Assembly (NCBI RefSeq): GCF_024584435.1
Contig: NZ_CP102197.1
Location: 2,108,001-2,172,000 of the forward strand
DNA: 64,000 nt
Source: Schaalia odontolytica
Lineage (GTDB): Bacteria; Actinomycetota; Actinomycetes; Actinomycetales; Actinomycetaceae
Direction of reading: 5' to 3'
Shown: positions 1 to 64,000 of the stretch, piece after piece
Position numbering within the stretch: the stretch's first letter is position 1
How the letters are laid out: each line of letters opens with the position of its first letter
The notes under the pieces: generated by a model
Seen by the model: the letters and a program-made list of their open reading frames with translations, nothing else
Database searches by the model: none
Told to the model about the DNA's origin: nothing
Program-made: the position numbers and the translations under genes

Positions 1-1
1 C

Positions 2-268
2 GAGGGCTACGACTATCGCGAGACGATCTCGGTGTGGTTCCGCTCGATCTTCTACCTGCACCCGCAGGCTCACCTGATGGCGGACGTGCCGCTGACCTTC
101 AAGCTGCACATCGTGGCGGGCCTCCTGCTCTTCTGCGTGTGGCCCTTCACCCGCCTCGTGCACGTGGTGAGCGCCCCCGTCGGCTACGTCGCGCGCCCCC
201 CGGTGATCTACCGGTCGCGCGACTCCCGCCGCGAGCATGAGCTGACGCGCGGAGGCATGTCGGACTGA
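2..268 (+). CDS. narI: Respiratory nitrate reductase gamma subunit NarI, C-terminal part
   Basis: The 5' end lies outside the window; 88 residues and a TGA stop are visible. The sequence contains the NarI-type segments SIFYLHP and LTFKLHIV followed by a hydrophobic helix (LLLFCVWPFTRLVH) and the arginine-rich cytoplasmic tail. In the family, NarI is the membrane diheme cytochrome b that passes quinol electrons to NarH and NarG, which carries the molybdenum cofactor. The HIV and RLVH histidines are consistent with the last haem-ligand helix. A strong terminator follows, so this is probably the last gene of narGHJI. The molybdenum-cofactor genes immediately downstream fit this role. Confidence 0.9.
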   Translation, partial: EGYDYRETISVWFRSIFYLHPQAHLMADVPLTFKLHIVAGLLLFCVWPFTRLVHVVSAPVGYVARPPVIYRSRDSRREHELTRGGMSD

Positions 269-318
269 TCGGTGGCCGGTGGCCTCGGCCCGCGAGGCGC
301 CGACCGAGATGCCGCGTG

Positions 319-354
319 GCGGGGGCGGGCGCATGCTCGCCCCCGCATTTTTTC
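319..354 (+). terminator. Rho-independent terminator after narI
   Basis: A 12-bp G+C-rich stem (left arm 319-330, right arm 335-346, one G-U pair) with loop GCAT is followed by A and then six T. This is a textbook intrinsic terminator, about 50 bases after the narI stop. Confidence 0.88.
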
Positions 355-556
355 CAGACGCGCATCCTGACCTGCGCGCGCGTGGTGGCGCGACCCGCGT
401 AATGGTGTTTCCTTCTGGTTTTGGCCGTGCGAAAAGCCGCCCGTCCGGCCTAGAATAAAAGCGCGATTTGTCAGTAACGTAATACCGCTACAGTCGTGCG
501 GGACGATGCCGTCAGGCGCGTTACCGGCGATTATGAGGGAGAAGAGAGGAGAGGCG

Positions 557-1552
557 ATGAGTGACGCCTCCCGTTCTCGGCCGCTGGCCGAAACACTCGC
601 CGCGATGGCTACCCTGACCCCGGCACAGCACGCCCTGCTCGAGCGTATTTCCTACCACACCGCCCCGGTGACCGTGGCCGAGCTGGCCCAGGAGGCCGGC
701 CTGCACGTCTCCAGCGTGCGAGAGACCCTCGAGGGGCTCTACGGCCTCAGGCTGGTAGACAAGCAGCAGCTGCCCTCGTCGGGGCGAGGTCGCCCCGCCC
801 TCGGCTACTCGACGACGACCCCGGCGGACCCCTCTTTCGCCGCCCAGATGCTCCACCAGCTCACGTCTTCGCTGCTCGCGTGGCTGCGGGTGGACGCGTC
901 GGACCCGGCGGCGTCGGTGCGCGAGATCGGGTCGCGGTGGGCGGACGCCGCCCTGGAGGCGATGGCGGTCCCCGACCATCATCACGCGGTGTCGCGGCGC
1001 GGCGTGCGCGACTCCTTCAACATCGCGGGGCACCTGGGCAAGGTGCGCCTGTTCATGAACGCGATGGGTTTTGCCTCGGTCCCGCACGAGAGCGATCCCC
1101 TGGCGGTCGTGCTGACGGCCTGCCCCTTCACCGAGCCGGGCGCGCCCGACGACCTGGCGCTGGAGCTGCGCCGGGGCATCGTCGAACGGGTGTTTGAGCG
1201 GACGGCGACGGGATTGGCCTCGTGGTCGCTGGAGACCGACCCCGTGGAGCCGCTGCGTCTGACGGTGTTCATCCGCCCCGTTCAGGAGGCTCATCCAAAG
1301 CCGCTGTCGACGACTCTGCACTTCTTCGGCGGGGCGGCCGAGGCGGCGGGCGGCTACGTGCGCGAGATCCCGTCGGCGCAGACGCCGGGCACGCTCGGCG
1401 AGCTGATCGCGCAGCTCGGGGACGACAATCCGGCGCTGGCCCGGATCCTGGACGTGTCGAGCTTCCTCGTCAATGAACGTTCGGCGGGCCCGGAGACCGA
1501 GCTGGTCCCGGGGGCGCGCGTCGACGTGTTGCCCCCGTTTGCGGGCGGGTGA
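557..1552 (+). CDS. HTH regulator fused to a MoaD-type sulfur carrier
   Basis: A 331-residue protein. ATG 557 is chosen because a GAGAGGAGAG purine run precedes it; an upstream start at 506 lacks this. Residues about 38-67 form a winged HTH (AELAQEAGLHVSSVRETL). The middle part resembles COG2345-type regulators, including an ACPF segment, but lacks most of the Cys/His ligands expected there. Residues from about 250 to the end look like MoaD: a beta-rich segment starting STTLHFF and an exact C-terminal Gly-Gly (FAGG). MoaD's terminal GG is adenylated by MoeB and thiocarboxylated to supply sulfur to molybdopterin synthase. The protein sits directly upstream of moaE and a MoeB-like gene with no separate moaD nearby, so it is probably the functional MoaD and may also regulate. 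The regulator role is inference. Confidence 0.8.
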   Translation: MSDASRSRPLAETLAAMATLTPAQHALLERISYHTAPVTVAELAQEAGLHVSSVRETLEGLYGLRLVDKQQLPSSGRGRPALGYSTTTPADPSFAAQMLHQLTSSLLAWLRVDASDPAASVREIGSRWADAALEAMAVPDHHHAVSRRGVRDSFNIAGHLGKVRLFMNAMGFASVPHESDPLAVVLTACPFTEPGAPDDLALELRRGIVERVFERTATGLASWSLETDPVEPLRLTVFIRPVQEAHPKPLSTTLHFFGGAAEAAGGYVREIPSAQTPGTLGELIAQLGDDNPALARILDVSSFLVNERSAGPETELVPGARVDVLPPFAGG

Positions 1553-1653
1553 GAGCTTGTAGTCAGTTTGCGCTCGTCGGTCAGGGTTTCGTGAAACTCC
1601 CGGCCGCTTCATCGTAGGATGAGGGAAAGCCTCGCCCGTCCTTGGAGGATCCC

Positions 1654-2073
1654 ATGTCAGCTCAGATTGCAACCGGCATCACCGACGACCCCCTGGACTC
1701 CGGCGCGCTGATCGATAGCGCTCGCCTGGGTACGTGCGGTGCGGTCGCCTCCTTCATCGGTGTGGTGCGCAACCACGACGGGGGAGAGGCCGTGGAGGCC
1801 ATCGAGTATTCGTGCCACCCGTCGGCTCGTCAGATTCTGCGCGAGATCGTCTCGGAGAAGAGTGACCGCCCCGGCGTGCATCGCATCGTCGCCTGGCACC
1901 GCGTGGGCCATCTGGGGATCGGCGAGGACGCGATGGTCGTCGCCGTGGCCGCGGAGCACCGCGCCCAGGCGTTCCGTGCGGTTGAGGCGATTGTTGAGGA
2001 CGTGAAGGCGAAGCTTCCGGTGTGGAAGAAGCAGGAGCTGACGGACGGCTCGCACAGCTGGTCGGGGCTGTGA
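1654..2073 (+). CDS. moaE: Molybdopterin synthase catalytic subunit MoaE
   Basis: 139 residues; ATG 1654 follows a good GGAGG at 1644-1648. The MoaE hallmarks are a central GVVRNHDGG, the HRVGHLGIGEDAM segment, and the C-terminal KAKLPVWKKQE with the lysines that in the family take part in catalysis. MoaE, with thiocarboxylated MoaD, inserts two sulfurs into cyclic pyranopterin monophosphate to give molybdopterin. It is flanked by the HTH-MoaD fusion upstream and a MoeB-like activator one base downstream, which fits one operon. Confidence 0.93.
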   Translation: MSAQIATGITDDPLDSGALIDSARLGTCGAVASFIGVVRNHDGGEAVEAIEYSCHPSARQILREIVSEKSDRPGVHRIVAWHRVGHLGIGEDAMVVAVAAEHRAQAFRAVEAIVEDVKAKLPVWKKQELTDGSHSWSGL

Positions 2074-2074
2074 G

Positions 2075-2899
2075 ATGACGATCGGTGACCCCTATTCGCG
2101 TGACGGCGCGGTGCGAGGGCGCGCCGTCGCGCTGCCCCTGCTCACCCAGCCCGTGCCATTCGAGGCCGGGGATCCCGCGTTGGAGCGCTATCGCCGCAAT
2201 TGGCTGGTGTCGGGCCTGGGCGAGGCCGGGCAGGCCCGCCTGGCGGCCTCTCGCGTGCTCGTGGTGGGCGCCGGGGGCCTCGGCTCTCCGGTTCTCCTCT
2301 ACCTGACTGCGGCGGGCGTTGGAACGATCGGCATCTGCGATTCCGACGTGGTGGAGGTGTCGAACCTGCAGCGTCAGCTGTTGCACGGCGAGGCGGACGT
2401 GGGGGTGGCGAAGCCGGATTCGGCGGTCCGCCACCTGAGCGCGCTCAACTCGTCGGTGCGTTTCGAGCGCTTCGGGCACGTGACCCGGGAGTGGTTGGAG
2501 GAGCACGGGCGCGAATGGGACCTGATCGTCGAGTGTACGGATAGCTTCGACGCGAAGTATCTCGTGGCCGACTACTGCGCGCAGTCCGGGGTTCCCCTCG
2601 TGTGGGGGACGGTCGTGTCGATGCAGCTGCAGGTGAGTGTCTTCTGGTCCCACGCCCCCGCCCCCGTGCCGCGCCTGACGCTGCGGAGCCTGCACCCGGT
2701 GCAGCCGGCGCCCGGAACGACGCCCTCCTCGCCCGAGGTGGGCGTGCTGGGGCCGGTCGTGGGCCAGGCGGGCACGGCGATGACGACGGAGGCCATCAAG
2801 GTGCTGGCGGGCTTCGGCGAGCCCCTCATCGGCCGGGTGCTGACGGTGGACGCCGCCACGCAACGCGCGGACGTGCTGACCTTCGCCCCGTGGGAGTAG
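2075..2899 (+). CDS. MoeB/ThiF-like adenylyltransferase lacking zinc-site cysteines
   Basis: 274 residues; ATG 2075 starts one base after the moaE stop, indicating coupling. The E1-like ATP-binding elements are all present: GAGGLGS at 65-71, Asp near 91, NLQRQ with Arg100, Lys113, and CTD at 154-156. In MoeB this enzyme adenylates the MoaD C-terminus. Family members usually carry two Cys pairs for structural zinc. Here the region that should read like PCYRC is PRLTLRSLHP, the SCAE-like position is SSPE, and no C-terminal CxxC is present, so all four ligands appear lost. There is no rhodanese domain. Context makes activation of the MoaD domain upstream the likely job. Confidence 0.87.
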   Translation: MTIGDPYSRDGAVRGRAVALPLLTQPVPFEAGDPALERYRRNWLVSGLGEAGQARLAASRVLVVGAGGLGSPVLLYLTAAGVGTIGICDSDVVEVSNLQRQLLHGEADVGVAKPDSAVRHLSALNSSVRFERFGHVTREWLEEHGREWDLIVECTDSFDAKYLVADYCAQSGVPLVWGTVVSMQLQVSVFWSHAPAPVPRLTLRSLHPVQPAPGTTPSSPEVGVLGPVVGQAGTAMTTEAIKVLAGFGEPLIGRVLTVDAATQRADVLTFAPWE

Positions 2900-2901
2900 G
2901 C

Positions 2902-3597
2902 GTGGCGGGGTCGAGCGCGGCGGGCCGTGGGGCGCGCCCGGATGTCGCCGCGATCGTCGTGGGCGGCGGGGGAGGGCAGAGGCTGGGGGGAGTCTCGAAG
3001 CCGGATCTTGTCCTCGGGGGAGTGCGCCTCATCGACCGCGTGTGCGCGGCGTTGACGGGGGCGTGCGGCGCTGGGTGCGTGGCGGTCGTGCCGCCCGCGG
3101 TGCGCGTCCCGGATGGGGTCGCACGAACGCTTGAGGATCCGCCGGGCGGCGGGCCTCTGGCGGGGATCGACGCCGGACTGTCGGCGCTTCACCTCGGCGA
3201 GGGCGGACTCGCCGTCGTGGTGTCGGTCGATGCGCCGGGTGTGGGCGAGTTCGTGCCGCTCCTGCTGGCCGAGCCCCTGGGCGAGGCGGCGGATGGGCGC
3301 ATCGTTCGGGGCGGTGAGCCCGAGCCCTTCGACCAGTACCTAATGGGCGTCTACCGGGTGGCTTCGCTGCGCCGCGCCATCGACGAGGCCGTGGCTGCTC
3401 TCGGGTCGGTCCGGGGCGTGGGCGTGCGCCGGGTGCTTCGTTCCCTGGCGTTGGAGCGGGTGGAGGTCGATGCTCTGGCCTGCCGGGACGTCGATACTCC
3501 CGAGGACCTCGTATGGTGGGAGGCTCGTCTCACGCGCGCGTTGCCGCGCGAGAATGCGGATTATGATGGCAGGAGCGGGCGAGCCGCCGAGGCGTGA
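2902..3597 (+). CDS. mobA: Molybdenum cofactor guanylyltransferase-like MobA
   Basis: 231 residues from GTG 2902, two bases after the preceding stop. The N-terminus carries the nucleotidyltransferase signature GGGGGQRLGGVSKP, then a DPPGGGPLAGI loop, VVSVDAPG with the metal-binding Asp, and DVDTPEDL near the end, all typical of MobA-like NTP transferases. MobA attaches GMP to Mo-molybdopterin to make the bis-MGD form used by NarG. The last gene of the Mo-cofactor operon here. The C-terminal tail after DVDTPEDL is a little longer than usual. A related cytidylyltransferase (MocA) cannot be excluded from sequence reading alone. Confidence 0.84.
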   Translation: MAGSSAAGRGARPDVAAIVVGGGGGQRLGGVSKPDLVLGGVRLIDRVCAALTGACGAGCVAVVPPAVRVPDGVARTLEDPPGGGPLAGIDAGLSALHLGEGGLAVVVSVDAPGVGEFVPLLLAEPLGEAADGRIVRGGEPEPFDQYLMGVYRVASLRRAIDEAVAALGSVRGVGVRRVLRSLALERVEVDALACRDVDTPEDLVWWEARLTRALPRENADYDGRSGRAAEA

Positions 3598-3684
3598 TCA
3601 CCCGGTGAAAATTCACAAGTGAAGATGCGAGACGAAGGGCCGTATCTTTCGTATGATTGACCAGTCTGAAAGTAGGAGTTGAGG

Positions 3685-4224
3685 ATGTCTTCTCGTGTGT
3701 CGCGTCGCGTGTTGGCGGCGGTTTCGTCGGTGGCTTGTGGTGTTGTGTTGCTCGCGGGGTGCGTGCCGGGCCTTGGTGGGGGCAGCGCTGCTGACATCAG
3801 TGGGCTGAAGAATATTCCGGAGGGTCAGAAGCGGGAGCTGGTGAGCCAGTTTAACGCGGCGTCGGGCGCGGACAAGCAGAAGATTGCGGCGAAGGCTCAG
3901 GCGTTGAGCGCGATGGTGGGCGCTCAGTTGGTGGGTGCGGATCCGTCTGATATTTCGGGGCAGAAGTTCAAGCTGGATGGGCAGAACAAGGTTGCCGTGA
4001 ACAAGGATGACATGGTCTACAAGATGATGTCGGCCACGGATTATTGGCGGTTGGGGCAGGATACGTACGACCTGTGTGTGGAGCAGGATTGTGAGTATTA
4101 CTCGTCGTGGACGGTGGACGTGGAGGGTAGTAGCTCCGATGTGACGTATGTGTGGACGTTGAAGATTGAGGGGCCGGATCAGCCCGCTCAGCCGTTGGTG
4201 CGGCGTTTTAAGGTGTCGAAGTAG
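3685..4224 (+). CDS. Secreted lipoprotein of the mycosin cluster
   Basis: 179 residues from ATG 3685, with GTAGGAG at 3672-3678 as the ribosome site; an in-frame TTG at 3679 is less likely. The N-terminus has positive residues, a hydrophobic stretch and a lipobox LLAGC. The mature part is mostly polar. It contains two cysteines close together (DLCVEQDCEYY) that could form a disulfide, followed by beta-rich sequence. I do not recognise a family. It opens a five-gene run with a WXG100-like gene, a Gly-rich gene and two proteases, so a surface role tied to type VII-like secretion is the best guess. A TATGAT hexamer at 3652-3657 could be its -10 box. Confidence 0.82.
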   Translation: MSSRVSRRVLAAVSSVACGVVLLAGCVPGLGGGSAADISGLKNIPEGQKRELVSQFNAASGADKQKIAAKAQALSAMVGAQLVGADPSDISGQKFKLDGQNKVAVNKDDMVYKMMSATDYWRLGQDTYDLCVEQDCEYYSSWTVDVEGSSSDVTYVWTLKIEGPDQPAQPLVRRFKVSK

Positions 4225-4273
4225 TCGCGGCGCGGTGCGCCGAACAACCCATCACGAGAGCAAGGAGAACACA

Positions 4274-4792
4274 ATGCCAGGCGAAGACGGGCAGGGGTAC
4301 CAAGAGGATCCCCAGCAGCGGGCAGCACAGGAGGTGACGGCGAGCCAGGAGGCAGTCGACACGTCCTCGAAGGCCTCCTACTCCCTCAGCTCGGCCCAGA
4401 CGTCAAGCGCGTGGGGGAGCGAGGCCGGACCCGAGGCCCTTGGGCGTAAGGCGAGCGAGATGTTCAACGGCATCTCCGACGTCCTGTCGAAGGAGAACGC
4501 GCTGATCGCCGAGTTCGAGACGAAGATGCGGCAGGCGATGACGGCGATCAAGGAAACGGAGGCCGACAACGAACGGTCCTTCCAGACCGTGAACGGGACC
4601 CTCCAGGACCTTGCGGGTTCCGAGCAGGCGCAAGCCCTCGCGTCGTCCATGGAGAAGGCGGGCTTCAAGCCCAAGGAGCAGCCGCCGGCCAGTTCCTCGC
4701 AGGCTCCGGCTGCATCCGGCTCCCCGGCTACCGGTGGAGCGGCTACACCTCCCCCGAACGTGCCGACTCAGGGACAACAATCGCCGATCTAA
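4274..4792 (+). CDS. WXG100-like helical secreted-type protein
   Basis: 172 residues from ATG 4274 with AAGGAG at 4262-4267. Residues about 15-115 are alpha-helical and charged, with a turn containing SAWGSEAG that resembles the WxG motif of ESAT-6-like proteins, followed by a long helix (SKENALIAEFETKMRQAM). From about residue 130 the chain becomes Ser/Pro/Ala/Gly-rich and probably disordered. No signal peptide is present, as expected for type VII substrates. It lies between a lipoprotein gene and a large Gly-rich gene in the same direction. The assignment to the WXG100 superfamily rests on layout and helix pattern, not on a strict motif match. Confidence 0.7.
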   Translation: MPGEDGQGYQEDPQQRAAQEVTASQEAVDTSSKASYSLSSAQTSSAWGSEAGPEALGRKASEMFNGISDVLSKENALIAEFETKMRQAMTAIKETEADNERSFQTVNGTLQDLAGSEQAQALASSMEKAGFKPKEQPPASSSQAPAASGSPATGGAATPPPNVPTQGQQSPI

Positions 4793-4833
4793 GCTGAATG
4801 ACACCTTAGGAAATAAGAAAGGAGTGTTGACGC

Positions 4834-6390
4834 ATGGTTTCGTCACCGAACTACGAGAGACTCAAGACGTTCATGGAGGCGGCCCGCACCAACCGCGGGC
4901 TCGATGCGTGGGACCCCGACCACAAGAAGACGCTGGAGGGCTTCCAGGAGGCCATCGACCGCCTGAAGGCCTACCGTGACAGCCACGGCTTCTCGGGCAA
5001 GACCGGGGACGCGATGAACCAGTGGGTCGATCGCTCGATCAGCCGCATCGAGGCCTACCGAGCGAAGTACCAGCGGGGATACACCGCCTACGAGGCCGGC
5101 CGGAAGTCCATGGAGATGGCCCTGAAGGAGGCCGAGACGATTTCCCCCGACCTCCTGGACTCCAAGACCGCCGCGATGCGCGGCCTTCCGATCGTGGCTG
5201 TTCCTTCCGATCAACCGGGCGGCGGCTTCACCGTTCCGCTTGTCAACACGCGCTTGACGACCGGGGCTGCCTACGTCGACGCGGTCGAGGCGCAGGCCAA
5301 CGCCCAGCGCGAGGCCGCTTCCCAGAGGATTCTCGATATGGTGAACGGCAAGACCAAGGCGTATAGCTCTCGCGTGGACACTCCGGTCGATGCCACTAAT
5401 CCCTACGAGGGTAATCAAGAAGCTCCGGGTACGAATGGCCCTTCTTCTGGCTCAAACAACGATCCCTGGGATTATTCTCCCAACAACGGCTTCGGTCGAG
5501 GCGGTGGGCGTGATCCGCGCTCGGGTGCGTATCCGGGTGGGTTTGATCAGCCGTGGTTGAGTGAGGCTGATGCTGCTGCTGCGCGTAACCGCACGATTGC
5601 GTCGGGGGCGCTACCGACTCAGGAGCCTGCGTATGGTGAGGTGGGGTCTCGGACGAATCCGATTACGGATCCTCAGGATTTGATGGGGACGGATCTGTTG
5701 CATACGCGGGTCAATGGCACGGCGTATCGTAACGGTGTGGTGGGTGGTCACACGCCTGCTCCGCCAGCTGATGCGGATCACCCGCTGTGGCGCCTCAACG
5801 GCGGCGGCGCGGCCTCGGATTCTTCTGTGGCCGGTCGCCTGGGCGGCGCGGGCGTGCTGGGTGCGGCCGGCCTGGGCCTGCGTGGCGCGGCCCGCATGGG
5901 GTCGGGTTCCCTGGGTGCTGGCGGCTTGGGTGCTGCCGGGCTCCGTGGCATCAGTGGTAGTACGGGCGCCGGTGGCGCGGGTGCTGCTGGTTTGAAGGTT
6001 GGCTCGTATTCGGGGTCGGGTTTTGGCTCCTATAAGCCGCCTGCTGGTGTTGCTGGTGCTAATGGTGTGGCTGGTTCTGGTGCTGCTGGGTCTTCTGGTG
6101 TGACTGGGACGACGGGTGCTGGTGGCGCGGGTGGCGCCGCGGGTGCTGCTGGTCGTGGTGGCGCTGGTGCTGGTGGCTTCATGGGTGGCGGTGCTGGCGC
6201 TGGTGCGGGTGCTGGTAAGCAGGATAAGAAGTCGCGTCGGCGTAAGTATGTGGCGTTTAGGTTTGAGGATGAGGATGAGGATGGTCTGCCTGCGGGTTAT
6301 GTGAATCCGATGTCTCAGACGTATGGGTCGGATAAGGATATTGCTCCGGCCAAGCGCGCTGATGATGGTTGGGATCCTCGCCAATGGTGA
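4834..6390 (+). CDS. Large PPE-like/Gly-Ala-rich type VII-associated protein
   Basis: 518 residues; ATG 4834 follows GAAAGGAG. Residues 1-190 are helical with a central SGKTGDAMNQWV turn reminiscent of WXG/PPE proteins. Residues 190-340 are Pro/Asn/Gly-rich. Residues about 340-470 are dominated by Gly-Ala repeats such as GAGGLGAAG and GAGGAGGAAG. A basic KKSRRRK is followed by an acidic stretch EDEDEDGLP and a tail ending WDPRQW. No signal peptide is seen. This architecture is common in actinobacterial ESX loci (a secreted or shell-like partner of the small WXG protein), but the precise function is unknown. It overlaps the next gene by a few bases, so the two are probably coupled. Confidence 0.75.
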   Translation: MVSSPNYERLKTFMEAARTNRGLDAWDPDHKKTLEGFQEAIDRLKAYRDSHGFSGKTGDAMNQWVDRSISRIEAYRAKYQRGYTAYEAGRKSMEMALKEAETISPDLLDSKTAAMRGLPIVAVPSDQPGGGFTVPLVNTRLTTGAAYVDAVEAQANAQREAASQRILDMVNGKTKAYSSRVDTPVDATNPYEGNQEAPGTNGPSSGSNNDPWDYSPNNGFGRGGGRDPRSGAYPGGFDQPWLSEADAAAARNRTIASGALPTQEPAYGEVGSRTNPITDPQDLMGTDLLHTRVNGTAYRNGVVGGHTPAPPADADHPLWRLNGGGAASDSSVAGRLGGAGVLGAAGLGLRGAARMGSGSLGAGGLGAAGLRGISGSTGAGGAGAAGLKVGSYSGSGFGSYKPPAGVAGANGVAGSGAAGSSGVTGTTGAGGAGGAAGAAGRGGAGAGGFMGGGAGAGAGAGKQDKKSRRRKYVAFRFEDEDEDGLPAGYVNPMSQTYGSDKDIAPAKRADDGWDPRQW

Positions 6391-7619
6391 CCCTGAACCA
6401 TGTGGACCTGAATCATGGTGGTGTGCCCCGCCTGCCTCGCGTGTGTGTGGGGTGGGCGGGGCGCGCCGCGCGCGCCCTGACCACTGTGTTGTCGGCGTCC
6501 GTGTTGGCTGCTGGTGCCCTGGCCCTGACGCCTGCTCCTGCGCGTGCGGAGGACGTGATCACGACGCAGGAGTACTTCTCCTACTACCACCTCGATACTG
6601 CTCGGGCGAAGGGTTACACGGGTAAGGGCGTCACCATCGCCCTCATCGACAGTCCCGTAGACACCAACGCCCCCGAACTCAAGGGCGCCAACGTCACGGA
6701 CAAGAGCCGCTGCACCATCGAAGCGGCTCCCTCAAGTAAGACCCATGGCACGGCTATGGCGTCTCTCTTGGTGGCTCGTGATTATGGTGTCGCACCCGAC
6801 GCGGCCCTGCTCACCTACCAGAGTACGACGAAGGATGATGTGTCAGACGGTACGTGTGAGAACATTGAGGGTGTTCGCCATAACTCGATCTCGCACCTCA
6901 TCAATCAGGCCATTGATGACGGTGCTCAGATTGTCTCCTTCTCTCAGGGCTCGGCAGCTACTGGTGATGACATCAAGTGGGCGGTTGCTCGTGCCATGAG
7001 TAAAGGGGTTATCGTCCTCAACTCTGCGGGCAACACCACTTCGGATAACAACGAGGGTCAGCTCAGCCGGTGGTCTGGTGTTGTGGGTGTTGCCGCGATC
7101 ACGCCGGATGGTCAGCGTGCGGATTATTCCTCGTGGGGCAACGGCGTGACTACCGCGGCGGTTGGTGGTCCCGTTACAGTGCGTGACTATGGTACCGGTG
7201 GGCTCAGGCCAATGAATGGTACGTCGGTTGCAACGCCGTTGGCCGCTGGGATGTTGGCGTTGGCGCGTCAGAAGTGGCCGGATGCTACTGCGAATCAGTT
7301 GTTGCAGGTTGTGACTAAGACGGGGCTTAATCCGAATCATGAGTGGAATCAGTACACGGGTTATGGGGCAGTTGACCTCGGTGCGTTGGTGAATACGGAT
7401 CCTTCGCAGTATCCGGATGAGAATCCTCTGGCTCAGAAGGAGGGTGGGTCTTCTCCGACGGTGCAGGAGGTTCAGGACTATGCCGATGGTGTGGTGGAGC
7501 CTAACCCCGATACCTTGGATCGGTCCTACGTGTATCGCGGTATTGATGAGGTAGCCGCCTCGATGGACGACATTGGTCCCGTTCATTTGGGGACGAGTCC
7601 GCGGTATCACCGCAAGTGA
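6384..7619 (+). CDS. Mycosin-like subtilisin protease, copy 1
   Basis: 411 residues from ATG 6384, which overlaps the previous stop by seven bases; a TTG at 6369 is a poorer choice. A signal peptide ends near APARAED. The S8 catalytic triad is visible: Asp in ALIDSPV, His in KTHGTAMAS, Ser in NGTSVATPLAAG, with the oxyanion Asn in NSAGN. In type VII systems mycosin (MycP) is an essential membrane-anchored protease. This protein lacks the usual C-terminal transmembrane helix and ends in HLGTSPRYHRK, a tail shared with the next gene. It could be a soluble or differently anchored protease of the cluster. Confidence 0.86.
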   Translation: MVTLNHVDLNHGGVPRLPRVCVGWAGRAARALTTVLSASVLAAGALALTPAPARAEDVITTQEYFSYYHLDTARAKGYTGKGVTIALIDSPVDTNAPELKGANVTDKSRCTIEAAPSSKTHGTAMASLLVARDYGVAPDAALLTYQSTTKDDVSDGTCENIEGVRHNSISHLINQAIDDGAQIVSFSQGSAATGDDIKWAVARAMSKGVIVLNSAGNTTSDNNEGQLSRWSGVVGVAAITPDGQRADYSSWGNGVTTAAVGGPVTVRDYGTGGLRPMNGTSVATPLAAGMLALARQKWPDATANQLLQVVTKTGLNPNHEWNQYTGYGAVDLGALVNTDPSQYPDENPLAQKEGGSSPTVQEVQDYADGVVEPNPDTLDRSYVYRGIDEVAASMDDIGPVHLGTSPRYHRK

Positions 7620-8851
7620 TGATGGCGCGGAAGATTCCCGGAGCGTGCGCGTCCCGTGTGCCTCGCGTTTGTGTGGGGTGGGCGGGGCGCGCCGCGCGCG
7701 CCCTGACCACGCTCGTTTCCGCGTCCGTGTTGGCTGTGGGTGCTCTTGCCGTGGTGCCCGCCCCCGCGCGGGCCGATGACGTGATCACGACGCAGGAGTA
7801 CTTCTCCTACTACCACCTGGATACTGCCCGGGCGAAGGGGTACACGGGTAAGGGCGTGACGATTGCCCTGATCGATGGGCCCGTTGAGCTTTCTGACCCT
7901 GAGTTGGCGGGTGCGAACATCACCGACAAGAGCCGCTGCACAATTGACGCAACGATTGAGAGCCGTTATCACGGCAGTGAGATGGCGGCTATTCTTGCCT
8001 CTCAGGCGTATGGTGTTGCCCCGGAGGCTACGATCTATTCTTATCAGAATGCATCGCCCGAGGACACTGCGTCAGGATCGTGTCTTCAGGGCACCAAGCA
8101 GCTTCATAGTGTTGCTAGTTTGATTAACAGTGCTATCGATGATGGTGCTCAGATCATTTCTGCGTCGTTTGGGAGTAGTGACACCAGTGACGAGCTGAAG
8201 TGGGCTGTCGCTCGCGCTATGGGCGAGGGTGTCATCATCGTCAACTCGGCGGGTAACACCGGTGCCGATAACAACAGCAGTCAGCTGAGTCAGTGGTCGG
8301 GGGTCGTGGGTGTTTCGGCAATCACGACTTCCGGGGAACGGGCTGACTACTCCTCATGGGGTAACGGTGTGACGACGGCTGCTGTTGGTGGTCCGCTCAA
8401 GGTACGGGACTTCGATACTGGAAAGACAGCTGTCACCAGAGGCACGTCGAATTCGGCGGCGATTGTTTCTGGGATGTTGGCGTTGGCTCGGCAGAAGTGG
8501 CCGGATGCTACGGCCAATCAGCTGTTGCAGGTGTTGACGCAGACCGCGCTGAATCCGAATCATGAGTGGAATCAGTACACCGGGTATGGCCCGATTGATG
8601 GGGGTGCGTTGGTGAATACTGATCCGTCGCAGTATCCGGATGAGAATCCTTTGGCTCAGAAGGAGGGGGGTTCTCAGCCGACTGCTCAGGATGTTCAGGA
8701 TTATGGTGATGGGTTGGTCTCACCGATCGAGGTTACCGCCGACTCCTCCTATGTCTACCGTGGCACTAACGAGTCGTTCTTGGCCCCTGGCGACCTCGGT
8801 GGTACGAACCCGGTTCACCTGGGAACCAGTCCGAGGTACCACCGCAAGTGA
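7619..8851 (+). CDS. Mycosin-like subtilisin protease, copy 2
   Basis: 410 residues from ATG 7619, overlapping the preceding stop by one base (TGATG). It is a tandem paralog of the previous gene: the signal-peptide region, the segment from VITTQEYFSYYHLD to KGVTIALID, and the C-terminal part are almost the same. The regions around the catalytic His (SRYHGSEMAA) and Ser (RGTSNSAAIVSG) have diverged. The D/H/S triad is intact. Like copy 1 it has no terminal membrane helix and ends HLGTSPRYHRK. The divergence close to the active site suggests altered specificity after duplication; this is inference. Confidence 0.86.
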   Translation: MMARKIPGACASRVPRVCVGWAGRAARALTTLVSASVLAVGALAVVPAPARADDVITTQEYFSYYHLDTARAKGYTGKGVTIALIDGPVELSDPELAGANITDKSRCTIDATIESRYHGSEMAAILASQAYGVAPEATIYSYQNASPEDTASGSCLQGTKQLHSVASLINSAIDDGAQIISASFGSSDTSDELKWAVARAMGEGVIIVNSAGNTGADNNSSQLSQWSGVVGVSAITTSGERADYSSWGNGVTTAAVGGPLKVRDFDTGKTAVTRGTSNSAAIVSGMLALARQKWPDATANQLLQVLTQTALNPNHEWNQYTGYGPIDGGALVNTDPSQYPDENPLAQKEGGSQPTAQDVQDYGDGLVSPIEVTADSSYVYRGTNESFLAPGDLGGTNPVHLGTSPRYHRK

Positions 8852-8852
8852 C

Positions 8853-8888
8853 CATGGCCCGCGGCGCCCCGGGGCGCCGCGGGCCATG
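8853..8888 (+). terminator. 36-bp perfect palindrome after the protease pair
   Basis: Bases 8853-8870 and 8871-8888 are exact reverse complements (CATGGCCCGCGGCGCCCC on the left), with no spacer. It starts two bases after the protease stop. There is no T tract, so it is either a factor-assisted terminator or an RNA-stabilising hairpin. Confidence 0.55.
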
Positions 8889-8989
8889 TCTGGTGGGAGC
8901 GCGATCTCACGCAGAGACTTGTAGACGGCCTGCAACGGGTGTAGATTTACTTAAAAAGCACTGGTGATCTATCCCATCAAGGTCTTCGC

Positions 8990-11041
8990 ATGAATGCTCC
9001 TCACCGCGGACTGTGGCAGCGCCTCGGCGCCGCCGCCCTGTCCGGACTCATCATTACTGCCCTCGCCCCCAGCGCCCTCGCCGCCCCCGCAGGAGAACGC
9101 GCAACCCACGGCGACATGGAACCCAGCGCCGTCGCCGACTCGCAACCGGAGAGCGGTACGGGTGCGCAGGAAGAAACCGACAACACGGGCAGCGACAAGT
9201 CGGAACCCACAGGAACGGGCGCGCTCCCCGAGGCCTCGCCCGAGACGCAGGACGAACTCAACGCCACTGTCTACGAATTCCCCGGAACGGAAGGCCCCAC
9301 CCGGATCCACGTCCTCACGATCGGCTCCGCCGACGCCATCATGCTGGAATCGCGCGGCGTCTTCGCCATGGTCGACAGCGCCGAAGGAATCGGCGCCCCC
9401 GACGGAAGCGACCCGCGCTACCCCCTGCGCGAAGGAATCGTCCCCGCCAACGTCGGAGACACCAACCGGGTCCTGCGATACATGATCGACCACGGGGTAA
9501 CCTCCTCGAACCTGGCGTTCTACCTGGGCACCCACGCCCACTCCGACCACATCGACAACGCCGACGACATCATCAGGCGCTTCCGCCCCAAGGTCATCTT
9601 CACCCCCGAATACTCCGACCGCTGGATCACCAACCCCAACGGCCTCTGGGACAACCAGTGGGTCTACGACAACATGGTCGAGGCCGCCCACTGGGCCGAA
9701 GCAACCTACGGCGCCCAATTCGTCCAGCACGTCGACGGCTACAACACGCACGTCACGCTCGGCGACATGGACGTGCAGCTGATCCCCTTCGACCCCGAAG
9801 AAAAGTACAAGGTCAGGGGAACAACCGACGCCAACCTCATGGGATGGGGAGCGAAAGTCACCGCCTTCGGACGCACCGCCTTCCTGGCCGCCGACCTCAT
9901 GGACACCGAGGCCGACTGGGTCACGCACAACGGCTACGAGGCGCGCGTCGCGCGAGCCGTCGGAAAGGTCGACGTGCTCAAGGCCGGACACCACGGCCTG
10001 CGAAGCTCAAACTTCGCCCCCTTCATGGAGGCGCTGGACCCGTCCATGATCATCCAAACCGGCACCGAAGCCTATGCCGCCGACAGCCTCACCACCAGCG
10101 TCATCCACGGCCAGGCCACCTGGGCGCCCGCCGCCGAGCTATGGGACAACGGAAAAATCCCCTCCGTGATCGCAACCTTCACCTCCTCCGGGATCTCCTA
10201 CAACGACCTGACGAAGGCCTCGTGGGGACACGAATACGACGCGGAACAACCGCGAGCCTGGTGGTTCCAGGCGGGGCGCCCCGCGCCGACAACCGGATGG
10301 TGGCAAGGACGCAGCGGCAGCTGGTACTACTTCGCGGGCAAACCCTCCGCCGAAGCCTCCACGTGGGTCAGCGACAACGGCCAGTGGTACTGGATGGGCG
10401 CCACCGGAGCCATGGCCTCCTCCGAATGGATCTCGGACGGAAACGGCCTCTACTACATCGACTCGGCCGGACACCCCTCCTCCGCGAGCGGATGGACCCA
10501 GAACGACGGCGCCTGGTACTACCTGCGTGACGGCCGCGCACACACCGGGTGGCTCAACGACCGGGGAACCTGGTACCTCCTCGACCCCGCGAGCGGCCAA
10601 ATGGTTACCGGCTGGGGCCAAGTCGACGGCTCCTGGTACCACATGGACTCCTCCGGCCACATGACCACCGGCTGGATCAACGACGGCGGCGCGTGGTACT
10701 ACCTGCGAGGCAGCGGACAGATGGCCACCGGATGGCTGGCCAACGGAGGCTCCTGGTACTACCTGGGCGCGTCGGGCGCAATGCGCACCGGCTGGTTCCA
10801 GGACGCCGGCTCCTGGTACTACGCCGACCCCTCCGGCGCCATGGTCACCGGGTGGCTGGCCAGCGGAGGCTCCTGGTACTACCTCGGGGCCTCCGGCGCC
10901 ATGGTCACCGGGTGGCTCCCCAGCGCGGGCTCCTGGTACTACCTGAGCGAGGACGGAAGCATGGTGACCGGACGGGTCCTCATCGCAGGCCGATACTCGG
11001 ACTTCTCCGCGTCGGGCAGCTGGCTCGGCTACACCCCCTGA
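8990..11041 (+). CDS. Secreted metallo-beta-lactamase-fold protein with choline-binding-type repeats
   Basis: 683 residues. A signal peptide ends near ALAAPAG and is followed by an acidic/Ser-Thr linker to about residue 90. Residues 95-420 form an MBL-fold domain with HAHSDH at 182-187, AADLMD at about 300-305 and GHHG at 333-336, a complete metal-site set. From about 425 to 670 there are some ten tandem repeats of roughly 20 residues (pattern TGW-x-GSWYYL-x-SGAM), the cell-wall-binding/choline-binding repeat type. The same order of domains occurs in pneumococcal Pce (phosphorylcholine esterase), so a surface hydrolase acting on wall-linked choline or another phosphodiester is plausible. That activity is inferred. 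A hairpin follows the stop. Confidence 0.85.
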   Translation: MNAPHRGLWQRLGAAALSGLIITALAPSALAAPAGERATHGDMEPSAVADSQPESGTGAQEETDNTGSDKSEPTGTGALPEASPETQDELNATVYEFPGTEGPTRIHVLTIGSADAIMLESRGVFAMVDSAEGIGAPDGSDPRYPLREGIVPANVGDTNRVLRYMIDHGVTSSNLAFYLGTHAHSDHIDNADDIIRRFRPKVIFTPEYSDRWITNPNGLWDNQWVYDNMVEAAHWAEATYGAQFVQHVDGYNTHVTLGDMDVQLIPFDPEEKYKVRGTTDANLMGWGAKVTAFGRTAFLAADLMDTEADWVTHNGYEARVARAVGKVDVLKAGHHGLRSSNFAPFMEALDPSMIIQTGTEAYAADSLTTSVIHGQATWAPAAELWDNGKIPSVIATFTSSGISYNDLTKASWGHEYDAEQPRAWWFQAGRPAPTTGWWQGRSGSWYYFAGKPSAEASTWVSDNGQWYWMGATGAMASSEWISDGNGLYYIDSAGHPSSASGWTQNDGAWYYLRDGRAHTGWLNDRGTWYLLDPASGQMVTGWGQVDGSWYHMDSSGHMTTGWINDGGAWYYLRGSGQMATGWLANGGSWYYLGASGAMRTGWFQDAGSWYYADPSGAMVTGWLASGGSWYYLGASGAMVTGWLPSAGSWYYLSEDGSMVTGRVLIAGRYSDFSASGSWLGYTP

Positions 11042-11102
11042 CGCCTCGGCAACTTCCTCACACAAGCGCCGCCCACCGCGAATCAACGCAGGTGGGCGGC
11101 GC
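11015..11102 (+). repeat. 88-bp direct repeat, left copy
   Basis: Covers the last codons of the MBL/choline-binding-type gene (GSWLGYTP and stop) plus its terminator hairpin. It recurs at 12739-12826 with three mismatches that I can count, offset by 1724 bp. The two copies bracket the AAA ATPase and the truncated RloB-like gene. Confidence 0.9.
11066..11102 (+). terminator. Hairpin after the MBL/choline-binding-type gene
   Basis: Twelve-base arms GCGCCGCCCACC (11066-11077) and its exact complement at 11091-11102 enclose a 13-base loop. No T run follows. The duplicated copy near 12790-12826 has a damaged left arm. Confidence 0.6.
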
Positions 11103-11236
11103 CTACGTTGGGTGCTGTTTCGTGGGCCGGTAGGTTGAACGGAGGGCTCTGAGGTCCTGTCATGACGTAGGACACCTAGATTCCATTCCTGAAAAGATGT
11201 AGAATTTTTACAAATAAACGGGAAAGTGGGAGAGTG

Positions 11237-12553
11237 ATGCTGCGAGTCCTTCATCTCGACAACTGGAAGTCCTTTTCGGAGCCGGTCGACTTCACGATGA
11301 TTGCGGGCAAGGAGACTCGCCACGGCGAGACGCTCTACCTGGGTAGCAAGAACCGTGTGCTTCCCGTTGCCGCGATCTACGGCGCGAATGCGGCGGGAAA
11401 ATCCACTCTCCTCGACGCGCTCGCTCACCTGCAGGCCATGCTGCGCGAGCCGCGCAAGCGCGGGCAGCGCCTGCACTATCACCCACACCTTCTCTTCGGT
11501 GCCGACAAGCCCAGCGTCATCGGCGCCGAGATCGTTCTCGACGTCCAGGATGCGACATCGAATAGAAAGGCCATCGTCTACTACGAGGTGGCGTTCAACG
11601 CGGAACACGTCGTTGAGGAGTCTCTGTATCGCGTGCGCTCGGAAGACGAGCAGGCCGTCTTTGAACGCCACGGCCAGGAGATCTCTCTCTACGGCGATCT
11701 AGAAGACGACGTGGCGCTCGACGCCGTGTCGAAGACCGTTCAACCAAATCGTCTCTTCCTCGAAACCTGCTTCAACGCGGGACTCATTGACGATGAGCAA
11801 AGGCTACTCGGATCCGTGATCGCGTGGTTCCAACGTCTGACGATTGTTGGACGCGGATCGCGTTATATCCTCATGCCGCAGCAAATCGCGCATGACGAGG
11901 ACTTTCGTGCCGCAGTCGGGAAGGGGCTCACAGTCGCCGACACCGGTATTTCCGACATCTGCTTCACCGTTGTGCCTCGAGCCAAGGTACCCGCGGAAGA
12001 CAAAGTCCTAGATGAGGTCGAGAGCCAGCTCACCGACAACAGGTCCGAGGTGTACCTGAATGCGGAAAACGGAGCCGTCTTTCGCGCTCGGCTGGGCGCG
12101 GAGGGAGATGTTGTATACGAGCGCTTCGTAACCGTACACACGGGCGGAGGCAATGAGTTCCGTCTTCCTCTCGAACAGGAATCTGACGGGAGCATCCGTT
12201 ATCTGCATCTGCTCCCCATCCTGTATTGGGCGGGAACAAAACAGCGGTCGGGGGTGTACCTGATTGATGAACTTGAAGACTCGCTCCATCCCAAGCTCAC
12301 GGAGGAACTCATCCGGTTGTTCCTGGATGCGTCGGGGCCGGACGAGCAACGACAGCTCATCTTTACGACGCACGAGCTTCACCTCCTGCGTGTTGACCTT
12401 CTGCGGCGAGACGAGATTTGGCTGGTGGAGAAGAATGATCACCGGTCAGAACTCACGAGGCTCACGGACTTCCCTGCGTCCGACATCCGATCGGGCAGTG
12501 ACCTGCAGCGGATGTACATGTCGGGCCGCCTCGGCGGCATACCGCGGCTGTAG
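11237..12553 (+). CDS. AAA15-family ATPase (RloA/AbiLi-like)
   Basis: 438 residues from ATG 11237; GTG 11234 is adjacent and possible. Walker A is GANAAGKST at 49-57, the Walker B region is YLIDELEDSLHP, and FTTHE follows as a switch histidine, the layout of COG1106 (AAA15) ATPases. The next gene starts nine bases downstream and resembles the N-terminus of RloB. RloA/RloB and AbiLi/AbiLii pairs are known abortive-infection or restriction-linked genes, so an anti-phage role is likely for the original pair. Upstream DNA (about 11180-11225) and the gene itself look less G+C-rich than the neighbours, which fits transfer. With RloB broken, the current system is probably inactive or relies on another copy. 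Confidence 0.83.
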   Translation: MLRVLHLDNWKSFSEPVDFTMIAGKETRHGETLYLGSKNRVLPVAAIYGANAAGKSTLLDALAHLQAMLREPRKRGQRLHYHPHLLFGADKPSVIGAEIVLDVQDATSNRKAIVYYEVAFNAEHVVEESLYRVRSEDEQAVFERHGQEISLYGDLEDDVALDAVSKTVQPNRLFLETCFNAGLIDDEQRLLGSVIAWFQRLTIVGRGSRYILMPQQIAHDEDFRAAVGKGLTVADTGISDICFTVVPRAKVPAEDKVLDEVESQLTDNRSEVYLNAENGAVFRARLGAEGDVVYERFVTVHTGGGNEFRLPLEQESDGSIRYLHLLPILYWAGTKQRSGVYLIDELEDSLHPKLTEELIRLFLDASGPDEQRQLIFTTHELHLLRVDLLRRDEIWLVEKNDHRSELTRLTDFPASDIRSGSDLQRMYMSGRLGGIPRL

Positions 12554-12561
12554 GGGTTGTG

Positions 12562-12735
12562 ATGGGTAAGAAACGACAAGCTCCAACGAGGAAAACTTTG
12601 CGTGGGTCCAGGGGGCGCTCTCATAGCAAACAGGTGAAGCCACTTGTCGTTCTTGCAGTTGAAGGGGCGACAGAGAAGAAGTACTTGAACTTGATCGCAT
12701 GGCTCGACCAGGTTGTGCCGCGACGCTCCGAATAG
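12562..12735 (+). pseudogene. Truncated RloB-like protein (N-terminal remnant)
   Basis: ATG 12562 opens a 57-residue frame that stops at TAG 12733. It begins with a basic stretch (GKKRQAP, RGSRGRSHSK), then a hydrophobic strand VKPLVVLAVEGATEKKYL, which matches the start of the RloB/AbiLii TOPRIM-like fold (a beta strand ending in EG-x-TE-x-x-Y). Full-length RloB is about 200 residues, so most of the protein is missing. Four bases after the stop begins the 88-bp duplicate of the upstream gene's 3' end, so the truncation coincides with a recombination junction. Confidence 0.78.
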
Positions 12736-12738
12736 GAC

Positions 12739-12826
12739 GGCAGCTGGCTCGGCTACACCCCCTGACGCCTCGGCAACTTCCTCACGTAAGCGCGGCCCAC
12801 CGCGAATCAACGCAGGTGGGCGGCGC
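12739..12826 (+). repeat. 88-bp direct repeat, right copy
   Basis: A second copy of 11015-11102 starting four bases after the RloB remnant's stop. It still encodes GSWLGYTP and a stop in its own frame but has no gene upstream to belong to. Differences include 12786, 12787 and 12794. Confidence 0.9.
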
Positions 12827-12873
12827 TTGCCCGTTGTACCGTGAGAGGACCAATCCTGAGCGAAAGGCCACTC

Positions 12874-13974
12874 ATGACGTTCCCTCGCGCCCGCCTCACA
12901 GCGGCCCTGACGATGACTGTCGCGACCGCCGTGGCCTCGTCCCTCGCTCTCGTCGGGACCGCCCGCGCCGACGATACTCAGTCCGCCGCCGAGCAGTCCA
13001 TGGACTCCTGGACGCCGGGGAACACCCTTCCCCTGAGTAACTCCAAGTCGGTCGAGGCCTCGTCCGTGAGTGCCTCCACCCTGACCTTCCCCGCCGCGAC
13101 CGACGAACAGACCAAGATCTTCATCCTGTCCTCCGACTCCTCGGACGCGATCCTCATCGAGAGCGGAGGCTGGTACGGAATCATTGACGGCGGCGAGGAC
13201 GCCGACCTGCCCGACGGCTCCGACCCCCGCTACCCCGTGCGCACCGGCACGGCCGCCGCCGCCGGGTCCACGACCGAGTGGCTGATGCAATACCTTGACG
13301 ACCAGGGACTCAACGACACCAACGTGGCCTTCTACCTGGGCACCCACGCCCACTCCGACCACATCGCCGCCGAGGTCGGCGAGGTCGACATGCTCAAAGC
13401 AGGCCACCACGGGGCGGAATCCTCCAACTCCGTCCCATTCATGGCCGCCCTGCACCCCGGCGCAATCATCCAGACGGGTGCCGCATCCCACAGCCCCGAC
13501 CGCCTGTCCTTCCTGGTCCTCCACGGCGACACCAAGTGGTTTCCCATGGGCAACATCTGGGAATCATTGAACGTCCCGGCGCTCGTGTGCGTCTTCGCCG
13601 ACGACGAGATCCAATACGACGGCGTCGCCCACGCGCAGTGGGGACACGAGTACGAGTCCGAGAACCCGCGCGCCTGGTGGTTCCGGGCGGGCCGCCCCGC
13701 CGCGACGACCGGCTGGTGGGACGGACCCTCTGGCAACCGCTACTACTTCGACGGCTCCGCGTCAGCCCTGGCCAACCAGTGGGCAGTCATCGACGGGGTC
13801 ACCTACCACTTCGACGCGACCGGCGCGCTCGACGCCACCGCCTCCACCCTCACGGGTTCCGGCGTCGCAGGCTCCTTCGCCGCCAGCGCGTGGCGGTACG
13901 TCCTCCTCGGCGCGGCGCTCACCGCCCTCGCCGGAGCGGGCGTCGCGATCGCGGGGCGCATGGGCGGGAGCTGA
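12874..13974 (+). CDS. MBL-fold surface protein with internal deletion and C-terminal membrane helix
   Basis: 366 residues from ATG 12874. A signal peptide ends around ARADDTQ. The MBL core starts normally with HAHSDH at 158-163, but GHHG follows at 177-180, only 14 residues later. In the paralog at 8990 the interval is 146 residues, so about 132 residues, including the AADLMD metal-ligand segment, are gone without a frameshift. The remainder (SSNSVPFMAALHPG, ARAWWFRAGRPAATTGWW) stays closely parallel. Only one or two degenerate choline-binding-type repeats remain. The chain ends in a hydrophobic helix (YVLLGAALTALAGAGVAIAG) and RMGGS. It is probably anchored and catalytically dead, perhaps a binding protein. 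Confidence 0.82.
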   Translation: MTFPRARLTAALTMTVATAVASSLALVGTARADDTQSAAEQSMDSWTPGNTLPLSNSKSVEASSVSASTLTFPAATDEQTKIFILSSDSSDAILIESGGWYGIIDGGEDADLPDGSDPRYPVRTGTAAAAGSTTEWLMQYLDDQGLNDTNVAFYLGTHAHSDHIAAEVGEVDMLKAGHHGAESSNSVPFMAALHPGAIIQTGAASHSPDRLSFLVLHGDTKWFPMGNIWESLNVPALVCVFADDEIQYDGVAHAQWGHEYESENPRAWWFRAGRPAATTGWWDGPSGNRYYFDGSASALANQWAVIDGVTYHFDATGALDATASTLTGSGVAGSFAASAWRYVLLGAALTALAGAGVAIAGRMGGS

Positions 13975-13986
13975 GGCTGGCGCGAC

Positions 13987-14499
13987 CTAGCGCGCCTCGT
14001 CCAGCTGGTGGAAGATCGCGCCCAGCAGGGGAGTGAGGACCTCGAGCGTGTCCAGCGCCCCACCGCGCGACCCCGGCGAGGAGACCACGAGAACCCCCGA
14101 GGAATCCCGGGCGGTCACGCCCACGACCCCGCGGGACAAGCCCGACAGAGGCGTGTGAGCCAGCCCGTGGGAGCGAATCTGCTCCGCGATACCGGGGATC
14201 TCCACCTCAACCACGTCGCGGACCGCCTCGGGGGCCTCGTTGCCCACCCCGAACCCCGAACCGCCCAGCACCAACACGAAGCGCGCCCCCGCCCCGATCG
14301 CCTCGCGGATCTGCGCTTCCAAGGCACCCCGGCTCTCCGGGACCACGGTCGACGACACCGAACCCAAGCCCGCGCGCTCCAGGGCCTGCGCGCATGCCGG
14401 AGTCGCCCGGTCCTCCTTCGTGCCGGCGTGAATGCGGCTCGAATACACGATGATGCGGGCGTCGATCCGGGAAAGATCGTAGGAGACGGGCTTGGGCAT
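13987..14499 (-). CDS. MogA/MoaB-type molybdopterin-binding protein
   Basis: 170 residues from ATG 14499, which has GGAGGA just upstream. The frame stays open further upstream but without a comparable ribosome site. The family motifs are a central LVLGGSGFGVGNEAPEAV (GG-x-G and the PEA segment), GLSRGVVGV and VVSSPGSRGG. In the family such proteins adenylate molybdopterin before Mo insertion. It lies opposite modA and converges with the MBL gene. Together with modA/modBC it continues the Mo-cofactor set that was broken off after mobA. MogA and MoaB cannot be separated by eye, so no symbol is given. Confidence 0.83.
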   Translation of the reverse strand: MPKPVSYDLSRIDARIIVYSSRIHAGTKEDRATPACAQALERAGLGSVSSTVVPESRGALEAQIREAIGAGARFVLVLGGSGFGVGNEAPEAVRDVVEVEIPGIAEQIRSHGLAHTPLSGLSRGVVGVTARDSSGVLVVSSPGSRGGALDTLEVLTPLLGAIFHQLDEAR

Positions 14500-14847
14500 G
14501 ATGTCCTCCGAGGAGCAGCGGGTGCTTTCACCGCCGATCCTAGTCCCTGAGACGGCGGCGGGCGGAGCCTGAGAGCGCCGATAGGAACCTGGCGCATTAA
14601 GTGCGTTGTGCGGCCGTGAAAAATAGTCTTTGGGTGCCGTGCCGCCGGGCTGCTCCGTCGGCGTGTGGGTCGGGTTGGGGGCCAATGGACGAAAAGAAAG
14701 GGGTGTAGGCACTTTTAATGGCCTTTCGCCTTCCTTGAGCTATCAAGGAAAAGTAACGAACTGGGCGCTGTTGGCCCGCGGCGTTGCGCGTGGAGAATCC
14801 CCTTGTTAGATTAAACTCGTCGCATCCCCACTCAAAAGGAGACTCGC
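14500..14847. other. Divergent intergenic region between mog-like gene and modA
   Basis: 348 bases without a credible gene. Contains the hairpin-like operator candidate at 14731-14750 and the AAAAGGAG ribosome site of modA (about 14833-14840). Both promoters must be here; I see no convincing -35/-10 pair. Confidence 0.6.
14731..14750. promoter_or_regulatory. Inverted repeat, candidate operator for the mod genes
   Basis: TTCCTTGA and TCAAGGAA are perfect inverted arms separated by GCTA. It sits about 97 bases before the modA start, in the shared upstream region of the mog-like gene. It is not the E. coli ModE box. Symmetry and position suggest a dimeric regulator site, possibly for the HTH-MoaD protein. 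Confidence 0.4.
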
Positions 14848-15645
14848 GTGCGTTCCCTGCGCATCCTGCCCGTCCTCGGCGCCGCCGCCCTCGCCCTGGC
14901 CGCCTGCGCCGGCGGGACGAGCCCCGCGACCGACACCTCCTCGTCCGAGGCCACCGGGGCGCCCGCCAAGGAAACCGTCCTCAACGTCTACGCCGCCGCC
15001 TCGCTGACCGAAACCTTCGGCGAACTCGAGAAGACCTTCGAGGCGGCCAACCCCGGCGTCGACGTCCGCTTCAACTTCGCGGGTTCCCAGGACCTCGTCG
15101 CCCAGCTCGGTGAGGGAGCCGACGTGGACGTCCTGGCCACCGCCAACGAGTCGACCATGAAGAAGACCGCCGACGCCAACCAGGTCGATACCCAGACCGT
15201 CTTCGTCACCAACACCCTCACCCTCATCACCACGCCCGGCAACCCGGCGGGCGTGACCGGCCTGGACTCCTCCCTCGACGGCGTCAAGCTGGTCGTGTGC
15301 GCCCCCGAGGTCCCCTGCGGCAAGCTCACCAAGACCCTCACCGAAAAGCTGGGCGTCACCCTGAACCCCGTCTCCGAGGAACAGGCCGTCACCGACGTGC
15401 GCGGCAAGGTCTCCTCCGGCCAGGCCGACGCCGGAATCGTCTACAAGACGGACGCGCTGGCCGAAGGCGACGCCGTCGACACCGTGCCGATCCAGGGCGC
15501 CGACGAGGCCGTCAACAAGTACCCGATCGCGCTCGTGTCCGCCTCGGCCAACAAGGAACTCGGGCAGAAGTGGATCGACCTGGTCCTCTCCGCCGAGGGA
15601 CAGGCGCTCCTCCAGCGCGCCGGCTTCACGCCCGCCGCGAAGTAG
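14848..15645 (+). CDS. modA: Molybdate-binding lipoprotein ModA
   Basis: 265 residues from GTG 14848 with AAAGGAG upstream. A lipoprotein signal ends in LAAC. The mature protein starts VLNVYAAASLTETF, contains FNFAGSQDLVAQL and GADVDVLATAN, and ends in the SAEGQALLQRAGF-type segment, all ModA features. The AASL and SGSQ-like loops hold the oxyanion in the family; here the second reads AGSQ. ModA captures molybdate or tungstate and hands it to ModBC. The fused permease-ATPase gene starts nine bases after the stop. Confidence 0.93.
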   Translation: MRSLRILPVLGAAALALAACAGGTSPATDTSSSEATGAPAKETVLNVYAAASLTETFGELEKTFEAANPGVDVRFNFAGSQDLVAQLGEGADVDVLATANESTMKKTADANQVDTQTVFVTNTLTLITTPGNPAGVTGLDSSLDGVKLVVCAPEVPCGKLTKTLTEKLGVTLNPVSEEQAVTDVRGKVSSGQADAGIVYKTDALAEGDAVDTVPIQGADEAVNKYPIALVSASANKELGQKWIDLVLSAEGQALLQRAGFTPAAK

Positions 15646-15654
15646 CATCGACGC

Positions 15655-17802
15655 GTGAGCGCGCGCCGCACCCCCGCCGTGAGCCCCCTTCCCATCTGGG
15701 CGGGGGGCCTCGGCGCGCTCGCCCTCCTCTTCCTGGCCCTGCCCCTCCTCTTCATCCTCGGGCGCGTCGACTGGGGCTCCCTGGGTTCCACGCTCTCCAC
15801 CGATCAGGCGGCCTCCGCCCTGGCCCTCTCCCTGCGCACCTGCCTCCTTGCCCTCGGGGCCGACCTGATCCTCGGCGTGCCCGCCGCCCTCCTCCTGTCG
15901 CGCTCGTGGCGAGGCGTGCGCGCCGCCCGCATCCTCGTCGCACTGCCCCTCTCCCTCCCACCCGTCGTCGCCGGCATCGCGCTGCTCGCCGCCTTCGGCA
16001 GACGCTCCACGCTCGGCGCGCTCCTGAGCGGTGCCGGCCTCGACATCGCCTTCACGACGACCGCCGTCGTCATCGCCCAGGTCTTCGTGTCCCTTCCCTT
16101 CCTCATCGTCACCCTCGAATCCGCCCTCCGCGCCCGCGAGCCGGGGCTCGAGGAGATGGCCTCCTCCCTGGGCGCATCCCCCACGCGCGTCTTCTGGCAG
16201 ATCACCCTCCCCACCGTCCTGCCCGGCCTCGGACGCGGCACCGCGCTGGCGCTGGCCCGATGCCTCGGAGAGTTCGGAGCCACCCTCACCTTCGCGGGGT
16301 CCATGCAGGGAGTCACCCGCACGATGCCCCTGCAGATCTACCTCGCCCGAGAATCCGACGCGGACCTCGCCCTCGCGCTCGGCGTCGTCCTGCTCGCCGT
16401 CGCGGTCCTCGTCGTCGCGCTCACCGAAACCCCCTGGGGACGCGCCGCCTCCCTCCTGCGCGCGGCCTCCCTTCTGCGCGCGGCGACGAGGCGGGCAGAG
16501 GACGACGGCGCCGAGGGACCGGACGATCGGGCGCCCTCTCGGGAGGCCCTCGCCCCCGATCGCGCACCGCGTGAGCAGGCACCCGCCTCCGGCGAGGAAG
16601 CCTCGGCCGCCGAGGACGCCCCGAGCGAACCCGTGCCCGTGCGCGTCGCCGGAACGATCGCCCAGCGCGGCTGGGAGGCGCAGGTCAGCCTGGAGGCGGG
16701 CGTCGTCACCGCCGTGGTCGGCCACAACGGCGCAGGAAAGTCTACCCTCGCCCAGGTCGTGGCCGGAACTCTGCGCCTCGACTCGGGATCCGCGCGGATC
16801 GGGGAGCGCGCCGTTGACGACGCCACCACCTTCGTGCCCGCGCGACGACGCGGCGTCGCCATGGTCTCCCAGGCGCCCCGCATCTTCACGCACATGAGCG
16901 TGGCTGCCAACGTCGCCTTCCCACTGCGGGTGCGCGGCGTCGGACGCGCCCAGGCCAGGGCCGCCGCCATCGATCAGCTGCGGGCCGTCGGCATCGCCGA
17001 CCTCGCTCACAGGCGCGCGTCCGACCTCTCCGGGGGGCAGGCCGCCCGCGTCGCCATCGCCCGAGCCCTCGCCTTCCGGCCCGACGTGCTCATCCTCGAC
17101 GAACCCACCGCCGCCCTCGACGTGGAGGCCACCGCCCAGGTCTCTGCCGTCCTACGTGAACGCCTGAGCCAATCGGGCATCACCACCCTCCTCGTCTCCC
17201 ACGACATCACCGAGGTCCTGGCCCTGGCCTCGCACATGATCGTCATGGGGGACGGCCGCGTCGTCGAGGAAGGGGAACCCGCGCGCATCCTCGCCTCGCC
17301 CTCCTCGGTGTTCGCCGCGCGCCTCGCCGGCCTCAACATCGTCACCGGTTCCGTTGTTCAACGTCCGGGACTGGTCGGCGTGCGCGTCGGCGAGGGGATG
17401 CTGTGGGCTGCGGACGTTGCGCCCGAAGAAAGGGGAGCCGACGCTGCGGGTATCCCGGGCACCGCGCCCGGCGCGGTTACGAATGGTCGGGAAGGCTCCG
17501 GGTCCGCTGGGGGCGTTGGACTGGGTGAGCGCCTCGCCCTGATCTTTCCTCCCGAGGCCGTCGCCCTGGCACGCGAGGAGTCCCACGCCTCGCCCCGCAG
17601 CGTCCTGCCCGGTCGCGTCACCCGGATCGACATCGCTGGCTCCCTGGTCGGCGTCGGCATCGCGCTCGCGGAGGGGGTCTGCGTGACCGCCCGGATCACA
17701 GCCTCGGCGTGGGCCGAACTGGGCGCGGGCCTCGGCGACCCTCTCTGGGCCAGCGTCAAAGCGACCCAGGTGCGCGCGATCCGCATCGCGGCTCGTAGGT
17801 GA
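15655..17802 (+). CDS. modBC: Fused molybdate ABC transporter permease-ATPase ModBC
   Basis: 715 residues from GTG 15655. Residues about 1-270 are the ModB permease with several membrane helices and the EAA-type loop (LEEMASSLGASPTRVFWQITLP). A charged Ala/Glu/Pro linker follows to about 320. The ATPase has Walker A GHNGAGKST near 355, signature LSGGQAARVAIARAL near 458 and Walker B LILDEPTAALD near 480. The C-terminal part (about 580-715) ends with a TOBE-like molybdate-binding domain (SVLPGRVTRIDIAGSLVGV). Most bacteria encode ModB and ModC separately. The linker is low-complexity and the frame is continuous across it. Confidence 0.92.
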   Translation: MSARRTPAVSPLPIWAGGLGALALLFLALPLLFILGRVDWGSLGSTLSTDQAASALALSLRTCLLALGADLILGVPAALLLSRSWRGVRAARILVALPLSLPPVVAGIALLAAFGRRSTLGALLSGAGLDIAFTTTAVVIAQVFVSLPFLIVTLESALRAREPGLEEMASSLGASPTRVFWQITLPTVLPGLGRGTALALARCLGEFGATLTFAGSMQGVTRTMPLQIYLARESDADLALALGVVLLAVAVLVVALTETPWGRAASLLRAASLLRAATRRAEDDGAEGPDDRAPSREALAPDRAPREQAPASGEEASAAEDAPSEPVPVRVAGTIAQRGWEAQVSLEAGVVTAVVGHNGAGKSTLAQVVAGTLRLDSGSARIGERAVDDATTFVPARRRGVAMVSQAPRIFTHMSVAANVAFPLRVRGVGRAQARAAAIDQLRAVGIADLAHRRASDLSGGQAARVAIARALAFRPDVLILDEPTAALDVEATAQVSAVLRERLSQSGITTLLVSHDITEVLALASHMIVMGDGRVVEEGEPARILASPSSVFAARLAGLNIVTGSVVQRPGLVGVRVGEGMLWAADVAPEERGADAAGIPGTAPGAVTNGREGSGSAGGVGLGERLALIFPPEAVALAREESHASPRSVLPGRVTRIDIAGSLVGVGIALAEGVCVTARITASAWAELGAGLGDPLWASVKATQVRAIRIAARR

Positions 17803-18574
17803 CTCGGCGCGCCCGTCTGTTTGCTTGGGTTTCGGCGCAGATTGCGAGGCCGATGGTGCAGGCTTGCGGCATCTGGGCCCTCGAGGTGGTGGGGTTAACC
17901 CATCAATGCGCAGCTGGGCCCTGCTAGTGGAGCCTGGGTCACCGTGCCCAGCCGCCACTAGGTGGGTTAACGTGCGCGTAGGTGGGCCGAGGCCACCACC
18001 AGGTGGGTTAACGTGCGCCCCCCCCGGGGCACGCCCCCGGAGCGCGTCGCCGTTTGTTGGGCACCGTCGCAGATTGCGAGGATGCTGGCGTCGGCTTGCG
18101 GTGGCTTGTGGCGGTGGGGCCCTCGAGGTGGCAGGGTTAACCCATTGATGCGCAGCTGGGCCCTGCTAGTGGAGCCTGGGCCACTGTGCCCAGCCGCCAC
18201 TAGGTGGGTTAACGTGCGCATAGGTGGGCCGAGGCCACCACCAGGTGGGTTAACGTGCGCATAGGTGGGCCGAGGCCGCCACTAGGTGGGTTAACGTGCG
18301 CCCCCCGGAGCGCGGCCCCGGAGCACGCCCCCCGGAGCACCCCCCGAAGTGCCGCCCACAACGCGCCCCGCTACCACCGGGTTGATTTTCGAAACGCTTC
18401 ATATGTTGTAATTCCTGCTCGGTGCTCCTCACACCCTTTTTCCCGCCGACATGCGGCCATCGACATATCGGCGGGACAATGCCCGTTTAACAGCATGTCG
18501 CCGAGCCTCCCCGGTGGAGCTTTGACGCGCCACCATCAGGGTTCTATGTTGTGGGTTGATCCCAGGAGGTCCCC
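17803..18574. repeat. Intergenic repeat region with seven GTTAAC-centred units
   Basis: Between modBC and the dehydratase gene. GTTAAC occurs at 17894, 17966, 18007, 18136, 18208, 18249 and 18290. Spacing shows two periods: a 41-bp unit (GTGGGTTAACGTGCG core; 17966 to 18007, 18208 to 18249 to 18290) inside a 242-bp unit (17894 to 18136, 17966 to 18208). The first site in each large unit is the palindrome GGGTTAACCC. Short frames here are not credible genes. The last 190 bases hold the GGAGGT ribosome site (18565-18570) of the next gene. Confidence 0.85.
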
Positions 18575-21500
18575 ATGACAACGCAGCGCCCAGACGCTCC
18601 ACGTCCCTATCAGCTCGGAATCGACGTCGGCTCCACGACGGTCAAAGCCGTCGTCCTGGACGGAAACCGCCGCATGTTCTCCGACTACCGGCGCCACAAC
18701 GCCGACGTGCGCGCATCCCTGGGGGCACTCCTCGCTGACGTCGAGCGCTCCCTGCCCGGCATCCGCGTCCATGCGGCCATCACCGGATCCGGTGGCCTGA
18801 CGACGGCACGCGCCATGGGCATCCCCTTCGTCCAGGAGGTTATCGCTGGCACCGAGGCCACCCAGCGCCTCCACCCCGAGGTCGATGTCGTCATCGAGCT
18901 GGGCGGCGAGGACGCCAAGCTCACCTACCTGCACCCCACCCCCGAGCAGCGCATGAACGGCACCTGCGCGGGAGGAACGGGCGCCTTCATCGACCAGATG
19001 GCCACGCTCCTGCACACCGACGCGGCCGGCCTGGGCGAGCTGGCCACCCGCCACACCCAGCTCTACCCGATCGCCTCGCGCTGCGGCGTCTTCGCCAAGT
19101 CCGACATCCAGCCCCTCATCAACCAGGGCGCCGCCCACGAGGACCTGGCCGCCTCCATCTTCAACGCCGTCGCCACCCAGACCATCGCAGGCCTGGCGTG
19201 CGGGCGCCCGATCCGAGGCACCGTCATGTTCCTGGGCGGACCCCTGCACTTCCTGCCCGCCCTGCGCGAGGCCTACAAGACCCTCCTGCCCAAGGCCGAC
19301 GCCTTCGTCACCCCCGACGACGCCCAGCTTTACGTCGCGATCGGTGCCGCCCTGCTGGCCGACAAGGAGGCTGCCAAGAGGCAACGCCAGGCCGAGGAGG
19401 CCGGCGCCACCCCCATCGACGCGGGCGGAGAGCGGCTCTCGGCGCTCATGAAGCGCCTCGCCGCCGCCCCCGTCCAGGTCGAATCCCCGCGCATGGACCC
19501 GCTCTTTGCCTCCCCCGAAGACCGCGACGAGTTCATGGCCCGCCACAGCCTCGACGTCATCCCCAAGGCCAGCCTCGACGAGGCCCAGGGGCGCTGCTGG
19601 CTCGGCATCGACGCGGGCTCGACCACGATCAAGGCCGTCGTCATTGACTCGTGCGACCGTATCGTCTTCACCCACTACGCCTCCAACGAGGGCGACCCCG
19701 TCGCCGCCGCCGTCGACATCGTGCGCGCGGTGCGCGGCGCGCTGCCGCAGGGCTGCGAGATCGGGCGCTCCTGCTCCACGGGATACGGCGAGGGCCTGGT
19801 GAAGTCCGCCCTCACCCTGGACGAGGGCGAGATCGAGACGATGGCCCACTACCGGGCCGCCGAGTTCATCTGCCCCGGCGTCACCTCCGTCATCGACATC
19901 GGAGGCCAGGACATGAAGTACCTGCGCATCCGCGACCACGCCGTGGACTCCATCTCCGTCAACGAAGCCTGCTCGTCGGGCTGCGGATCCTTCCTGCAGA
20001 CCTTCGCGCAGACGATGGGCACCGACGTGCGTTCCTTCGCCCGCATGGCCATGGAATCCGCCTCGCCCGTCGACTTGGGCACCCGGTGCACGGTCTTCAT
20101 GAACTCCTCCGTCAAGCAGGCGCAGAAGGAAGGGGCGGACGTGCGCGACATCAGCGCAGGCCTGTCCTACTCCGTCGTGCGCAACGCCCTCTACAAGGTC
20201 ATCAAACTCAAGGACCCCTCCGACCTGGGGGAGAAGGTCGTCGTCCAGGGCGGCACCTTCCTCAACGACTCCGTCCTGCGCGCCTTCGAGCTCCTCACCG
20301 GGCGAGAAGTGGTGCGCCCCGACATCGCCGGACTCATGGGAGCCTACGGCGCGGCCCTCACCGCGCGCATGCACGACACCGGGGAGGGGACCTCGTCCCT
20401 GGCCACCGTCGAGGCCCTCGAGGACTTCAGCGTGGAGACCACCCGCAAGACGTGCCGCCTGTGCCAGAACCACTGCCAGATGACGATCTCGACGTTCTCC
20501 AACGGCGAGCGCCACGTCTCGGGCAACCGCTGCGAGCGCGGCGCCTCCCTGGAGCGCGTGCCCAAGAAGTCCGACCTGCCCAACCTCTACGACTGGAAGT
20601 ACAAGCGGATCTTCGGGTATCGGCGGCTCACCGAAAAGAAAGCTTTCCGGGGCGACATCGGCGTGCCGCGCGTGCTCGGCATGTACGAAAACTACCCGTT
20701 CTGGTTCACGATGCTCACCGCCCTGGGCTTCCGCGTCATGATCTCCGGGCGCTCCAACCACGACCTCTTCGAGACCGGCATGGAGTCCATCCCCTCGGAG
20801 AACGTGTGCTACCCCGCCAAGCTCGTCCACGGGCACATCGAATCCCTGCTCGACAAGGGCATCACCACGATCTTCTACCCGTGCGTCGACTTCGAACAAA
20901 AGCTCACCGAGTCCGACAACTCCTTCAACTGCCCCATCGTCGCCACCTACCCCGAGGTCATCCGCAACAACATGGAGCGGCTCGCCGAACCGGGCGTGCG
21001 CTTCATCAGCCCCTTCATCAACTTCGGCAACCGCGACTACCTTCCCGCCCACCTGTCCAAGACCTTCAAGGAATACGGCTACGACATCCCCGTCGACGAA
21101 ATGAAGGCCGCCCTCGACAAGGCGTGGGAGGAAGACGCCGCCGTCAAGGCCGAAATCCGGGCCAAGGGCGTCGAAACCATCGAGTGGATGCGCGAAAACG
21201 GTGTGCGTGGAATCGTGCTGGCGGGGCGCCCCTACCACCTGGATCCCGAGATCAACCACGGGATCCCCGAGGTCATCGTCGGCCTCGGAATGGCCGTCCT
21301 CACCGAAGACAGCATCATCGACGCCCGCCTCGAACGCCCCCTGCGTGTCGTCGACCAGTGGTCCTACCACTCGCGCCTCTACGAGGCCGCCGCCCGCGTC
21401 GGCGATGAACCCGACCTCGCGATGGTCCAGCTCAACTCCTTCGGCTGCGGCGTTGACGCCATCACCGCCGACCAGGTCCAGGAGATCCTCGAAGGGCGCG

Positions 21501-23128
21501 GTGACGTGCACACCGTCCTCAAGATCGACGAGGTCTCCAACCTGGGCGCCGCCAAGATTCGCCTGCGCTCCCTCGACGCTGCCATCACCGAGCGCGCCTC
21601 GCTCACCGCCGACTCCGACGAGGAGGCGGCAACGGGAACGCGAGGAGAGGAACTGGCCCCCGCCTCGTCGGTCGGCCTCGTCTCCGGCGCCGTCGACACC
21701 GCCGCCCTGCGCGACCCCTCGGGGGACGCCGCCCGCGAAGAGGAGGCCCGCCACATCCATCCGCGCGCCGTCTTCACCGAGGAGATGCGCGAGGCCGGGT
21801 ACGAGATCCTCGCCCCCCAGATGTCGCCGATCCACTTCCGCTTCCTCACCCCCCTCTTCGCGAGCGCGGGCCTGAAAGTGCGGGTCCTGGAACACACGAC
21901 GCGCGCCTCCATGGAGGTGGGCCTCAAGTACGTCAACAACGACTCGTGCTACCCCGCGATCGTCGTCATCGGTCAGCTCCTCGAAGAGTTCATCTCGGGG
22001 CGCGCCGACCCCGACCGCACCGCTGTCGGGATCACCCAGACGGGCGGCATGTGCCGCGCCACCAACTACGCGGCACTCCTGCGCAAGGGGCTGCGCGACG
22101 CCGGGTACCCGCAGGTGCCCGTCATCGCGCTGTCGGTGCAGGGAATCGAAGACAACCCGGGCTTCCGCCTGGGTGCCGCCCAGATCCACAAGGCCATCCA
22201 GGCCTTCGTCATTGGGGACGCCATCCAGTCGATGCTCCTGCGCGTGCGCCCCTACGAGGAGCGCCCCGGGGCCGCGATGGAGCTGTACCGCACGTGGGAC
22301 GGCTACGTCCAGGAGTGGATCACCACCGGGCGGGTTGCCGCCCTGGGAGGGCGCACCTCTTACTCAAAGATCATCCGCGAGTGCGTGCGCGCCTTCGACG
22401 CCCTGCCCCTGCGCGACATCCCCCGCAAGCCGCGCGTCGGCCTCGTCGGCGAGATCCTGGTGAAGTTCCACCCCGACGCCAACAACCACGCCGTCGACGT
22501 CATCGAGGCCGAGGGCTGCGAGGCGGAGTTGCCCGGCCTCATGCAGTTCTTCCACAACTCCGTCGCGACCGCCGCGTGGGACAAGGAAAACCTCGGCATC
22601 GACGGCAAGCAGCGCTACATCATGCCGATCGTCCTGTGGGCGCTCAAGAAGTACGAGAAACCCGTGCACCGCGCCTTCGCCGCCACGAACGGCAAGTTCG
22701 AGCCGCACCGGCCCATCGAGGAGATGATCTCCCGATCCCAGGACATCGCTCGGCTCGGCAACCAGGCCGGCGAGGGCTGGTACCTGACCGCCGAGATGGT
22801 GGACATGATCGAACACGGGTGTCCCAACATCATCTGCGCCCAGCCCTTCGCGTGCCTGCCCAACCACGTCGTCGGCAAGGGCATGTTCCGCGCGCTGCGC
22901 ACCCGGTACCCCGAGGCCAACATCGTGGCCGTCGACTACGACCCGGGAGCCTCGGAAGTCAACCAGCTCAACCGCATCAAGCTGATGCTGGCCACCGCCC
23001 TGCAATCCCCCGACGCGCGCGACGGCGAGGTCCTGCACCTCGTGGACGCGGAGGAGCCGCCCGGCGGCTCGGGAGCGGTCATGCTCGGAATGCCCACCGT
23101 CCCCCGCAGGAGGGCCGCGTTCCGCTAA
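18575..23128 (+). CDS. Giant acyl-CoA dehydratase activase/BcrAD-BadFG fusion protein
   Basis: 1517 residues from ATG 18575 with GGAGGT upstream. Two ASKHA-type ATPase domains are visible, each opening with a phosphate loop (GIDVGSTTVKAV near 15; GIDAGSTTIKAV near 345) and each with a Cys-bearing glycine loop (NGTCAGGTGAF; NEACSSGCGSF) as in radical dehydratase activators that hold a [4Fe-4S] cluster. After these come a Cys-rich segment (TCRLCQNHCQM), a DUF2229-like CoA-activase region (ENVCYPAKLVHGH, FYPCVDFE) and a C-terminal 2-hydroxyglutaryl-CoA dehydratase-like part. In the family the activase fires one electron into a dehydratase. Function as a complete system in one chain is inference; the substrate is unknown. 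No partner genes adjoin it. Confidence 0.85.
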   Translation: MTTQRPDAPRPYQLGIDVGSTTVKAVVLDGNRRMFSDYRRHNADVRASLGALLADVERSLPGIRVHAAITGSGGLTTARAMGIPFVQEVIAGTEATQRLHPEVDVVIELGGEDAKLTYLHPTPEQRMNGTCAGGTGAFIDQMATLLHTDAAGLGELATRHTQLYPIASRCGVFAKSDIQPLINQGAAHEDLAASIFNAVATQTIAGLACGRPIRGTVMFLGGPLHFLPALREAYKTLLPKADAFVTPDDAQLYVAIGAALLADKEAAKRQRQAEEAGATPIDAGGERLSALMKRLAAAPVQVESPRMDPLFASPEDRDEFMARHSLDVIPKASLDEAQGRCWLGIDAGSTTIKAVVIDSCDRIVFTHYASNEGDPVAAAVDIVRAVRGALPQGCEIGRSCSTGYGEGLVKSALTLDEGEIETMAHYRAAEFICPGVTSVIDIGGQDMKYLRIRDHAVDSISVNEACSSGCGSFLQTFAQTMGTDVRSFARMAMESASPVDLGTRCTVFMNSSVKQAQKEGADVRDISAGLSYSVVRNALYKVIKLKDPSDLGEKVVVQGGTFLNDSVLRAFELLTGREVVRPDIAGLMGAYGAALTARMHDTGEGTSSLATVEALEDFSVETTRKTCRLCQNHCQMTISTFSNGERHVSGNRCERGASLERVPKKSDLPNLYDWKYKRIFGYRRLTEKKAFRGDIGVPRVLGMYENYPFWFTMLTALGFRVMISGRSNHDLFETGMESIPSENVCYPAKLVHGHIESLLDKGITTIFYPCVDFEQKLTESDNSFNCPIVATYPEVIRNNMERLAEPGVRFISPFINFGNRDYLPAHLSKTFKEYGYDIPVDEMKAALDKAWEEDAAVKAEIRAKGVETIEWMRENGVRGIVLAGRPYHLDPEINHGIPEVIVGLGMAVLTEDSIIDARLERPLRVVDQWSYHSRLYEAAARVGDEPDLAMVQLNSFGCGVDAITADQVQEILEGRGDVHTVLKIDEVSNLGAAKIRLRSLDAAITERASLTADSDEEAATGTRGEELAPASSVGLVSGAVDTAALRDPSGDAAREEEARHIHPRAVFTEEMREAGYEILAPQMSPIHFRFLTPLFASAGLKVRVLEHTTRASMEVGLKYVNNDSCYPAIVVIGQLLEEFISGRADPDRTAVGITQTGGMCRATNYAALLRKGLRDAGYPQVPVIALSVQGIEDNPGFRLGAAQIHKAIQAFVIGDAIQSMLLRVRPYEERPGAAMELYRTWDGYVQEWITTGRVAALGGRTSYSKIIRECVRAFDALPLRDIPRKPRVGLVGEILVKFHPDANNHAVDVIEAEGCEAELPGLMQFFHNSVATAAWDKENLGIDGKQRYIMPIVLWALKKYEKPVHRAFAATNGKFEPHRPIEEMISRSQDIARLGNQAGEGWYLTAEMVDMIEHGCPNIICAQPFACLPNHVVGKGMFRALRTRYPEANIVAVDYDPGASEVNQLNRIKLMLATALQSPDARDGEVLHLVDAEEPPGGSGAVMLGMPTVPRRRAAFR

Positions 23129-23283
23129 GTTTCCTCAAGCGCGTTCCGCTAAGACCCGTCGAGGCGGTGGCGCGGGGGACAGTTCGCAGTGGCCGCCCGC
23201 GTCGGCGCAGTGGCCGCCGGAGACGCCGACGAACTCGCCAAGGCGAACCGCCCCCGCGTCGGCGCACCGCGCTCTGCGCTGGC

Positions 23284-24900
23284 CTAGCGAAGCCCCTGAG
23301 GCGGGGCAGGCATGAAGCCTCGCCCGATCTCGAAGCCCGCCGGAGCCCACCCCGTGCCGTAGGACAGTCGCACCGACACCTCGCGCACGCCCGAGGCCGG
23401 CCACTCCACGGGGAGGAAAGCCGTCTCGCCGGGCGCGACATCCAGGAACGCCGGGTACTCCCACGTCGCGTGCCCGTCCTCGACGGTGCGGCACAGGAAC
23501 TCTAGGTCACCCGTCGAGGTGAAGGTCATGTGATTGCGCACGGTCACCCCCGAGTAGGAGGGGGCCACCGACACGGGAGCGTAGTGCAGCTCCTCGCCGC
23601 GGATCTTCTCCAGCTCCGGGAAGCCGCTTGCGCTCATCAGCGGCCTCGTCGGATCCAAGGAACGCGCGAGCTCCTCCTGCCCGCTGTCGCCAAGCGACCA
23701 GGCGATCACGCTCGGGTGGGCGCGATCCCGACGAATCGCGGCTTCGACCGCCTCGGCGCAGGCCTCGCCCGACCGGTGCAGCGCGGAGGGACGGTCGATG
23801 ATGTAGAGGCCGTACTCGTCCGCGAGCTCGTAGAAACGGGCGTGCACGGGCGCGTCCGAGATCTCGATGGCGTTGACCCCGTGGCGCTTGCACCACACGA
23901 TGTCCTCCAGCATCTCGGGCAGCCCGACCGCCAAACCCGTGCGGGGGTGGCACTCGTTGCGGCGCACCCCCCGCAGCACCAGGGGGCGTCCACCCAGGCG
24001 AACGTTCTGTGGCGAGGTCTCAAGACCCCGGAAGCCCACCTGCAGGGCGATGGTGTCCTCGGTGCCGTCCTCGGCGCTCAGCGTCACCACCAGCGTGTAC
24101 AGGGCGGGCTCTTCCGCGCTCCACGGGATCACGTCGAGTCCCTGAGCCACGATGGGCGCGTCGGGAACGCCGCGAGCGGACCACATCTCCTCCTGGTGAG
24201 CCTCGCCGAGCAGGGCGGCGCGCAGACGCCCACCCCCCGTCGCCTCGATCTCCAGCCGCAGGCTTCCCGATGCCCCGTCGTGGGAGGCCATCGGAAAGAC
24301 ATCCACGAGGTGGGAGGGGGGCCGTGCCTCCAGCGACACTTCCCGGAACAGGCCGTGGCAGCACGCGGGAGATTCCAGCAGGAGCACGCTAATCGCGTGC
24401 GTGTGCGTCGGCTCCAGGGCGTCGGTCACGTCGAAGGCCGCAGGAATGAAACCATCCGGACAGAAGCCGACGAAGGAGCCATCGACCCACGCGTACAGCG
24501 GCCCCGAGAAACCGCCGAAGGTCAGGGTCATCATCCATCCGCGCTCGCTTGCTTCCTTGAGCGGGGCGTCGAGGGAGAACTCGCGGCGCAGGATCGAGGC
24601 GCGGACCCGGCTCTCGGCGTGCTCATCCCGGGCTGCGGCATCGGGTGAACGCTCGTTCTGAGAGGGCCAGGAGCCGTCCAACTCCAGGATGCCGGGCACG
24701 GAGGTGGCCCCGAAGTTTCGCTGGGTGGGGGCGCGCTCAATGAGCTCGGCGGCAGTGCCGATCGCGCTACTGACCTGCCAGGTGCTGGAGAGCATCTGGA
24801 TCGGCCGACGTGACCTCCACGTCGAGTGAACCCGGAGGTGGTTCACCGACGCTCCTGGGTCCCGCAGCCACGCGACGTCCGGTTCCAGGATGTGGTTCAT
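23284..24900 (-). CDS. GH2 beta-galactosidase-like protein without catalytic residues
   Basis: 538 residues, against about 1000 for LacZ-type enzymes. Residues 1-200 fit the sugar-binding jelly roll, 200-300 the immunoglobulin-like domain, and 300-420 the first half of the TIM barrel (LRGVRRNECHP for GVNRHEHHP; FYELADEYGLYIIDR). The barrel motif DEANIE-x-HG is DRPSALHRSG, and HPSVIAWSLGNE is HPSVIAWSLGDS at 395-406, so the acid/base Glu is absent. The barrel half with the nucleophile Glu is skipped. The chain resumes with a LacZ domain-4-like segment (VRNHMTFTS to IGRGFMP). The frame is intact over its full length, so it looks like a maintained non-enzymatic protein or a recent in-frame wreck. 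Weak ribosome site at ATG 24900. Confidence 0.8.
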   Translation of the reverse strand: MNHILEPDVAWLRDPGASVNHLRVHSTWRSRRPIQMLSSTWQVSSAIGTAAELIERAPTQRNFGATSVPGILELDGSWPSQNERSPDAAARDEHAESRVRASILRREFSLDAPLKEASERGWMMTLTFGGFSGPLYAWVDGSFVGFCPDGFIPAAFDVTDALEPTHTHAISVLLLESPACCHGLFREVSLEARPPSHLVDVFPMASHDGASGSLRLEIEATGGGRLRAALLGEAHQEEMWSARGVPDAPIVAQGLDVIPWSAEEPALYTLVVTLSAEDGTEDTIALQVGFRGLETSPQNVRLGGRPLVLRGVRRNECHPRTGLAVGLPEMLEDIVWCKRHGVNAIEISDAPVHARFYELADEYGLYIIDRPSALHRSGEACAEAVEAAIRRDRAHPSVIAWSLGDSGQEELARSLDPTRPLMSASGFPELEKIRGEELHYAPVSVAPSYSGVTVRNHMTFTSTGDLEFLCRTVEDGHATWEYPAFLDVAPGETAFLPVEWPASGVREVSVRLSYGTGWAPAGFEIGRGFMPAPPQGLR

Positions 24901-25259
24901 GCGATAAAAGTAGCATTTATTTGTTGGTCACGAAAGAGTAAATGTGGCTAAAGATGATGCAAATGTGTGTTGACGTGCGCAATAGGCCGGATATCCAAAG
25001 GGAGGATGATCACATTGTGGGACTTATGTCCACGCTTGTGGGCATAAAACGGTCCTCGACCCGGGCCTCGCGTCCTCCAGGCTTCGCGTCCTCCAGGCTT
25101 CGCGCTGCCCGGGGCCTCGCGCACCCTAACGCGTGTGCCCGGCGCCGACCTCGCTCTCGCGACACGACGCATCCCCGGCCTCGAATCGGAAGGAACCCCG
25201 GCCTCGTCCCTGTCGACGAAGCCGGGGTCCTCAGCGAAACGAGCGAGGCGCTCAGCGGG
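24901..25259. other. Intergenic region between GH2-like gene and OPT gene
   Basis: 359 bases without a credible gene. The part next to the GH2-like start (about 24900-25060) is AT-richer and must hold its promoter. A short tandem repeat (GCGTCCTCCAGGCTTC, about 25069-25100) and the OPT terminator hairpin follow. Confidence 0.6.
25195..25228 (-). terminator. Terminator-like hairpin of the OPT gene
   Basis: Arms ACCCCGGCCTCGTC and GACGAAGCCGGGGT pair with one mismatch around CCTGTC. It lies 32 bases beyond the OPT stop on the minus strand. No clear T run. Confidence 0.6.
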
Positions 25260-27260
25260 TCACTTCGAGGCGGACTCGCGATCCGCCTCGCGCGTGATCT
25301 TGCGGGTGAAACCGTACAGCAGCCACGCCGAACCCGCGAAAAACACGATGCCCGCCACGTTTGCGATCGGGGAGAAACCCTCGCCGATGAAAGGCAACGC
25401 CAGCGGCGAATCCGAACCCGTCGCCCCCGCGATGCCCGCGTAGACGACTCCGAACAGGGACTCGCCCACGATCAGGCCCGTCGCCGCCAGAGTCCCGAAC
25501 CGCTTCGCGCGCTCCGGGTCCGCCTGCTTGGACGCCCACCTGTTGTACAGGAAGCCCGCCAGGCCGCCGATCGGAATCAGGATCGTGAGCGACGCCGGAA
25601 GGTAGATGCCCATGCCGACCGCCAGGGGAGGCAGGGCCAACTTGCCCTTCGACGCGGGACGCAAGGCCTCGTCGATGACGATGACGACAACGCCGATCAC
25701 CGCGCCGATCCCGAGGAGCTTCCAGTCGATGCCCCCACCCAGGACCCCCTTCGCCAGCGACGAAATCAGCGAAGCCTGCGGGGCCGCCAGAGCATCCGGA
25801 CCCGCGCCCGGCGCACCCTGGAATCCGAAGGAGTTCTGCATCAGCTGCAGCACCGGCGGAATGATCAGCGCGCCGAAAACCACGCCGATGACCAGCGCGA
25901 CCTGCTGCTTCCACGGCGTAGCGCCCACCAGCTGACCCGTCTTCAGGTCCTGCAGGTTATCGTTGGCGATCGTGGCGATACAAAACACGATGGCCGACGT
26001 GAACAGCGTGTACGCGATCAGCGCCGTGTTCTCCTCCAGGCTCGCCCCGCGCCCATGAACCGCGAGAACGACGACCGCCGTCACGACGACAACGAGGAGC
26101 CCCACGCCCGACACCGGCGAGTTCGACGAACCGATCAGACCCGCCATGTACCCGCACACGGCCGCGACCAGAAGGCCAGCAAGGAGAATGAAGAGGACGG
26201 ACACGGCGATCAGGAGCGCGGTGTTGTGTTCAATCTGCGTGCCGCGCATGAACCACCACAGCAGGCCAGCAATCGGGATCATCGCGGCCACGATCGAGAC
26301 GATCACCCACGTGCCGGGAATGTCCTGCTCCGTGCGCTCAAGCCCCTGCCCGCTGGTCTTCGCCCTGCGCGAGGCCCGCAGCGACTCGGAAATCCCGCGA
26401 GCGATCGGCCCCATGATCTTCACGAGCGTCCACACGGCCGCGATCGCCATGACGCCCGCGCCGATGAAGCGAACATCGCTCTTGAAGACGGCGGACAGTG
26501 CGTCGGTGAGATCCTCGGCCCCGTCAAGAGCGCCATTAGCGTAGAGAGGAAGCAGGACACCGTAGGACACGAGCATGCCGATGAGCATCGCGACGCCAAC
26601 CGTCATGCCAACCAGGTGCCCCACGCCGATCAGGGCCAGCGACAGCGACGTCGAAATCATCGTCCCCGTCGAACCGATCCTGAATGCCGCGCCCACCTCG
26701 GAGGCGGTGACCTTGAGGTAACCGAGCAACGTCATCGCCGCCGACGCGATCGCGCCCCACGTGATCGCCATCAGACCGCGCTTGTTGTCCTCGCCCGAAT
26801 CCTTCGCATCCCCGACCTTGAGGATCTCAGCGCCGGCCACACCCTCGGGATAGGGCAGATCAGAGCCGGTCACGAGGGCGCGACGCAGCGGAATCGAATA
26901 CATGACGCCCAGCGCGCCACCGACCGCACACACGAACATCGTCTCCCAGTAGGGGAAGCCATTCCACCAGCCCACAATCACCAGGCCCGGCAGAACGAAG
27001 ATGACCGCGGAGAGGGTTCCCGCCGCAGACGCGATCGTCTGGACGATGTTGTTCTCCTGAACGGTGTGATCACTCCAGAAACGCAGAATCGCCATCGAGA
27101 TAACGGCGGCCGGAATGGAGGTCGCGAACGTCAGGCCGACCTTCAGGCCCAAGTACACGTTCGCCGCCGTGAAGACCAGCGTGATAACGCCACCAATGAT
27201 GATGCCGCGCAGGGTGAGTTCTTTGAGTGACGTTTGCTTGGCCGCGTGAGGCGCAGACAC
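25260..27260 (-). CDS. OPT-family oligopeptide/metal-chelate transporter
   Basis: About 666 residues from GTG 27260; an in-frame GTG at 27275 would place the AAAGGA ribosome site inside the gene, so the downstream start is preferred. The protein is mostly hydrophobic with some 14-16 membrane helices. N-terminal family features are TLRGIIIGGVITLVFTAANVYLGLKVG, GTLSAVIFVLPGLV and DLPYPEGVAGAEIL. OPT members import oligopeptides or metal-chelate complexes, proton coupled. No metallophore or peptidase gene adjoins, so the substrate is open. It is a single-gene unit with its own hairpin terminator. Confidence 0.9.
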   Translation of the reverse strand: MSAPHAAKQTSLKELTLRGIIIGGVITLVFTAANVYLGLKVGLTFATSIPAAVISMAILRFWSDHTVQENNIVQTIASAAGTLSAVIFVLPGLVIVGWWNGFPYWETMFVCAVGGALGVMYSIPLRRALVTGSDLPYPEGVAGAEILKVGDAKDSGEDNKRGLMAITWGAIASAAMTLLGYLKVTASEVGAAFRIGSTGTMISTSLSLALIGVGHLVGMTVGVAMLIGMLVSYGVLLPLYANGALDGAEDLTDALSAVFKSDVRFIGAGVMAIAAVWTLVKIMGPIARGISESLRASRRAKTSGQGLERTEQDIPGTWVIVSIVAAMIPIAGLLWWFMRGTQIEHNTALLIAVSVLFILLAGLLVAAVCGYMAGLIGSSNSPVSGVGLLVVVVTAVVVLAVHGRGASLEENTALIAYTLFTSAIVFCIATIANDNLQDLKTGQLVGATPWKQQVALVIGVVFGALIIPPVLQLMQNSFGFQGAPGAGPDALAAPQASLISSLAKGVLGGGIDWKLLGIGAVIGVVVIVIDEALRPASKGKLALPPLAVGMGIYLPASLTILIPIGGLAGFLYNRWASKQADPERAKRFGTLAATGLIVGESLFGVVYAGIAGATGSDSPLALPFIGEGFSPIANVAGIVFFAGSAWLLYGFTRKITREADRESASK

Positions 27261-27895
27261 GACATGTCCTTTCACTGCATTGAGTACGTTCCCTGACAGG
27301 GTAGTCCATCACCTGCGTGACGCGAGGGTTCAAGGGAGAAACCTTGCCTCGCCGTCGCCCCGGTGTGCGGGGGTCACGTCGTGAGTGGCCCCGCGAGCTG
27401 GCCGAGGCGACCCCGCGAGCTGGCCGAGTTTGCCGTGCCCCTGTGCGCGGGGGCGACGTGCCGTGATCCGGGGTGCGGGGCGCAAGCTCCGCGGCCGTGC
27501 TCCTGCGCGCGGGGGCGACGTTCAATCACCGGCAGGCCCCGTGACGCCTGTCAGGCTGTGCTCCTGCGCGGAGGCCACGTGGGCCTGACCGGTGTCATCC
27601 TCGATGCGCCTGTACCTTGCCCCTGCGCGCGGAGTTTTCGTGGTGAGTGGCCCCGCGAGCTGGCCCGGTCCGCCGTCCTGCGGCGCGCCACGTCCACCTG
27701 CGTCGAGCGGGAGTCCGGATGGGGGAGCGGGGGTGCTCGGGGGCGGCGGACATGGGGTATCCCGACCGTCGCTGGTGAGCGGGAAGCGTGGGTGTTTGAC
27801 CGTGGCTGGAGGGGGCGCTCGAATGTGGCTCTGCTCCCAGCGTGCGTGGCCGATTTGCGTTCCCAGGGGGTGGCTGTAGTAGAGTAGACGGGTAA
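27261..27895. other. GC-rich intergenic region with short repeats
   Basis: 635 bases between the OPT gene and tRNA-Ser. A 23-bp stretch starting GTGAGTGGCCCCGCGAGC is present at 27381-27403 and 27643-27665. CTCCTGCGCGCGGGGGCGACG-like segments and GCGAGCTGGCC motifs also recur. Open frames here are byproducts of high GC, so I see no gene. Confidence 0.65.
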
Positions 27896-27985
27896 GGTAG
27901 CGTGTCCGAGCGGCCGAAGGTGCAGCACTCGAAATGCTGTGTGGTGTCACAGCCACCCTGGGTTCAAATCCCAGCGCTACCGCCA
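27896..27985 (+). tRNA. tRNA-Ser (anticodon CGA)
   Basis: Class II tRNA. Acceptor GGTAGCG pairs with CGCTACC (27975-27981), discriminator G, and CCA is encoded. The anticodon stem CAGCA/TGCTG holds loop CTCGAAA, giving CGA, which reads UCG. A long variable arm and GGTTCAAATCC T loop are present. Confidence 0.97.
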
Positions 27986-27988
27986 CTG

Positions 27989-28017
27989 ACCGCCCGACCC
28001 CGATGGGGTCGGGCGGT
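27989..28017 (+). terminator. Terminator after tRNA-Ser
   Basis: Thirteen-base arms ACCGCCCGACCCC and its exact complement around GAT, followed by CTTGTTGT. It starts three bases after the tRNA. Confidence 0.85.
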
Positions 28018-28080
28018 CTTGTTGTGTTGCCCGCGGATGCCCGGGGCTTCGCGTGAGTAGAAGAGAACCAGGGGCGCGTG

Positions 28081-28590
28081 TGTGAAACCTGGGCCGCCCC
28101 TGTGTGGGTTGTTGTGGGCGTGCGTGAAACCCGGGCCTCCCGTGCCTGTTCCATGGCGCCTGATATGGGGAGTTTTGGCGAAGCAGGGGTGGCCTGGGTT
28201 TCAGCGGGGGCGTGCGGGGTGTGAAGCAGGGGTGGTTTGGGTTTCAGTGGGGGCGAGTGTGTGAAACCTGGGCCGCCCCTGTGTGGGTTGTTGTGGGCGT
28301 GTGTGAAACCTGGGCCTCCCGTGCCTGTTTCATGGCGCCTGAGATGGGGAGTTTTGGCGAAGCGGGGGTGGTCTGGGTTTCAGCGGGGGCGTGGGTGTGA
28401 AACCGGAGGCGCCCGTGCCTTCCGAAGTTGCCCTTCAGGCGGCGCGTGCCCTGCAGCGGGGGTGGTCTGGGTTTCAGTGGGGTGCGTGTGTGAAACCTGG
28501 GCCTCCCGTGCCTGTTCCATGGGGCCTGAGATGGGGAGTTTTGGCGAAGCGGGGGTGGTCTGGGTTTCAGCGGGGGTCCCCCGCCCCCGT
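28081..28590. repeat. Array of 79-bp palindrome-ended units
   Basis: Units run 28125-28203, 28304-28382, 28398-28476 and 28491-28569, each exactly 79 bp. Each begins TGAAACC and ends GGTTTCA, with inverted arms about 13-17 bp long (TGAAACCCGGGCC against GGCCTGGGTTTCA). Start spacing is 179, 94 and 93, so the array is about 93-bp units with one damaged unit near 28210-28246. The third unit has a different interior. Shared interior: CATGG, GGGGAGTTTTGGCGAAGC. Two extra left arms occur at 28083 and 28263. No credible gene lies in 27986-28750. Confidence 0.85.
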
Positions 28591-28706
28591 CCCGGCACTT
28601 GCCCGCCCGCCCCCGCACCCCGGGGCAAGCCCCCCGCACCCCGGGGCAAGCCCCTCGCGCCCCGCCGCCCGTGACATCGGGCTGACCCGCCATGCCGCGC
28701 GCACGC

Positions 28707-28737
28707 AAAAGGGGCGGGACCTCGACGGTCCCGCCCC
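28707..28737 (-). terminator. Terminator of the superoxide dismutase gene
   Basis: Eleven-base arms GGGGCGGGACC (28711-28721) and GGTCCCGCCCC (28727-28737) flank TCGAC. AAAA at 28707-28710 becomes a T run on the minus strand, where the gene ends at 28751. Confidence 0.9.
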
Positions 28738-28750
28738 TTCGATCAAGCGA

Positions 28751-29434
28751 TCAGTTCTTCCACCAACCCTTGACGGTCTCGAGAGCCTGCGAACCCAGGT
28801 CCGTCAGGCCCGCGTAAGCGTTCACCAGGCCGGAAGACAGGCGAGCGCCGTGGAAGCGAGATGCAACGTTCTCCCAGTTGACCAGGTTCCACCAGGCCTT
28901 GACGTAGTCGGCCTTGACGTTGAGGTAGTCCAGGTAGAACGCGTGCTCCCACATGTCAATCATGAGCAGCGGGACGGTCGCCACTGGGATGTTGCCCTGC
29001 TGGTCGGTCAGCTGGAAGGTCACCAGGCGCTTGGAAATCGTGTCCCATGCGAGCACTGCCCAGCCGGAACCCTGCAACCCCAGGGCGGCGGCTGCGAACT
29101 GTGCCTGGAAGGACTCGAAGGAACCGAAGAACTCGCTGATAGCGGCGGCGAGCTCACCCTCGGGACGGGACGCGCCGTCGCCGGTCATGTTCGTCCAAAA
29201 GATCGAGTGGTTCGTGTGGCCACCCAGGTTGAAGGACAGGTTCTTCTCCCACAGGTTGATGGCGGCAAAATCGCCAGCCTCGCGCGCCGCGGCCAGCTTG
29301 TCCAGCGCCGCGTTCGCGCCGGCCACGTAGGCGGCGTGGTGCTTGTCGTGGTGCAGCTCCATGATGCGCCCGGAAATGTGGGGCTCAAGAGCGGAGTAGT
29401 CGTAGGGCAGATCCGGCAGGGTGTAGGCGGTCAT
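28751..29434 (-). CDS. sodA: Manganese/iron superoxide dismutase
   Basis: 227 residues from ATG 29434. Metal ligands are visible: His in [12 protein letters not shown], His in [10 protein letters not shown], and the [11 protein letters not shown] signature giving Asp and His. It converts superoxide to oxygen and peroxide in the cytoplasm; no signal peptide is seen. The GGxTNHS and QGNIP segments are of the Mn/Fe class, and metal preference cannot be decided by eye. It is a single gene with a strong terminator. A partly palindromic CCTAGGGTAGTACTTAGG stretch lies about 40-60 bases upstream and might bind a metal-dependent regulator; that is weak. Confidence 0.96.
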
Positions 29435-29658
29435 GATGCTCCTTCAGTGGGTCGTCAGCGAATGTCTGCTACTCCCTAGGGTAGTACTTAGGTCCCGTGT
29501 TGCGAAGAGGTTGGCGACAACCTCCCGCGTGAGAGTACTCATGGACGAGGTCGGCAACCCCGCGCATGGACGAGGCCGAGGGGCACCCGCACCGTCGGAA
29601 TCACCCGCGCCGGCAACCCCGCGCATGGCCACGCCGAGGACCACCCGCGCCTCCGGAA

Positions 29659-30636
29659 TCACCCCTGTGCGTGCCGACCTCGCATGGCGCTCACGGCCGC
29701 GGCCACGCCAACGACGAGCCACGCGAGAACGGCGCCCAGGGCGAGGCCGAACACGCCGGACAACGCGGTTTCCACCACCCACGACGTCGCCGCGCCCAGA
29801 GGCGAAACCGCGTGGACCGCACCCTCCAACAGGTGGTGGAACACGGAAAGCCCGACCTGGGAGAGGTTCTCGATGACCAGGTGACCGCCGACCCACAGCA
29901 TGGCGACCGTGCCGACGATCCCGATGACGTTGAAAACATGCGGCATGACGCGCACGATCGAACGCCCGACGTTGTCCACCGGGCCGGGACGATTATCCGC
30001 CGGTTCCAGGGCCCCGCGCGCCAGCTTGACACCGAAATCATCGGCCTTCACCAGCAGAGCAACCAGGCCGTAGACGAAGAACGTCATGAAGAAGGCTACC
30101 CCGATCAGCACCGCGACGCGCCGCACGCCCGACTCTCCCGCCAGCCTCGCCATCGACACCAGCATGATCTCCGCGCTGAGGATCAGGTCCGTGCGCGTCG
30201 CCGAGGCCACGATCTGCTTTTCCGCATCCTCCGCTCTCGCGGTCTCCTCATCGTCGTGGTCCCCGTGATGGGAAGGCAGCCACCCGAGCTTCTCCAGGAC
30301 CTTCTCCCCGCCCTCGAAGCACAGGTACGCGCCGCCCGCGACCAGGAGGACGGGCAGGACCTGGGGAGCGAGCCAGGTCAGGGCCAGCGCGACGGGCAGA
30401 ATGATGACGAGCTTGTTGATGAGGGAACCGCGCGCGATCTTCGCGATGATCGGCAGCTCGCGAGCCGGACTGAGCCCCGACACGTACTGCGGGGTGACGG
30501 CCGTGTCGTCAATGACGACGCCGACTGCCTTCGAGGAAGCCTTCACCGCGCTCGAGGCGACATCGTCGATGGATGAGGCCGTGGCCTTCGCGAGGGTTGC
30601 GATATCGTCGAGCAGGGCGACAAGTCCTCCGGACAT
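29659..30636 (-). CDS. DUF808-family membrane protein
   Basis: 325 residues from ATG 30636, preceded by GGAGGAAAG. The frame extends upstream but that part is the mirror of the divergent gene. The start SGGLVALLDDIATLAKATASSIDD is characteristic of DUF808 (YedI-like). It is followed by IIAKIARGSLINK and some seven hydrophobic segments, with a histidine/acid-rich loop (SHHGDHDDEETARAE). Function in the family is unknown; a stress or membrane-homeostasis role has been suggested only loosely. Start codon is 80 bases from the divergent methyltransferase gene, so a shared promoter region is likely. Confidence 0.87.
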   Translation of the reverse strand: MSGGLVALLDDIATLAKATASSIDDVASSAVKASSKAVGVVIDDTAVTPQYVSGLSPARELPIIAKIARGSLINKLVIILPVALALTWLAPQVLPVLLVAGGAYLCFEGGEKVLEKLGWLPSHHGDHDDEETARAEDAEKQIVASATRTDLILSAEIMLVSMARLAGESGVRRVAVLIGVAFFMTFFVYGLVALLVKADDFGVKLARGALEPADNRPGPVDNVGRSIVRVMPHVFNVIGIVGTVAMLWVGGHLVIENLSQVGLSVFHHLLEGAVHAVSPLGAATSWVVETALSGVFGLALGAVLAWLVVGVAAAVSAMRGRHAQG

Positions 30637-30715
30637 GAGCTTTCCTCCTATGGGCCTCGCGTGGGGCGCCTCGTTGGGTACCCGCGCATTGTACGCGCGG
30701 GGATACGCTTGAGTC

Positions 30716-32386
30716 ATGACGACCTCCGTACCCGTCCCCGCCCTCGACCGCGACCTGATCGGCAAGCTTCGCGCCGACGCGATCGCCTCCCGCTGGAGCG
30801 TTGAGCACCTGCAGACCGTGCTCAGTGCGGCGGCGCTGGACGCGCTCATGCGCGACTCCCGCCTGCCCGCCCTCGTCGAACTCGCCGAGCAGGAAGACCC
30901 CGCGGCGACCCTCACGCGCTTCTTCATCCTCGGTGTGCCCGCGCGCGCCTCCGCCCTCGACCAGGCCCTGCCCTCCCTCGGCGCCCTGGGCCTGGAGGCC
31001 CTCGGCCTGGCCGCCGCCATTGACGAGGCCGACGCCATCCTGGCTCTTCCCCGGTTGTGCGCCAAGCGCGTGGGAGCGCAGGAGGCCACGGCCAGGCCCG
31101 CCACCACCGTTCCGGCCATGACCGACCCCAGCGGCGAGGCCCCCGGCAGCGTCGAGGCGTCCGACCCGTGGATGCGCGCCCTCTTCGACCTGCGCCCGCA
31201 CGCCGCCACGACGCCGGATGGGGACCACGAGTGGTGGGTGGCCTCGGACCTGTCGGAGGTGCAGACCGGCAAGCCGCTGTGCGACGACCACGTGCTCGGA
31301 ATCGGCGGGGCGACGCTGACGCTGCTGGAGATGACGGTGCGCGAGAGCGTCGAATCGGCGCTGGACGTTGGCTGCGGCTGCGGCATCCAGGCCCTGTACC
31401 TCGCGACTCACGCGAACCGCGTCGTCGCGACCGACCTGTCGGCGCGGGCGTGCGCGCTCACCCAGTTCAACGCGGCCCTCAACGAGGCCACCATCGACGT
31501 GCGCGAGGGCTCCCTCTTCGAACCCGTCGAGGGCGAAACCTTCGACCTGATCGTCACGAACCCGCCGTTCGTGATCACGCCGGACTCGGTGCGCGGCGCC
31601 GCGGGGCTGTTCGAATACCGCGACGGGGGCATGGACCGCGACAACCTCGTGCGCGCGGTCCTGCGCGAGGCGCCGGCCTGCATGGCGCGGGGCGGCACCC
31701 TGCAGATGCTCGCCAATTGGGAGATTCCGGGCGATCGTGACCCGGACACGCAGTGGTCCGGTCGCGTCGACGAGTGGCTCGAGGGGCTACCGGTCGACGC
31801 CTGGATCGTCCAGCGCGACGTGCTGGACCCGGCCAGATACGTCGACATGTGGATCCGCGACTCGGGCGGTCAACTCATGGATCGCGCCGACTACGAGCGG
31901 GCCTTCACCTCGTGGCTGGCCGATTTCCGTCGCGCGGGCACGGGAGCGATCGGCATGGGGTTCGTCGCGCTTCGTCGGCTCGACGAGGCCGAGGCCGCCT
32001 CGGGGGGCAGGCGAGCCTACGACCTGTCGCTTGACGGGCGCGTGCCCCGCGGGGCCGACGTGAGCTGGGCGCTGGCCTCCCTGCGCGCCCCGCAGCTGTG
32101 GGACAGCGCGCTCACGCGCGCGTCCGACGTGCGCGAGGAGCGCCACTACGTGCCGGGAAGCCCCGATCCGGAGCTGCTGATCCTCCACCAGGGCGCGGGA
32201 CTGGGCCGTTCCGTGCCCGTCTCCTCGGCCGTGTCCGCCGTCGTTGGAGCCTCCGACGGGGAACTCACGGTCGGCCAGATCGTGGCGGCCGTCGCGACGC
32301 TGACCGGCGCTCAGGAGCAGCAGGTGCGCGAGGAGGTTGAGGCGCCCCTGCGCGACCTGATCCGCTGGGGATTCCTGACGTTCTGA
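30716..32386 (+). CDS. SAM-dependent methyltransferase with NPPF motif
   Basis: 556 residues. Residues 1-150 are a helical domain without a clear name. The catalytic core has motif I DVGCGCGIQALYLA, ATDLSARA as the acidic end of strand 2, and IVTNPPFVIT, the NPPF motif of enzymes that methylate planar amine or amide nitrogens such as PrmC or RsmC. The C-terminal 180 residues contain GFVALRR and a winged-helix-like end. Such three-part proteins occur in Actinobacteria; the substrate (rRNA, tRNA or protein glutamine) is undetermined. It is divergent from the DUF808 gene and convergent with the ABC-F gene. Confidence 0.85.
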   Translation: MTTSVPVPALDRDLIGKLRADAIASRWSVEHLQTVLSAAALDALMRDSRLPALVELAEQEDPAATLTRFFILGVPARASALDQALPSLGALGLEALGLAAAIDEADAILALPRLCAKRVGAQEATARPATTVPAMTDPSGEAPGSVEASDPWMRALFDLRPHAATTPDGDHEWWVASDLSEVQTGKPLCDDHVLGIGGATLTLLEMTVRESVESALDVGCGCGIQALYLATHANRVVATDLSARACALTQFNAALNEATIDVREGSLFEPVEGETFDLIVTNPPFVITPDSVRGAAGLFEYRDGGMDRDNLVRAVLREAPACMARGGTLQMLANWEIPGDRDPDTQWSGRVDEWLEGLPVDAWIVQRDVLDPARYVDMWIRDSGGQLMDRADYERAFTSWLADFRRAGTGAIGMGFVALRRLDEAEAASGGRRAYDLSLDGRVPRGADVSWALASLRAPQLWDSALTRASDVREERHYVPGSPDPELLILHQGAGLGRSVPVSSAVSAVVGASDGELTVGQIVAAVATLTGAQEQQVREEVEAPLRDLIRWGFLTF

Positions 32387-32438
32387 GCAGCCGCACCCGT
32401 GCTACCCCGTCGGCTTGCCCGCGAGGCGGCGGACGCCC

Positions 32439-34154
32439 TCACTGCCCTCGCGTCCCCTCCAACTGGTGGATGCGGCCCCACCATCGGGTGATCAGCCACT
32501 CGTCGTGAGTGGAGATAACCAGGGTTCCCTCCCACTCGCGCATTGACTCTTCGAGGGACTCCAGGGCGTCCAGGTCCAGGTAGTTGGTGGGCTCGTCGAT
32601 CACGAGGACATGGGGGTTGGCGCGCGCCGCCCACGCCAGCTGCGCCCTGCGCTGGTTTCCCGCGGAGAGCTCGCCGAGCGGCCTCCTCCACGCCGCCGGG
32701 GGGACGAATCCCCTTCCTGCCTCCCCGATGCCCAGGTGCCACGCGTCCTCGGGGATCAGGGGGTCGCCGGGCCGGGGGAGCACCTGGGGCACGAAAACGA
32801 CCCCGGGGGCGGCGTCGATGCTTCCGTGCGCCCCGCCGGGGGCCCCGCGTGCGATCCACTCCAGCAGGGTGGTCTTGCCCGACCCGTTGGGACCCGCGAC
32901 GAGGAGATGCTCGCCGTAGCGCGCCTCGAAGGAGGTCGGCGCGAGACGTCCCTCCACCGACGCGCCGCGGACGGACAACGCGATGCCCGTTGCGCCTGGG
33001 TGTGAAGGTGTCCCACCCGTGGTGGTCCAGCTGGCGTGGGGGAAGGAGAACGCCAACTCGTCGTAGCGGGGCTTGGGGACTTCGCGGGCCGCGAGGACCG
33101 TCAGCCTCCGGGAGTCGTCGTTGATGCGCCGCGTCGAGGTGGCCTGGGCGCGGTCGGCGTAGTACTTTTGCGCCATCCTCGTCTCCGTGCGGGGCTTGAA
33201 GCGCGCATGCCCCACCACCGCCGAATCCCGCTGGTGGGCAGCGAGTCGACGTTTCATTGCCTGCTGCTCCGCGTAGATGGCGACGTGCCGCGAGCGTGCG
33301 GCGGCCTTGTCGCGCAGGTAGTCCGAGTAGGATCCGCCCACCCTGTACGCCCCGAAGCCCGCGGGCTCTCCCTCGGAGATCGCCAGCGCCCGCCACGGCG
33401 TCGGATCCAGGTCGAGCAGCGCCGTCGCCGTGCGCTCAATGAAGGCCCGGTCGTGGCTGGTCATGAGCACCGGCCCCTGCCAGTCATCGATCGTGCGCGC
33501 CAGGTGCTCGCGCCCGTCAGCGTCCAGGTGGTTCGTCGGTTCGTCCAGGACGAGCGCCTCCGGTCGATCGACGAGGATGAGGGCCAGGCGCAGGCGGGCG
33601 CGCTGCCCCGGGGAGAGGGATGCGAGGGGTCGGGAGCGGTCGAGGCCTCCCAGGGCGAGGGCCTCCAGGGTCTGTTCGAGGCGCGTGTCGATGGTCCACG
33701 CGTCCCGCGCGATCATCGCCGCTAGGACGCGGTCGTACTCCGCTTCGTCGCGCGGAGAGGGGCCCTGGGCGAGGCGCTCGGTGAGGAAGTCGAAGCGCGC
33801 CGCCAGCCCACGGGTGCCCGACGTGGCGGCATCGATGAGGTGTGCGACGGTGCGGGCCTCCCCGTCGCCCGCGAGAGGAGAGCGAGACGTCAGAGGGGTT
33901 CCCGGTGCTGGCCGCGTGGTTGCGGAACGATGAATTGGGAGGGCTAGCTGGGTCGCGGGGAGCGTCGGGCTGGCGATCGTTCCGGAGTCCGGCTGGAGTC
34001 GGCCCGCCGCGAGGACCAGCAGCGTTGACTTGCCGATCCCGTTCGGGCCGACGACGACGAGCCGGTCGGCGGGCCCACACGTGAAGGAGACGTTGTCGAG
34101 AACGGGCGTAGCGCCGTAGGAAAAAGAGACGTGGGAAAAGACAATCGTGGACAT
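32439..34154 (-). CDS. ABC-F type ATP-binding protein
   Basis: 571 residues from ATG 34154; the frame continues upstream but MSTIVFSHVSFSYG is the typical ABC-F beginning. Two nucleotide-binding domains: GPNGIGKST, LSPGQRARLRLAL and LVLDEPTNHLD in the first; GPNGSGKTT, LSAGNQRRAQLAW and LVIDEPTNYLD in the second. The second signature is LSAGN instead of LSGGQ. No membrane segment. ABC-F proteins act on the ribosome, either in translation (EttA-like) or by displacing antibiotics. The basic interdomain helix (MKRRLAAHQRDSAVVGHARFK) is present. I cannot assign a drug class. Confidence 0.9.
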   Translation of the reverse strand: MSTIVFSHVSFSYGATPVLDNVSFTCGPADRLVVVGPNGIGKSTLLVLAAGRLQPDSGTIASPTLPATQLALPIHRSATTRPAPGTPLTSRSPLAGDGEARTVAHLIDAATSGTRGLAARFDFLTERLAQGPSPRDEAEYDRVLAAMIARDAWTIDTRLEQTLEALALGGLDRSRPLASLSPGQRARLRLALILVDRPEALVLDEPTNHLDADGREHLARTIDDWQGPVLMTSHDRAFIERTATALLDLDPTPWRALAISEGEPAGFGAYRVGGSYSDYLRDKAAARSRHVAIYAEQQAMKRRLAAHQRDSAVVGHARFKPRTETRMAQKYYADRAQATSTRRINDDSRRLTVLAAREVPKPRYDELAFSFPHASWTTTGGTPSHPGATGIALSVRGASVEGRLAPTSFEARYGEHLLVAGPNGSGKTTLLEWIARGAPGGAHGSIDAAPGVVFVPQVLPRPGDPLIPEDAWHLGIGEAGRGFVPPAAWRRPLGELSAGNQRRAQLAWAARANPHVLVIDEPTNYLDLDALESLEESMREWEGTLVISTHDEWLITRWWGRIHQLEGTRGQ

Positions 34155-34554
34155 GGCGCACCTGGGGAAGGAGGGACGAGGTCGGGGCGTCGTGTCAGGA
34201 GTCCATGGGCCCATTGTACCGGGAACGGCTCATTCGTGGGGCGGAGTCCGTCGGGAGGCCGCGAAGCCGCCGCCTCCCGGGGAGTCGTCATGGGCGTTTG
34301 CACTGGGAAGGGCGGGGAGGAGGCTCAAGCCTCCTCCCCGCCCCGTGAACATCAGTGAACTACTTCCACATGACTCCTTCGTCTGGTTGGGCGAGTGCTC
34401 CTGCGTTATCACCGCGCTGTTGGTGGCGTTACCTGGCTCCTTCGGTGGTCTGTGCGGGATTCCCGCCTCCCTTTTGTCTGACAACAGTTACTGTAGGATG
34501 CCAACCTTGGGGAATGGGCGAAGGAAGCCTGGAGAATCCTGGGATTTCGAGCCT
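34155..34554. other. Intergenic region upstream of the ABC-F gene
   Basis: 400 bases containing the hairpin at 34310-34343 and presumably the ABC-F promoter. ABC-F genes for drug resistance often have attenuators here, but I see no leader peptide that I would support. Confidence 0.5.
34310..34343 (-). terminator. Long GC hairpin between DsrE-like and ABC-F genes
   Basis: Arms GGGCGGGGAGGAGGCT (34310-34325) and its exact complement (34328-34343) with a tight loop. It probably ends the DsrE-like transcript coming from the right; no strong T run. Confidence 0.6.
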
Positions 34555-34887
34555 TCACGGCTTGATGTACGTGGCCCCGTCCTTCGTCCACTCGCGGATC
34601 GCGGGGATGGCGGCGGGCACTTGCCCCAGCCACTCGGGCAGCGTGCCTTCGACGAACTCGTGGTTGGCCAGCGACCTGGCGCAGGCGAAGAAGTCCACGC
34701 CAGCGTGGGCCGCCGCCTCCATCTGCGCAGTCCAGTCGTTCGCGCCCTGGAGCGCGTAGACTCCAGTGCCGTTCACGATGACGGCAATCCCGTGAGCCAG
34801 GCCGAGCTGCGCGAGGTTGCCGAGGTTCGACAGCGCCGCGGGCCAGCGGGCGACATCTGACACGTGAAGAACGTAGTCGTAGCTCAT
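34555..34887 (-). CDS. DsrE-like family protein
   Basis: 110 residues from ATG 34887. Pattern of a small alpha/beta DsrE fold: DYVLHVSD first strand, IAVIVNGTGVYAL second strand, and VDFFACARSLANHE with a cysteine placed where sulfur-relay proteins keep theirs. Ends EWTKDGATYIKP, a typical end of single-domain members. In other bacteria such proteins take part in sulfur transfer. There are no Dsr or Tus partners next to it, so its role is unknown. It is a monocistronic gene followed by a strong hairpin. Confidence 0.78.
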   Translation of the reverse strand: MSYDYVLHVSDVARWPAALSNLGNLAQLGLAHGIAVIVNGTGVYALQGANDWTAQMEAAAHAGVDFFACARSLANHEFVEGTLPEWLGQVPAAIPAIREWTKDGATYIKP

Positions 34888-34975
34888 AGTGCTCTCTTCC
34901 GTGGAAATGACGTGGCGTCAGTGGAGTCCCCGTCGGGGTACGGGGGAAGGCTACCGCGCGGGGATGGGACGGCCG

Positions 34976-35401
34976 CTAGTGACCCCGGTGTCGTGCTTTT
35001 GCCTTCTCACGTTCGAGTCGGTACTTGGCATCTGCCGCCTCCCGTTTCTTCTGCTTGGCGTCCGCGGCTCGGCGCTGCGCCGAGCGCTCGCGGTCTGCGT
35101 GGATTGCCGCTTGCGAAGCGGTCGATGGGCGCCCCCGGTGGGCGAGGCGGGACGCTTGGCGCTGCGCGCGCTTGGGATTGGGGCGCTTGGTGCGGCGCTC
35201 GAGGTCGGCAGAAACAACGGCCGCCTCATCGAGCCGGCGTGTGAGCGCGCTGGCGTGGGCGAGGAAAAACTCATACAGTTCCGCATCCGAGGGCTGCGTG
35301 CCAAACACGATCCGAACCGCCTGGACGCGGCCCGCCTCGTGGCGCTCAATGACGACCACCCAAAAGCGGCCGTCGAAATACAGTGTGGACTCCGTCTTCA
35401 T
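34976..35401 (-). CDS. YjdF-like (DUF2992) protein
   Basis: 141 residues from ATG 35401 (GGAG seven bases upstream); ATG 35404 directly precedes it and is possible. The N-terminus [18 protein letters not shown] and [17 protein letters not shown] match DUF2992/YjdF. The C-terminal half is strongly basic ([14 protein letters not shown] ... KAKARHRG), which suggests nucleic-acid or ribosome contact. In Firmicutes yjdF follows a riboswitch for azaaromatic compounds; in the roughly 200 bases upstream here I cannot recognise that motif. Function is unknown. Confidence 0.78.
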
Positions 35402-35600
35402 CATGTGTCTCCAGGTACACCAAAGTGGACCTGATGACGCCGGATTCTGCGCTGGGCAGCGACGGATGCGGGGCATCGTCCAGACTTCCTACTGGACCGT
35501 GCGATTCGCGTACCAGGACTGACGCTTCATTGTACGTCCGGTTTCCCCAGATCCGTCACTTCGTGGCCGCAGGAGAATACGGACGAGGGGTGAGCGTGCG

Positions 35601-36626
35601 TTAGTTGACGATCGGCTTGCCGCCGATGGACATGGGGGCACGGGTGCGTGCCTGCGTGTCGAGATCCCTCTCCCAGGCCGAGGCATCCTCCCAGTTGGCT
35701 GAGGAGAGGAGGCGCAGGGCGCCGATCTCTCCGAGGGCGTCCAGCAGGAGGAAGCGGGGAGCGGGGTAGGGGGCGTCCCACGGGATGGCTGTCCACACGC
35801 CATTCTTGCCCAGCAGGAACTCGCCGCGGTTGCGATCGTGCAGGTCGTTGGCGGCCTCCCGCGCCTGCCCTTCGGCGGCCCACAGCCAACGGGTGGTGCG
35901 GAATGCCTCCCAGGTCTCGTCCCACGACGAATAGTAGGACTGGAGGGCGCGGTTGATAGCCGCGAGGGTGTCGAAGGCCTCGTCCTCGCTGAGCCACCCG
36001 GCGGACGCGCCCGCGCGGGTCAGGTTGGCGGCGCGGATGAAATCCCACGCGGCGAACTCCAGGGATTGCAGGCCGCGGTCGTTGGCCTGGAATCGGTGGA
36101 TCTGCCAGAGCCTCTCCCAGTCCTGCGTCGACACGTCCGCGGTCTTGCGCAGGCGGGAGATCTCGGCCTCGGCCCACGACTGATTGGCGCAGCGCTTGCG
36201 CAAAAACGCGAAGTCCTCGCGATGACCGTCGCGCAGGAGCGAGTAGAGCTGGCGCAGCAGCTGCTTCCTATCCGTGATGTCCCAGTCTCGCTTGAGCATC
36301 TCCTTCGTGGCCGCGGGGTCGGACACGCTCAACACGTTGAGCGTGTCTCCGTTGCACAGCGCGTAGGGGAAGGACGGGGCGAGCAGGCGCGCCGTCGGGT
36401 CCGTCGTCATCGAGGAGCGAGTCCCGCGCAGGTGCGGCGTGTGATGCTCGTTGAGGTCATTCCACTCGCTTTCCTGCCCCGCCTTGCGCACGTCTTGAGG
36501 CGCGGGCGCGGCTCCCTTCGAACGATTGATCGCCGTCTTGATCCTGTTCGACACCAGCGCGAGCGCCACGAAGAAGATCGCGAGCCACACGGGGAAGGGA
36601 ACCTGGGAGAGGATGTTCTCAATCAC
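35601..36626 (-). CDS. DUF1266-domain protein with N-terminal membrane helix
   Basis: 341 residues from GTG 36626; this start has no evident ribosome site, and the exact start is uncertain. It begins with one membrane helix (FPVWLAIFFVALALVSNRI), then a linker, then a soluble domain. That domain contains ALCNGDTLNVLSV, KRDWDITDRKQLLRQLYSLL and AAWDFIRAANLTRAGASAGWLSEDEAF, which are DUF1266 features. Function of the domain is unknown; it is often found in proteins near secretion or toxin loci. Here it stands alone upstream of topA in the opposite direction. Confidence 0.82.
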   Translation of the reverse strand: MIENILSQVPFPVWLAIFFVALALVSNRIKTAINRSKGAAPAPQDVRKAGQESEWNDLNEHHTPHLRGTRSSMTTDPTARLLAPSFPYALCNGDTLNVLSVSDPAATKEMLKRDWDITDRKQLLRQLYSLLRDGHREDFAFLRKRCANQSWAEAEISRLRKTADVSTQDWERLWQIHRFQANDRGLQSLEFAAWDFIRAANLTRAGASAGWLSEDEAFDTLAAINRALQSYYSSWDETWEAFRTTRWLWAAEGQAREAANDLHDRNRGEFLLGKNGVWTAIPWDAPYPAPRFLLLDALGEIGALRLLSSANWEDASAWERDLDTQARTRAPMSIGGKPIVN

Positions 36627-36892
36627 GATGACGATTGTGCACGATCGGCGGTGACTTACACAAGCCAGCGGACGCCCGACGCCACGGGGAGCCCGGGCCA
36701 GCCGCGTCCTCGCACGCGTGAGAATCGGACATCGCCTCGGCGCTGTCAACCCCGCGCCGCGTGAGACGCGCGGATATCACCTGCGGTACCCAGATGAGCG
36801 CCGGACACGGTAAGGTCCTTCCCAGGTGCGTCTCCGGGTAAGAGAGCCGCGGGGATGCTACAAATGCTGGGGAAGAACGGGAAGGGACGGCA

Positions 36893-39628
36893 ATGTCAGC
36901 GACGAAGCTCGTGATCGTGGAGTCTCCTGCGAAGGCTGCCACCATCGAGGGATACCTGGGCCCCGACTACCATGTGACCGCCTCGATCGGTCACATCCGC
37001 GACCTGCCCCAGCCCTCCGAGCTACCCAAGGACATGAAGAAGGGGCCCTTCGGACGCTTCGCCGTCAACGTCGATGACGGCTTCACGCCCTACTACGTGG
37101 TGAACCCCGACAAGAAGAAGAAGGTCACCGAACTCAAGAAGCTCCTCAAGGAGTCCGACGAACTCTTCCTGGCAACCGATGAGGATCGCGAGGGAGAGGC
37201 CATCGCGTGGCACCTCCTGCAGGTCCTCAAGCCGAAGGTGCCCGTGCGACGCATGGTCTTCCACGAGATCACGAAGGAAGCGATCCAGCGGGCACTGGAC
37301 AACACGCGCGACCTGGACACGGCGCTGGTGGACGCCCAAGAGACGCGCCGCATCCTCGACCGCCTCTACGGCTACGAGGTCTCCCCCCTGCTGTGGCGCA
37401 AGATTCGCCCGTCCCTGTCGGCGGGTCGCGTCCAGTCGGTGGCCACGCGCCTCGTGGTCGCCAGGGAACGGGACCGCATAGCCCACGTGAGCGCCGAATA
37501 CTGGTCGATCGACACGGCCTTCACCTGCGCCGGTCAGGCCTTCAGCGCCCGCGTGACCTCCGTCGACGGGGCGGCGATCGCGACGGGCTCGGACTTTTCC
37601 GAGAAGGGCGAGCTGAGTGCGAAGGCTCTCAAGGCCGGCGTTCTCCACCTCGACGAGGCCACGGCCCGCTCCTACGCCCGCGCGCTCACTGACGCCCCGG
37701 CCTCGGTCGTCGACTCCGTGACCCGCAAGCCCTATCGGCGCCGCCCGGCCGCCCCCTTCACGACCTCGACCCTGCAGCAGGAGGCTTCGCGCAAGCTGCA
37801 CTGGAATGCATCCTCGACCATGCGCACCGCCCAGTCCCTCTACGAGTCCGGCTACATCACGTACATGCGTACCGACTCCACGGCGCTGTCGGGGCAGGCC
37901 ATCCACGCGGCCCGCGAGCAGGCCACCCAGCTCTACGGGGCCGAGGCCGTGGCCGAGGCTCCGCGCACCTACGGAACCGCGTCGAAGGGCGCGCAGGAGG
38001 CCCACGAGGCGATCCGACCCGCCGGGGACCACTTCCGCACGCCGGGCGAGGTGGCCTCGTCCCTGTCCAAGCAGCAGCTGGCCCTGTACGACCTGATCTG
38101 GAAGCGCACCGTTGCCTCCCAGATGGCCGACGCGCGCGGATACACGGCGACGATCCGCGTGCTGACGGGCATCGACGTTGACGGCAAGCGCCGCGATGTC
38201 CTCTCGTCGGCCTCGGGCACCGTCATCACCGCCCCCGGGTTCCGCCTGGCCTACGAGGAGGGGCGCGACCAGGGCCGATACGAGGCGGAGAAGAGCGACG
38301 CGGAGAAGACCCTGCCCGACGTGGCCGAGGGCGACGCCGCCTCCCTGACCCAGGCGACCCCCGCCGGGCACGAGACGCAGCCCCCGGGGCGCTACACGGA
38401 GGCCACGCTGGTCAAGACCATGGAGGAGCTCGGCATCGGACGCCCCTCCACGTACGCGGCCACGATCCAGACGATCGGCGACCGCGGATACGTCACGCAC
38501 CGCGGCCAGTACCTGGTCCCCACGTGGCTGGCATTCTCGGTGACGCGCCTGCTCGAAGAGAACCTCGCGAACCTCGTGGACTACGACTTCACGGCCTCCA
38601 TGGAGGGCGACCTGGACCGCATCGCGGCGGGGGAAGAGAACGGAACGGAGTTCCTCTCCGGCTTCTTCTTTGGCCCCGACGGTTCGGGCGAGACGGGAGG
38701 CCTGCGACACGACGTGGCCTCCCTGGGAGACGACATCGACGCGCGCGCCGTCAACTCCATCGACCTGGGGCGCGGGGTGACCCTGCGCGTGGGCCGCTAC
38801 GGCCCCTACATGGAAAAGGCCGACGGCACGCACGCGAACGTTCCGCCGGAGGTGGCTCCGGACGAGCTGACCGACGAGCTCATCGACCAGCTCTTTAGCC
38901 GGGCCGCCGACGACGGGCGCGAGCTGGGCGTCGACCCCGGCACCGGCCACACGATCATCGTGAAGGACGGGCGCTACGGTCCCTACGTCACCGAGGTCCT
39001 TCCCGAGCCCGAGGGGGATGCCGGCGCGAAGGCCAAGAAGGGCGCGGTCAAGCCCAGGACCGCGTCCCTGTTCAAGACGATGGACATTTCCACCGTGACC
39101 CTTGCCGAGGCGCTCCAGCTGCTCTCCCTGCCGCGCGAGGTGGGGGTCGACCCGGCCACGGGTGAGGCGATCACCGCGCAAAATGGCCGCTACGGCCCCT
39201 ACCTGAAGAAGGGGACGGACTCGCGCACCCTGGCCAGCGAGGACCAGCTGCTCACCATCACCCTGGACGAGGCCCTGGCAATCTACGCTCAGCCCAAGAC
39301 CCGCGGGCGCGGCACTGCCCGCCCGCCGCTGCGCGAGTTCGGCGAGGACCCGATCTCCGGCAAGAAGGTCACCGTCAAGGACGGGCGCTTCGGCCCCTAC
39401 GTGACCGACGGCGAGACCAATGTGACGGTTCCGCGCGCCGAGACGGTCGAGGACCTCACCGCCGAACGCGCCTACGAGCTCCTGGCCGACAAGCGCGCCA
39501 AGGGGCCCGCCCCCAAGCGCGCGCGCAAGACGGCGGCAAAGAAGACGACGACGAAGAAGAAAACGGCGGCGAAGAAACCCGCCGCGAAGAAGACGCGCGC
39601 CAAGAAACAGGCGGCGACGAAGGAATGA
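36893..39628 (+). CDS. topA: DNA topoisomerase I (type IA)
   Basis: 911 residues. TOPRIM begins KLVIVESPAKAATIEGYLG with acidic residues in LATDEDREGEAIAWHL. The active tyrosine is in GYITYMRTDSTALS. Four C-terminal repeats of the RYGPYV type (GRYGPYME, GRYGPYVTE, GRYGPYLKK, GRFGPYVTD) replace zinc fingers, as in Actinobacteria. A long Lys/Ala tail (KKTAAKKPAAKK) ends it. It relaxes negative supercoils and is essential. Its stop overlaps the tmk start, giving the common order topA-tmk-holB. Confidence 0.97.
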   Translation: MSATKLVIVESPAKAATIEGYLGPDYHVTASIGHIRDLPQPSELPKDMKKGPFGRFAVNVDDGFTPYYVVNPDKKKKVTELKKLLKESDELFLATDEDREGEAIAWHLLQVLKPKVPVRRMVFHEITKEAIQRALDNTRDLDTALVDAQETRRILDRLYGYEVSPLLWRKIRPSLSAGRVQSVATRLVVARERDRIAHVSAEYWSIDTAFTCAGQAFSARVTSVDGAAIATGSDFSEKGELSAKALKAGVLHLDEATARSYARALTDAPASVVDSVTRKPYRRRPAAPFTTSTLQQEASRKLHWNASSTMRTAQSLYESGYITYMRTDSTALSGQAIHAAREQATQLYGAEAVAEAPRTYGTASKGAQEAHEAIRPAGDHFRTPGEVASSLSKQQLALYDLIWKRTVASQMADARGYTATIRVLTGIDVDGKRRDVLSSASGTVITAPGFRLAYEEGRDQGRYEAEKSDAEKTLPDVAEGDAASLTQATPAGHETQPPGRYTEATLVKTMEELGIGRPSTYAATIQTIGDRGYVTHRGQYLVPTWLAFSVTRLLEENLANLVDYDFTASMEGDLDRIAAGEENGTEFLSGFFFGPDGSGETGGLRHDVASLGDDIDARAVNSIDLGRGVTLRVGRYGPYMEKADGTHANVPPEVAPDELTDELIDQLFSRAADDGRELGVDPGTGHTIIVKDGRYGPYVTEVLPEPEGDAGAKAKKGAVKPRTASLFKTMDISTVTLAEALQLLSLPREVGVDPATGEAITAQNGRYGPYLKKGTDSRTLASEDQLLTITLDEALAIYAQPKTRGRGTARPPLREFGEDPISGKKVTVKDGRFGPYVTDGETNVTVPRAETVEDLTAERAYELLADKRAKGPAPKRARKTAAKKTTTKKKTAAKKPAAKKTRAKKQAATKE

Positions 39629-40431
39629 CGATGGCAGCGCGAGGAGTGTTCATCACTTTCGAGGGCGGCGACGGCTCCGGCAAGTCGACGCAGATCCTGG
39701 CGGTGCGCGACTGGTTCGCGAGTCGCGGCCGCGAGGTCGTTGTCACCCGCGAGCCGGGCGGCACCGAGCTGGGGGCGGAGATCCGTCGCCTGGTGCAAAA
39801 CGGGCCCGAGGACGTGGATGCGCGCACCGAGGCGCTCCTGTATGCGGCGGACCGCGCCTACCACGTGACCACGGTCGTGGCCCCCGCCCTCGAGCGCGGC
39901 GCGGTCGTGCTGGGGGACCGCTACATCGACTCGTCCCTGGCCTACCAGGGGGCGGCCCGCTCCCTGGGCGTCGACGAGATCTCGTCCCTGTCCGCGTGGG
40001 CGACCCGCGGCCTCTACCCCTCGCTCACGTTCCTCCTGGACCTTCCTCCGGAAGTTGGTGCGCGCCGTCGCACCGACGCCCCGGACCGCATGGAGCGCGA
40101 GTCCATGGACTTCCACGAGCGCGTCCGCCACGAGTACCTGCGCCTGGCCGACGCGGAGCCGGATCGCATCGTCGTCATCGACGCGGTGGGCACCGTCGAG
40201 GAGGTGTTCTCCGAGATCCGCGGGGTCCTCGTCGAACGCTTCGAAGGTGGGGTGGCCACCATTGACGAGGCCGCGGACGTATCCGCGGAAGCCGCGAGGG
40301 GCGCGGGGGAGCCGGCACCCGACGCCGGCCGCTCCCCGCGCACGGGAGGCCGCGAGACTCCCTCCTCCCGCAAGCCCGCGACCATGGTCGGCGCCCTCGG
40401 GGAATCCCAGGGTGCCCTGTGGGATGAATGA
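39625..40431 (+). CDS. tmk: Thymidylate kinase
   Basis: 268 residues; ATG 39625 overlaps the topA stop (ATGA), and ATG 39631 is an alternative. P-loop FEGGDGSGKST, REPGGTELGAEIR, the DRYIDSSLAYQGAAR segment and a lid region define TMK. It phosphorylates dTMP to dTDP. The core ends near residue 210; the remaining about 60 residues are a low-complexity Ala/Gly/Arg tail not seen in short TMKs. It is coupled to holB by an ATGA-type overlap. Confidence 0.95.
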   Translation: MTMAARGVFITFEGGDGSGKSTQILAVRDWFASRGREVVVTREPGGTELGAEIRRLVQNGPEDVDARTEALLYAADRAYHVTTVVAPALERGAVVLGDRYIDSSLAYQGAARSLGVDEISSLSAWATRGLYPSLTFLLDLPPEVGARRRTDAPDRMERESMDFHERVRHEYLRLADAEPDRIVVIDAVGTVEEVFSEIRGVLVERFEGGVATIDEAADVSAEAARGAGEPAPDAGRSPRTGGRETPSSRKPATMVGALGESQGALWDE

Positions 40432-41621
40432 TGAGCGTCTGGTCCTCCCTGGTCGGACAGGATGATGCGGTCGCTAAGCTCAGCGAGGCCGCGGCCAGCG
40501 CGCGCGCGATCGTGGCTTCCAGGGCGGGTTCGGCCGCCTTGGAAGACGCTCGCTCGATGAGCCACGCGTGGCTCATCACCGGCCCCCCGGGATCCGGACG
40601 ATCCGTGGCCGCGCGGGCCTTCGCGGCGGCCCTGCAGTGCACCGGCGAGGAGGTCGGCTGCGGAACGTGCCCGGGGTGCCGCACGACCACGGGGCGCACC
40701 AATGCGGACGTTCTCTTCGTCGCGACGGAGACCTCGATCATCAACGTTGAGACCGCGCGTTCCCTGGTCCTCCAGGCCCAGTCGTCCCCCTCCCAGGGGC
40801 TGTGGCGCGTGATCGTCGTCGAGGACGCGGATCGCCTGGGTGAAGCGGGGGCGAACGCCCTGCTCAAGGCCATTGAAGAACCCCCCGAGCACACGGTCTG
40901 GCTCCTGTGCGCCCCCAGCCCGGAGGATATGATCGCCACGATCCGGTCGAGGTGCCGCCACCTCGGCCTGCGCATCCCCACCGCCAACGCGGTCGCGGAC
41001 CTCCTCGTGCGCGAGGGCGTGGCCACCCCCGAGGTTGCCCTCGAGGCCGCGCGAGCCGCCCAATCCCACATCGGCCTCGCCCGAGCGCTGGCCGCCGACC
41101 CCGAGATGCGGGCGCGCAGGCGCGCCATCGTCACCGCTCCCGCCTCGGTGCGAAGCGTCGGAGAGGCGGTGCTCGCCGCCGAACGGCTCCTGGAGACCGC
41201 CAAGGCTCAGGCCGACGCGCAGGTCAGCGAACGCAACGCGCGCGAGAAAGCGGAGCTGCTGCGCCAGCTCGGGATGGAGGAAGACGAACGCGCCACCAAG
41301 GCCTCGCGCACCCTCATCCGCCAGCTCGAGGAGGATCAGAAGCGCCGCTCCAAGCGCGCGCTCACGGACGCGATCGACCGCGCCCTCATCGACCTGCTCG
41401 CCATCTACCGCGACGTCCTCATGACGCAGGTGGGCGGAGACGGAGAACTCATCAACACGGACCTGGCCGACCTGGTCCGTTCGATCGCGGCCGAGTCGAC
41501 TCCCCGCCAGACGCTGAGCCGCGTCGACCACATCGAGACGGCGCGGCGGCGGCTGAAGTCGAATGGAAACACACTCCTCGTCCTGGAGGACATGGCGATC
41601 TCCCTGCGGCCCCAGGCGTAA
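40428..41621 (+). CDS. holB: DNA polymerase III delta-prime subunit
   Basis: 397 residues from ATG 40428 overlapping the tmk stop. Starts SLVGQDDAVAKLSEA. The P-loop is GPPGSGRSVAAR, with Arg instead of Lys, as usual for delta-prime clamp-loader subunits that do not hydrolyse ATP. A zinc module CGTCPGCR and ALLKAIEEPPEHTVWLL plus SRCRHL are further signatures. C-terminal part is a helical collar domain. It helps load the sliding clamp. Third member of the coupled topA-tmk-holB unit. Confidence 0.95.
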   Translation: MMSVWSSLVGQDDAVAKLSEAAASARAIVASRAGSAALEDARSMSHAWLITGPPGSGRSVAARAFAAALQCTGEEVGCGTCPGCRTTTGRTNADVLFVATETSIINVETARSLVLQAQSSPSQGLWRVIVVEDADRLGEAGANALLKAIEEPPEHTVWLLCAPSPEDMIATIRSRCRHLGLRIPTANAVADLLVREGVATPEVALEAARAAQSHIGLARALAADPEMRARRRAIVTAPASVRSVGEAVLAAERLLETAKAQADAQVSERNAREKAELLRQLGMEEDERATKASRTLIRQLEEDQKRRSKRALTDAIDRALIDLLAIYRDVLMTQVGGDGELINTDLADLVRSIAAESTPRQTLSRVDHIETARRRLKSNGNTLLVLEDMAISLRPQA

Positions 41622-41656
41622 AACTAACCCCCGCAATCTCCGTTACAATCGGGGCC

Positions 41657-43273
41657 ATGAAGACACGCTCCATCGCGGCCGTCGCCGTCGCGATCCTCGC
41701 CGTCGTCGCGATCGTCCTGACAGTCCTCGGCTACTACGGGACTCAGCACAGGGGACCCGTTCCGGCAGCGACGGCCACGTCGTCGGCGCCTCCGATCCCG
41801 GTGCAATCCGGATCGACTCAGGCGTACTATGAGCAGACCATCACGTGGGGCGCGTGCGCATCCGGCACCTTCGGCTCCTTCCAGGGGGTGGACTCCTCCG
41901 ACGCCAGCGAGTACCAGTGCGCCTTCCTGAAGGTGCCCCTCGACTGGGCGCAGCCCGACGGTAACCAGATCTCGTTGGCCCTCGCCGTCCACCGCTCCGG
42001 CTCCAAGAACGCCCCCGCCCTGTTTATCAACCCGGGCGGACCCGGCGGGGCGGTCGTCTCCGCTCTTCCCTACTACGCGAGCCAGGGACTGGGTGAGTCC
42101 GTCGTCAACGCCTACGACATCATCGCCCTCGACCCGCGCGGGGTGGGCGACTCCACCCCCGTCTTTTGCCTGAGCGACGAGGAGAAGGACAAGCGAAACG
42201 CGGGCGAGGACGGCGCGAACGACACCGGGGATGAGTCCCCCCAGTCGGCCATCGAAGCGGCCCAGGAGGACTCGCGCACCCTCGCCGCCGGGTGCAAGGA
42301 GCGTTCCGGTAGCCTCTTCGAACACATCGACACCGTCAGCGCGGCGCGCGACTTCGACATGGTGCGTGCCGTCCTCGGTCAGGACACCCTCAACCTTCTC
42401 GGATACTCCTACGGCACTTTCCTGGGGGCCACCTACGCCGGGCTCTTCCCCGAGCGGGTCGGCCGCTTCGTCCTCGATGGTGCCCTCGATCCCTCCCTCA
42501 GCGTCAACGAGGTCGCGGCCCTGCAGATGCGCGGCCTGGACGCTTCCCTCCAACAGTGGATCAGCGACTGCGCCACCCAGGCCTCGTGCCCGATGGGACG
42601 CAGCCGCGACGAGGGGATCGAAACGGTCCGTTCCTTCCTGGACTCTCTGCAGGACAAGCCGCTGCGCACGTCGAACCCGGATCGCCCCCTGACGGAGAAC
42701 CTGGCCGTGACCGCCATGACCGGAGCCATGTACAACACGCAGTGGTGGCCCCAGCTCACCCAGGCCTTTGCCTCCGCGTGGCGCAGCGGGGACGGCAGCG
42801 CCATGCTCGCCATCGCCGACACGCTCAATTCGCGCAACGAAGACGGCACCTACGAGGACAACTCCTCCGACGCGATCAATGCGATCAACAACCTCGACTA
42901 TGCGCCCGAGGGAACCAGCGAGCAGTGGGCCGCCGAGGTGGACTCCCTCAAGAAGGACCTGCGGATCCTCGGCAAGTACGTGGGCTACCCGTCGGCGGCC
43001 CTCGAAGCGTGGCCCACGCGCCACGCCCCGCGCTCGCGCATCACCGCGCAGGGGGCGGCGCCCATCGTCGTCATCGGGACGACCCACGACCCGGCCACCC
43101 CGTACTCGATGGCTCAGGGGCTCTCCGGTCAGCTGGCCAGCGGCGTCCTCGTGTCGGTCGAAGGCTGGAATCACACGGCATACAGGCGCGGCGCGAACCC
43201 GTGCGTCGTGCGGGCCGTCGAAGACTACCTGGTCAAGGGCACCGTCCCCTCCGACGGGCTCATGTGCCAGTAG
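41657..43273 (+). CDS. Secreted alpha/beta hydrolase, tripeptidyl-aminopeptidase type
   Basis: 538 residues from ATG 41657; the frame is open far upstream only because it runs across holB. An N-terminal hydrophobic helix (AAVAVAILAVVAIVLTVLGYYG) acts as signal or anchor. PLDWAQPDG, INPGGPGGA, ALDPRGVGDSTPV, nucleophile GYSYGTFLGATYA, and a late TAP-like part (VVIGTTHDPATPY with Asp, EGWNHTAY with His) complete the family pattern. Enzymes of this group cleave N-terminal tripeptides or esters outside the cell. Substrate is unknown. Confidence 0.9.
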   Translation: MKTRSIAAVAVAILAVVAIVLTVLGYYGTQHRGPVPAATATSSAPPIPVQSGSTQAYYEQTITWGACASGTFGSFQGVDSSDASEYQCAFLKVPLDWAQPDGNQISLALAVHRSGSKNAPALFINPGGPGGAVVSALPYYASQGLGESVVNAYDIIALDPRGVGDSTPVFCLSDEEKDKRNAGEDGANDTGDESPQSAIEAAQEDSRTLAAGCKERSGSLFEHIDTVSAARDFDMVRAVLGQDTLNLLGYSYGTFLGATYAGLFPERVGRFVLDGALDPSLSVNEVAALQMRGLDASLQQWISDCATQASCPMGRSRDEGIETVRSFLDSLQDKPLRTSNPDRPLTENLAVTAMTGAMYNTQWWPQLTQAFASAWRSGDGSAMLAIADTLNSRNEDGTYEDNSSDAINAINNLDYAPEGTSEQWAAEVDSLKKDLRILGKYVGYPSAALEAWPTRHAPRSRITAQGAAPIVVIGTTHDPATPYSMAQGLSGQLASGVLVSVEGWNHTAYRRGANPCVVRAVEDYLVKGTVPSDGLMCQ

Positions 43274-43388
43274 GTGCGTGACCCACGACATCCCTCAGGG
43301 GGGTGTCCTGGTTTGCGCTCGCGGCACACATTCCAGTACAGTTGTGCCGTTGCCTGCGCGCCCCGGAGACGGTGGAACGGCAGGCGCG

Positions 43389-43461
43389 GCCGCCTTAGCT
43401 CAGTCGGCAGAGCGATTCACTCGTAATGAATAGGTCGTGGGTTCGATTCCCACAGGCGGCT
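43389..43461 (+). tRNA. tRNA-Thr (anticodon CGT)
   Basis: 73 bases. Acceptor GCCGCCT pairs with AGGCGGC (43454-43460), discriminator T, no encoded CCA. Anticodon stem ATTCA/TGAAT with loop CTCGTAA gives CGT, reading ACG. T loop TTCGATT. Confidence 0.97.
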
Positions 43462-43466
43462 CGGAT

Positions 43467-43492
43467 GCGCCCACCCCGCTCGGGGTGGGCGC
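43467..43492 (+). terminator. Terminator after tRNA-Thr
   Basis: Arms GCGCCCACCCC (43467-43477) and GGGGTGGGCGC (43482-43492) with a short loop, then TCGTGTCTTCTC. Confidence 0.8.
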
Positions 43493-43831
43493 TCGTGTCT
43501 TCTCCCCCGCGCATGTCTGGATGCGGGTGTCGAGGCGCAGCCGAGTTGCGGGCAAGCCGTGGCTCGCCGGGGCGGACGGGACCGTGAGGTAACCGCGGCC
43601 TCGACCAAGATTGGTAAGGCGCTCCTATCCACCTGTCGCGTGCGAGCCAACGGCGGTATAACGCGCGCTTTCGGCGTTTTATTCCCGGAAGTGGCCGCGC
43701 CGTGAAACAGGCAACGAACGGCGAGTTAGGACTAGAAAATGCGGGACCAAAGGACCAAGATGGATGTGACCAAGAGGCGGTCCCGCGAGGGTAGGTCCGC
43801 CACGTAACAACACGAGCGAAGGAGAATCAAC
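43493..43831. other. Intergenic region upstream of dps
   Basis: 339 bases without a gene. It must contain the dps promoter; GCGAAGGAG lies just before the start. No operator that I would name. Confidence 0.5.
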
Positions 43832-44302
43832 ATGACCGTTGAGTCCACTGGTTTCAAAGCTTCCGACGTCCTCGCAGGCAACCTGCAGAAGGTCCTCACC
43901 GACGTGACGGCGCTGTCCCTCGTGGGCAAGCAGCTGCACTGGAACATCACGGGCGACGGATTCCGTTCGCTGCACCTCTTCCTCGACGATGTCGTTAACA
44001 TCGCGCGCGAGGCCTCCGACGAGGTCGCCGAGCGCATGCGCGCCATGCAGGCCGTCCCCAACGGCCTGCCCGAGGTCGTGGCGCAGCGCAACACCCTGCC
44101 CACGGTGCCCGAGACGATCATCAAGACGGACGATGCCGAGGAGCTCGCCATCGCCGCGATCAACGCCACCGTCGCCACCATGCGCGACGTCCACGAGAAG
44201 GTCGACGCCGAGGATTCGGCTTCTGCGGATATCCTCAACGACTACATTCGTCGCCTTGAGCAGCGGGCATGGTTCATCCGTTCGCAAAACGGCCAGGCCT
44301 GA
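43832..44302 (+). CDS. dps: Dps-family ferritin-like DNA-protection protein
   Basis: 156 residues from ATG 43832 with GAAGGAG upstream. Four-helix ferritin-like protein with the Dps ferroxidase residues in KQLHWNITGDGFRSLHLFLDD and EASDEVAER, which sit at the interface between two subunits in the family. Dps forms 12-subunit shells that oxidise and store iron with peroxide and may bind DNA. The N-terminal tail here is short with few Lys/Arg, so DNA binding is uncertain. Ends with a very strong terminator. Confidence 0.94.
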   Translation: MTVESTGFKASDVLAGNLQKVLTDVTALSLVGKQLHWNITGDGFRSLHLFLDDVVNIAREASDEVAERMRAMQAVPNGLPEVVAQRNTLPTVPETIIKTDDAEELAIAAINATVATMRDVHEKVDAEDSASADILNDYIRRLEQRAWFIRSQNGQA

Positions 44303-44350
44303 GCCTACCCTTCACGGCCGGGGTGTGAGCCTGCCCGGCTCGCCACAGCA

Positions 44351-44385
44351 CCGGGGTGTCCCGCCTAGGAGGCGGGACACCCCGG
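44351..44385 (+). terminator. Terminator downstream of dps
   Basis: Sixteen-base perfect arms (44351-44366 and 44370-44385; CCGGGGTGTCCCGCCT on the left) with a three-base loop. Confidence 0.8.
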
Positions 44386-44539
44386 TCCCGTTGAAGGTTC
44401 GGCTCCCGTGGGCCAAACCGGGAGGTCCGGCGTGCCCCGCCCCCGCGCTCGTCCACGCGCTCACCCGAGCTCCACCCGTGGGCGGAGGTGACACCCCGTC
44501 AGCGACACGCGGGACCGCGATCACTACGCTGGAGGCGTG

Positions 44540-45586
44540 ATGAACTCCCAGGACCCCGAGGTCGCCGAGGCCTCGCTCGCCGCAGCCGCGCCCTCCCGCC
44601 CCGACGACGCCGTCGCCCTCGTCCTGGTTAACCTCGGAACCCCGAGCGCTCCCGAACCCGGACCGGTGCGTGCCTTCCTCCGCGAGTTCCTGTCCGACCG
44701 GCGCGTCATCGAGATGAACCCGTTCCTGTGGAAGCCGATCCTCGAAGGAATCATCCTGCGGGTGCGCCCCCGCGAGGTGTCCCGCAAGTACCGCAGCATC
44801 TGGCTGGAGCAGGGCTCGCCCCTCATGCACTACACCCGTGAGCAGGCGCGCCTCCTCGGCGAGCGGCTTCCCGGCGTGCGGGTGGAGGTTGCCATGCGAT
44901 ACGGTCAGCTCTCGATCGGCGCCGCGTTGGATCGCCTGCACGCCCAGGGCGTGCGCCGCGTGGCCGTGCTTCCCGCCTACCCCCATTATTCGGCGACGAC
45001 GGTCGCGTCGATCAACGACGCCGTGTGCGCCTGGATCGGACGCAACCGAGACGGATTCGAGATGCGCCTGCACCGCTCGTTCCCAGCCTCGCCCGCCTAC
45101 ATCGACGCGCTCGCCGTCGCGCTGGAGGCCCACTGGGAGCGCGAGGGGCGCCCAAACTTCCTGGCCGGAGAGCGCGTGGTCGTCTCCTTCCACTCGATTC
45201 CCGTGGCGATGGATCAGGCGGGCGACCCTTACCGCGCCGAATGCCGTCGAACCGTGGCGGCCCTCGAAGCTCGGCTCGGGCTGCCGATGGGGACGCTCAC
45301 GGCGACATTCCAGAGCGTCTTCGGCCGCGCCGAGTGGCTGGGACCGCAGACAATCGAGGAAATGGCGAGGCTCGGTGGCGAGCACTGCCCCCGCGTCGAC
45401 GTCATATGCCCAGGATTTACGGCCGACTGCCTGGAGACGCTGGAGGAGATCGACCAGCTCAACCGCGAGACCTTCACCGAGGCGGGGGGCGGGGACTACC
45501 ACTACGTGCCGTGGGCGAACGCGTCGGATGGGGCCGTGAGCGCCCTGGAGGAACAGGCGCGCATCGCGCTCGCGGGTTGGATCTAG
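44540..45586 (+). CDS. hemH: Ferrochelatase (coproporphyrin type expected)
   Basis: 348 residues from ATG 44540 (GTG 44537 directly precedes it; GGAGG at 44531-44535). VLVNLGTP start, LPAYPHYS, SFHSIP with the catalytic His, TFQSVFGRAEWL and CPGFTADCLETLEEI with the conserved Glu. Ferrochelatases insert Fe into porphyrin; Actinobacteria normally use coproporphyrin III (CpfC). CPGFTADC carries one Cys of the [2Fe-2S] type arrangement, but I do not see enough others to claim a cluster. Haem supply fits the NarI cytochrome of the window's left edge, although the genes are far apart. Confidence 0.93.
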   Translation: MNSQDPEVAEASLAAAAPSRPDDAVALVLVNLGTPSAPEPGPVRAFLREFLSDRRVIEMNPFLWKPILEGIILRVRPREVSRKYRSIWLEQGSPLMHYTREQARLLGERLPGVRVEVAMRYGQLSIGAALDRLHAQGVRRVAVLPAYPHYSATTVASINDAVCAWIGRNRDGFEMRLHRSFPASPAYIDALAVALEAHWEREGRPNFLAGERVVVSFHSIPVAMDQAGDPYRAECRRTVAALEARLGLPMGTLTATFQSVFGRAEWLGPQTIEEMARLGGEHCPRVDVICPGFTADCLETLEEIDQLNRETFTEAGGGDYHYVPWANASDGAVSALEEQARIALAGWI

Positions 45587-45673
45587 GGCGTGCACGCCGA
45601 CCCTTTGCTGTCACAATCGACCGGCGGACGAACCGATCCGGCGCGGGGGCTGAACGCCTCGTAGCGTGAAGGC

Positions 45674-46876
45674 ATGGACTCCCCCGACTGTCACGACCTT
45701 GCAACGCTGGCCATTCACATCGGCTGTGCGCCGGATCCGGTGACCGGCGACGTCGTCCCCCCGATCCACGTCGCCTCCACCTACGTTCAAGACCGGCCCG
45801 GGCAGCTGCGCGACGGCTACGAGTACGGCCGCTGCGCTAACCCGACGACCAACGCCTTCGCGGGGGCAATCGCGGCCCTGGAAGGCGCGCGGAACGGCTT
45901 CGCTTTCCCGTCCGGAATGAGCGCGGAAGACACGCTCATTCGCCTGCTGGCCAGACCGGGGGATCAGGTCGTGCACTCGACCGACGTGTACGGGGGCACG
46001 CACAAACTGCTCAGCGTCATCAAACCCGCCGAGGGCATCGCATCGGAGTCGGTGGATCTGACCGACGTGGACGTGGCGGCGCGCGCGATTCGGAGGGCTC
46101 GCCCCCAGATCGTCTGGGTGGAAACCCCGTCGAACCCGTTTCTCACGGTGACCGACATCGCCGCCATCGCGGAGCTGACTCACGAGGTGGGCGGCCTGCT
46201 GGTGGTCGATAACACCTTCGCGACCCCCGTTCTGCAGCGTCCCCTCGACCTGGGAGCGGACGCCGTGGTGCACTCGACCACGAAGTACGTGGCCGGGCAC
46301 TCGGACGTCGTGGGAGGGGCTTTCGTGCTGCGCGATGACCTGACACTCCCCGCCCACGTCACCCCCTTCTTTGACGAGGCGGATGCGGCCGCGGAGGCGG
46401 TCAAGCTGCAGATGACGCTCGGGCACGTGCCCTCCCCGCGGGATACCTACCTTGCGCACCGGGGCCTGAAGACGCTCGCTCTGCGGGTCGAGCGACACTG
46501 CGAGAATACGCAGAGGGTCGCCGAGTACCTGGCCGAGCACCCCAAGGTCACCTCCGTGCACTACCCGGGCCTGGCCTCGGACCCGGGTCACGGGATTGCC
46601 CAGCGCCAGAATCCGCGAGGCGTGGGCGGGGTCCTCTCCTTCCAGGTGGCCACCGAGGAGGCGGCCATCCGCCTGTCGACGCGTACGCGCCTCTTCGCGC
46701 TGGCGGCGTCGCTGGGCGCTCCGGAGTCCCTCATCGAGCATCCTGCGATCATGACGCACTCGACGCGTGCGGGCGGCGTGGGCGGGGTGCCCGGGACGCT
46801 GCTGCGCCTGGCGGTGGGCCTGGAGGACGCAGGGGACCTGATCGCGGACCTGGAACAGGCGCTCGCGCAGATATGA
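45674..46876 (+). CDS. Cys/Met metabolism PLP-dependent enzyme
   Basis: 400 residues. PPIHVASTY, YEYGRCANPT, FPSGMSAEDT, WVETPSNPF, VVDNTFATPVLQ and the PLP lysine in HSTTKYVAGHSDVVGG are the family marks. C-terminal SLGAPESLIEHPAIMTH is typical of cystathionine gamma-synthase/lyase. These enzymes make cystathionine from an activated homoserine or split it. Synthase (MetB) and lyase are too close to separate here, so no symbol. It starts 88 bases after hemH, so readthrough is possible. Confidence 0.9.
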   Translation: MDSPDCHDLATLAIHIGCAPDPVTGDVVPPIHVASTYVQDRPGQLRDGYEYGRCANPTTNAFAGAIAALEGARNGFAFPSGMSAEDTLIRLLARPGDQVVHSTDVYGGTHKLLSVIKPAEGIASESVDLTDVDVAARAIRRARPQIVWVETPSNPFLTVTDIAAIAELTHEVGGLLVVDNTFATPVLQRPLDLGADAVVHSTTKYVAGHSDVVGGAFVLRDDLTLPAHVTPFFDEADAAAEAVKLQMTLGHVPSPRDTYLAHRGLKTLALRVERHCENTQRVAEYLAEHPKVTSVHYPGLASDPGHGIAQRQNPRGVGGVLSFQVATEEAAIRLSTRTRLFALAASLGAPESLIEHPAIMTHSTRAGGVGGVPGTLLRLAVGLEDAGDLIADLEQALAQI

Positions 46877-46930
46877 TCGTGACGAGGGGGAAGCGGCATC
46901 GGTCGAATGACGCAGGTCCGCCGGGCCTCC

Positions 46931-48223
46931 TCACCGCACGGATTCGTCCGTGAGCCGCGGGGATCCAGGTGCTGAGCTCGCGGTGAGACTTCCCCGGGAG
47001 TGCCTGCGGGCAAGCCAGCTGGCGGCTGCGGTGGCGCCCCCGACCGCGAGAACCGCGGGCACGAGGATCGTGGCGCCCTCGCCGGTGAACTCGATGACCA
47101 GGATGAGGCCGGTGAAGGGGGCCTTCATGGATGCGCCGAGGAAGGCTGCCGCGCCCAGGAACGCGAAGGCCGCAACCTGTGATCCCGGCCATGCGGCGGC
47201 CCAGGGCAGTCCGATGACGGCCCCGAGACCCGCCCCCAAGGCAACTGCGGGAGTCAGGACGCCGCCCCAGCCGCCGGAGCGAATCGTCGCGAGGGTTGTG
47301 GCGGTCTTGGCAACGAGGACAAGCGCGGCGAGGGCGACGCCGGCTCCTGCGGCCCAGACGGCGTCGAACTGGGTTTGGGCGCTGGCCTGCCCGTTTCCGA
47401 GCACCGAGGGCACCCGGGTCGAGACGAGGCCGACGAGAGTGAAGCAGAGCGGCATGGCGACGAGGAGGCGCCAGTCGCGCGGGCGAGCCGAACCGAGGGA
47501 GGCGACCACCCGGCGAAACACCCACCCGGCCGCCCCCAGGAGCGGACCGACGAGAGCCCCGAACACCGTGAGAGACAGGGAAGGGGTGAGGGGGGGAAGC
47601 GAGTAGAAGAAGGCGGGCCTGGTGAAACCCGTCGACAGGAGGACTGCGATGGAAGAACTGACGAGGGCGGGTGCGACGGCGCGCGCGGATCGGGAGACGA
47701 GGAGGACCTCAAGGGTGTAGATGGCTCCCGACAGCGGAATCGAGTAGACGGCCGCCAGTCCCGCGCCTGCTCCGCAGGCGACGATGATCCTGCGGTCTTG
47801 CGCGCACAGGCCGAGCCGATCGGCCGCCGCGGCTGCGAGCGCTGCGGCCATCTCTCGGGGGGCGACCTCGCGTCCGACCGAGGCCCCGAGGCCGACGATA
47901 ACGATCTGGGTGAGGGCGTGCCACACGGCCCGAAGAGGAGGCATCGGCGTGCCCTCCACCGCGGCGCCGACCGACGTGATCGTCTGATTGCGCCGGAAGA
48001 GGAAGAACCAGGACAGCGCGCCGATCACTCCGGCCAGGGCGAGGACTCCGACGCGGCGAGCGGGGGAGGCGGCGCTCACGGCCTGCAGGAGCGTGCCCGA
48101 ATGCATGTTCCAGGCCAGCGCCTGGATCCAATGCAGCAGGTGAATGCACGCCAGGCCGACGAGGCCGGCAATGATGCCGGTGGCCACGGTGGCTGCAGCG
48201 AGGCGGCGGGTGTGGCTCAGCAC
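46931..48223 (-). CDS. ClC-family chloride channel/antiporter
   Basis: 430 residues from GTG 48223, overlapping the end of the MarR gene. About ten to twelve hydrophobic segments. The selectivity regions are recognisable: GLGASVGREVAPREM (family GREGP with E kept, GP altered to VA), GAGLAAVYSIPLSGAIYTLE, and GGWGGVLTPAVALGA. The variant GREVAP in place of GREGPxV keeps the gating-type Glu but changes the following residues, so ion selectivity or coupling may differ. Operon with a MarR regulator upstream. Confidence 0.88.
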   Translation of the reverse strand: MLSHTRRLAAATVATGIIAGLVGLACIHLLHWIQALAWNMHSGTLLQAVSAASPARRVGVLALAGVIGALSWFFLFRRNQTITSVGAAVEGTPMPPLRAVWHALTQIVIVGLGASVGREVAPREMAAALAAAAADRLGLCAQDRRIIVACGAGAGLAAVYSIPLSGAIYTLEVLLVSRSARAVAPALVSSSIAVLLSTGFTRPAFFYSLPPLTPSLSLTVFGALVGPLLGAAGWVFRRVVASLGSARPRDWRLLVAMPLCFTLVGLVSTRVPSVLGNGQASAQTQFDAVWAAGAGVALAALVLVAKTATTLATIRSGGWGGVLTPAVALGAGLGAVIGLPWAAAWPGSQVAAFAFLGAAAFLGASMKAPFTGLILVIEFTGEGATILVPAVLAVGGATAAASWLARRHSRGSLTASSAPGSPRLTDESVR

Positions 48224-48675
48224 AGTGAATCCTCGTCAAGGCGCGCGCTGACCCTGGAGAAAAGGGAGGTGAGCATGGACACCTCTTCGGGTGTGATGTC
48301 GTCGAGGAACAGGCGGCGGATGACGGCGCGCTGGATGAGCGCAGCCTTGTCGAAGAGAGTCTTTCCGTCGAGCGTGAGGAAGACGAGGCCGCCGCGCCCG
48401 TCGCCCTGACAGGGGCGGCGCTCGATGAGTCCGCGTGATTCGAGGCGCTTCATCGTGTGCGTGAGGCGCGAACGTGAGAAGACGACCCGATGGGCCAGCA
48501 CGGAGGGGCGGATTCCCTCTCCTCCCGCGCGGTCGGTCATGAGCAGGACGGAGTATTCGGGCATGGAGAGTCCGGCCTGCCCCTTGAGTGCCGCTTCGAT
48601 GCGTTCGGTGAGGCGCGCGGTCGCCGTGAAGTAGAGTTCCCAGGCTGCTGCGCGGGGGTGGTGTGCTCGGCTCAC
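48217..48675 (-). CDS. MarR-family transcriptional regulator
   Basis: 152 residues from GTG 48675, with AGGAGAAG before it; an ATG 27 bases upstream is in frame but lacks a site. Winged helix with LSMPEYSVLLMT, RPSVLAHRVVFSRSRLTHTMKRLESRGLIERR and GDGRGGLVFLTLDGKTLF. MarR proteins are ligand-sensing dimers that usually repress their own operon, so this protein probably controls itself and the ClC gene, whose start overlaps its end by seven bases. Confidence 0.88.
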   Translation of the reverse strand: MSRAHHPRAAAWELYFTATARLTERIEAALKGQAGLSMPEYSVLLMTDRAGGEGIRPSVLAHRVVFSRSRLTHTMKRLESRGLIERRPCQGDGRGGLVFLTLDGKTLFDKAALIQRAVIRRLFLDDITPEEVSMLTSLFSRVSARLDEDSLC

Positions 48676-48903
48676 TGCTTCTCCTCGTGTCGTGCTCCTC
48701 ACCGGCGAGGCCGATGACGACCTCGCGGGCGGCTACGAGTATAACTTTCAATTACCCACAGCTAGAAATCAGTGCAGCGTAACTCACGTTCGGCGCGTGA
48801 ATGGGATGATGAGAAAGATATGGCGAATTGCGTTAATCTGATTTCATTGAATTCCATGTTGATAGGGATCTGGAATTCTTGGAACGCATGAAGGAGTGAG
48901 TAC

Positions 48904-49233
48904 ATGAAGAAGACGACGAAGATTGTGGAAGTTGTCGATGATTTCGATGGATCGCCCGCCGATCAGACTGTCCGATTCGCATTCAATGGCGCCTCGTATG
49001 AGATCGATCTGAGCCGCGAGCACTTTGAGGAATTCGCCGAGGCCATCCAGCCCTACATCAAGGCCGGGCGCAAGACCGGTTCCACTCGCCGCCGCGGCAA
49101 CGCAGGAAACCCGACGCAGCGTCTCGAGAACGCGAAGATTCGTGCGTGGGCTCTCGCCGAGGGGCATCAGGTCTCGGACCGCGGGCGCATCCCCGCCCCG
49201 ATCGTTGAGGCCTATCGCAAGGCCAACGCCTGA
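48904..49233 (+). CDS. lsr2: Lsr2 nucleoid-associated protein
   Basis: 109 residues from ATG 48904. N-terminal dimerisation part (VVDDFDGSPADQTVRFAFNGASYEIDLS) and a C-terminal DNA-binding part with RAWALAEGHQVSDRGRIPAPIVEAY; the SDRGRIP stretch is the AT-hook-like RGR motif. Lsr2 bridges DNA and silences AT-rich, acquired genes in Actinobacteria. The AT-rich toxin-like operon about 6 kb away and the RloA-like gene would be natural targets; this is inference. Followed by two strong hairpins. Confidence 0.96.
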   Translation: MKKTTKIVEVVDDFDGSPADQTVRFAFNGASYEIDLSREHFEEFAEAIQPYIKAGRKTGSTRRRGNAGNPTQRLENAKIRAWALAEGHQVSDRGRIPAPIVEAYRKANA

Positions 49234-49244
49234 GGAGCCCAACG

Positions 49245-49278
49245 GATTGGGGCGCGCAGTTTCCTGCGCGCCCCAATC
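49245..49278 (+). terminator. First hairpin after lsr2
   Basis: Arms GATTGGGGCGCGCAG (49245-49259) and its complement (49264-49278) around TTTC. Confidence 0.75.
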
Positions 49279-49283
49279 GCTGC

Positions 49284-49325
49284 ACTATCTGGGGGCCGCG
49301 CATCGCGCGGCCCCCAGATAGTTTT
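49284..49325. terminator. Bidirectional terminator between lsr2 and DUF3060 gene
   Basis: Seventeen-base perfect arms (49284-49300 and 49306-49322, containing CTATCTGGGGGCCGCG) followed by TTTT. The minus-strand gene ends three bases further, so the hairpin may serve both. Confidence 0.85.
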
Positions 49326-49327
49326 CG

Positions 49328-49777
49328 TCAGTTCTTCGTGACGGTGTTATTTGTTCCGGAATCGCTCATGACATGGGGAGCGTTTCCGTTGTCGTATTCG
49401 ATGACGTTGTTGGAACCCGTGAAGCTCACGTGCTGAACAGAATCCACATCGATGTGGTTGTTGGAACCACTGACGGTGATCTCGGTGACGTCGTCGCCGT
49501 CAACCTCGAGGTTGGATCCATTAATCACCACCTTCGTGGTTCCGTCCGGAATGCGCACCTTGGTGCCGGAATCGTTGATCGTGAAGGGCGTGGAACTGTC
49601 CGTCTTCTGGTCGGAACTCGCCGAAGAACCCGATGCCTCGGGCGAGGCGGCGGCTGTGGGGCTGGAGGACTCGGTGGACGAGGGACTGGAGGAGGGCAAG
49701 TTGATGACGCACCCGCTCAGGGCGGCGGACGAGATCGCAACGGCGGCGGCCAGCGGGACGAGGGACTTCAGGGACAT
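49328..49777 (-). CDS. DUF3060-domain lipoprotein
   Basis: 149 residues from ATG 49777. Signal with lipobox SAALSGC. Then a Ser/Thr/Ala-rich linker and a C-terminal beta-rich domain of short Asn/Asp-rich repeats (INGSNLEVDG, VSGSNNHIDVD, FTGSNNVIEYDNG) as in DUF3060 proteins, which probably form a small beta solenoid. Surface exposed; function unknown. It precedes, in the same orientation, two OmpA-domain lipoproteins with a similar GDGSG-repeat design. Confidence 0.85.
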   Translation of the reverse strand: MSLKSLVPLAAAVAISSAALSGCVINLPSSSPSSTESSSPTAAASPEASGSSASSDQKTDSSTPFTINDSGTKVRIPDGTTKVVINGSNLEVDGDDVTEITVSGSNNHIDVDSVQHVSFTGSNNVIEYDNGNAPHVMSDSGTNNTVTKN

Positions 49778-49827
49778 GTTGTCTCCGTTTCGTAGGTCGG
49801 AATTGGGTTGCTTCGTGCCACAGGGTA

Positions 49828-51030
49828 CTAGAAGGCGGGGATGTAGATTTCGACGCGGCGGTTGAGGGCGCGTCCGGCGGGGTTGTCGCTTCCGTCGGGG
49901 TTTTCGTTGGGGGCCACGGGTTTGGTTTCGCCGTAGCCGGTGGCGTCGAGGGTTGCGCTGACGCCTTCCTTCTTCAGCTGTGTGGACACGGCGTTTGCTC
50001 GGTCTTCGGAGAGTTTTTGGTTGAAGGCTTCGTCGGAGACGGAGTCGGTGTGTCCGTAGATGTGGGCGGAGGGGACTTTGGCGTCGTTGAGGACGGTGGC
50101 GAGTGTGGAGAGGGTTTGGGCGGCGTCGGGTCGGATGTCGGACTTGCCGAAGTCGAAGAGGATCCCGTCCTCGAGGGTGATGAGCGTCCCGCAGGACTCC
50201 ACCGGCTTCAAAGACTCCACCGGCGGGAACTTGCCGAGCGGGGGAACCTTCTCGACCTTGGGGGCGTCCGTGATCGTCACGCCGTTCACCAATGCCGTCC
50301 CATCGCCATTGTTGTTTATTCTGAGGTTATCGCTGATGTACAAGCCGGACCCGTCACCGTTGTTGATGATTGATGCGCTCGGTGTCTTGTAGTTGCCCGA
50401 GCCGTCACCCTTGTTGTAAATCTTCTCATCGGTCTCAGAGTTGTCATAGAAGCCGCCTCCGTTGTCGCTCAGGGAAATACTAAGAGTTCTGGATCTGTAG
50501 GAACCGGTGCCATCCGAGTTGACGATGAGGTAGATGTAGGCATCGGAGTCGACGTAGGTTCCGCTGCCGTCACCGCCGTAGTTGATGCTGACAGTCCCTT
50601 CGCGGATAATCCCTCCGCCGTCGCCGTTGTTGACGACGACTCCGTTTCCTGTCGTGGTTGATGCTGAGCCGTCGCCGCTGAAGACCGTGCTGCCTGAGAT
50701 GAGGAGGTTGCCGTCGCACTTGGCGGGGGAGACTGTGATGCCCGGGACGGACTGGAGGGAGGAGGCGGTCTGGATGACGGCCTTGTCCGCGTTCGAGGCG
50801 AACACGTCAATGGAGGGGACGGTGAAGAGGGGGACCGGTGGGATCTCGCCGGGGCGATAGCCCGGCACCGTCGGCACGGTGTCGGTCGAGGCGGACGGGG
50901 AGGGAGTGGATGCTGCCGCGCTCGGCGAAGCCGCTGAATCGTGGGGTTTCGAGGCCGTGCAGGCACCCAGGGCAAGGGCGGTCGCGGCGAGGAGCGTGAG
51001 AACTGTCAGGGAGGAGCGCACGGTGTTCAT
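49828..51030 (-). CDS. OmpA-domain lipoprotein with GDGSG repeats, copy 1
   Basis: 400 residues from ATG 51030. Lipobox ALGAC, Ser/Pro linker, then a short conserved domain (PPVPLFTVPSIDVFA). Residues about 120-260 are some seven repeats of about 18-20 residues with an NNGDGSG-x-Y core. The C-terminal OmpA-like domain (ILFDFGKSDIRPDAA, IYGHTDSVSDEAFN, LSEDRANAVSTQLK) normally binds peptidoglycan. So it is a membrane-tethered, wall-binding protein. The OmpA-domain DNA is almost the same as in the next gene, while the repeats are diverged. Confidence 0.88.
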   Translation of the reverse strand: MNTVRSSLTVLTLLAATALALGACTASKPHDSAASPSAAASTPSPSASTDTVPTVPGYRPGEIPPVPLFTVPSIDVFASNADKAVIQTASSLQSVPGITVSPAKCDGNLLISGSTVFSGDGSASTTTGNGVVVNNGDGGGIIREGTVSINYGGDGSGTYVDSDAYIYLIVNSDGTGSYRSRTLSISLSDNGGGFYDNSETDEKIYNKGDGSGNYKTPSASIINNGDGSGLYISDNLRINNNGDGTALVNGVTITDAPKVEKVPPLGKFPPVESLKPVESCGTLITLEDGILFDFGKSDIRPDAAQTLSTLATVLNDAKVPSAHIYGHTDSVSDEAFNQKLSEDRANAVSTQLKKEGVSATLDATGYGETKPVAPNENPDGSDNPAGRALNRRVEIYIPAF

Positions 51031-51202
51031 GCCTTCAGTCTAGGGAAAAACAACACGGCTGGATAGTGGTGTAGTAAATGTGTAGAAGCTCTGTATTTCG
51101 CTTACTTGGTGCCGCACGAGGCAGGGGTGATGAGGTTAAGCTGAGTGGTTGGGTGAGTATTTCCTGCCAAGCGCTCAGCTATATGTCGATGCTCGGGGTG
51201 GG

Positions 51203-52408
51203 TTAGAAGGCGGGGATGTAGATTTCGACGCGCCGGTTGAGGGCGCGTCCGGCGGGGTTGTCGCTTCCGTCGGGGTTTTCGTTGGGGGCTACGGGCTTCG
51301 TTTCGCCGTAGCCGGTTGCGTCGAGGGTTGCGCTGACGCCTTCCTTCTTCAGCTGTGTGGACACGGCGTTTGCTCGGTCTTCGGAGAGTTTTTGGTTGAA
51401 GGCTTCGTCGGAGACGGAGTCGGTGTGTCCGTAGATGTGGGCGGAGGGGACTTTGGCGTCGTTGAGGACGGTGGTGAGTGTGGAGAGGGTTTGGGCGGCG
51501 TCGGGTCGGATGTCGGACTTGCCGAAGTCGAACAGGATGCCGTCTTCGAGGGTGATGAGCGTCCCGCAGGACTCCACCGGCTTCAAAGACTCCACCGGCG
51601 GGAACTTCCCGAGCGCAGGGAGCGGCTCAACCCTGGGTGCGTCCGTGATCGTCACCCCGTTCACCAATGCCGTACCGTCACCATAGTTGATGATCGACAA
51701 TGTTCCATCGCTATAGCTGCCCGATCCATCTCTATTGTTATAGATTGTTGTTTTCCCGACCGCGTAGTTGCCCGAGCCATCGCCGTTGTTGACGATACTC
51801 TCGTCGGTCTCGGAGTTGGAGTAGTTGCCGTAGCCGCTGCTGTCAATGAAGATGCTGACCGGCCCGGCGGAGTATGTTCCGCCTCCGTCCGGCAGGATAA
51901 ACAGGGACACCTGGGTGTCGGAGTTGACGTAGGACCCGCTGCCGTCACCGCCGTAGATGATGGTGATAGGGCCTTCGACGATCGAGCCTGCGCCGTCTCC
52001 GTTGTTGATGACGAGTCCGTCTCCTGTCGTGGTTGATGCTGAGCCGTCGCCGCCGAAGACCGTGTTGCCCGAGATGAGGACGTTGCCGTCGCACTTGGCG
52101 GGGGAGACCGTGATGCCCGGGACGGACTGGAGGGATGAGGAGGCGGTCTGGATGACGGCCTTGTCCGCGTTCGAGGCGAACACATCCATGGAGGGGACGG
52201 TGAAGAGGGGGACCGGGGGAATCTCGCCGGGGCGATACCCCGGCACCGTCGGAACCGTATCGATGGAGGCGGAGGGGGAGGGGGTGGATGCAGCCGCGCT
52301 CGGCGAAGCAGCAGAATCCTGGGGATTCGAGGCCGCGCAGGCACCCAGGGCAAGGGCGGTCGCGGCGACGAGCGTGAGAACAGTCAGGGAGGAGCGCGCA
52401 GTATTCAT
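51203..52408 (-). CDS. OmpA-domain lipoprotein with GDGSG repeats, copy 2
   Basis: 401 residues from ATG 52408. Same plan as copy 1: lipobox ALGAC, SIDTVPTVPGYRPGEIPP, six to seven GDGSG-type repeats and an OmpA-like domain ending RRVEIYIPAF. Compared with copy 1 the repeat block has several replaced segments (for example SYVNSDTQVSLFILPDGGG). The two genes are in tandem, 172 bases apart, with separate signals. A duplication with later exchange in the middle is the simplest view. Confidence 0.88.
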   Translation of the reverse strand: MNTARSSLTVLTLVAATALALGACAASNPQDSAASPSAAASTPSPSASIDTVPTVPGYRPGEIPPVPLFTVPSMDVFASNADKAVIQTASSSLQSVPGITVSPAKCDGNVLISGNTVFGGDGSASTTTGDGLVINNGDGAGSIVEGPITIIYGGDGSGSYVNSDTQVSLFILPDGGGTYSAGPVSIFIDSSGYGNYSNSETDESIVNNGDGSGNYAVGKTTIYNNRDGSGSYSDGTLSIINYGDGTALVNGVTITDAPRVEPLPALGKFPPVESLKPVESCGTLITLEDGILFDFGKSDIRPDAAQTLSTLTTVLNDAKVPSAHIYGHTDSVSDEAFNQKLSEDRANAVSTQLKKEGVSATLDATGYGETKPVAPNENPDGSDNPAGRALNRRVEIYIPAF

Positions 52409-52656
52409 GCCCCTACCGTACGGGAAAAATACAAGATGGACAATGATCCGGTAAGTGTCGAAAATGCCGGTATTTCAACGTTCCGAGGTGAAACTCAAGA
52501 GGTCAGTTGGGCAGTCGCCGGGAATGTACCTGGGGATCAAGCATGGATCGCGATTCTCCTTCGCGTCCGCGGGGTTGCGGCACCGCGGCCCATTCTGTGG
52601 CGTGATCAACGACATGGGGTGTGGGAGTCGAGACGCGCCTGTGGAACAATAGAGAC

Positions 52657-53394
52657 ATGAGCTACAAACTGGTGCTGCTCCGCCACGGCGAGAGCGAATG
52701 GAATGCAAAGAACCTCTTCACCGGTTGGGTGGATGTTCCGCTGTCGGACAAGGGCCGCGCGGAGGCTACTCACGGTGGCGAGCTCCTCAAGGAAGCCGGA
52801 GTGAAGCCCGACCTCCTGTTCACCTCGATGCTGCGTCGAGCCATCATGACCGCCAACCTGGCGCTCGATGCCGCTGATCGTCACTGGATCCCCGTCGAGC
52901 GCAACTGGCGCCTCAACGAACGCCACTACGGTGCGCTGCAGGGCAAGAACAAGAAGGAGATCCGCGACGAATACGGCGAGGAGCAGTTCATGCTGTGGCG
53001 CCGCTCCTTCGACGTTGCCCCGCCGGCCATCGAGGCGGGTTCGGAGTTCTCTCAGGACGCCGATCCGCGCTACGCCGGCGAACCCGTTCCCATGAGCGAG
53101 TGCCTGAAGGACGTCATCGCGCGCCTGCTCCCCTACTGGGATGCGACGATCGTTCCGGCCATCAAGACCGGTAAGACCGTCATGATTGCCGCGCACGGCA
53201 ACTCCCTGCGCGCCATCGTCAAGCACCTGGATGAGATCTCCGACGCGGACATCGCCGGCGTCAACATCCCCACCGGCATCCCGCTCGTGTACGAGCTCGA
53301 CGAGGAAACCCTCAAGCCCATCAAGAAGGGCGGCACCTACCTGGATCCCGAGGCCGAGGCCAAGATCGCCGCGGTCGCCAACCAGGGCAAGTGA
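52657..53394 (+). CDS. gpmA: 2,3-bisphosphoglycerate-dependent phosphoglycerate mutase
   Basis: 245 residues from ATG 52657. Starts [22 protein letters not shown] with the phosphohistidine in RHGE, then [14 protein letters not shown] and a second His in [14 protein letters not shown]. Interconverts 3- and 2-phosphoglycerate in glycolysis. Length and motifs are standard. A hairpin terminator follows, and carD is the next gene in the same direction. Confidence 0.97.
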
Positions 53395-53403
53395 GCGACG
53401 CGC

Positions 53404-53441
53404 AAGCCCCGGCCTCGTCCGTCGAGACGAAGCTGGGGCTT
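53404..53441 (+). terminator. Terminator after gpmA
   Basis: Arms AAGCCCCGGCCTCGTC and GACGAAGCTGGGGCTT pair with two mismatches around a six-base loop. Its sequence resembles the hairpin at 25195, so a shared mobile or conserved hairpin type is possible. Confidence 0.65.
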
Positions 53442-53577
53442 CGCCGTCGAACCGGTGCGGACATGGCGCGACTCCCGACGCGCCGGTCCGCCGCTTCTTC
53501 CCCGGAGCGGGGCGCCTGAACGCCGGGTGAGACACGCGCCGATGTTCGTTTGTGTCGCTATGGCGATGAGTGTAGTG

Positions 53578-53626
53578 TTGAGCTTTCACACTGTCTGGGC
53601 GCTATACGACTCTCAGCTGGTAGAAT
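53578..53626 (+). promoter_or_regulatory. Candidate carD promoter region
   Basis: TTGAGC at 53578 with TATACG at 53603 (19-base gap) or a TAGAAT at 53621 as -10 box. Both are imperfect; I offer them as candidates only. Confidence 0.3.
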
Positions 53627-53663
53627 GGGTGTGCTGTCCACGCAAGCATCCAGGAGTTCTTCC

Positions 53664-54182
53664 ATGTCGTTCGAAATCGGTCAGACGGTTGTCTACCCGC
53701 ACCACGGTGCTGCCACGATTGAAGAGGTCATGACGCGCACCATTCGCGGTGAAGAGCGCACCTACCTGAAGCTGCGTGTCAACCAGGGGGACCTCGAGAT
53801 TCAGGTCCCCGCAGAGAACGTCGACATGGTCGGCGTACGCGACATTGTTGACGAGGACGGACTCGAGGAGGTCCTCTCCGTCCTGCGCGCCCCCTACGTT
53901 GAGGAACCCACGAACTGGTCTCGCCGCTTCAAGGCGAACCAGGAGAAGATTGCCACGGGTGACATCGTGAAGGTCGCCGAAGTCGTGCGCGACCTGACTC
54001 GCCGCGATGATCTGAAGAAGCTGTCCACGGGCGAGAAGCGCATGCTGACGAAGGCCCGCTCCATCCTGACCTCCGAGCTCGCCCTCGCCCGCAACATCGA
54101 GAAGGCCGTGGCGGCCGAGCGGCTTGATTCCGTTCTCGCCGAGGGGCGCATCGAGATCGAGGACGATGCCCTTGCCCAGTGA
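53664..54182 (+). CDS. carD: CarD-family transcription regulator
   Basis: 172 residues from ATG 53664 with CAGGAG at 53651-53656. N-terminal RNA-polymerase-interaction domain ([40 protein letters not shown]) and a helical DNA-binding part ([33 protein letters not shown]). CarD binds RNA polymerase and stabilises open complexes at many promoters. Its end overlaps the ispD start, the common actinobacterial pair. Confidence 0.95.
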
Positions 54183-54882
54183 GGTGCGCGCGGTCCTCAC
54201 GGCCGCGGGGTCCGGATCTCGTCTCGGCTGCGAGTGCCCCAAAGCCCTCGTCGAATTGTCGGGTCGCCCCCTTGTGTGGTGGGCGGCCCGAGGCCTACGC
54301 GCCGGGGGAGTGGGCGCGATCGTCGTGACGGCCCCGGCCTCGTCGATCGAGGAGTTTCGCAGCGCCCTGTCCGATATCGACGACCTCACCGTCGTCGCCG
54401 GCTCCGATCGCTCGCGTCAGGAATCCGTGGCCCTCGGCCTGACTGCGCTCGGGAAGTGCGAGCCGGACTCGATCGTCCTCGTGCACGACGCGGCCCGGCC
54501 TTTGACGCCCCCCGAGGTGACGCGCCGCGTCATCGGCGCTGTGCGCGGCGGGGCGAGGGCCGTCATCCCCGTCCTTCCCGTCACCGACACTCTCAAGACC
54601 GTGGACGCCTCTGGCGCGGTCGTCGGCACGCCTCGCCGCTCCGACATGGTCGCCGTGCAGACTCCGCAGGGCTTCCGCTGGGACGTCCTCATTCGCGCGC
54701 ACGAGGCGGGCGCCTCCCTCGGTGCGGACGAGGCGGCTGCTGCCACGGACGACGCCGGCCTCGTCGAGGCCATCGGAGGTTCCGTTCAGACCGTTGCCGG
54801 AGATGAGCTCTCCCTGAAGGTCACGCGCCCCCTCGACCTGGCCATCGCGCGCCTCCTCGCCGACGCGGAGGCCCACCCCTAG
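54166..54882 (+). CDS. ispD: 2-C-methyl-D-erythritol 4-phosphate cytidylyltransferase
   Basis: 238 residues from ATG 54166, overlapping carD by 17 bases. Motif [23 protein letters not shown] (nucleotide loop and Lys), [22 protein letters not shown] and a C-terminal [12 protein letters not shown]. It makes CDP-methylerythritol in the MEP isoprenoid pathway. In Actinobacteria ispF usually follows; here the next gene is on the other strand and overlaps the ispD end by four bases, so ispF has been lost from or moved away from this spot. Confidence 0.92.
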
Positions 54883-55703
54883 AACCTGGGCGGAGCGCTG
54901 CCGCGCAGGATGGCTCGCACGACCGCGACGCCGTCCCTAGTGGCGAGCACGTCGCGCTGGTCGGCGTTGGCAACGAAGTAGCGCATGATGCGCTCCAGAG
55001 CCACAAAGGATAATCCCAGATCCGTCAAAAGCAGGCGAGAGATGCCCTTCTCGCCGTCTGCCTCCCAGTGAAGATCGGTGACCCCCGCGCGGGTCGTCCC
55101 CATGTAGGGCGCTGCAGCCCAGTCTGTCATGATAAGGCTGGGAGAAAGAGTTGGGTTCGCGACGATGACTCCGGCCGGGTGAAGAGCGATCCTCTGGCGT
55201 TTAAATTTCTCTGGTTGAGGGAAAAAGACGGTTGGTTGCTTGAGGAACAAGGAGCCGAGCATAAAGACTGTGCCGACGGATAGGGCAAATCCGTGTTTGG
55301 GACTCGATGAGAACGCAAGCGGAATGAGGGAAATGACAATACCGCTGATCCCCCACGCGAATCCGGCGGAACGTAGGCGCGCGACGGTGGTGTCCGCGAT
55401 GAGCTCGATCTCGCAGACCACGCGCTCGTCGTCGTACCTGGCGAAGACAATCCGTGGCTCACGCATGGGGGAGCGGGCATACGCGATGGCGGTGGGAACG
55501 AAGCAGATGAGAACGATAAGCGCAATGGCGAGGCTGTGGACCAGCATGCGTGGGGCGTTTCCCTGTGCCACGAGAACAATGAGGGGGATCGTAGCGGCGA
55601 TACCGAGGGCGTACAGGAGGACCGACACGCCCCATGCCCGCCGTCTGATGACGTCCGCCTGGTGGGGATCCAGCGGCCGTCTTACGAAGCGCAGAGCAAT
55701 CAT
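54879..55703 (-). CDS. Polytopic membrane protein, candidate immunity protein 2
   Basis: 274 residues from ATG 55703, overlapping the previous stop as ATGA. About four hydrophobic segments (SVLLYALGIAATIPLIVLVA, MLVHSLAIALIVLICFVPTAIAYA, GFAWGISGIVISLIPLAF, LSVGTVFMLGSLFL) and a cytoplasmic C-terminal part. Shares with the next gene a closing motif of the type ER-I-x-x-x-F ... DQRDVLATRDG, so the two are distant paralogs. No named family recognised. Last of five coupled genes; position after a channel-like WXG protein suggests immunity. Confidence 0.7.
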   Translation of the reverse strand: MIALRFVRRPLDPHQADVIRRRAWGVSVLLYALGIAATIPLIVLVAQGNAPRMLVHSLAIALIVLICFVPTAIAYARSPMREPRIVFARYDDERVVCEIELIADTTVARLRSAGFAWGISGIVISLIPLAFSSSPKHGFALSVGTVFMLGSLFLKQPTVFFPQPEKFKRQRIALHPAGVIVANPTLSPSLIMTDWAAAPYMGTTRAGVTDLHWEADGEKGISRLLLTDLGLSFVALERIMRYFVANADQRDVLATRDGVAVVRAILRGSAPPRF

Positions 55704-56488
55704 GCCGAGCCTCCCGCTGTGATGATCTCGGCGACGAGGTCGATGCCCCCTGGGGTCCCAAGGATCGCGCGGTCTTCAGGGTGGGTGTTGAAGTGATTAA
55801 TGATCCGCTTAAGCTGCCAGAATCGTAGGGGTAACCCCATCGTGTCGAGGCGCAACGTACCCTTGATGTCGCGAGCGGATACATGTAGCAGGTTGTAGCT
55901 GTCGTAGGTTGTCTTCACCTGCTTGATGCCCTCGATGCGCGGCTGCTTGTCCCACGGGATTGTGGTGGCGACATCGCTCAGGAGTGGATGAATTCCCAGG
56001 TGGGTGGGCGTGAGGGTGATGATGGGTGAGTGGTGGATGTTGGACGGCCGATATGGCGTTCGCCGGAGCAGAACATAACCCAAGAAAGAAAACGAGATGC
56101 CGAGGACGATGCCGCCTACGCTGTCGGGTCGAAGCACGTAGAAGACGATAGCCGCAGGTCCCCATGTCGCGACGGCGATCATGAACACGTAGCTGAGCCG
56201 AATGGCCGTGAGGGTGGGATAAACTGCCACCCCTCCCTCATCAATGTGAACCGTTGGGCCCCTGTGGTCGAGCCACAGTCGATGTAATCCGAGGCCGGTC
56301 ACCAGGAGCGTACCGAGCAATGAGTAGAACGTCAACAACATGGTGATGCTCATTGAGACGTATCTGCTCAGGAAAACACCGATGCCAGTGGACGCAGCAA
56401 GCACGCATGCAACCTTGATCCAATTGCTCGCTCTACTCTGATTCTCATCCACTTCAGACGTGTCGATCAGACGTGCCGCAGTCACCAC
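55700..56488 (-). CDS. Polytopic membrane protein, candidate immunity protein 1
   Basis: 262 residues from GTG 56488, overlapping the effector-like gene by seven bases. Four to five hydrophobic segments in the first 150 residues (VACVLAASTGIGVFLS, ITMLLTFYSLLGTLLVTGL, YVFMIAVATWGPAAIVFYVL, GIVLGISFSFLGYVLL). A soluble C-terminal part contains ITLTPTHLGIHPLL, IPWD and RIINHFNTHPEDRAILGTPGG, the last matching the following gene. Function not recognised. Membrane immunity to the upstream glycine-zipper protein is a testable idea. Confidence 0.7.
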   Translation of the reverse strand: MVTAARLIDTSEVDENQSRASNWIKVACVLAASTGIGVFLSRYVSMSITMLLTFYSLLGTLLVTGLGLHRLWLDHRGPTVHIDEGGVAVYPTLTAIRLSYVFMIAVATWGPAAIVFYVLRPDSVGGIVLGISFSFLGYVLLRRTPYRPSNIHHSPIITLTPTHLGIHPLLSDVATTIPWDKQPRIEGIKQVKTTYDSYNLLHVSARDIKGTLRLDTMGLPLRFWQLKRIINHFNTHPEDRAILGTPGGIDLVAEIITAGGSA

Positions 56489-57678
56489 GATTCTCCAAAC
56501 ATGTAGTAGGGGAGGTGCGCAACAACGGCTTCGGCCCGTTCCCGGTACTCAAGAGGAACTTCTTCGTAGATTGAATTCAACCCCTGCTCTGTTAGCAATG
56601 AAGCTCCGAGAGCGGCCCCCACGCCTGCTAATCCTCCTATCACTGTTCCCACTCCGGGGCTAATCGCTGTTCCGGCAAGCGCCCCCGCTGCAGCTTCGCT
56701 TACGAGTCCTCCTGCGACTGTGCCAGCGACAAGACCCGCTGTGCCGGTAACGGCCGTTTGTGCAGGCGTATCGGATGTGACGACTTCGTAGCCTAAGCTT
56801 GCGACACCCACGGCAGTAGCGGCTTTAGCTAGTTTCGAACCTATTCCACGCATGCTTCCTAAACTATCGTCACTTGCGGAATTCAGCTTCTTAAGTGCAG
56901 CCTCAGAAATTGCTGCTGACAGGAGTTTCGAGCCTCTAGATTGGTCGGCAAGTGCTGACAAAGATAGAGTGTCGATCATAGAAGCGTAAGAAGCTGTTGC
57001 ACTATCCCATGCAGTTACTGTCGCATCGGGAAGATATTGCCAAGGACTTCGAGTGTACTCAAGGAGACCGCTCCCGACTGCGCGAGCAAAAACGAGCGCT
57101 GCGCATTCCTGTTGCACCGCACGCAGGTTGTTGAGTGTCCATTGTTCAAGATCATCCCGGACCTCCTGAACCCGAGTAGCTAGCGCATTGAAGATCTCGT
57201 GTTGACGTAGAAGAGAAAATTTTCCGTCCGCACTTCCCATCGCAACGCCAATTGTCGGCTGTTCATTAGCTTCCGGGTTTGCATAACATGTGTCAATTGT
57301 TGGTTCTGGAATGGGTGCAGGGCGCAATATGTCATACTTATCGACGATACGAAGACCTACATACTCTGCCTTTCCGCGAATTGTCTCCATGTCCCTGTAG
57401 TGATAATCGAGTTGCTGAGCATAAGCGCGCAGAACCTCGTAGGCAGAGTAGATTCTTTGCTCGAACTGACTGACCTTTGAGCCCATGTTGACCGTTGCGT
57501 CATCATATCGAGATGCCGCTTCGCCCGACCATGAATAAGAATTTACACGTAGCTTGCTTTTGAACTGACTCGAAAGCCCCTCAATACACTCGTAGATTTC
57601 ATATATCTGCGCCGCTGCTGCGCGGATGCTCTCTGGATCACCGTAGATGCGAGTGTCGATTGTTTCTTCGTCCGTCAT
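56482..57678 (-). CDS. WXG-domain protein with glycine-zipper C-terminus (putative type VII toxin)
   Basis: 398 residues from ATG 57678, overlapping the preceding stop as ATGA. Residues 10-110 are a helix-turn-helix WXG100-like domain with WSG at 50-52 (NSYSWSGEAASRYDD) and a long second helix. Middle residues about 120-310 are helical, no known domain. Residues about 318-375 are a Gly/Ala-rich hydrophobic stretch with G-x3-G spacing (GTAGLVAGTVAGG, GTVIGGLAGVGAALGA), the pattern of pore-forming glycine zippers. No signal peptide. N-terminal secretion domain plus membrane-active C-terminus resembles Staphylococcus TspA-like LXG toxins in plan, not in detectable sequence. Clearly AT-richer than flanking genes. 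Confidence 0.75.
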   Translation of the reverse strand: MTDEETIDTRIYGDPESIRAAAAQIYEIYECIEGLSSQFKSKLRVNSYSWSGEAASRYDDATVNMGSKVSQFEQRIYSAYEVLRAYAQQLDYHYRDMETIRGKAEYVGLRIVDKYDILRPAPIPEPTIDTCYANPEANEQPTIGVAMGSADGKFSLLRQHEIFNALATRVQEVRDDLEQWTLNNLRAVQQECAALVFARAVGSGLLEYTRSPWQYLPDATVTAWDSATASYASMIDTLSLSALADQSRGSKLLSAAISEAALKKLNSASDDSLGSMRGIGSKLAKAATAVGVASLGYEVVTSDTPAQTAVTGTAGLVAGTVAGGLVSEAAAGALAGTAISPGVGTVIGGLAGVGAALGASLLTEQGLNSIYEEVPLEYRERAEAVVAHLPYYMFGESW

Positions 57679-57980
57679 GACTGCGCCTGTTCTGCGATGG
57701 TGGCGAATGCTGCCGCAGCTTCTTCCTCGTTTTGTTCAAATGCAGAGATAAGTTCTGACAGATTGTCTCTTGTGTCGCGTAGCATCAGCGTTAGAGTGCT
57801 CGCGTCTGCCGATAATGATCCCAACATCTCGGCAATAATGAGTGTTCCAATCCCTCCGTCTACCTCGGTAGGCATTTTTGGAGCGAGGTTCTCGAGACCA
57901 GCTGCTGCTATTTCGTATGATTGCTTCAGATCCTTGAGATAGTCGCTGGTACTTACTTTAAGGTCGGCGCTCACTTGCAC
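57675..57980 (-). CDS. Small helical ESAT-6-like partner protein
   Basis: 101 residues from GTG 57980 (GTG 57974 is an alternative). All-helical prediction: SADLKVSTSDYLKDLKQSYE, a central loop (PKMPTEVDGG), then LTLMLRDTRDNLSELISAFE and an acidic/Ala end. Size and position directly before a WXG-domain protein match the small chaperone-like helpers (Lap/WXG) that pair with LXG-type toxins. It lacks a strict WxG. Overlaps its upstream neighbour by 23 bases and the effector gene by four. Confidence 0.72.
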   Translation of the reverse strand: MQVSADLKVSTSDYLKDLKQSYEIAAAGLENLAPKMPTEVDGGIGTLIIAEMLGSLSADASTLTLMLRDTRDNLSELISAFEQNEEEAAAAFATIAEQAQS

Positions 57981-58266
57981 TCATATTTCTTACTAAGTCG
58001 CTCACGAAATGATCGACAACTAGGTGTGTGTATCCCGTTTCTTCTTTAACCAGTGAGAGTCGGGAAGTTTCGATAACAGCCCAAGGTTGCTCATCGCCGA
58101 GGGCGTCAAGGAGCCTGTCGAGGGCAGTGTAGGCAAGAAGTATCTTCTCGTGCTCTGTGCCTTCGGCAATCGACACTTGGACCATCCCCTCATTATCCAG
58201 CCATACGGGGATATAGAGGTAAGGAGGTGCTACATCGGGGTGGGTGTTAACGGACATCTCTGCCAT
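57958..58266 (-). CDS. SAV_915/SseB-like small protein
   Basis: 102 residues; ATG 58266, with ATG 58257 as alternative. Sequence YLYIPVWLDNEGMVQVSIAEG, a helix with ALDRLLDALG, then QPWAVIETSRL resembles the SAV_915/SseB N-terminal fold, which is frequent next to secretion genes of Actinobacteria. First gene of the five-gene overlapping run, so its promoter lies between 58267 and the divergent MFS gene at 58421. Function unknown; the assignment rests on pattern only. Confidence 0.62.
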   Translation of the reverse strand: MAEMSVNTHPDVAPPYLYIPVWLDNEGMVQVSIAEGTEHEKILLAYTALDRLLDALGDEQPWAVIETSRLSLVKEETGYTHLVVDHFVSDLVRNMSASERRP

Positions 58267-58420
58267 GGAGGCAGCATATGACTTGTGGTCAGGGCGCGCT
58301 GGCGGTTCCCCGGCCTCGTTCCCGGGGCGGCCCGAAGAGAGCGTGAAACGCGAAACGTGGTAGTTTCACCCTGGACGCACACGCGCCGCCGAGAACTCCC
58401 ACCGAAGGAGCCCAGACCTC

Positions 58421-59770
58421 ATGAGCACCTCGACCTCCTCCACCCGCCGCGTCATCACGCGCAAAGTCATCGACTGGGCGGCGTGGGACTGGGGCAGCGC
58501 CGCCTTCAACGCGGTCGCCACGACCTTCGTGTTCACGACCTACCTGACCAGCGACGGTGTCTTCACCGACTCGGGAACGGCCTCGTCCATGCTCAGCAAC
58601 GGCATGACGATCGCCGGCCTGTTCATCGCCCTGCTCGCCCCCATCACGGGTCAGCGCGCCGACCGGCGAGGCCGAGGCGGCGTCTGGCTCGGATGGTTCA
58701 CGGGCGCCGTCGTCGTGTGCATGCTCGCCATGTACTTCGTCCACCCGGAATCGGTCCTGGGGGCCAACGGCGCGCTCATGCTCGGAATCGCGCTCCTCGG
58801 GCTCGGCAACGTGTTCTTCGAGTTCGCGTCCGTCAACTACAACGCGATGCTCAACCACCTCGGGGAGAAGGAAGACCGAGGCAAGATCTCCGGCTTCGGC
58901 TGGGCAGCCGGATACATCGGCGGCATCGTCCTGCTGCTCATCCTCTACGTCGGGCTCATCGGCGTGAACCTCGCGCACGTGCCCACCGACTCCCACCTGA
59001 ACATCCGCATCTCGATGGTCATCGCAGCCCTGTGGCTCGGCGGCTTCGCGCTCCCCGTCATCCTGAACCCGCCGCTGCCCAAGAACCCGCAGAGCGGCCC
59101 GAGCCACGAGAACATCCTCGAATCCTACAAGCTGCTGTGGCACACCGTGCGCACCCTCAAGCGCGAGGCCCCCCACACCCTGTTCTTCCTCGTCGCCTCC
59201 GCCGTGTTCCGCGACGGGCTGGCCGGCGTCTTCACCTTCGGGGCCGTCCTGGCCAAGACCGCCTTCGGCTTCAGCGCCAGCGACGTCATGCTCTTCGCGA
59301 TCGCCGCCAACATCGTCGCAGGCCTGGCGACCGTCGCCTTCGGGTGGGTCGACGACAAGATCGGACCAAAGAAGGTCATCATCCTGTCCCTATCCGCCAT
59401 GGTCGTCGCCGGATTCGGTGTCTTCTTCCTCCACTCCAACGGGCCCCTCGTCTTTTGGACCCTCGGCCTGATCCTCTGCGTCTTCGTCGGTCCCACGCAG
59501 TCGGCGTCGCGCTCGTTCCTCTCTCGCATCATCCCCGCGGGACGCGAAGGCGAGGTCTTCGGCCTCTACGCCACCACCGGTCGCGCCGTGTCCTTCATGG
59601 CGCCCGCCATGTACAGCCTCTTCCTCGCCATCGGCGCGGCCCTCACGCCGAGCGGGCAGGACTACACCTACTGGGGCATCCTCGGCATCATGCTGATCCT
59701 CGCCGTCGGACTTGCCCTGACGATCCCCGTCAAGGCACACCGCGCGACCCTGGACCACATGGAGAACTGA
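58421..59770 (+). CDS. UMF1/MFS-type transporter
   Basis: 449 residues from ATG 58421 with CCGAAGGAG upstream. Twelve hydrophobic segments. Start VIDWAAWDWGSAAFNAVATTFVFTTYLT, then PITGQRADRRGRGG (MFS loop), LGLGNVFFEFASVNYNAMLNHLGE and GKISGFGWAAGYIGG are typical of the UMF1/Atg22-like group. Such proteins export amino acids or related small molecules in fungi; bacterial substrates are unknown. Monocistronic, ended by a bidirectional hairpin. Confidence 0.9.
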   Translation: MSTSTSSTRRVITRKVIDWAAWDWGSAAFNAVATTFVFTTYLTSDGVFTDSGTASSMLSNGMTIAGLFIALLAPITGQRADRRGRGGVWLGWFTGAVVVCMLAMYFVHPESVLGANGALMLGIALLGLGNVFFEFASVNYNAMLNHLGEKEDRGKISGFGWAAGYIGGIVLLLILYVGLIGVNLAHVPTDSHLNIRISMVIAALWLGGFALPVILNPPLPKNPQSGPSHENILESYKLLWHTVRTLKREAPHTLFFLVASAVFRDGLAGVFTFGAVLAKTAFGFSASDVMLFAIAANIVAGLATVAFGWVDDKIGPKKVIILSLSAMVVAGFGVFFLHSNGPLVFWTLGLILCVFVGPTQSASRSFLSRIIPAGREGEVFGLYATTGRAVSFMAPAMYSLFLAIGAALTPSGQDYTYWGILGIMLILAVGLALTIPVKAHRATLDHMEN

Positions 59771-59805
59771 GCTCTGTGACGAGGCGCCCGCGCCCGCAAG
59801 CGATA

Positions 59806-59844
59806 CGTCCCCGGCATCCGAGTGAGTCTCGGACGTCGGGGACG
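59806..59844. terminator. Bidirectional terminator between MFS and propeller genes
   Basis: Arms 59806-59822 and 59828-59844 (CGTCCCCGGCATCCGAG against CTCGGACGTCGGGGACG) pair with two mismatches; AATCC/GATCC with a short T pair outside. Confidence 0.75.
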
Positions 59845-59861
59845 ATCCTTTGCCCTTCCGC

Positions 59862-61286
59862 CTAGTGGGTGTCGGGCGTGAAGGCAACGATCGCGCCGGC
59901 GCGAGCCCCGACGAGCAAGTCGTCGTAGACCCACACGAAGTTCGTCGCCTCGTTCATGACCGGCGACACGTACGTCATCGGATCCTCCGCGTTGAAGAAG
60001 AACGAGTCCGTGGGGCTGCCTGAGTAGCCCTGGATGTACAGTGCCTTGCCATCGGAGCTGGCGCGCACCTGAGCGACGGACCATCCCTCGCCCCCTCGAG
60101 TTTCACGGAATGACTCGCCGGGGTTGAGCGTGAGGTTCTTCCCGTTGCTGAGAGTGAGCGACAGGATGTAGCCGTTTGCATCCTTGGAATAGACGCGCTC
60201 CAGGGCGCCAGACGTCCACTGGGCGTTGCCCTGCGTCAAGAAAGAGCCGACGTCTGCCACGTCCGGGACCTCACGGTCGGTCGTTGGGAACCTGTCGAGG
60301 TCCCAACCGGCGTTGAACGTGCCGACAACCTGGCCTGCGGTGTTGTAGGCGATGGTTTCCTTCTCTCCGGCCACGAGGAGTCCATCTCCTGCCAGCGTGA
60401 CCCTGGAGCTTGAAGGGCAGAGCCCGGAGGGGGCCTCCCCGAGCGTCGTGAGTGCGCCCGTGGTCGGGTTGATGACCTGCGGGGCAAAGTGAGCCTCGTC
60501 GACGGGGACGACCACGGCCTTGTCCGTACCGCTGCTGATGACGGCCGTCGTGGGCTTCGTGAGCCCCGAGTGGGCAAGGCCCGCGCGGCGCTGGGGCGAG
60601 GTCTGTGTGGACCACAGTGTCGTCCACTCTCCCGACTCGTGGGACCATCCGGAGCACGAGCTGAAGGTGTCGCAGGTGACGAGGACGCCGTCTGCCACCC
60701 CCATCGGGAGGTCGGAGCCCCAGGGCGCCTGCGTCTGCTCGCCGGTCGACCGATCGACGATGATGTCGCTGAGCAGAATCTCGTCCTGGGTCGAGACGGA
60801 GGATGGGAACGCCTCGGCGCGAATCCGGGACGGCAGCGGTCCGGTCGTGCTCCACTGTGCGACCGGCTCGGCCCCTGAGACGTCGTAGGCGGACACGGTG
60901 ACCACCGCGTCGGCGCCGCTTCCGTAGGACAGCGCGTACAGGGTCGAGCCCTCGGCGATCAACTGCGCGGGCAGGAGAGCGTCGCTGGCGGGCAGGGTCC
61001 AAGCCGTCGCGATGCCCGAGGCCCACGAGCTGGAGAGCTCGCCCGTGTTGGTGGCCTGTCCGTGGTAGCCGATCGCGTCCGGCTGCGCCGTCTGTTCCGG
61101 GCCGGTGATGTGCGGAGGCGGGGTCGCCGTCGGGCCGGGGAGCTGGAGGGCGCTGGTGCCGAGCGAGAAGGTGAGGGAGGTGGCGAGGACCGCGAGGAAA
61201 GTGACGCCGACCACGAAGGCGCGTGTCGCTCGAGAAGGTTTGGGTGTCGGGAGGGAGTTCCTGTACCGGGGGGCGTTGGTGCTCAC
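59862..61286 (-). CDS. Membrane-anchored beta-propeller-like protein, paralog A
   Basis: 474 residues from GTG 61286. Basic N-terminus, one membrane helix (AFVVGVTFLAVLATSLTFSL), then an extracellular part rich in short beta strands with motifs such as STLYALSYG, AYDVSGAEPVAQW, DIIVDRSTGEQ and VINPTTGALT that look like WD/PQQ-type blades. A Cys pair in VTCDTFSSCSGW and WASGIATAWTLP near the start are kept in the two neighbouring paralogs. No family recognised. Could be a surface adhesin or sensor. Transcribed with paralog B upstream (36-base gap). Confidence 0.78.
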   Translation of the reverse strand: MSTNAPRYRNSLPTPKPSRATRAFVVGVTFLAVLATSLTFSLGTSALQLPGPTATPPPHITGPEQTAQPDAIGYHGQATNTGELSSSWASGIATAWTLPASDALLPAQLIAEGSTLYALSYGSGADAVVTVSAYDVSGAEPVAQWSTTGPLPSRIRAEAFPSSVSTQDEILLSDIIVDRSTGEQTQAPWGSDLPMGVADGVLVTCDTFSSCSGWSHESGEWTTLWSTQTSPQRRAGLAHSGLTKPTTAVISSGTDKAVVVPVDEAHFAPQVINPTTGALTTLGEAPSGLCPSSSRVTLAGDGLLVAGEKETIAYNTAGQVVGTFNAGWDLDRFPTTDREVPDVADVGSFLTQGNAQWTSGALERVYSKDANGYILSLTLSNGKNLTLNPGESFRETRGGEGWSVAQVRASSDGKALYIQGYSGSPTDSFFFNAEDPMTYVSPVMNEATNFVWVYDDLLVGARAGAIVAFTPDTH

Positions 61287-61322
61287 GGGCTATACCTTTT
61301 CTGTCGTTGGTCGGGCAGGAGT

Positions 61323-62789
61323 TTACGAGGCCTTCGGGGTGAACGCCACGATGCCGTCGATCGTCACGCCGATGGCCAGGTCGTCGAACACCCACGAGAG
61401 TTCTTCGGCGTCGCGAAACTCCTCCGATCCGTGCCCCTGACCGCTCGCCGTGTCGAAGAAGAACCTGTTGCCCCTGTTGGCGTGATCGACGGACTCGACG
61501 TACACGACCGACGTGTCGGTGCTGGCGCGGACCTCGGAGGGCCAGAACGTGCTGACGTCGTAATGCTGGTCATTGTTCCCGGCGTCAAGAGTAAAGGGCG
61601 GGCGTCCGTCGCTCGGCGTCACCGTGAGGCTAAAGGGGAAGCCGGCCACCGCCTTTGTCGGGGCGGTGACCGTCGCGTTCGACCATGCAGGGTGGGCGCC
61701 GCTCAGGAAGTCTCCGAGTTCGGCCGTCGTAGGCAAGCGTCCGTCGCGTGTTGGTATTCTCTTCATCTGCTTGTAGGACTGGGTGCCCGTGATGAAGCCG
61801 TCGGCGTCGTAGGTGACGAAGAGGTCATCGTTGAGGGCCAGGATCCCATCGCTGGTGATAACAAACGACATAACGTTGTTCTGTCTGTCCCTGAAGGGGC
61901 TCACAGATCCTACGTCCGTGACCTGCCCGGTTCGCGGATCGAGGAGCTGTGCCGCATGCGTCTGCGAATCGACCGGCAGGACGACCGACTCGTGCTCTCC
62001 GGTACCGATGATGGGTGTATCGGGGTAGGTGAGCTTGGTTAACGTGGACATGCCCCGTTGGCTGGCAGTGGTTGTTTCCCACTGGCGCACCCACGACGAG
62101 GCCTCCTGCGTCCAGCCCGAGCACGCTCGTTTGTTATCGCAGGCCACGACGACGCCGTCAACGGCCGCGAGCGCCTCCGATCCCTCCCAGGGAGCCGAGG
62201 ACTGCGCCCCCGACGCCTTGTTGACGACGATGCTGCCGACGATGAACTGGTCTTCGTAGGACACGAAGCTGGGCCGCCCGAGCGAGTTGGGAAGGGTGCC
62301 CGTCGTGCGCCACAGCTCGCGCGGCTGCTCGGAGGAGATGTCGAAGGCCGCGGCAGTGACCTGGTGGGTGGAGCGATCGGGGTCTTCGAAGAGGGCATAC
62401 AGTGTGGTGCCCTCCACGGTCGTGAGTGCCCGCGGCCCGTACTTCGTGGACGGGAAAGGGATCCTCCACGCCGTTTCGACGCCCGAGGCCCAGGCGGGGG
62501 AGATCGCTCCCGTGCTCGTCGCGGACCCCGAGTACCCGATGGTGGGCATCGTGGTGTATGAACGCTGATCGTCCGGCTGTGAGGGTGAGGGCACGAGTCG
62601 GTGAAAGAAGCCGATGGCGGCGACGACGGCGACGACGGACAGGAGCCCCATGAGAAGGACCGGCTTCACGCGACTCGTCGGGCGAGGCGGGGGCGTACCG
62701 ATCAAAGTGGCGGCGCGCGCCGCGCTCAGTGAGTGCGTGCCTTCCTCGCGCGCGGGAACGTCGGTGCCCGTGTGATCGTCATTGGTCAT
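61323..62789 (-). CDS. Membrane-anchored beta-propeller-like protein, paralog B
   Basis: 488 residues from ATG 62789. Cytoplasmic N-terminus with PPPRPTSRVK, membrane helix (VLLMGLLSVVAVVAAIGFF), then the same blade-rich exterior as paralog A: ISPAWASGVETAWRIP, TLYALFEDP, IVVNKASGAQ, VACDNKRACSGW and the closing WVFDDLAIGVTIDGIVAFTPKAS. Similar length, moderate divergence. Start is 75 bases from paralog C, probably the same operon. Confidence 0.78.
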   Translation of the reverse strand: MTNDDHTGTDVPAREEGTHSLSAARAATLIGTPPPRPTSRVKPVLLMGLLSVVAVVAAIGFFHRLVPSPSQPDDQRSYTTMPTIGYSGSATSTGAISPAWASGVETAWRIPFPSTKYGPRALTTVEGTTLYALFEDPDRSTHQVTAAAFDISSEQPRELWRTTGTLPNSLGRPSFVSYEDQFIVGSIVVNKASGAQSSAPWEGSEALAAVDGVVVACDNKRACSGWTQEASSWVRQWETTTASQRGMSTLTKLTYPDTPIIGTGEHESVVLPVDSQTHAAQLLDPRTGQVTDVGSVSPFRDRQNNVMSFVITSDGILALNDDLFVTYDADGFITGTQSYKQMKRIPTRDGRLPTTAELGDFLSGAHPAWSNATVTAPTKAVAGFPFSLTVTPSDGRPPFTLDAGNNDQHYDVSTFWPSEVRASTDTSVVYVESVDHANRGNRFFFDTASGQGHGSEEFRDAEELSWVFDDLAIGVTIDGIVAFTPKAS

Positions 62790-62864
62790 GAGTAGTTTCT
62801 ATCACATGACAGTGCCGGTGTTAGCCGGATGGTGACCTCGGGAGGACGCCGAGGCGCGAGCGTC

Positions 62865-64000
62865 TCAGGACCACCGGGGAGTGAAGGCTGTGATGGTCAT
62901 GTAATTGACCACGAGGACGAGGTCGTCGTACACGCGGAAGGATATCTCGTCAGTCCCATCGGAGCCATTCGTGGGAGTGAAGCTGCCGGAAGTGTGGAAG
63001 AGACCGACGCTGTGCATGTCGATGAGCTCGTCTCTGTCACCGCCGTAGTGGCTCCAGGTGTGGATGACCGAGTGGTCCTTGCTGATCGCCGCGTTCTGAG
63101 CACTCATGTGACATTCTCCAGTGGTCCGGTCTGGGGAGAATGTGTCGGAGGTAGTCGTTTCGCGGGTGGGGTGGGTGGAGCCGGTCGGTGTGAAGGAGAG
63201 GGTGTCGCAGACCGTTGCCCCGTTGTCGGTTGTCGTGGCCCGGGCGCGCAGCAGTCCTTCGGCCCATGGGGCCTCGCCGGTTGTGAGGAAGTCGCGCAGC
63301 TGCGCGTTCGTGGGCGTCTGTCCCCCGATGGGGAGCGCTGCCTTGTGGAACCCGGCGCCCGCGGAGGCGGAGATGGCGAAGGACTCCAGGGGGCGCCCGT
63401 CGGGGGCGAACACGGTTGCCTGGTCGGTCTTGGAGTCCGCCACGACCCAGCCGTCGGCGGTGGAGTGCAACTCGAAGCGGTGATTGTGGTTAACGTCGTG
63501 CAGGGCACGGACCTCTCCGGTCTGCGTGTTGATGATGTGTCCCTCCTGCGCGACCGGGTCGAAGAACCCCCCTTGCGGGGCGTTCTCGGCCGCGGGGCCC
63601 CATCTGAGGATGTGGAGGTCGTTGAGGGGCACCCATGTTCCCTCCCCGCATTCGGGGCAGTCCTGGTAGTCCTCCAGGGGGGTGGGGGTGGAGTCGCGTT
63701 CCCAACGCATCGTCCATTCGCCGTCCTCTTTTTCCCAGCCGGAGCAGATCCTGCGGCTGCAGGCGATGACGAGCCCGTCGCGGGAGGTGATCACGATCGT
63801 CGTGGCCAGTTCCGGCTTGTCCTGCCCGTCCTGGTTCCGCCCGGCCCACGGAGCGGGCGAGGCGGCTCCGGTGGTGGGATCCAGCCGGTGCTCCCCCACG
63901 AAGAGGTCCTCTCCGACCATGACCAGGTGAGGCTCTATGTTGCGTGGGGCGGCCTTGGAGACGACCGAGTCCCACTGGACGGTGGGCTCGGTGCCGGACA
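62865..64000 (-). CDS. Beta-propeller-like protein, paralog C (5' end outside window)
   Basis: The reading frame enters from the right edge with SGTEPTVQWDSVVSKAAPRN, matching the AEPVAQW part of paralog A, and ends at 62865. Over 375 residues are visible. DLFVGEHRLDPTTGAA, IACSRRICSGW and the closing VYDDLVLVVNYMTITAFTPRWS keep the paralog pattern. Extra cysteines occur in CPECGEGTW. The internal ATG at 63920 is not the start, because the match continues upstream. Confidence 0.78.
   Translation of the reverse strand, partial: SGTEPTVQWDSVVSKAAPRNIEPHLVMVGEDLFVGEHRLDPTTGAASPAPWAGRNQDGQDKPELATTIVITSRDGLVIACSRRICSGWEKEDGEWTMRWERDSTPTPLEDYQDCPECGEGTWVPLNDLHILRWGPAAENAPQGGFFDPVAQEGHIINTQTGEVRALHDVNHNHRFELHSTADGWVVADSKTDQATVFAPDGRPLESFAISASAGAGFHKAALPIGGQTPTNAQLRDFLTTGEAPWAEGLLRARATTTDNGATVCDTLSFTPTGSTHPTRETTTSDTFSPDRTTGECHMSAQNAAISKDHSVIHTWSHYGGDRDELIDMHSVGLFHTSGSFTPTNGSDGTDEISFRVYDDLVLVVNYMTITAFTPRWS

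Follow-up and report, generated by a model that had tools for sequence, protein, structure and literature searches.

A five-gene cassette of Schaalia odontolytica, probably a type VII effector-immunity system

In the literature found, type VII toxins that act on membranes and come with immunity genes have been worked out in Bacillota. In the Staphylococcus aureus EsxX system, which comprises LapX3/4, ExiAB and ExiCD, the toxin combines a secreted helical N-terminus of the LXG type, accompanied by two small helical Laps, with a glycine-zipper C-terminus, the soluble proteins being found only with the toxin while the polytopic membrane immunity pair ExiCD also occurs as an orphan without it (PMC12744356). 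In TspA-TsaI, also from S. aureus, a type VII toxin acts on the membrane and the immunity proteins are membrane proteins as well (PMC7456083), the immunity gene tsaI being present in tandem copies (PMC9484751). In Streptococcus gallolyticus, TelE of the TelE-TipE system belongs to the LXG family and carries a C-terminal glycine zipper required for its toxicity, immunity being given by a DUF5085 protein (PMC10434224, PMC12744356). Finally, mycobacteria possess PE-PPE proteins with an EspG chaperone (PMC11217815, PMC10653861).

The locus considered here lies in a window of 64,000 nucleotides (the whole stretch of DNA that was analysed) from a host genome of one contig of 2.39 Mb. Five minus-strand open reading frames, named P1 to P5 in reading order and taken with their translations from the ORF listing (Table 1), overlap there by 23, 4, 7 and 4 bases, as the preliminary description of this DNA had it in proposing a five-gene overlapping operon. 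This cassette is best read as an actinobacterial type VII effector-immunity system that would function as staphylococcal EsxX or TspA do, while being assembled from other families. In the Pfam comparisons, where matches were considered at E up to 1, the LXG domain matched none of the cassette proteins, DUF5085, DUF5079 and DUF5080 matched none of P1, P2, P4 and P5, the TsaI-type family (which we take to be DUF443) matched neither P4 nor P5, and the PE, PPE and EspG families matched none of P3, P2 and P1; TspA-type families gave no match in the Pfam and NCBIfam searches. The cassette resembles EsxX by the layout of P3, a helical N-terminus followed by a glycine-rich C-terminus, by its small helical partner and soluble proteins found only with the putative toxin, and by P4 and P5, a polytopic membrane pair that, like ExiCD, also occurs as orphans; but where EsxX has an LXG domain and two Laps it has a single WXG/PPE-like domain and a single small partner, with SAV_915 in place of ExiAB and an actinobacterial host (PMC12744356). 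It would share with TspA-TsaI a toxin acting on the membrane and tandem membrane immunity proteins, and with TelE a C-terminus of glycine-zipper type. It differs from TspA-TsaI in its immunity families and host phylum (PMC7456083), from TelE-TipE in toxin family and in the family that gives immunity (PMC10434224, PMC12744356), and from PE-PPE with EspG in those profiles and in having membrane immunity-like genes (PMC11217815, PMC10653861).

Table 1. Features of the cassette, with positions in the window
Feature	Positions	Strand	Description	Family or basis
Promoter-like stretch	58267..58290	-	ends TATGCT, 6 nt before P1 start codon	by eye in sequence
P1	57958..58266	-	SAV_915-domain protein, 102 aa	NCBIfam NF042914
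P2	57675..57980	-	small helical protein, 101 aa	no Pfam/NCBIfam family over cut-off
P3	56482..57678	-	398 aa, probable type VII effector; WXG domain, then a linker, a hydrophobic C-terminus rich in Gly/Ala and a conserved tail	
P3 residues 8-107	57358..57657	-	helical hairpin, WSG turn at 50-52	
P3 residues 92-96	57391..57405	-	YHYRD (YxxxD/E type) after WXG hairpin; candidate secretion signal	
P3 residues 300-372	56563..56781	-	Gly/Ala-rich, hydrophobic; one hydropathy TM segment, 343-361	
P3 residues 374-398	56485..56559	-	conserved C-terminal tail VPLEYRER...HLPYY...W	
P4	55700..56488	-	membrane protein, 262 aa, soluble C-terminal domain, 4 hydropathy TM segments	no Pfam/NCBIfam family over cut-off
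P5	54879..55703	-	divergent P4 paralog, 274 aa, 3 hydropathy TM segments	no Pfam/NCBIfam family over cut-off

The AT-richness that had been noticed relative to the flanks is confirmed, the G+C content of P1, P2 and P3 being 0.51, 0.50 and 0.52, and that of P4 0.57, against 0.65 outside the cassette. In the nearest genomes, P1-P3 of four cassettes (L017, L019, L020 and L022) reach 0.44-0.54 against 0.64-0.66 outside, and the drop is slight in two others (L018 and L021, 0.64-0.67 against 0.69). A second cassette was found in the same genome with P3 as query, at 1.84 Mb. Given the promoter-like stretch in front of P1, a leaderless start of this gene is possible; the DNA upstream of P1 is common to relatives whose first gene is P4.

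Regarding the two small soluble proteins, P1 belongs to the SAV_915 family (49.6 bits, cut-off 40), but the SseB half of the "SAV_915/SseB-like" label first given to it falls away, the SseB profile scoring 13.5 bits under a cut-off of 21. Besides, the gene had been taken for an added member, while it proves a regular part of the cassette: it is present in 11 of the 35 genus genomes, precisely those with P3 in one frame, and the seven strong hits outside the genus all stand by P2-P3. The predicted structure of P1 is a single small alpha/beta domain (pLDDT 69, four sequences behind the model); the protein is far smaller than EspG (PMC11217815, PMC10653861), and its fold matches include no EspG chain. 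P1 is probably a soluble chaperone or a cytoplasmic neutraliser of P3. As for P2, comparison of its profile with solved structures brings up helical proteins, mostly coiled coils and designed bundles, EsxA included (E 0.01), and its pairwise identities correlate with those of the N-terminal part of P3 (rho 0.88, 10 loci); P2 probably pairs, as a hairpin, with the WXG domain of P3.

The WSG-turn N-terminal domain announced for P3 is borne out: the turn of the structural model falls on the WSG residues themselves, and a WxG is present at the turn of the helical hairpin in all 12 aligned P3 rows. The Pfam WXG100 family matches P3 slightly below its cut-off (E 7e-6, 26.7 bits against 27.3), ESAT-6/EsxA chains rank first when the P3 profile is compared with solved structures, and the model of the N-terminus superimposes on a CFP10-ESAT6 chain with an rmsd of 1.6 over 88. 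This model, built on five sequences, gives the N-terminus as a WXG hairpin and the C-terminus with a pLDDT below 50, so that no pore fold is visible in it. Among the top fold matches of the N-terminus, PPE41 ranks level with BAR domains, matches of such helical models being unspecific. A YxxxD/E motif after the WXG hairpin is the type of signal used in type VII secretion, and one is found between residues 60 and 130 in 9/12 P3 rows, at the aligned position of the window copy in eight of them. Taken as a whole, the sequence makes P3 a probable type VII effector. PPE proteins are often not toxins, and the PPE-like fold matches could also suit a non-toxic type VII substrate of the PPE/Esp kind, with a role at the surface, as a channel or in nutrition, for which P4 and P5 would serve as membrane anchoring or assembly partners.

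The hydrophobic G-x3-G C-terminus attributed to P3 is upheld in part: 7 GxxxG motifs are counted in the last 130 residues, where shuffling these residues gives 3.2 (P 0.02). For the longer zipper pattern, however, the count is 6 and shuffling gives 4.1 (P 0.21), so that zipper spacing alone was rejected as a significant signal. Glycine spacing thus only mildly exceeds what the Gly/Ala-richness leads one to expect; it is weak in the window P3 and absent in the homolog of locus L026. The C-terminal part has a profile match to the glycine-zipper lipoprotein SlyB, with an E of 0.04 for the whole profile. Within the genus, it is no more variable than the N-terminal part (mean identities of 0.38 and 0.41, respectively), the two parts diverging alike there, which is not the pattern of a classic swapped toxin tip. 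Outside the genus, by contrast, many P3 matches are restricted to the N-terminal part, as would suit a conserved carrier with exchanged C-terminal toxins.

A link with type VII secretion also emerges from the distribution of the EccC ATPase, whose presence was called at E <=1e-50 and which has a homolog in 25 of the 35 genus genomes. The P4 family occurs in 17 of the 25 genomes with EccC and in none of the 10 without it (Fisher P 3e-4), and P1 in 11/25 versus 0/10 (Fisher P 0.015), neither value allowing for how closely the genomes are related; the 17 genomes with P3 matches are all EccC-positive and none of the 10 EccC-negative ones has such a match. In the host genome itself, the EccC-like ATPase carries three FtsK/SpoIIIE domains and is adjoined by subtilases, a kinase and WXG100 protein(s). 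The compactness of the operon and its patchy distribution could also fit a unit that works within the cell, either in phage defence or as a chromosomal toxin-antitoxin pair, but the WXG domain, the YxxxD/E motif and the EccC link point to export, and PADLOC returned no family except a weak, chance-like Cas11e match (E 0.03), rejected as a defence system; such a unit is most improbable.

The cassette order P1, P2, P3, P4-family recurs elsewhere in the genus Schaalia/Pauljensenia. A single-sequence P3 query matches 10 of 58 relatives, all of the same genus, and a 12-row P3 profile matches 17 of the 35 genus genomes; in 11 of these 17, P3 is in one frame over at least 350 of the 385 profile positions, one has it in two pieces (G013), and five show partial or weak matches only (G003, G009, G012, G024 and G034). 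The P4 family is likewise found in 17/35 genus genomes (in G009 only at E 4e-4), with tandem divergent copies among them. Beside the 12 aligned P3 genes, it stands in 10 loci, another hydrophobic family in one (L029, in four tandem copies, as judged by eye), and none in one (L026). Six genomes have P4-family genes without a full-length P3 (G009 again at E 4e-4 only), so that immunity-like genes do occur without the putative toxin gene, a trait by which polymorphic toxins are recognised.

In a class-wide sample of 296 genomes, the P3 profile matches 41, many over the WXG part only, and P1 matches 15, its own genome included. Outside the genus, strong P1 matches (E <=3e-15) define seven loci in six genomes of other orders, each directly upstream of P2-P3; of eight weaker hits, seven (L162-L168) have no P2, P3 or P4 in the roughly 1.5 kb flanking them at each end, and the eighth (L161) has a weak P3-like ORF nearby. 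P3 homologs beyond the genus have WXG100-type N-termini. Of six distant homologs scanned, two (L091 and L089, the latter not among the seven loci) weakly match a glycine-zipper model, below cut-off, and L091 matches the hydrophobic part of RTX toxins, also below cut-off. Three of the seven distant loci have a P4-like membrane gene after P3 (L083, L084 and L088, with hhalign probabilities of 93, 80 and 96 in single comparisons), and none is recognised beside P3 in the other four (L085, L086, L087 and L091), the latter being in favour of a non-toxic substrate. Host-associated species are found among the relatives, and some bacteria direct type VII effectors at their hosts, so that the cassette could be thought to target animal host cells rather than bacteria, P4 and P5 guarding the producer's own membrane. 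Nevertheless, homologs are spread across the class, and orphan P4-family genes in the six genomes mentioned above would be sensible if neighbours attack with P3, which leaves a host target quite improbable.

The last two genes of the cassette had been described as related polytopic membrane proteins, and this holds: phmmer finds a weak similarity between P4 and P5 (E 6e-5 and 9e-5), and both have several hydropathy TM segments. In the tree, P4 groups with its same-site orthologs at 98/94 and P5 with its own at 100/100. In the window, the cassette stands between ispD and an MFS gene found in 35/35 genus genomes. Sites of this kind were compared in 31 cases (30 loci, plus G010 in L046; G001, G002, G015 and G030 were left out): the full cassette is present at one, that of the window; P4-family genes without P1-P3 at seven (G034, G020, G023, G029, G012, G011 and G010); ispD directly beside MFS at 22, the two protein matches lying 87-675 bases apart; and neither the cassette nor a detected ispD at one (G004, nearest match carD). 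A fixed core locus beside metabolic genes, which the preliminary description had named as evidence against itself, was thereby rejected. Its idea of an insertion where ispF normally follows ispD was abandoned as well, along with that of a displaced ispF, since ispD and MFS commonly adjoin in the genus and ispF lies about 5 kb beyond MFS, just past the window end.

Between the window and the same-site orthologs of G034, G010, G011, G020 and G023, identity is 38-45% for P4 (in G011, two pieces, 42 and 61% identical) and 44-48% for P5, compared with 81-90% for ispD and 88-89% for MFS in the same five relatives (in G010, two MFS pieces, 87 and 75%). P4 and P5 therefore diverge fast between well-kept neighbours, as expected of toxin-immunity pairs. 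At the G034 site, the promoter region and the first ~47 bp of P1 (88% over 195 columns against the window) are joined directly to the last ~85 bp of P3 (76%), with a loss of about 1.65 kb; P4 and P5, both intact, come next. This junction implies that P1-P3 once stood here in an ancestor of G034 and were later lost, while P4-P5 stayed: by its sequence, G034 is a case of a putative toxin deleted and its guards kept. In the other six immunity-only relatives, P1-P3 may either have been lost or never have arrived. A mere partner of P3 should not outlive P3, yet P4-family genes persist at the seven sites without P1-P3 and G034 keeps P4 and P5 after the deletion; tandem divergent copies also suit immunity arrays better. 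The non-toxic substrate evoked above is, in our view, unlikely, and P4 is probably an immunity protein, P5 probably a second one.

The cassette probably serves related actinobacteria in contests with one another, as an effector-immunity unit of type VII secretion. The main argument is that P1 and P2 occur only with the putative toxin and P4 and P5 also without it, just as ExiAB and the Laps compare with ExiCD; several relatives keeping only the guards points to bacterial warfare. We infer that P2 and the WXG/PPE-like N-terminus of P3 would pair into a helical bundle, which the EccC machine would export by means of the YxxxD/E signal, P1 possibly holding or shielding P3 in the cytoplasm beforehand in the manner of EspG/EsaE chaperones or ExiB. 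Once exported, the glycine-rich C-terminus of P3 would insert into a neighbouring cell's membrane and do damage there, most likely by depolarisation, whereas P4 and P5 in the membrane would protect the producer and the kin that hold them. The toxin-immunity reading put forward at the outset thus keeps its support from the recurrent cassette, the EccC link, the immunity-only loci and the G034 scar, but not from any LXG or TspA family match. Searches of the open-access literature brought up nothing relevant on such toxins in Schaalia, or on SAV_915 together with WXG100 or SseB. If this reading is right, actinobacteria gain a testable effector-immunity cassette, the unnamed SAV_915 family a probable role, and PE-PPE-like export partners a link with antibacterial toxins.

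At other sites, P4-family genes are followed by a gene of 49 residues, absent from the window cassette, which joins a transmembrane helix to the C-terminal tail of P3 (KKR, one TM helix, then LPLEYR...HPLYYLGLGxW). Nine full copies were found in eight genomes (G000 twice, G012, G020, G023, G024, G026, G029 and G034), plus a partial one in G010, and the last ~30 residues are 52-59% identical to the P3 tails of G000, G020, G023 and G026 (E 3e-5 to 2e-4). All nine directly follow a P4-family gene, which ends at or within ~20 bases of their start, and four genomes (G012, G024, G029 and G034) have both genes without a full-length P3. The same 440-residue gene lies downstream in 6/9 copies, a common neighbour which indicates that the site in G034 and G029 is the same as in genomes holding P3 there. 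From this arrangement, the gene seems to belong with immunity and not with attack. A doubtful idea is that its membrane peptide represents a third kind of immunity, a copy of the toxin tail blocking toxin assembly or docking, which, if true, would be a new kind of self-protection; it may otherwise be the tip of a toxin left as an orphan, or may act as a signal to the immunity protein. The pN/pS of the gene is 0.39 when pooled and lies between 0 and 0.35 when the five closest copies are compared; the copies of G034 and G023 differ by 8 silent and 0 replacement changes.

The conserved C-terminal tail of P3, the putative type VII effector, also occurs outside full-length P3, in genes of 49 residues that combine it with one TM helix. 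At locus L018 (6443-7033), a 196-aa ORF consists of a P4-like start fused to the second half of the adjacent P3, and resembles an orphan toxin tip.

Genes of 49 residues that carry the C-terminal tail of P3 and a single TM helix
Locus	Position	Context
L017	6337-6486 and 11298-11447	downstream of P4-family genes
L019	10611-10760	downstream of P4-family gene
L020	10835-10984	downstream of P4-family gene
L022	6017-6166	downstream of P4-family gene

In genome G002 (L029, 8986-12775), P1, P2 and P3 are followed by four tandem copies of a different hydrophobic protein family (309-314 aa), which occupy the usual position of P4, the putative immunity protein; no Pfam match was obtained for the one copy scanned.

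The second cassette of the own genome (L017) may be decaying, since its P1 (7654-7949) is split across two frames, as ORFs of 43 and 63 aa. G007 (L024) carries what appears to be a decayed array: P4-family genes strung together with fragments of P3, in-frame stops being present in some. At the ispD site of G011, P4 is split by a 449-aa ORF (L047, 8451-10665), judged by eye to be probably an insertion element.

Record L131 (contig JVKM01000014.1), entitled Xylanimonas cellulosilytica 352_XCEL, bears the cassette of the genus member G023, and this label is probably wrong. Within the window, two neighbouring lipoprotein-like genes (49828-51030 and 51203-52408) are near-duplicates, the first containing an OmpA domain.
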